Virus record (IMG/VR): IMGVR_UViG_3300001041_000055
Coordinates: 1-21,134 of that record
Strand: one strand, 5' to 3'
Source: a virus
DNA length: 21,134 nt
Under the pieces are notes generated by a model. That model had not been told where the DNA came from. It ran no database searches and worked only from the letters and a program-made list of their open reading frames with translations. Both the position numbers and the translations under genes were made by a program. The stretch's first letter is position 1. Each line of letters begins with the position of its first letter. This document shows, in pieces, positions 1-21,134 of the stretch.

Positions 1-1074
1 AATGCTCAACTTGAACTCAAGTACAGTGGCGACGATCTATCATCAGCGAAAATATTAGATAAGCTTAAGGGTACTAAGAAATCGGATGCCCAGATTAAGA
101 TGGAATCCGACTATAAGAAAAAGGGGATGAACTCTGATGAAGCGGCCGTCGCTGCATATCAGCATTTACAAACTAAGAAAGTATTATCAACATTAGGCAC
201 CCTGGCATTAGTCGGTGGGGCTGGGTTTATTGCGTATAAAGAACACAATTTTAGAGTCGATAAAATCATAAAATCGGGATCTCTCATACAACATATGTCC
301 GCTGATTCAACAAAAGGAGTTAACGATGCATTTTATGCGGCTAATAACGGATTGGATAAGATAAAGTATCAAGGGTTGTTTGCTGGTCATTTAAAAAGAA
401 ACATGGGCGGGGATGCATTTAAAAAGGACATAAAGATATTGTCCGACATTAAACAGGCGTCTCATAAAAATGCAACCGCAACACTTTCCGAAATGGTTAA
501 AACAGATGCTGAATTTGCAGCGGGTTTAAAAGAATACATGACTCCTAAGAACATTAAAGTCTGGGGTGGAGTTTATGGACCCAAAACAGTTAAAGCAGCA
601 GAGGCTTTAAAGGCTGGCAAAGTTGATAAGAATGTCTATGAAGTATTTAATGCCTCATTAGTAGATCATTCTCCGCAAATGCAAAAGTTAACTGACGCCT
701 ATTATAAGAAGTTATCGTCAAAAGGGTACAATGCGATCAAGGATATTAACGACTCAAAATATTCAGGGTACAAGGCGATAAATCCAATAATCGCATTTAA
801 CGCGGCTGGTAAAATTGAAGTTGTTAGTGTCCGAAAACTTGCGGAAGCTGAAGTAGCTAAAGCCAATAATATAGGTCAAGCAGCGATAGCAACACAAGAA
901 CTAGCTACAGTTGGGGCCAAATTGACGGCTGGAATTCTAGGCGTAGGCACTGCATCAGGCGCTTATAAGAAGAGTTCGGACATTAAAAAGGCAACAGCTT
1001 ATCGTAAGAAACATCCTGGAACTAAACTGTCTAATACCCAAATTATACGTATGCTTGAAAGGAAGAATGTTTAA
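1..1074 (+). CDS. 5'-truncated membrane-associated phage protein, probably the cargo part of a tag-family protein
   Basis: The frame is open from base 1, and the first ATG (100) has no ribosome binding site, so the gene almost certainly starts upstream; 357 codons are visible. A hydrophobic segment lies near visible residues 61-79 and a second Ala/Gly-rich one near residue 300. The last 30 residues are Lys-rich and include YRKKHPGTKLS. From memory, the membrane segment plus this kind of tail occurs in phage proteins carrying an N-terminal HxGxLGMxWG tag, as two genes downstream do; the tag itself would be outside the window. A stretch near residues 243-277 (KGYNAIKDIND, then NPIIAFNAAGKIEVVSV) vaguely resembles the end of ADP-ribosyltransferase-like domains, which is only a weak impression. 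The next gene begins two bases after the stop. The function is unknown. Confidence 0.75.
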   Translation, partial: NAQLELKYSGDDLSSAKILDKLKGTKKSDAQIKMESDYKKKGMNSDEAAVAAYQHLQTKKVLSTLGTLALVGGAGFIAYKEHNFRVDKIIKSGSLIQHMSADSTKGVNDAFYAANNGLDKIKYQGLFAGHLKRNMGGDAFKKDIKILSDIKQASHKNATATLSEMVKTDAEFAAGLKEYMTPKNIKVWGGVYGPKTVKAAEALKAGKVDKNVYEVFNASLVDHSPQMQKLTDAYYKKLSSKGYNAIKDINDSKYSGYKAINPIIAFNAAGKIEVVSVRKLAEAEVAKANNIGQAAIATQELATVGAKLTAGILGVGTASGAYKKSSDIKKATAYRKKHPGTKLSNTQIIRMLERKNV

Positions 1075-1075
1075 G

Positions 1076-1204
1076 ATGACACTCACCAAAAAAATACTCA
1101 TCGGCTTAACAGTTATTGCCGGAACTATATTTCACGTGTCAACTAAAAAGGTCAGCATGGGTTCTCTCGAGATGGAGAATTTATTGAATTCTAAATCGAA
1201 ATGA
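1076..1204 (+). CDS. small hydrophobic protein (42 aa)
   Basis: A short ORF with ATG at 1076, one base after the previous stop codon. Its stop overlaps the HNH start in an ATGA arrangement (1201-1204). The product has a Lys pair near the N-terminus, a hydrophobic core at residues 7-20 (ILIGLTVIAGTIFH) and a polar tail, so it could be a single-pass membrane peptide. A purine-rich AAAGGAAGA lies about 12 bases upstream. It fills the gap between two real genes exactly and may couple translation into the HNH gene, which has no good ribosome binding site of its own. It is not recognised as any family; a holin-like role is possible but unsupported. Confidence 0.5.
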   Translation: MTLTKKILIGLTVIAGTIFHVSTKKVSMGSLEMENLLNSKSK

Positions 1205-1608
1205 AAACCTATCGGGAGTTACAACGATTAAGGTCCTTTCTAGATCGGTTTGAATATTTGAAACTTGGCGGCACGGTTGGTAGAAGTACATTTGGGTACG
1301 ATCGATATTTGAACCAGATGCTATATACTTCCAGACGATGGCGGAGAACTCGAGATGGCATTATAATCAGGGATAATGGGTGTGATTTAGGTATGGATGA
1401 CTATGAAATCTTTGGCCGAATATTAGTACATCATATTAATCCCGTAACACTCGAGGATGTAGAGGAAGATCGCGATATAGTTTATGATCCTGAGAACTTA
1501 ATTATCACAACCCATAGTACCCACAACGCAATTCATTACGGTGATGTATCCCTACTTCCAAAACTACCAATTGAACGAACTCGCAACGATACTTGCCCAT
1601 GGAAATAA
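1201..1608 (+). CDS. HNH endonuclease
   Basis: A 135-residue protein with an HNH nuclease core: HH at residues 77-78 (LVHHINP), Asn at 99 (DPENLI), and His at 105, 108 and 112 (THSTHNAIHYG). The segment WRRTRDGIIIRDNGCDLG just before the core is typical of small phage HNH proteins encoded beside terminase genes. In several HK97-like phages such nucleases bind or assist terminase in cutting concatemeric DNA during packaging; that role is inferred here from family and position. The paired zinc-binding cysteines of some HNH subfamilies are absent (a single Cys at 61). There is no clear Shine-Dalgarno sequence, so translation probably depends on the ATGA overlap with the small ORF upstream. Confidence 0.88.
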   Translation: MKTYRELQRLRSFLDRFEYLKLGGTVGRSTFGYDRYLNQMLYTSRRWRRTRDGIIIRDNGCDLGMDDYEIFGRILVHHINPVTLEDVEEDRDIVYDPENLIITTHSTHNAIHYGDVSLLPKLPIERTRNDTCPWK

Positions 1609-1635
1609 CGAATATTCAGGAGGAGAAAATCAATA

Positions 1636-1971
1636 ATGAACTATAACAAGATAATCCGAGAACCTCTTACCGAGAAAACCAAAGTTCCCGTAGAAGAGAT
1701 AATCCGAGAACCAATGATAGAGTCCTCGCCTACCAAGGAGGAAGGACCTTTATCCGCCCAAGTTCCGACCAACGCAGCCACAGTTGTATGTCCTAGTCAT
1801 TTAAATGTCAGGGAATCTGCGAATATTCTAAGTCGAGTGGTAGCCATCTTAAAACCGGGGGATGTGGTTGTTGTAGAGGGTGTCCAGGATGATTGGACTC
1901 GTATTTGTACTAGCTCTGGAATCGAAGGGTATAGTATTAGTGAGTACGTCGTACCAACACCGGTTGAATAG
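1636..1971 (+). CDS. bacterial SH3 domain protein
   Basis: A 111-residue protein. Residues about 46-107 form a bacterial SH3 domain: it begins TVVCPSHLNVRES, has the LKPGDVVVVEGVQDDWTRI core, and ends with GIEGYSISEYV. The N-terminal 40 residues are charged, probably disordered, and contain the phrase IIREP twice (underlying DNA GATAATCCGAGAACC is repeated). There is no signal peptide. A strong AGGAGGAG lies at 1618-1625, ten bases before the ATG. Bacterial SH3 domains often bind cell-wall peptide or glycan in lysins. In a head gene cluster without a catalytic domain, this one could be a virion surface protein or part of an entry or lysis complex; the sequence does not decide. Confidence 0.8.
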   Translation: MNYNKIIREPLTEKTKVPVEEIIREPMIESSPTKEEGPLSAQVPTNAATVVCPSHLNVRESANILSRVVAILKPGDVVVVEGVQDDWTRICTSSGIEGYSISEYVVPTPVE

Positions 1972-1976
1972 GAGGG
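1970..1976 (+). promoter_or_regulatory. ribosome binding site deciding the connector start
   Basis: AGGAGGG overlaps the stop codon of the SH3 gene. Spacing is zero to the TTG at 1977 and six bases to ATG 1983, which favours the ATG. Confidence 0.7.
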
Positions 1977-1982
1977 TTGAAC

Positions 1983-2327
1983 ATGGATAGCATTCTCACA
2001 TCCGTTAAAAAAATGCTGGGTATTGAAGAAGAGTATACCCATTTCGATTCCGATGTTACCATGCACATCAACTCGGTAATGTTATCTTTAAATCAATTAG
2101 GCGTTGGCCCATCAACTGGGTTTATGATAACTGATTCGACGGAAACATGGAGTGACCTTCTTCTCGATAGGTTAGATCTTATAGCGGCCAAGACCTTCAT
2201 ATTCTTAAAAGTAAAACTAGTATTTGACCCGCCATCAAGCGGCTTCGTAGTGGATGCAATGGAGCGCCAAATAAAAGAGCTAGAATGGCGACTCAACGTT
2301 CAAGCTGAAAAAGCTATTACTGTCTAA
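1983..2327 (+). CDS. head-tail connector protein (gp6-like)
   Basis: A 114-residue, mostly helical protein of the phage gp6-like head-tail connector type: the N-terminal KKMLGIEEEYTHFDSDVTMHI followed by LGVGPSTGF and TWSDLL is characteristic. In HK97 and relatives, a ring of this protein sits under the portal as the first adaptor for the tail. The ribosome binding site AGGAGGG (1970-1976) abuts an in-frame TTG at 1977 but stands six bases before ATG 1983, so ATG 1983 is the better start. Its place before the large terminase, rather than after the capsid gene, is unusual for head modules. Confidence 0.75.
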   Translation: MDSILTSVKKMLGIEEEYTHFDSDVTMHINSVMLSLNQLGVGPSTGFMITDSTETWSDLLLDRLDLIAAKTFIFLKVKLVFDPPSSGFVVDAMERQIKELEWRLNVQAEKAITV

Positions 2328-2357
2328 AACGGTATTTTAATAAGGAGGGAATAGTTG

Positions 2358-2834
2358 ATGGGCAACCAAAACGCACTTAGTCATTATGGAGTTTTGGGTA
2401 TGCATTGGGGTCGAACTGGTGCCGGCGCAAGCGTTAATCGAGTAGGCTCTAAACGTAAAGAAGCTAAGCAAGCCGCAAGAGAAGCTGCCGAGGCTAGGAA
2501 AAGTCCGGATCATAAAGAAGGACGAATCCTATATAATAAACCAGTTAGTGAAATGACAAATGATGAAATCATGAAACTAACCCGGCGGATTAATTTAGAA
2601 AAGCAGGTACGAGACATACATCCAAGCGCATACAAGAGGGGTATGAATATCGCTAAAGACATAACTGCTGCTGGAGTGACCATAGGGGGACTATATGCTC
2701 TGACACAAACACCAGTAGCTGGAAGAATTGCTAATGCTGGTTTGACCAAAAAGATTGTTAAACGGGCTGTTCAGTCGCCATTAGCTAAAGCTATCGCTAA
2801 AGCCGTAGCTAAAGCGGCCCTAAAAGTAGGGTAA
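2358..2834 (+). CDS. HYGVLGMHWG tag protein 1
   Basis: A 158-residue protein starting at ATG 2358, eight bases after AAGGAGGG; an in-frame TTG at 2355 is less well spaced. It opens with the tag LSHYGVLGMHWG (residues 7-18), a short N-terminal signature I know from many Bacillota phage structural clusters but whose function I do not know. A Lys/Ala-rich basic helix follows (about 30-50), then KPVSEMTNDEIMKLTRRINLE, also typical of tag-family proteins, a hydrophobic stretch near 102-120 (ITAAGVTIGGLYALTQT), and a C-terminal basic AKAIAKAVAKAALK repeat. It lies just before the large terminase. A head-internal or membrane-active virion protein is plausible but is inference. Confidence 0.75.
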   Translation: MGNQNALSHYGVLGMHWGRTGAGASVNRVGSKRKEAKQAAREAAEARKSPDHKEGRILYNKPVSEMTNDEIMKLTRRINLEKQVRDIHPSAYKRGMNIAKDITAAGVTIGGLYALTQTPVAGRIANAGLTKKIVKRAVQSPLAKAIAKAVAKAALKVG

Positions 2835-2858
2835 AATCAAAATGAGAGTTGGATAAAC

Positions 2859-4604
2859 ATGGCTTTGTCAAATACAGCAACCCCAAAATATTATGCCATC
2901 TTTCGTGACGCTGTATTGCGAGGCGACATCCCCGTATGTAAAGAAATTTCTATGGAGATGAACCGAATTGACGAACTCATCGCAAACCCCGGAGTATATT
3001 ATGATGATAGAGCCGTCGATGGGTACGTCGATTTTTGCGATCACGAACTGACACTTACCGATGGGTCTGATCTATCACTATTAGACACTTTTAAGTTATG
3101 GGCCGAACAAGTATTCGGCTGGTATTACTATGTTGAGCGAAGTGTATATGTCCCCAGTAAGGACAATCATGGTGGTAAGTATGTACTTAAGATGATTAAG
3201 AAACGTCTTACAAGTAAACAGTATCTTATCGTTGCTCGTGGCGCAGCTAAGTCTATGTATGGTTCTAGCATTCAAAGTTTCTTCTTAAATGTCGACACCT
3301 CCACCACACATCAAATCACAACCGGTCCAACGATGAAACAAGCGGACGAAGTCATGTCCCCGATCAGGACCGCCATTACTCGTGCACGAGGACCACTGTT
3401 TGAATTCCTAACCGAAGGCTCATTACAAAACACCACAGGCTCTAGAGCCAATCGTGTTAAGTTAGCCTCAACCAAAAAGGGAATTGAGAACTTCCTTACG
3501 GGGTCAATCCTAGAAATAAGACCAATGAGCATCGACAAACTGCAAGGTCTTAGACCTAAGATCTCGACGGTCGATGAATGGCTTTCTGGTGACATCCGTG
3601 AGGACGTGGTCGGTGCGATTGAACAAGGGGCGTCCAAGTTAGATGATTATCTAATTATTGCTATGAGTTCAGAAGGGACAGTTCGTAACAGCAGTGGTGA
3701 TACAATCAAAATGGAACTAATGGACATTCTAAAGGGGGACTACATAAATCCCCACGTATCAATCTGGTATTATAAATTGGATACTATTGAAGAAGTCAAC
3801 GATCCGTCTATGTGGTTAAAGGCGAATCCCAATCTCGGTAAGACTGTCTCCTATGAAACCTATCAGTTAGACGTGGAGAGAGCAGAGAAAGCACCGGCGG
3901 CTAGGAATGATATTCTAGCTAAGAGATTCGGCATTCCGATGGAAGGGTATACGTATTTCTTCACCTACGAAGATACGTTGCCTCATCGACGACGTACGTT
4001 CTGGTCTCTACCTTGTGCTCTGGGCGCCGACTTCTCTCAAGGGGATGACTTCTGTGCCTTTACGTTTATGTTCCCTCTTAAGACTGGGTCATTTGGTGTA
4101 AAAACTCGCGCTTATATTACATCCCTAACCTTAATGAAATTACCTGGAGCTATGCGTACCAAATACGATCAGTTTATAAAAGAAGGCAGTCTTATCGTCC
4201 TCGATGGTACAGTTCTAGATATGATGGAAGTCTATGATGACGTGGATAAACACATAATTGATTCGGGTTATGATGTTCGTTGCTTTGGTTTTGACCCATA
4301 TAATGCGAAAGAGTTCGTTGCCAGATGGGAAGCTGAGAATGGACCATACGGAATTGAAAAAGTAATACAGGGATCGAAGACCGAGTCGGTTCCTCTAGGT
4401 GAACTTAAAATCTTAGCTGAAGAACGTATGCTTATATTTGATGAGGAGCTAATGTGTTTTGCTATGGGCAATAGTATAACTCTAGAGGATACAAATGGTA
4501 ATCGGAAGCTATTGAAGAAGAGGTACGAGCAAAAGATTGATAGTGTTTCCGCATTAATGGATGCCTATGTAGCATATAAAGCTAATAAAGATGAGTTTGA
4601 ATAG
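2859..4604 (+). CDS. terL: terminase large subunit
   Basis: A 581-residue DNA-packaging motor with an N-terminal ATPase and a C-terminal RNase H-like nuclease. The Walker A-like loop is ARGAAKS at residues 126-132 (Lys131, preceded by Arg127). Walker B is ISTVDEW, with Asp239/Glu240. Candidate nuclease acidic residues are Asp391 (GADFSQGDD), Asp479 (FGFDPYNA) and Asp568 (SALMDAY). The length suits an HK97-type (Terminase_1) enzyme. It docks on the portal to pump DNA into the prohead and cuts the concatemer. The ribosome binding site is weak (GAGAGTTGGA) compared with its neighbours, consistent with a motor needed in few copies. No small terminase is in the window. The gene's 3' end overlaps a short tag ORF starting at 4591. 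Confidence 0.95.
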   Translation: MALSNTATPKYYAIFRDAVLRGDIPVCKEISMEMNRIDELIANPGVYYDDRAVDGYVDFCDHELTLTDGSDLSLLDTFKLWAEQVFGWYYYVERSVYVPSKDNHGGKYVLKMIKKRLTSKQYLIVARGAAKSMYGSSIQSFFLNVDTSTTHQITTGPTMKQADEVMSPIRTAITRARGPLFEFLTEGSLQNTTGSRANRVKLASTKKGIENFLTGSILEIRPMSIDKLQGLRPKISTVDEWLSGDIREDVVGAIEQGASKLDDYLIIAMSSEGTVRNSSGDTIKMELMDILKGDYINPHVSIWYYKLDTIEEVNDPSMWLKANPNLGKTVSYETYQLDVERAEKAPAARNDILAKRFGIPMEGYTYFFTYEDTLPHRRRTFWSLPCALGADFSQGDDFCAFTFMFPLKTGSFGVKTRAYITSLTLMKLPGAMRTKYDQFIKEGSLIVLDGTVLDMMEVYDDVDKHIIDSGYDVRCFGFDPYNAKEFVARWEAENGPYGIEKVIQGSKTESVPLGELKILAEERMLIFDEELMCFAMGNSITLEDTNGNRKLLKKRYEQKIDSVSALMDAYVAYKANKDEFE

Positions 4605-4749
4605 GCGGGACGGTTATGTACGGGGAAGTGGAAACGAAATAAAGCACTTTGGCATTCTCGGTATGCACTGGGTGTTAGATCATCACAAAAAAGATATTCG
4701 AACATTAAGTAGTAAGGAGGCTAATAATAATGAATCAAGTTCAAAATGA
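4591..4749 (+). pseudogene. short tag gene (KHFGILGMHW) with a probable one-base frame disruption
   Basis: ATG 4591 lies inside the end of the terminase gene. The frame reads 52 codons to TGA 4747, through the tag IKHFGILGMHW, and then gives an unfamiliar polar tail overlapping the next gene's start. If one G is restored in the G run at 4670-4672, or the ribosome slips back one base there, the reading becomes HWGVRSSQKRYSNIK and stops at TAG 4710-4712, directly before the next gene's ribosome binding site. That fits the family's usual W-G ending and the local gene spacing, so a one-base deletion or sequencing error in an approximately 40-residue tag-only gene is likely. A programmed -1 shift is possible, but no classical slippery heptamer is present. 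It is too short to be recognised by length alone; the motif is the evidence. Confidence 0.55.
4714..4720 (+). promoter_or_regulatory. ribosome binding site of tag protein 2
   Basis: AAGGAGG nine bases before ATG 4730. It lies inside the current reading frame of the broken short tag ORF, but right after the stop codon of that gene's restored frame. Confidence 0.75.
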
Positions 4750-5218
4750 ATTAATGCATTATGGTGTTCTTGGTATGCATTGGGGTAAACGCAAAGCTCA
4801 AGCTAAAGCTTGGGGGAAAGAAGCCAAAACCACGATCAGGAATGGTATTAAGCATCCTAATTTAAGTAATCAGGCAAACCGAGCTTCTATGCGATCAGCC
4901 AGTACCAAAGACAAACTTAGACGATCATTTTTGTATCAAAGTACTAAGGACCTCAAAGATGTTAATGCTCGAGCTGCGGCATTGATAGCTGCTAAGCAAA
5001 TTAAAACTAAGCCAATTAAGAACATTGACAGTAAGAAAGTGGCCCTTGGCAAGTCTATTGTTCGTGGTACGCTACTCGGTACTCTGGCAGGGGTTGCTGT
5101 TATGGCAGTTACTAAAAACGAAAAAGCTGGCCAAGTGGCGTCAAATGCTGTGTTTGTGACTAGTGTTTTAAATTCTCGTAAGAAGTACTATGGTACCAAC
5201 CAACCAAGAAAAAAATAG
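4730..5218 (+). CDS. HYGVLGMHWG tag protein 2
   Basis: A 162-residue protein with the tag LMHYGVLGMHWGKRK at residues 8-22, nearly identical to the tag at 2358. The rest is basic (about residues 20-100) with a hydrophobic stretch near 107-124 (IVRGTLLGTLAGVAVMAV) and a Lys-rich C-terminus (KKYYGTNQPRKK). Outside the tag, similarity to tag protein 1 is limited to general design: tag, basic helical region, one hydrophobic segment, basic tail. It sits between terminase and portal with a strong ribosome binding site. Position, charge and tag suggest a virion or prohead component; the function is not known. Confidence 0.75.
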   Translation: MNQVQNELMHYGVLGMHWGKRKAQAKAWGKEAKTTIRNGIKHPNLSNQANRASMRSASTKDKLRRSFLYQSTKDLKDVNARAAALIAAKQIKTKPIKNIDSKKVALGKSIVRGTLLGTLAGVAVMAVTKNEKAGQVASNAVFVTSVLNSRKKYYGTNQPRKK

Positions 5219-5233
5219 TAAGGAGGTGCTGTT

Positions 5234-6490
5234 GTGGCGGAGTCAATGGGTACAAGACTTAAACATGCATGGAATGCTTTTAAGAACCGAGACCCTACGG
5301 AAGTTTATACCCAGCAAGGCCTAGGCTATTCGTCGTCATCTAGACCCGACCGAATAAAAGCATACACTACAAATGCTCGATCAGTTATTAGTGCGGTGTA
5401 TAGTCGTATCGCCTTGGATGTAGCATCGGTTACTATTCGACATGTGCGGCTAGATCAAAATGAGAGATTTGTTGAGACTATTTCTTCTGGACTAAATGAA
5501 TGTCTTACGTTAGAAGCAAATACGGATCAAACCAGTCGAGCGTTTGTTCAAGACATTATATTGTCGATGTTTGACGAAGGGGTTGTGGCCGTAGTTCCAG
5601 TGGAAACAACAGCAGACCCAACATTTTATGGGGCTTTTGATGTAAATAGTTTTAGAACTGGTCGTATCATAAACTGGTATCCTAAACATGTGCGCGTAAG
5701 ACTCTATAACGAGAGAACCGGGGCTCACGAAGAAATTACCCTACCCAAAAGTATGGTAGCTATAATTGAGAATCCGCTATATTCCGTTATGAATGAGCCC
5801 AACGGCACGTTAAAACGACTCATTAGGAAGTTGACGCTTCTGGATTCAATAGATGAGCAAAGTGGATCTGGTAAACTCGATCTAATAATTCAACTTCCGT
5901 ATGTTATTAAAACCGAAGCTAGGCGTGAACAAGCAGAGACACGCCGAATGGACATTGAAAGACAACTGTCTGGTAGTAAGTACGGTATCGCATATACCGA
6001 TGGTACCGAGCGTGTTACACAACTTAATCGTCCCGTCGAGAATACCCTTATGGACCAAGTTCAGTACCTAACGAGTATGCTGTATAGCCAGTTAGGATTA
6101 ACTGAAGATGTGTTCTCTGGTAAAGCCGATGAGAAGACTATGTTGAATTATAATAATAGAACTGTGGCGCCACTTCTGAATGCGATAATAGACGAGTTTA
6201 AGAGAAAATTCTTGACTAAAACCGCACGAACCCAGAAACAATCCATTATGTACTTCAAAGACACATTTAGCCTTGTTCCGGCTACTCAATTGGCGGAGAT
6301 CGCTGATAAGTTTACTAGGAATGAGATCCTATCGTCGAATGATTTCCGAGCCATACTCGGATACAAACCCGATCCTAATCCAAAATCGGATGCCCTAATT
6401 AATAAGAACATAGCGGACAAATCTTTAGCAAGTGGTCAAAGCTTTATTAACGCGGCCACCAATGCGAATCAAAATGGGGAGGAACAGTAA
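5234..6490 (+). CDS. portal protein (HK97 family)
   Basis: A 418-residue portal of the HK97/SPP1-type fold. It forms the twelve-subunit ring at the unique capsid vertex through which DNA enters and leaves. Support comes from family-like segments: an N-terminal arm, SVISAVYSRIALDVASVTIRH, the central NWYPKHVRVRLYN, the clip/stem region around QYLTSMLYSQLGLTEDVF, and a C-terminal part with a disordered Asn/Gln-rich tail. The position just after terminase and before protease-capsid fits. The start is GTG 5234, seven bases after AAGGAGGT (5219-5226); ATG 5246 is a poorer choice. Confidence 0.9.
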   Translation: MAESMGTRLKHAWNAFKNRDPTEVYTQQGLGYSSSSRPDRIKAYTTNARSVISAVYSRIALDVASVTIRHVRLDQNERFVETISSGLNECLTLEANTDQTSRAFVQDIILSMFDEGVVAVVPVETTADPTFYGAFDVNSFRTGRIINWYPKHVRVRLYNERTGAHEEITLPKSMVAIIENPLYSVMNEPNGTLKRLIRKLTLLDSIDEQSGSGKLDLIIQLPYVIKTEARREQAETRRMDIERQLSGSKYGIAYTDGTERVTQLNRPVENTLMDQVQYLTSMLYSQLGLTEDVFSGKADEKTMLNYNNRTVAPLLNAIIDEFKRKFLTKTARTQKQSIMYFKDTFSLVPATQLAEIADKFTRNEILSSNDFRAILGYKPDPNPKSDALINKNIADKSLASGQSFINAATNANQNGEEQ

Positions 6491-6491
6491 T

Positions 6492-8519
6492 ATGCCGAAT
6501 ACCAAATTTGACTTTAGTGGATATGCCACTAAAAACGGTCTTAGATGTGCCGATGGCCGCATAATTATTAAGGACGCATTTAAGCATCAAAGTGGTAAAA
6601 CAGTACCCTTAGTATGGCAGCATCTTCACAATGAACCTGCAAATATCCTCGGTCACGCTATTCTCGAGAATCGTGAAGACGGAGTCTATTGCTATGCGGT
6701 GTTTAATGACACTGAAGCAGGACAAAATGCAAAAGCACTAGTTGACCATAAGGATATTTCAGCCCTATCCATCCATGCCAATCAATTAAAACAAAAGGGT
6801 GCGGATGTGCTTCATGGCATGATTCGAGAAGTTAGTCTCGTTCTTGCAGGAGCTAATCCCGGTGCTTTGATTGATAATCTGAGCTTTGCCCATGGCGATG
6901 GTTCCTTTGTCGATGACGAAACCGAGGCTATTATCTATACGGGTCTTGAGTTTGAGCATGCTGATGGTGGATCAGAAATGACGCCAGAAATGATGATGAA
7001 AACGAAACCGGAAACGATGATGCGAATGATGTCTCGTATGATGTCTGAAATGACACCAGAAATGATTTTAAAAATGACGTCTGAAATGCCACCAGAAATG
7101 GTGTCTCGAATGATGTCTGACATTAATTCTGATGAGCAAAGAATGATGCATGCTGCTGGCGACGATAAGGCAACTGCCGACGAAAAAACATTAGGTGATG
7201 TATTTGACACCTTCACTGAGGAACAGAAAAATGTAGTTTATGCCCTTATCGCTAAGGCTATTGAGGGCGAGGATGAGGACGCCGGGGAAGATGATGTCCA
7301 ACACAACGACTCTGAGGACTCCGGAGAGAAAACCATCGCTGAGGTATTTGATACGCTCACCGAAGAACAGAAAAATGTGGTCTATGCAATGATTGCCCAT
7401 GCAGTTGACGGGGAAAACCTCGATCATGGTAATGATGAAGGAGATGTAAATATGAAAAACAACGTATTTGATAACACAGCCGAACAGGGTAATTCCGCAA
7501 ACACTCTCACTCACGATCAAATGAGCGAAATCGTTACTGATGCTAAACGTTTCGGTTCTTTGAAGGATAGCTTTATTTTCCATGCTACCGAATATGGCTT
7601 TGACCCAATCGATGTACTGTTCCCGGATGCTGTGTCAACCAATGTCAATGGTCCCGAAACTCTTAAGCGAGAGGACACCTGGGTTAGCATCGTTCTTGCA
7701 GAAGCAACTCATACTCCATTTGCCCGAATTAAGACCACTGTGGCCAACATTACTGCTGATGATGCTCGTGCTAAAGGTTATGTAACTGGTACACTTAAGA
7801 AAGACGAGATCATTCCGCTGCTTAAGCGCGTAACTACACCCACAACCATCTATAAGAAACAAAAGTTGGATCGCGATGACATGGTTGATATTACAGACTT
7901 TGATGTCGTAGTATGGCTTAAGAATGAAATGCGCGGAATGTTGAATGAAGAACTTGCCCGTGTTATTCTCGTTGGCGATGGACGATCTGCGGCAGACGAA
8001 GACAAAATTAATGAACTGAACATTCGTCCGATCGCTACGGACGACACCAGCATGTACATCCATCGGTCCATCATGCCGATCGCAACGACTCCTGACGAGA
8101 TGATCGACGAACTCATTCGCTCACGCAAGAACTATAAAGGTTCTGGTTCGCCGACTCTTTATACCTCTACAGACTTCCTGACGGATATGCTTTTAGTTAA
8201 GGATACGTTGGGTCGTCGCCTTTATAATAATGTATCCGAACTGGCATCGGTTCTTCGCGTCAGCAAGATCGTTGAAGTCGAGCCAATGAATTCAGCTGTC
8301 CGTGCAGCAACAGAGACCCAGTCCAATAACATTCTCGGTATTATCGTTAACCTGAAAGACTACACGATTGGCGCCGATAAGGGCGGTCAAGTTGCAATGT
8401 TCGATGATTTCGACATTGACTACAACCAATACAAATACCTGATTGAGACTCGCGTCTCCGGTGCGTTAACTAAGCCTAAATCGGCTATTGTTATCGAAAG
8501 AGCTGGAGCAATCGGATAA
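6492..8519 (+). CDS. prohead protease / delta domain / major capsid fusion protein
   Basis: A 675-residue polyprotein. Residues about 1-155 are an HK97-type (S78) prohead protease with candidate catalytic His44/His46 (WQHLHNEP), Ser93 (ISALSIHAN) and the conserved EVSLVLAGANPGA. Residues 162-219 are an odd Met-rich insert. Residues about 225-315 hold two copies of a scaffold-like motif (EVFDTLTEEQKNVVYAMIAH) joined by an acidic linker. From Met321 a full HK97-fold capsid protein follows (MKNNVFDN to the end, 355 residues). The start is ATG 6492, preceded by GGGGAGG and two bases after the portal stop; an upstream in-frame start at 6432 lies inside the portal gene and is rejected. An internal ribosome binding site before Met321 probably lets free capsid protein be made as well. 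The protease would cut the delta region after shell assembly. Confidence 0.9.
   Translation: MPNTKFDFSGYATKNGLRCADGRIIIKDAFKHQSGKTVPLVWQHLHNEPANILGHAILENREDGVYCYAVFNDTEAGQNAKALVDHKDISALSIHANQLKQKGADVLHGMIREVSLVLAGANPGALIDNLSFAHGDGSFVDDETEAIIYTGLEFEHADGGSEMTPEMMMKTKPETMMRMMSRMMSEMTPEMILKMTSEMPPEMVSRMMSDINSDEQRMMHAAGDDKATADEKTLGDVFDTFTEEQKNVVYALIAKAIEGEDEDAGEDDVQHNDSEDSGEKTIAEVFDTLTEEQKNVVYAMIAHAVDGENLDHGNDEGDVNMKNNVFDNTAEQGNSANTLTHDQMSEIVTDAKRFGSLKDSFIFHATEYGFDPIDVLFPDAVSTNVNGPETLKREDTWVSIVLAEATHTPFARIKTTVANITADDARAKGYVTGTLKKDEIIPLLKRVTTPTTIYKKQKLDRDDMVDITDFDVVVWLKNEMRGMLNEELARVILVGDGRSAADEDKINELNIRPIATDDTSMYIHRSIMPIATTPDEMIDELIRSRKNYKGSGSPTLYTSTDFLTDMLLVKDTLGRRLYNNVSELASVLRVSKIVEVEPMNSAVRAATETQSNNILGIIVNLKDYTIGADKGGQVAMFDDFDIDYNQYKYLIETRVSGALTKPKSAIVIERAGAIG
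6975..7149 (+). repeat. Met-rich degenerate tandem repeat in the protease linker
   Basis: Imperfect repeats of GAAATGACRCCAGAAATG and TCTCGWATGATGTCTGA encode residues 162-219, with 19 Met in 58 residues (SEMTPEM, SRMMSEM, SEMPPEM, SRMMSD). The section lies between the protease and the scaffold-like motifs. Confidence 0.8.
7438..7443 (+). promoter_or_regulatory. internal ribosome binding site for the free major capsid protein
   Basis: AAGGAG lies eight bases before the in-frame ATG at 7452 inside the protease-capsid gene. The protein from this ATG starts MKNNVFDN, like stand-alone capsid proteins of related phages. Internal initiation would supply capsid protein in excess over protease. Confidence 0.65.
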
Positions 8520-8541
8520 TCCATAAGAGGAGGTGAGTCTT

Positions 8542-8718
8542 TTGTTTTGGAACAGACGGAAACTTGGAAGAACTTGTACTGAATGTCAACATAAGCATTC
8601 GATGGCTTGTCCCAATAGTTCCGAATGCTATGATACAAAAGACAAGCCGTACTTCGAACCAAAGGAGATTCAAAATGGGAAAGTTTTACGGGAAAATCGG
8701 ATACGCGGTAACCAGTGA
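8542..8718 (+). CDS. small Cys-rich protein (CPNSSECY family)
   Basis: A 58-residue protein with CTEC, CPNSSECY and DKPYFEPK. From memory, such short Cys-rich proteins are common directly downstream of capsid genes in Bacillota phages. Four cysteines in a C-x2-C plus C-x5-C arrangement could bind a metal ion; the function is unknown. The strong AGAGGAGGTGA (8527-8536) overlaps the GTG at 8533 and stands five bases before TTG 8542, so TTG 8542 is preferred. Its last 44 bases overlap the start of the head-closure gene in another frame, so the two are probably translated together. Confidence 0.65.
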   Translation: MFWNRRKLGRTCTECQHKHSMACPNSSECYDTKDKPYFEPKEIQNGKVLRENRIRGNQ

Positions 8719-9001
8719 AACTATGCCTGGTGTTTGGGAAGAGACTAATATTGAGTATAACTACTCTGGAGATGTCATTCGAAACACCAGGAAGTGGCAA
8801 TCGGGAGAGAATCTTAATGACGACCTTGTGATTAATAACACGATTAGCATTATTTCCGACCCGTTTGCTAATCTGAACTTTCATGCTATGCGATACGTCG
8901 AATGGATGGGGGCTAAATGGAAAATAACTAACGTGGAAGTCCAAAGACCACGACTTATACTTTCGGTGGGAGGTGTATACACCAATGGGACAACGAGTTG
9001 A
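8675..9001 (+). CDS. head closure (neck) protein
   Basis: A 108-residue mainly beta protein beginning MGKFYGKIGYAV and containing YNYSGDVIRNTRKWQ, LNDDLVINNTISI and MRYVEWMGAKWKITNVEV. This is a common uncharacterised family found just after capsid genes in Bacillota siphophages, and the pattern resembles head-closure or stopper proteins. It should seal the connector and hold DNA until infection. ATG 8675 has AAAGGAG seven bases upstream; the longer frame from 8564 lies within the Cys-rich gene and is unlikely to be used. The gene overlaps its neighbours at both ends, by 44 and 17 bases. Confidence 0.75.
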   Translation: MGKFYGKIGYAVTSETMPGVWEETNIEYNYSGDVIRNTRKWQSGENLNDDLVINNTISIISDPFANLNFHAMRYVEWMGAKWKITNVEVQRPRLILSVGGVYTNGTTS

Positions 9002-9290
9002 CCTTCAGGTAATCCTTGAAGCTGTACTTGGTAACATGCATGTATATTATCAGCCTCCCCCGTCGGTAGTCATGCAGTATCCTTGTATTGTATACAGACG
9101 CGACTCTGTATCCGCCAAGTTTGCGGATGGCGTCCTATACAACCACAAAAAAAGGTATCAGGTAACGGTCATTGACAAGAATCCTGATAGTCTAATCCCA
9201 GATAAGGTCATGCTTCTACCGCTATGCTCATTCAGTACCCATTTCAAGAAAGACAATCTAAACCACGACGTGTACACATTATATTATTAA
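8985..9290 (+). CDS. tail terminator / tail completion protein
   Basis: A 101-residue protein with MGQRVDLQVILEAVLG, VYYQPPPSVVMQYPCIVY, KKRYQVTVIDKNPDSLIPDK and LNHDVYTLYY, a family found between head closure and tail tube genes. By size, order and alpha/beta pattern it probably caps the tail tube and joins it to the neck. ATG 8985 follows GGGAGGT by ten bases; an in-frame GTG at 8973 overlaps that ribosome binding site. The first 17 bases overlap the previous gene. Confidence 0.7.
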   Translation: MGQRVDLQVILEAVLGNMHVYYQPPPSVVMQYPCIVYRRDSVSAKFADGVLYNHKKRYQVTVIDKNPDSLIPDKVMLLPLCSFSTHFKKDNLNHDVYTLYY

Positions 9291-9305
9291 AGGAGGAACG
9301 ACAAC

Positions 9306-10259
9306 ATGGCTAAACTTATTTGGGATGAAGTTGGTAAAAAGTTCTATGAAACTGGTGTGAGTAATGGGGTTCTCTACCCCCAGGATACAAATGGCGTTTA
9401 TCCGCTAGGCGTCGTTTGGAACGGTCTAACGGCTGTTACCGAAAGTCCTTCTGGGGCAGAACCGACTCCTATTTATGCCGATAACATCAAGTATCTTAAT
9501 CTGATGTCCGCCGAGGAATTTGGGGCCACGGTAGAAGCCTACACATATCCTGACGAGTTTGCGATTTGTGATGGATCAGCAGAACTATCAGTTGGGGTAA
9601 TGGTTAATCAGCAGCTCCGAAAAGGATTTGGTCTCAGTTATCGAACTGAACTCGGCAATGATACTGCCGGTAGCGAACACGGTTATAAGTTACATTTGAT
9701 TTATGGTGCTATGGCAGCTCCTTCGGAGAAGGGCTATGCTACAGTTAACGATGCTCCTGAAGCCATCACGTTTTCATGGGCAGTAACTACGACTCCGGTA
9801 GAAGTTACTGGGAAAAGACCAACGGCATCCTTAACAATTGACTCCACAAAAGTGGACTCGACCAAACTTGCCACACTTGAGTCAATTATTTATGGTAGTG
9901 TTGGCGTCGATCCACGTCTTCCATTCCCAGATGAAATCGCAGCTATATTTGGATCTGAAGCACCAACAACACTAGCGTTGACTATTGTTCCTGCTGACGC
10001 AGCTACAGCGGTTGTTGTTTCTGCGGACGTTGTTCTCACGTTCAATAACAAAATAGCCGCTTCGTCAATCGTTCTAACCTCACAAGCTGGAGTGCTCGTA
10101 GCAGCAACGAAGACTTGGGACGTTGCTGGAAAAGTACTCACTATCGATCCAACAGTCAACCTTACAGCGGCTACGTCTTATCTTGTTGTGATTAGTTTGG
10201 CGACCGATATCTATGGTCAAACACTCGCTCCTGTGGTCAAGAAATTCACGACTGCTTAA
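9306..10259 (+). CDS. major tail tube protein with C-terminal Ig-like domain
   Basis: A 317-residue protein. Residues 1 to about 215 are a tail tube protein: MAKLIWDEVGKKFYETGVSNG, YADNIKYLNLMSAEEFGATVE, and RPTASLTIDSTKVDSTKLATLE near residues 168-189. Residues about 222-317 form a SbsA-type Ig-like domain (Big_5): IVPADAATAVVVSADVVLTF, then SYLVVISLATDIYG and a final KKFTTA. The tube part stacks into hexameric rings around the tape measure; the Ig-like domain would project outward along the tail, where such domains are thought to bind surface sugars weakly. AAAGGAGG lies nine bases before ATG 9306. An intrinsic terminator follows, as suits the most abundant tail protein. Confidence 0.88.
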   Translation: MAKLIWDEVGKKFYETGVSNGVLYPQDTNGVYPLGVVWNGLTAVTESPSGAEPTPIYADNIKYLNLMSAEEFGATVEAYTYPDEFAICDGSAELSVGVMVNQQLRKGFGLSYRTELGNDTAGSEHGYKLHLIYGAMAAPSEKGYATVNDAPEAITFSWAVTTTPVEVTGKRPTASLTIDSTKVDSTKLATLESIIYGSVGVDPRLPFPDEIAAIFGSEAPTTLALTIVPADAATAVVVSADVVLTFNNKIAASSIVLTSQAGVLVAATKTWDVAGKVLTIDPTVNLTAATSYLVVISLATDIYGQTLAPVVKKFTTA

Positions 10260-10269
10260 TTAATTGGTC

Positions 10270-10286
10270 CTGTGCTAATAACACAG
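10270..10286 (+). other. small stem-loop after the tail tube gene
   Basis: CTGTG and CACAG form a 5-bp perfect stem with a 7-base AT-rich loop, in the 96-base gap after the tail tube stop codon. It has no T-run, so it is not a terminator by itself; it may protect the transcript end or be chance. Confidence 0.3.
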
Positions 10287-10305
10287 TCTAAACGCCTCCT
10301 CAACT

Positions 10306-10339
10306 GGGTTCTCTGAAATATGAGAGCCCTCTTTTATTT
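10306..10339 (+). terminator. intrinsic terminator after the tail tube gene
   Basis: GGGTTCTC (10306-10313) pairs with GAGAGCCC (10322-10329), eight pairs including one G-T, around an 8-base loop, followed by TCTTTTATTT. No clear promoter follows, so it is more likely a partial terminator or RNA-processing hairpin lowering expression of downstream genes. Confidence 0.75.
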
Positions 10340-10355
10340 AGAAAGGATGGAAATA

Positions 10356-11342
10356 ATGGAAAATTTAACCGCTTCTCAAATTCGGCATATCACCCATCTT
10401 AATATGAACTCGCCTGAGGGTTTTGGTGCCAAAATTCAAGAAATGATCACTGCTATAAATAGTGGATATACCACTTCGGGCACTCCTGTGAATGCAGCGA
10501 ACGCGGCAAAAACCCTGGCGGTAACAGGCGTTGTTATTGATGGTGAAACGGTAACGATTAATAATCCCGCCATTGCAGGCGTTGACGTTTATGAATTCTT
10601 AGCCGATACCGCCCAGACTAAAACTACTCCAACAAATATTCCGGTTAATATCACAGCGTCAACAACTAAATCATCTATAGTATTAACCGTGGATACACAA
10701 CCGACGGTTACCGATACGATGACCATCGGGACAAAGGTGTATACTTTTGTTGCTGATGGTACTGCCGCTGTGGATGGAGAAATCAATATTGGTACAGATT
10801 TACCAAGTGCTAAAATCGCGATCGTTGCCGCTATAAACGGAACTGACGCATTTAACCCTCCACACCCATTGGTAACCGCTGGGGTATTCGTAGTAAACGA
10901 TTGTGCCATCACTGCATTAGTAGGCGGTGTCGCCGGAGACACTATTGCTACTACTGAAACATTTAATGCCGTGACAAATGTCTTTGGTGCTGTTACTCTA
11001 GGATCAGGAGCAGATTGCATAGCCGCTAATGCAATAACGGCTCTTGTCGCAGCCATTACCGCATCTGATACCCAAGGAGTAGGTGCTGTTGATGGCGCTG
11101 GAGACACGGTGGATTTAACTGCGGACGTCGCAGGCGTTATTGGTAACGCTATTATTATTGGCGAAACCATGACTAATGGAGCTTTCACAGCCGGTGCCCT
11201 TTTACTAACAGGTGGAATAGACGGTACGGTTGGTGTTGCTGGTCAAGGAATGGCGGACGCTACCTACCTATACAAACTTGTGGCCGATAATACTACATCC
11301 GGCAAAAACTGGCGCCGTATTTCTCTTGGGACGGCCTATTAA
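10356..11342 (+). CDS. repeat-containing putative virion protein
   Basis: A 328-residue Ala/Thr/Val-rich beta protein with no signal peptide. A short helical N-terminus (TASQIRHITHLNMNSPEGFG) is followed by two copies of a beta unit of the form TVTINNPAIAGVDVYEFLAD (about 70-89) and TMTIGTKVYTFVADG (about 135-150). Further Gly/Ala-rich beta repeats follow (DTIATTETFNAVTNVFGAV; VIGNAIIIGETMTNGAFTAG), and it ends with a compact GKNWRRISLGTAY cap. Units like TIGTKVYTFV occur in phage tail and decoration proteins. It lies between tail tube and chaperone genes as a unit with its own terminator, so a tail-decorating or fibre-like protein is plausible. ATG 10356, nine bases after GAAAGG, is chosen; earlier in-frame ATGs (10320, 10347) overlap the terminator or the ribosome binding site. 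Confidence 0.75.
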   Translation: MENLTASQIRHITHLNMNSPEGFGAKIQEMITAINSGYTTSGTPVNAANAAKTLAVTGVVIDGETVTINNPAIAGVDVYEFLADTAQTKTTPTNIPVNITASTTKSSIVLTVDTQPTVTDTMTIGTKVYTFVADGTAAVDGEINIGTDLPSAKIAIVAAINGTDAFNPPHPLVTAGVFVVNDCAITALVGGVAGDTIATTETFNAVTNVFGAVTLGSGADCIAANAITALVAAITASDTQGVGAVDGAGDTVDLTADVAGVIGNAIIIGETMTNGAFTAGALLLTGGIDGTVGVAGQGMADATYLYKLVADNTTSGKNWRRISLGTAY

Positions 11343-11357
11343 TTAGCCCTCCTACTT

Positions 11358-11388
11358 GGGCTCTCTGTAACATGAGGGCCCTCTTTTT
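11358..11388 (+). terminator. intrinsic terminator, near-copy of the one at 10306
   Basis: GGGCTCTC (11358-11365) pairs with GAGGGCCC (11374-11381), eight pairs including one G-T, around the loop TGTAACAT, followed by TCTTTTT. The surrounding 50 bases match the earlier terminator closely, including a CCTCCT just upstream. Confidence 0.8.
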
Positions 11389-11412
11389 AATTTGAAAGGG
11401 GACCATGATACC

Positions 11413-11793
11413 ATGTTAAAGAAGAAAATTACCTATGAAGATTATGATGGGAACACAAGAACTGAGGATTTCTACTTCAATCTTAATAAAGCCGAACTAA
11501 CAGAGATGGAGATGTCCCACAATGGTGGTTTAGTGAAGACTATCGAAAGTATTATCGCCGCAGAGGATACTAAACGGGTTATCGAGATCTTCAAAGATCT
11601 AATCCTCAAGGCCTATGGTGAGAAGTCTGTTGATGGGAAGCGGTTTAAGAAAAGTCAAGAGATCAGTGATTCTTTCGCCCAGACTGAAGCATATAGTGTT
11701 CTATTTATGGAGCTGGCTACGAATGCCGACTCTGCCGCAGCTTTTGTTAACGGGATTACTCCCACAATCGCACAGCCAAAATTAACAGTATAG
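11413..11793 (+). CDS. tail assembly chaperone (gpG-like)
   Basis: A 126-residue acidic, mostly helical protein with YEDYDGNTRTEDFYFNLNKAE at the N-terminus and KTIESIIAAEDTKRVIEIFKD, LILKAYGEKSVDGKRF and FAQTEAYSVLFMELATNADS after it. This is a well-known chaperone family encoded before tape measure genes in Bacillota phages; it coats the tape measure and recruits tube subunits, and is absent from the finished tail. ATG 11413 has AAAGGGGA about ten bases upstream; an in-frame TTG at 11392 lies before that site. The following gene has its own ribosome binding site, so a lambda G/GT-type frameshift fusion is not evident. Confidence 0.85.
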   Translation: MLKKKITYEDYDGNTRTEDFYFNLNKAELTEMEMSHNGGLVKTIESIIAAEDTKRVIEIFKDLILKAYGEKSVDGKRFKKSQEISDSFAQTEAYSVLFMELATNADSAAAFVNGITPTIAQPKLTV

Positions 11794-11809
11794 AATAGGA
11801 GGACCAGGA

Positions 11810-12349
11810 ATGTTAAAGCTTATAATACCTGCTGTCGAACAATACGACGAGATTAACGACGAGTTCATCACAACAAAAGAACAAGTATTGCAGCTGGAAC
11901 ATTCCTTGGTCTCACTTTCAAAATGGGAGTCGAAGTGGTGTAAACCGTTCTTATCCAAAGAGTCAAAAACGTTCGAAGAATCAACCGATTATGTCAGGTG
12001 TATGACTCTGACCCAAAATGTTGACCCTAGCGTCTATGCCTATATTACCGATCAGAACGTTGCCCAAGTCAGTCAATACATAGAAACCCCGATGACTGCA
12101 ACCATATTCTCCAACGAAAAGAAGACACTTAATCGAGAGATAATTACGGCCGAAATCATATACTACTGGATGATATCCATGACCATTCCTTTTGAATGTC
12201 AAAAGTGGCATCTTAACCGATTATTAACTTTAATTAATGTTTGTAATATAAAGAATCAACCTGCCGGTAAGATGAGTAAAAAAGAACTCATCAGTAGAAA
12301 CAAAACCCTTAATGAATCACGTCGAAAATCAATGAACACTAAGGGATAA
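11810..12349 (+). CDS. second tail assembly chaperone-like protein
   Basis: A 179-residue protein with IPAVEQYDEINDEFI, LEHSLVSLSKWESKWCKPFLS, YVRCMTLTQNV, YIETPMTATIF and a basic C-terminal tail (KKELISRNKTLNESRRKS). In related phages this family follows the gpG-like chaperone and precedes the tape measure, the slot of the lambda T domain; a role in tail assembly is inferred from that place. AGGAGG at 11797-11802 is seven bases before the ATG. Confidence 0.7.
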   Translation: MLKLIIPAVEQYDEINDEFITTKEQVLQLEHSLVSLSKWESKWCKPFLSKESKTFEESTDYVRCMTLTQNVDPSVYAYITDQNVAQVSQYIETPMTATIFSNEKKTLNREIITAEIIYYWMISMTIPFECQKWHLNRLLTLINVCNIKNQPAGKMSKKELISRNKTLNESRRKSMNTKG

Positions 12350-12382
12350 TCAACGGGATAACTGAAGTGAGAGGTGAGCTAC

Positions 12383-12760
12383 ATGATTACGTTCAAACAA
12401 AGCGGAGACTTTAAGAATACTGACAGATTTCTTAAAATAGCCGAAAGACTTGACTACTTAGATATACTAAAAAAGTACGGACAAATGGGTGTTTTAGCTC
12501 TTGCTTCGGCCACCCCTGTTGATACTGGTTTGACAAGTCAGTGCTGGGATTATCAGATAAAGATATCCAAAGGTACTTTGAAAATATATTGGACCAACTC
12601 GAATGCTGTGGACGGAGTCCTTATTGCCATACTTTTACAATACGGGCATGGTACTAAAAACGGAAGTTACGTACAAGGACGAGACTATATAAATCCGGCA
12701 ATTCAATCTGTGTTTGATGGCTTTGCAGATGAAGCATGGAAGGAGGTAACCCAAAAATGA
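12383..12760 (+). CDS. gp10-like phage protein (minor capsid / tail completion family)
   Basis: A 125-residue protein with YLDILKKYGQMGVLALASAT, PVDTGLTSQCWDYQI, IAILLQYGHGTKNGSYVQGRD and a C-terminal AFDGFADEAWKEV-like segment (FDGFADEAWKEV). The PVDTG...W and QYGHGT patterns are typical of HK97 gp10-like neck proteins, though here the gene lies directly before the tape measure rather than with the other neck genes. The start is ATG 12383, after AGAGGTGA; the GTG at 12374 overlaps that site. Its stop overlaps the tape measure start as ATGA (12757-12760), so the two are likely translationally coupled. Confidence 0.72.
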   Translation: MITFKQSGDFKNTDRFLKIAERLDYLDILKKYGQMGVLALASATPVDTGLTSQCWDYQIKISKGTLKIYWTNSNAVDGVLIAILLQYGHGTKNGSYVQGRDYINPAIQSVFDGFADEAWKEVTQK

Positions 12761-15700
12761 ACGCTGTTGATACTCGCATTATAGAAATGCAGTTTAAAAA
12801 TGAACATTTTCAAGCTAATGTACAAGATAGTATGCAGGCAATTGAGGGTCTAAAAAAAGGACTTAATTTAGACGCCGCAACTAAAGCACTACAAGGCCTT
12901 CAAATCACTGGTGATAATTTCTCTTTAGCGGGAATAGGCGCAGGAGTGCAACAGCTCGTCGATAGGTTCTCGACTATGGGTATTGCCGGTATGACTGTGA
13001 TTCACAATCTTACTAATGCCGCTATCGATATGAGCGGAAAATTAGCGGGCGCTATAACTGGACCCCTCATTGAAGGTGGTAAAAAGAGAGCACTGGCTAT
13101 AGCCCAAGCTAAGTTCCAATTCGAAGGTCTTGGTATGGATATAGAAGCCACGATGAAAAATGCAAATGATGCAGTAAGCGGGACTGCGTATGGTCTTGCC
13201 GACGCTGCGATGGTAGCTTCTCAGCTCGGAGCATCCGGCATGAGAGCCGGAGACGCAATGTACTCGTCCTTGAGAGCTGTTTCAGGTGTCGCGGCAATGA
13301 CTGGTAGGGAATATTCTGATATAGGTCGAATCTTTGTAGGGGTCGCTGGTAATGGGCGACTAATGGGTAACGATCTTTTACAACTATCGAGTAGCGGGGT
13401 TAATGCGGCAGCAACTCTGGCTAAAGCTTTAAATAAAACTGAAGCTGAAGTTCGGGAGATGGTGAGCGATGGTAAGATCAGTTTCAAAATATTCTCAGAT
13501 GCTATGGACGATGCTTTTGGGGCACATGCTAAAGATGCTAATAAACTATTTACCGGAGCACTAGCTAATGTAAAATCGGCTTTGGGTCGTATAGGCGCAG
13601 ACGTAGCCGCTGTGGCATTCGATAATCTACGTGACATTTTAAACGCGTTACGACCGGTTATCAATAATGTACATACGGCTCTTAAACCGTTGATTGGTGT
13701 ATTTAATACCGTTACTACTGGATTAAGCAAAGGGATCATTGATAAATTAGATATCAAAAATTTTGGACCATTAGTAAATGTACTTCAGTCAGTACACAAT
13801 GTCACTAAAGGCTTATATAGCATTTTAAAACCCATCAAAGATGCTTTTCAAGAGATCTTTCCAGCAGCAACTGTCACTCAACTGTTATTCTTTACGGGCG
13901 GACTCAAGGATCTAACCGATAAATTCAAAATGGGAGACACACAAGCCTCCAATATTAAAGACACATTCAAGGGAGTATTCGCCGTACTAAATACGGGTTT
14001 ACTAATCCTCCTTGCATTCGGCAAAGCTGTAGCTTACATGGCAGCCCCTTTACTACCAATAGCAGATAGACTACTGTATATAACAGCTGCCATTGGTCGA
14101 TTCCTTGTAGCAGTAGACCAATCAGTAAAGTCTTCTACTATATTTAACGAAGCGATTACTTTTCTAGCATCAGTTATAACCCCGGTCGCTAACTTTATTG
14201 CTGACGCACTGACGGCCTTGACAGAGGCATTCAAAGCTCTATGGAACAACGATGCCGGTGACGGAGATAAGTTTACAGGTAGAGTGTCCGCTAGGTTTGC
14301 TGGATTAAACAAAGTACTTGACTTATTACATCAAGCCCTATCTAAACTAGTTACGGCGTTTAAAACTATGTTCCCCGTGTTTGGTAAGCTTGCCACTATT
14401 GCCGGTGAAGCACTTAATCAGTTCGGAGACATCATACTAAACACCCTCAAAGCCGGTAACTTTAAAGCTATATTTGACATGATAAACGGAACCTTGTTTG
14501 CAGGCATACTAATCGGACTAAACAAGTATATATATTCCATAACGAACATAGCAACCAAGGGTGGCTTCTTACAAAACATTACCGGAGTCTTTAACGGAGT
14601 CAGAGCCAGTCTTAGATTGTGGCAGCAAGAGTTACAAGCAAAAATAATAAAGAGTATCGCGATTTCTATTGCTATTTTGGCTGCGGCTTTAGTTGCTATT
14701 TCGTTAATCGATTCGGAAAAACTAACTTCTTCATTGGTAGCCATAGGTACTTTACTGACTGAGCTATTCGTGGCTATGGGTCTGCTTGGCAAAATTGCTG
14801 GAGGACCTGGTATAATCGCTACGTTCAAGCTAATCGCAGCCATGCAAGGACTAGGCATCGCCATTCTTATTCTAGCTGTCGCTATGGGAAAATTAGCAAA
14901 ACTCAATTGGGAAGAAATAGCCAAAGGTCTTACCGCTATAGCTGCGCTTTGTGTAATATTAGTCGCCACCTCAGCAGGGCTTTCAAAAGCGTCGTCTAAA
15001 ATGGTATCCAGTAGTGTAGGTCTTATATTATTTGCGGTTGCGTTAAACATGCTTGCTGACGCAGTTATAAAATTAGGAGCTATTGATATGAAGTCTCTAG
15101 CTAAAGGTTTAGGCTCAGTTGGTGTGCTGGTTCTTGAGTTAGGTATATTTATGAAGTTGACAAGCGGTAAAGGTATGGGTCTAAGTAGCAGCCTCGGACT
15201 TATTGCTCTGGCTCAGGCTATAATTATGTTAGCAACTGCCGTAACAGCATTTGCAGCATTAGACGTTAATACATTAATCAAGGGTTTAGGTGCAGTTGTT
15301 ACAGTTCTTCTTGAACTTGCTATATTTACTAAGCTTACAGGCAACGCTAAGAACGTAATCGCTACAGCCCTTGGGTTACTGATTCTGGGACAAGCAATGC
15401 TTATATTTGCCCAAGCCATTGGCGTTCTTGGAAATATGTCCGTTGAACAACTCCAAAAAGGTCTACTTGCAATGGCGGGAGCATTGGCTGCAGTAACTAT
15501 TGCCGTTAGATTAATGCCTAAAGGAATGGTATTCACAGGCGTTGGGCTTATAGCCATCGCGGCTGCCTTGGTTATTCTATCAAGAGCATTACAAACTATG
15601 GGTGGTATGACGTGGGACGAGATCGCCAGAGGTCTTACTGTATTGGGTGGTGCGTTAATTATCATCGCGGCGACAATGGCCTTAATGACAACGTCCTTAG

Positions 15701-18700
15701 CAGGCGCTGCAGCATTGTTAATTATTTCAGGGGCCCTTACCGTCTTAGCGACAGTCATGCAAACATTAGGAGCAATGTCCTTAGCTCAAATTGGTAAAAG
15801 TCTGATTGCTTTAGTGGGCGTATTTGCGGTACTAGGATTATCCGCTCTTATTTTAGCGCCGTTAGTTCCCGTGTTACTAGCACTTGGCGCAGCAGTACTA
15901 CTTTTAGGCATTGGGTGTCTGGCCGTCGGGGCTGGATTAACCTTATTTTCGGTAGCGTTGACAGCTCTCAGTGTAGCTTTAACTGCTAGTGGTGGAGCAA
16001 TTGCACTATTCATCACAAGTATCGTTGGATTACTACCTATGCTTCTTTCCCAGTTACGCGTGACGCTTGTGACTCTATGTGAAGTCTTAGCGGCTACAGC
16101 ACCAGCATTTGTCGACGCATTGGTAATTGTAGTTTCAGCCCTTGTAGACGGGCTCATACGAATAATACCTAAACTATTAGAGGGACTATCGGTCGTTCTA
16201 AAATCAGTATTAGATTTTCTCGTTAAGTCTATACCCATGATAGTGGATGCGGGCATGAAGTTGGTTATGGGTCTACTTAAGGGCATTCTAGACAATATCG
16301 GTAAGATATTGGTGGTTGGAACTCTAATAATCATAGAATTCTTAAAAGGTGTGGCTGATAAACTCCCGGCGGTGATTCAAGCAGCCTTCGAAGTTATTAT
16401 TAGTTTTATCAACGGATTAGCCGACGCAATCAGAACTAACGGCGCGGAAATAACTAGTGCTGTAGGTAATCTTGTTGATGCTATTATTGGCGCTATTGGC
16501 GGAGCAATTGATAAATTCATAGAGGCTGGCGGAAATTTGATCGGCGGATTCATTAAAGGGATGAGAGATAAGATTTCTGACGCTGCTTCTTTCGCTGCAA
16601 ATATGGGTGCCACTGTACTGCAAGCGGCTAAGAACGCTTTAGGTATTCGTTCGCCGTCTAAATATTTCGACAAAGAAGTAGGACAAATGGTTGGCGTAGG
16701 TATGGCTAACGGACTAAAAGCCAGCACCTCGGAAGCAGTTGGTGCTGGAGATGCTATGTCTAAAGCAGTATATGATAACGCTACGGACGCACGCATAAAA
16801 GCCGAACACGAAGCCTATCGAAGTCAAAATGATGTGTATGCTAGTCAAAAAGATATGGCTAAAAAAGAACAAGCTATCGGTAAAACGAAACAAGCCCAAG
16901 GTCAATCCAACTTCGATAAGTCAATTGAATGGATCGATGAGCATAAGTATTACAACACTTTAAGCTTACAAGAGGAGCTCGCTGCTTGGCAAAAGATTCA
17001 GAAAACATATTCAGAAGGATCGGAGGAACGGAAAAAAGCAGACAGAGAAGTCTATAGACTGCGAAAAGAAATGGTCAGTGCTGAGTTTAACGCAATGGTT
17101 AAAAACATGGATGATCTAAAATACTATAAAAAGTTAAGTGTGGCTGACGAACTTGCGACGTGGGAAGCTGCCCAGAAAAAATATTTAGACGGTACAGATG
17201 AACGGATACGAGCGGACAAAGAAGTTTATAGAATTAAGGACCAAATCCGAAAAGATGATTTTGATGTGGGCGTCAAAACGATTGACGAGTATAAGTATTA
17301 TAACAAGTTGGGTTTAGAAGACGAACTTTATGCGTGGCAAAGACTTCAAAAAAAACATGCCAATGGGTCCGATGAACGGATACGAGCGGACAAAGAAGTT
17401 TATCGAATTGAACAAAACATAAATGACCTTAATGAATCATATTCGCAACGTAGTCTGGATCTTGAGACAAGTATAAATGATGAACGTATGCGTCTTGAAG
17501 ATGAGTATTATGCTAAAACCCAATCCACTAACGAAAAGTTAATAGCTGATATTGCAAGCGTGAACAAAGAGTACGAAGATGCTCTTGACTCTCGCAGTAA
17601 AACAATATACGGCACGTACGGTTTATTTGATAAGGTTGCTTCCAAAAAACGAGTTAGTGGAGTGTCTCTAATCAAAAACTTGCAGTCTCAAGCTGCTGAT
17701 TTAAATGAGTGGAGACAAAGTCTTACCGATTTATCCAGAAAGGGAATTAGTTCCGACTTAATTGACGAACTCAAAGCGATGGGTCCTTCTGCTTCAGCTC
17801 AAATTGCAGCGTTAAACACCCTAAGTGCGTCAGAACTGACTACGTACGTATCCTTATGGCAAAACAAACACCAAGATGCAAAAACCCAAGCCGTGGCCGA
17901 ACTCAAAGATATGCGTTCGAGCACCGTAAGTCAAATATCCACGTTAAAGAAAGAAGCATCAAAAGAATTAACTAGCTATAGGACTATGTGGAACGACCAA
18001 ATGGTAGCTTTAAATGCTGACGCGGATGTACAATTATCAGCCTTGAATTCGGAATGGTCGACCAAACTCGGAACATTAAGAACTGCATCTCAAACCGAAT
18101 TCAAGGCTATGTCCACTGACATTGCAACGACCGTTACTGAGTTACGAGTCAATGTTGAAACCGAATTTACGACCCTTGCAAGCGGCATTCAAACGGTAAT
18201 GTCCGCGCCTGATTGGGCTGGCGTCGGTATAAACATTATACAAGGCATGATTAACGGCATAAACAGTAAGTCCGCGGCCCTAGCACAAGAAGTAGCAAGG
18301 ACTGCCTTACAGGCATTGAACTCTGCCAAAAGCGCTTTAGGTATTAAATCGCCGTCTAAAGCATTTGAAGAAGTGGGTATGTACTCAGCTCTAGGGTTTG
18401 CTGGCGGTTTAAAGGCTTATTCGGACGTAGCTAGTGTAGAGGCCGTCAACGTGGGTAAACGGGCTGTATCGGCCCTCACAGGAGCTGTAGCAGGTATCGC
18501 AGATATCATAAATAGTGACATGGACATACAGCCGACCATTAGACCTGTCTTGGATTTGACGGATGTTAGTTCAGGGCTTAGTTCTGCTTTCAACAAGAGT
18601 CAATCGATCAATGTTGGTAGCATTACAAGTAAGACTGCGAGTATTTCAAATCTAGACGCTAACCGCAGAATGAATGCTAATCAAAATGGAAGTAATACCA

Positions 18701-18852
18701 CGGTTACGAATAGTACTCCTGAGTCAAATGTTAGTGGATTAGTGTTAAAAATTGAAAACTTCATCAATAACCGAGCACAAGACACTAAGGCCCTCATGGA
18801 GGAACTTGAGTTCTATCGTAAACAAGTAGTAATCGGAAGGGGCGGTAACTAA
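12757..18852 (+). CDS. tail tape measure protein
   Basis: A 2031-residue protein. It fixes tail length and is thought to be ejected ahead of the DNA. Residues about 120-260 match the tape-measure N-terminal domain (GTAYGLADAAMVASQLGASG; GNDLLQLSSSGVNAAATLA). Residues 634-1035 hold seven hydrophobic repeats of about 59 residues with the anchor [LM]-x-W/V-x-E-x-x-KGL. More hydrophobic and amphipathic segments follow to about 1240. Two GI[KR]SPSK modules (about 1257-1323 and 1821-1889) flank three exact-period 58-residue charged repeats (1389-1556) and a coiled-coil Lys/Glu/Ala-rich region. ATG 12757 follows AAGGAGG by ten bases and overlaps the upstream stop. At about 1.5 angstrom per residue, the tail could be up to roughly 300 nm, an upper estimate. 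Confidence 0.95.
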   Translation: MNAVDTRIIEMQFKNEHFQANVQDSMQAIEGLKKGLNLDAATKALQGLQITGDNFSLAGIGAGVQQLVDRFSTMGIAGMTVIHNLTNAAIDMSGKLAGAITGPLIEGGKKRALAIAQAKFQFEGLGMDIEATMKNANDAVSGTAYGLADAAMVASQLGASGMRAGDAMYSSLRAVSGVAAMTGREYSDIGRIFVGVAGNGRLMGNDLLQLSSSGVNAAATLAKALNKTEAEVREMVSDGKISFKIFSDAMDDAFGAHAKDANKLFTGALANVKSALGRIGADVAAVAFDNLRDILNALRPVINNVHTALKPLIGVFNTVTTGLSKGIIDKLDIKNFGPLVNVLQSVHNVTKGLYSILKPIKDAFQEIFPAATVTQLLFFTGGLKDLTDKFKMGDTQASNIKDTFKGVFAVLNTGLLILLAFGKAVAYMAAPLLPIADRLLYITAAIGRFLVAVDQSVKSSTIFNEAITFLASVITPVANFIADALTALTEAFKALWNNDAGDGDKFTGRVSARFAGLNKVLDLLHQALSKLVTAFKTMFPVFGKLATIAGEALNQFGDIILNTLKAGNFKAIFDMINGTLFAGILIGLNKYIYSITNIATKGGFLQNITGVFNGVRASLRLWQQELQAKIIKSIAISIAILAAALVAISLIDSEKLTSSLVAIGTLLTELFVAMGLLGKIAGGPGIIATFKLIAAMQGLGIAILILAVAMGKLAKLNWEEIAKGLTAIAALCVILVATSAGLSKASSKMVSSSVGLILFAVALNMLADAVIKLGAIDMKSLAKGLGSVGVLVLELGIFMKLTSGKGMGLSSSLGLIALAQAIIMLATAVTAFAALDVNTLIKGLGAVVTVLLELAIFTKLTGNAKNVIATALGLLILGQAMLIFAQAIGVLGNMSVEQLQKGLLAMAGALAAVTIAVRLMPKGMVFTGVGLIAIAAALVILSRALQTMGGMTWDEIARGLTVLGGALIIIAATMALMTTSLAGAAALLIISGALTVLATVMQTLGAMSLAQIGKSLIALVGVFAVLGLSALILAPLVPVLLALGAAVLLLGIGCLAVGAGLTLFSVALTALSVALTASGGAIALFITSIVGLLPMLLSQLRVTLVTLCEVLAATAPAFVDALVIVVSALVDGLIRIIPKLLEGLSVVLKSVLDFLVKSIPMIVDAGMKLVMGLLKGILDNIGKILVVGTLIIIEFLKGVADKLPAVIQAAFEVIISFINGLADAIRTNGAEITSAVGNLVDAIIGAIGGAIDKFIEAGGNLIGGFIKGMRDKISDAASFAANMGATVLQAAKNALGIRSPSKYFDKEVGQMVGVGMANGLKASTSEAVGAGDAMSKAVYDNATDARIKAEHEAYRSQNDVYASQKDMAKKEQAIGKTKQAQGQSNFDKSIEWIDEHKYYNTLSLQEELAAWQKIQKTYSEGSEERKKADREVYRLRKEMVSAEFNAMVKNMDDLKYYKKLSVADELATWEAAQKKYLDGTDERIRADKEVYRIKDQIRKDDFDVGVKTIDEYKYYNKLGLEDELYAWQRLQKKHANGSDERIRADKEVYRIEQNINDLNESYSQRSLDLETSINDERMRLEDEYYAKTQSTNEKLIADIASVNKEYEDALDSRSKTIYGTYGLFDKVASKKRVSGVSLIKNLQSQAADLNEWRQSLTDLSRKGISSDLIDELKAMGPSASAQIAALNTLSASELTTYVSLWQNKHQDAKTQAVAELKDMRSSTVSQISTLKKEASKELTSYRTMWNDQMVALNADADVQLSALNSEWSTKLGTLRTASQTEFKAMSTDIATTVTELRVNVETEFTTLASGIQTVMSAPDWAGVGINIIQGMINGINSKSAALAQEVARTALQALNSAKSALGIKSPSKAFEEVGMYSALGFAGGLKAYSDVASVEAVNVGKRAVSALTGAVAGIADIINSDMDIQPTIRPVLDLTDVSSGLSSAFNKSQSINVGSITSKTASISNLDANRRMNANQNGSNTTVTNSTPESNVSGLVLKIENFINNRAQDTKALMEELEFYRKQVVIGRGGN
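14656..15861 (+). repeat. seven hydrophobic ~59-residue repeats in the tape measure
   Basis: Each unit has a Leu/Ala-rich helix (for example LGLIALAQAIIMLATAVTAF), a short [LMI][DSNT]-x-x-x-[LI]-x-[KR]GL turn-helix, and a second Leu/Val-rich helix. The anchor Leu codons lie at 14734, 14929, 15109, 15286, 15463, 15634 and 15802, i.e. spacings of 65, 60, 59, 59, 57 and 56 codons. Confidence 0.85.
16525..16725 (+). repeat. GIRSPSK module, copy 1, in the tape measure
   Basis: A roughly 67-residue module with GGNLIGGFIKGM, AAKNALGIRSPSKYF and VGQMVGVGMANGLKAS. A second copy lies at about 18217-18423. Confidence 0.75.
17197..17229 (+). repeat. 33-base perfect direct repeat, copy 1
   Basis: Encodes DERIRADKEVY and is identical base for base to 17371-17403, 174 bases downstream, inside the tape measure triplicate. 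Confidence 0.95.
17371..17403 (+). repeat. 33-base perfect direct repeat, copy 2
   Basis: Second copy of the repeat at 17197-17229. Perfect DNA identity implies recent duplication or gene conversion. Confidence 0.95.
18217..18423 (+). repeat. GIKSPSK module, copy 2, in the tape measure
   Basis: Contains GVGINIIQGMINGIN, SAKSALGIKSPSKAF and VGMYSALGFAGGLKAYS, parallel to the module at 16525. The two bracket the charged repeat and coiled-coil section. Confidence 0.75.
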
Positions 18853-19550
18853 TGGTCTATTTACACGAAGAGCCATATTTTATATACAACAGGATTTCAA
18901 GTAAAGATATGGGTATTTTGGTGAATACATTACCGCCCATCATCAAGGTCAATAGGGACATTAACAAGATAGTTATACCCGGTAGAGATGGTTTTTTAAC
19001 GGAGGACTTTGGGACTTATAGTAGTATGGTTAAGTCGTGTGAATGCACACTCTTAGATATTGCTGAGGTTGATAAAGTCTTAGCATGGTTGGATGGCTCC
19101 GGAGATGTTATTTTCTCCGACCAACCAGACCGAAAATACAAGGCTAGTATAATCAATCAAATACCATTCGAACGAATTATGCGACAGTGGCACAAATTCA
19201 TTGTCATATTTGATTGTCAGCCGTTTCCCTTGTCGGTCGAGAATTCGGAGATTACACTGACTGTCCCCAGTGCTCTGATTAACGTAGGAACCTGCACAAG
19301 CAAACCCATATTCAAAGTCTATGGCACCGGAACCATCGATCTCGATATTAACGGTAACGTGATTCATCTCACAAACGTTGTGGGTCACGTTACGATAGAT
19401 AGTGATCTGATGGACTGCTATAAGGATACTGTACTTAAGAACAACGACATGTCGGGTGATTTCCCCGAATTAGTCGTCGGTCAAAACTCTATTAGTTGGA
19501 CGGGAACAGTTACTTCAGTTGTAATAACTCCTAATTGGCGGTGGATGTAA
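18852..19550 (+). CDS. distal tail protein (Dit)
   Basis: A 232-residue protein of the siphophage Dit/tail-family type, with the N-terminal DMGILVNTLPPIIKVNRDIN followed by IVIPGRDGFLTEDFGTYSSM, SGDVIFSDQPDRKYKASI and the W-containing core FERIMRQWHKFIVIFDCQPFP. A jelly-roll-like beta C-terminal part ends in ITPNWRWM. Dit forms a hexamer at the tail tip linking the tube to Tal. The start overlaps the tape measure stop by one base (TAATG), with GGAAGGGGCGG upstream. Cellulose- or sugar-binding insertions found in some larger Dits are absent. Confidence 0.88.
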   Translation: MVYLHEEPYFIYNRISSKDMGILVNTLPPIIKVNRDINKIVIPGRDGFLTEDFGTYSSMVKSCECTLLDIAEVDKVLAWLDGSGDVIFSDQPDRKYKASIINQIPFERIMRQWHKFIVIFDCQPFPLSVENSEITLTVPSALINVGTCTSKPIFKVYGTGTIDLDINGNVIHLTNVVGHVTIDSDLMDCYKDTVLKNNDMSGDFPELVVGQNSISWTGTVTSVVITPNWRWM

Positions 19551-21134
19551 TGATTTCTGTACATGACAGCAAGGCCACTGAATTTACAAGCAACGGTCTA
19601 GTGGTCTTATCTGATTCCATATCATCCGTGGTCACCGAAGAGCTTAATGGCATATTTGAGTGCGAACTCGAACACCCCTTAGACGCACGTGGTAAGTGGG
19701 AGTATCTCATAGAGGATAACGTCATAAAAGCTGACGGACAACTCTTTCGCATATACAACAAAGTAAAGACGTTAACCTCCATCAGAGTCAATGCTCGTCA
19801 TATATTTTATGATCTTCTTGACAATCTACTAGAAGACGTAACTTCTACTGATTTAAGTGGACAAGCTACGCTAAACCATATTCTAACTAATACCCAATAT
19901 GCTCACCCTTTTACGTCTATAAGTGACGTTGGTGGGGTCAACACTTTATATTTCATTCGTAAGAATCCAGTCGAGGCTATCATGGGTTCGGAAGGACTGC
20001 TTAGTACGTACGGAGGAGAACTGGTCAGAGACAACTTCCTTATTAAACATTTAGGGGTTAGAGGGTCTGATCGAGGAGTCCTAATAGCTTACGGTAAGAA
20101 CATCCAGGGCATAGAGGAGACGTTAGATACTAGTGGTATCTGTACACGCTTAATGCCTATTGGTAGTGACGGCTTAACACTTGACGAAAAGTACATCGAC
20201 AGTCCGTATATTGGTAATTACCCCAACCCAAGGATCAAAGTGGTTGACTTTAGTGAAATAGACACCTGGGATGAACTCAGGACTGCGGCTCTGGCGTACA
20301 TGGAAACCTCCAAAATAGATATTCCTCAATTCAATTACAAAGTTGATTTCGTTGAGCTATCTAAGACCGAAGAGTACAAAAACTACGCAGTGCTCGAAAG
20401 TGTATGTTTAGGCGATACAGTTACCGTTAAGCACTCCAGACTCAACCTCAATCTAAAAGTCAAGGTTATTAAAATAACCAAGAATATCATAACCGATAGG
20501 ATTGAAAGTGTTGAATTGGGAAGCTTTAAACCCAACCTTGCAACAGGTATTACTAATTCCATTCAGAAAGTAAAACAAGATATTATTAACGTTAAATCCG
20601 CGTATCAACTCGCTATAGAGAACGCCACAGCCCTCATAACAGGTTCAAATGGTGGTAACGTAGTAATACGTACGGATGAGGCCGGAAAGCCTTATGAGAT
20701 ACTTATCATGGACACGACAGACGTCATGACCGCACTCGACGTGTGGCGTTGGAATCTTGGTGGATTCGGACATAGTTCTATGGGGGTTAACGGCCCATAT
20801 ACCACAGCCATAACCCAAGATGGATCAATAGTAGGTAGCTTCATTACAGGCTTGTTGGGGAAATTCGTAACCATTCGCGCTAATCAAATCATGGTTGGAG
20901 ACCTGGGAGAGACGATAGCAGATGACTTAATAGACGGCGCTACGGATTGGAACTATGCTCATGCACAAACCCTTGATTTGGCGAGCGATAACAAATTCAC
21001 ACCTCTTGAAAAACAAAGCCTCTCTGTGACTTACGACGGTATAAAAGCCGAAAAACTAGCTCTTGACGCAAGTGCCTCAAAGTATACTCTACCGATTATC
21101 CATGTGTCACAAAATATATTGGATTATCTAGCTT
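19550..21134 (+). CDS. tail-associated protein (Tal, prophage endopeptidase tail family), 3' end outside the window
   Basis: The frame is open from ATG 19550 to the window end: 528 codons and still running. The start overlaps the Dit stop by one base (TAATG). Residues 1 to about 340 match the prophage-tail (gp44/gp27-like) fold: LVVLSDSISSVVTEELNGIF, EYLIEDNVIKADGQLFRIYN, VNARHIFYDLLDNLL, LIAYGKNIQGIEETLD, RLMPIGSDGL and YPNPRIKVV, then VCLGDTVTVKHSRLNLNLKV and RIESVELGSF. A helix (about 345-365) leads to a beta section with ITGSNGGNVVIRTDEAGKP and WRWNLGGFGHSS, then LGKFVTIRANQIMVGD. Tal trimers close the tail tip and extend to receptor-binding or wall-cutting domains, which here would lie beyond the window. 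Confidence 0.88.
   Translation, partial: MISVHDSKATEFTSNGLVVLSDSISSVVTEELNGIFECELEHPLDARGKWEYLIEDNVIKADGQLFRIYNKVKTLTSIRVNARHIFYDLLDNLLEDVTSTDLSGQATLNHILTNTQYAHPFTSISDVGGVNTLYFIRKNPVEAIMGSEGLLSTYGGELVRDNFLIKHLGVRGSDRGVLIAYGKNIQGIEETLDTSGICTRLMPIGSDGLTLDEKYIDSPYIGNYPNPRIKVVDFSEIDTWDELRTAALAYMETSKIDIPQFNYKVDFVELSKTEEYKNYAVLESVCLGDTVTVKHSRLNLNLKVKVIKITKNIITDRIESVELGSFKPNLATGITNSIQKVKQDIINVKSAYQLAIENATALITGSNGGNVVIRTDEAGKPYEILIMDTTDVMTALDVWRWNLGGFGHSSMGVNGPYTTAITQDGSIVGSFITGLLGKFVTIRANQIMVGDLGETIADDLIDGATDWNYAHAQTLDLASDNKFTPLEKQSLSVTYDGIKAEKLALDASASKYTLPIIHVSQNILDYLA

Follow-up and report, generated by a model that had tools for sequence, protein, structure and literature searches.

The window analysed here, a 21,134-base stretch of a 24,891-base virus record, carries the head and tail gene cluster of a siphophage (Table 1). 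Between the genes for the major tail protein (MTP) and the tail assembly chaperone (TAC) lies a gene of 328 codons, designated gene X, which is bracketed by two similar hairpins. The prophages named in genome records as the closest relatives of this phage reside mostly in Bacillota, so the host probably belongs to that phylum. The ORF that occupies the interval between terminase and portal shares the N-terminal motif HYGVLGMHWG with another ORF of the window (2355-2834), and the same motif begins small genes adjoining terminase and portal in relatives.

Table 1. Genes and RNA-level features of the window, in order of position
Feature	Positions	Strand	Evidence or remark
Large terminase	2859-4604		
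Terminase-portal interval	4605-5233	+	usual site of X in relatives; holds ORF 4730-5218 here instead
Portal	5234-6490		
Head protease	6432-8519		
Tail terminator	8973-9290		
MTP, C-terminal Ig-like Big_5 domain	9306-10259	+	phrog_2645, E 4e-104; Pfam Big_5
Small hairpin CTGTG-CTAATAA-CACAG, separate intergenic module	10270-10286	+	directly before TAC in three related phages
CCTCCT lead of hairpin 1	10295-10300	+	sequence
Hairpin 1 (hp1), 8-pair stem, octaloop UGAAAUAU	10306-10329	+	conserved post-MTP hairpin
T-rich tail of hp1, TCTTTTATTT	10330-10339	+	
Gene X, virion-protein-like, 328 aa	10356-11342	+	relatives mostly between large terminase and portal
CCTCCT lead of hairpin 2	11348-11353	+	sequence
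Hairpin 2 (hp2), 8-pair stem, octaloop UGUAACAU	11358-11381	+	second copy, only in this phage
T-rich tail of hp2, TCTTTTTAAT	11382-11391	+	
TAC (TAC_17), usual next gene after the post-MTP hairpin	11413-11793	+	Pfam PF23803, E 2.5e-42
Tape measure	12736-18852		
Dit	18852-19550		

The hairpins belong to a direct repeat (D2, 10305-10335 and 11357-11387) whose copies are identical at 27 of 31 positions, and a simple base model yields an expectation of about 4e-6 for such a pair arising by chance in the 3.6 kb region. All eight base pairs are intact despite the four differences between the hairpins (GGGUUCUC[UGAAAUAU]GAGAGCCC in hp1, GGGCUCUC[UGUAACAU]GAGGGCCC in hp2), two of which are U-G/C-G and U-A/U-G exchanges in the stem while the other two fall in the loop, at positions variable across the wider hairpin family; this preservation of pairing suggests that both copies are under selection. 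An independent contig (L261/L269) with 99.9% identity carries the identical hairpin-X-hairpin arrangement, indicating that the duplication is not an assembly error. The near-identical hairpins with CCTCCT leads and T-runs that a preliminary description had placed on either side of one gene are thus borne out, as is its remark that no obvious promoter follows either hairpin: promoter-like matches number 50 in the window against 46.3 in shuffled sequence, and none of them stands out. With regard to the form of an intrinsic (Rho-independent) terminator, both hairpins are stable, with eight pairs of which five to six are G-C (isolated folds of -14.5 kcal/mol, z -2.8, for hp1 and -15.9 kcal/mol, z -2.3, for hp2), and a U-rich run lies directly 3' of each stem. 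They rank at the top of the terminator-like sites of the window, each with eight pairs and a T-rich tail, although such a scan alone is no evidence, as it counts 15 sites against a shuffled mean of 15.0. Neither the window nor any of 12 related or octaloop-bearing loci matched an Rfam family at the gathering score.

Comparison with relatives revealed that a hairpin at this place is the rule. Across about 100 relatives the MTP-TAC gap has a median of 86 nt, compared with 6-22 nt for well-sampled neighbouring gaps and 61-122 nt for two further gap classes represented by only 6-9 sequences, and its predicted folding is stable (mean z -2.93; below -2 in 76% of 98 gaps). In most relatives this gap contains a single hairpin but no gene. 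Genomes of this kind, for which the preliminary description had proposed a search, are numerous, and the pattern that would have spoken against its interpretation, a gene always retained between unrelated flanks, is not what the relatives show. Trained on 18 hairpins, a covariance model gave one strong match per genome, directly after MTP, in 1.7 Mb of loci, and two strong matches only in this phage. In the hairpin alignment (A1), 93% of the stem cells are paired and 7 of 10 pairs have changed on both sides, a degree of pairing that none of 500 shuffles equalled on four of five measures. Since the members of A1 were picked by loop pattern, the loop conservation inside it partly follows from that choice. 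When loci were collected solely by protein similarity, regardless of loops, the octaloop was still the commonest hairpin loop near gene ends, found in about 10 of 95 cases against 1 of 403 elsewhere, with one of the roughly ten probably a coding coincidence. The hairpins belong to a family whose stem varies and covaries while the octaloop, C[UGNRANAY]G, is conserved.

The same loop was also found in unrelated phages. Exact matches to CCCTCTGAAATAYGRGGG, which represents one of the two stem classes scanned for, numbered 52 in viral contigs; they are mostly intergenic and mostly stand just behind a stop codon. Each of them has one or more additional stem pairs and 50 have two or more, compared with 2 stretches, neither with a further pair, for a scrambled-loop control of equal composition on the same stem. 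Two sets of candidates were set aside: among the matches listed from a first pattern scan, most had no stem extension and many lay in repeated, apparently coding families, and the CTGAAACATG hairpins of L043, L329 and L346 lie, judged from sequence, inside the start of the portal gene. Among 45 dereplicated octaloop hairpins with at least seven pairs, 41 have a same-strand gene end no more than 60 nt upstream (median 15 nt), and 12 have an opposite-strand gene end downstream. The genes upstream include those for major head proteins (L383, L412, L400, L388, L211), MTPs (L364, L365, L401) and ssDNA-binding proteins (L379, L251); only part of the upstream genes in unrelated phages could be identified, so the rule that the hairpin follows a highly expressed gene is a partial one.

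The T count in the 8 bases after the octaloop stem is 4.25, against 3.11 before it, and at least five T are present after the stem in 23 of 53 octaloop hairpins. Given these sparse tails, some octaloop hairpins may not be intrinsic terminators, and because U-rich tails are enriched without being universal, some members may protect 3' ends instead of terminating. An account in which no termination takes place at all, and the hairpins shield or set the 3' end of the upstream mRNA as a barrier to 3'-exonucleases after processing, is possible but somewhat unlikely; the placement right after the stop codon (median 15 nt) and the copies lacking a U tract agree with it, but U-rich tails, which a pure stabiliser would not need, follow both copies in the window and roughly half of the family members. 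It also has a precedent in the CUUCGG hairpins, which recur in phage intergenic regions (Tuerk et al. 1988, via PMC8948821) and of which a T4 example reportedly stabilises the gene 32 transcript (PMC8948821). As described there, these hairpins resemble ours in being recurrent and intergenic with a free stem and a fixed loop, whereas the loop here is C[UGNRANAY]G, not C[UUCG]G, and our hairpins stand mainly just after gene ends. The window loops, UGAAAUAU and UGUAACAU, do not contain C[UUCG]G, and the pair was accordingly rejected as a member of that type. BLAST searches of named phages with short queries also found post-capsid hairpins in Leuconostoc LN34 and Cellulophaga phi17:1, whose loops differ from the octaloop.

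It is unlikely that the hairpins are plain intrinsic terminators whose loop is common only by inheritance or by exchange of DNA among related phages. Exchange does contribute, since hairpin type changes 12 times on the weakly resolved MTP tree against 14.4 times when shuffled, so that some of the sharing is transfer; hairpin type seems to be swapped almost freely among relatives, and the MTP-TAC gap is a reshuffled region. However, the stems around one loop differ strongly, as in L322, where the octaloop sits on a wholly different inner stem, and the matches in unrelated phages, with the nearly empty scrambled-loop control, also speak against this reading. Our hairpins share with intrinsic terminators the G+C-rich eight-pair stem, the immediate U-rich run and the position just after a gene, but differ from them in the conserved loop, which terminators do not require, and in that some family members have no U run. 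Host terminators were also considered as the source of the hairpin and rejected: the octaloop pattern had 0 matches in 1,184 bacterial genomes from three taxonomic groups (about 3.7 Gb), which is only moderate evidence given how rare the pattern is.

Gene X itself has no Pfam or PHROG match. Its relatives match tail and fibre families. The predicted structure of X is confident (pLDDT 92.6) and has domains in common with tail, sheath and other virion proteins, and the middle of X matches a domain from the major tail protein of a Xanthomonas phage; X is therefore probably a virion surface protein. The usual site of X, in most relatives with known context, is between terminase and portal; exceptions lie before MTP (L279-281) and between portal and protease (L306), and the order MTP-X-TAC occurs only in this phage among the relatives examined. 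This distribution marks X as a newcomer in the MTP-TAC gap, and we infer that X moved into the gap and not the reverse; the tree of X is too poorly resolved for dating the move. Morons, or gene cassettes, are extra genes located between conserved phage genes with a promoter and a terminator of their own. X resembles them in standing between two conserved genes, with its own terminator-like hairpin behind it, and it is absent from the MTP-TAC site in all relatives examined; unlike a moron, it belongs to a family widespread in this phage group whose usual site is elsewhere, and no promoter of its own was seen.

The preliminary description had offered, as an alternative, a cassette inserted by recombination between the repeats. 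The insertion stands, in that X, with its usual site between terminase and portal, looks like a newcomer here. Recombination with the hairpins as joints, by contrast, is unproven and decidedly unlikely. The occurrence of X at this site in this phage alone would fit such an event, as would the reshuffling of hairpin types and of the CTGTG module among relatives and the presence of other genes in the MTP-TAC gap of some relatives. At its other locations, however, X has no such hairpin in its flanks, the genes inserted in the gap of other relatives usually have a hairpin on one side only, and no donor was found in which X stands between two hairpins. The hp2 variant was likewise found nowhere else: its pattern, CTCTCTGTAACAYGRGRG, matches only this phage and three places without an extended hairpin. 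The CTGTG module, CTGTGCTAATAACACAGTCT (10270-10289), has a narrow distribution among viral contigs: it was found after MTP in this phage, before TAC in three related phages, and in no others. Tandem second MTP-like genes are present between MTP and TAC in L009, L028 and L128, and such an arrangement is a possible route to a duplicated hairpin.

It is very improbable that the hairpins control translation, with the ribosome binding sites of X and TAC pairing to the CCTCC leads or to the U tracts: predicted folds of the full gaps include such pairings, but the CCTCC pairing already raised in the preliminary description is not conserved, with CCTCC present in only 9 of 98 MTP-TAC gaps, and a U tract facing a purine-rich ribosome site pairs almost automatically.

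Phages need hundreds of copies of the tail-tube protein and few of the tape measure, both encoded in one operon. We consider it probable (roughly 0.72) that the duplicated post-MTP hairpin acts as a partial terminator or 3'-end element, that X moved into the gap, and that expression consequently falls in two steps. The hairpin is a conserved phage RNA element, normally present once after the MTP gene, at which most transcripts would end, or to which they would be trimmed back and by which they would then be protected, leaving far more tail tube mRNA than chaperone and tape-measure mRNA. In this lineage X would have entered the gap, and the hairpin now exists in two copies, one of them behind X. 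With no promoter evident behind either copy, hp2 would lower expression a second time, from X to the chaperone and tape-measure genes (MTP > X > TAC/tape measure). The two copies, the pairing of their stems, the single hairpin of the relatives, the usual site of X and the recurrence of the loop are direct observations; termination, the mRNA step-down and a special role for the loop are what we infer. Most likely the hairpins of the family are partial terminators or 3'-end hairpins that lower mRNA levels after highly expressed genes, and the step-down by partial terminators suggested in the preliminary description is plausible, as position, conservation and U-rich tails all fit it.

The octaloop hairpin, with its conserved loop, free stem and post-gene position, had no counterpart in Rfam, and the literature searched contained nothing on a C[UGNRANAY]G loop. 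In the boxB element of the lambda nut site a short stem carries a five-base GNRA-like loop; boxA lies upstream, and the site works with an N-like protein. The UGNRANAY variation would fit either a GNRA-like or a T-loop fold, in which respect it resembles boxB; the window loops have eight bases, and the hairpins stand after genes, not in a leader. Conservation of the loop across unrelated phages with a free stem points to recognition or to a special fold beyond that of a terminator. Tentatively, C[UGNRANAY]G may be an undescribed, widespread phage motif whose loop is bound by a host RNA polymerase factor, a nuclease or a ribosome-associated protein, which sets the output of abundant-protein genes in unrelated phages and is copied when a new virion gene needs an expression step. 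A recognisable hairpin after the genes of abundant proteins would make expression control readable from sequence, and its duplication here would represent a natural case of an inserted gene bringing its own expression step.

Two further hairpins were observed. In an apparent RNA-phage contig with levivirus-like upstream ORFs, an octaloop hairpin is present on the reverse strand (L249:1459), where a chance occurrence is possible. A second recurrent hairpin type is found in the MTP-TAC gap of 22 of 122 dereplicated relatives (including L036, L038, L132, L325, L328, L330 and L341), with a conserved G[UAUU]CAG...CUG[G]C inside a varying outer stem and often with a U-rich tail.
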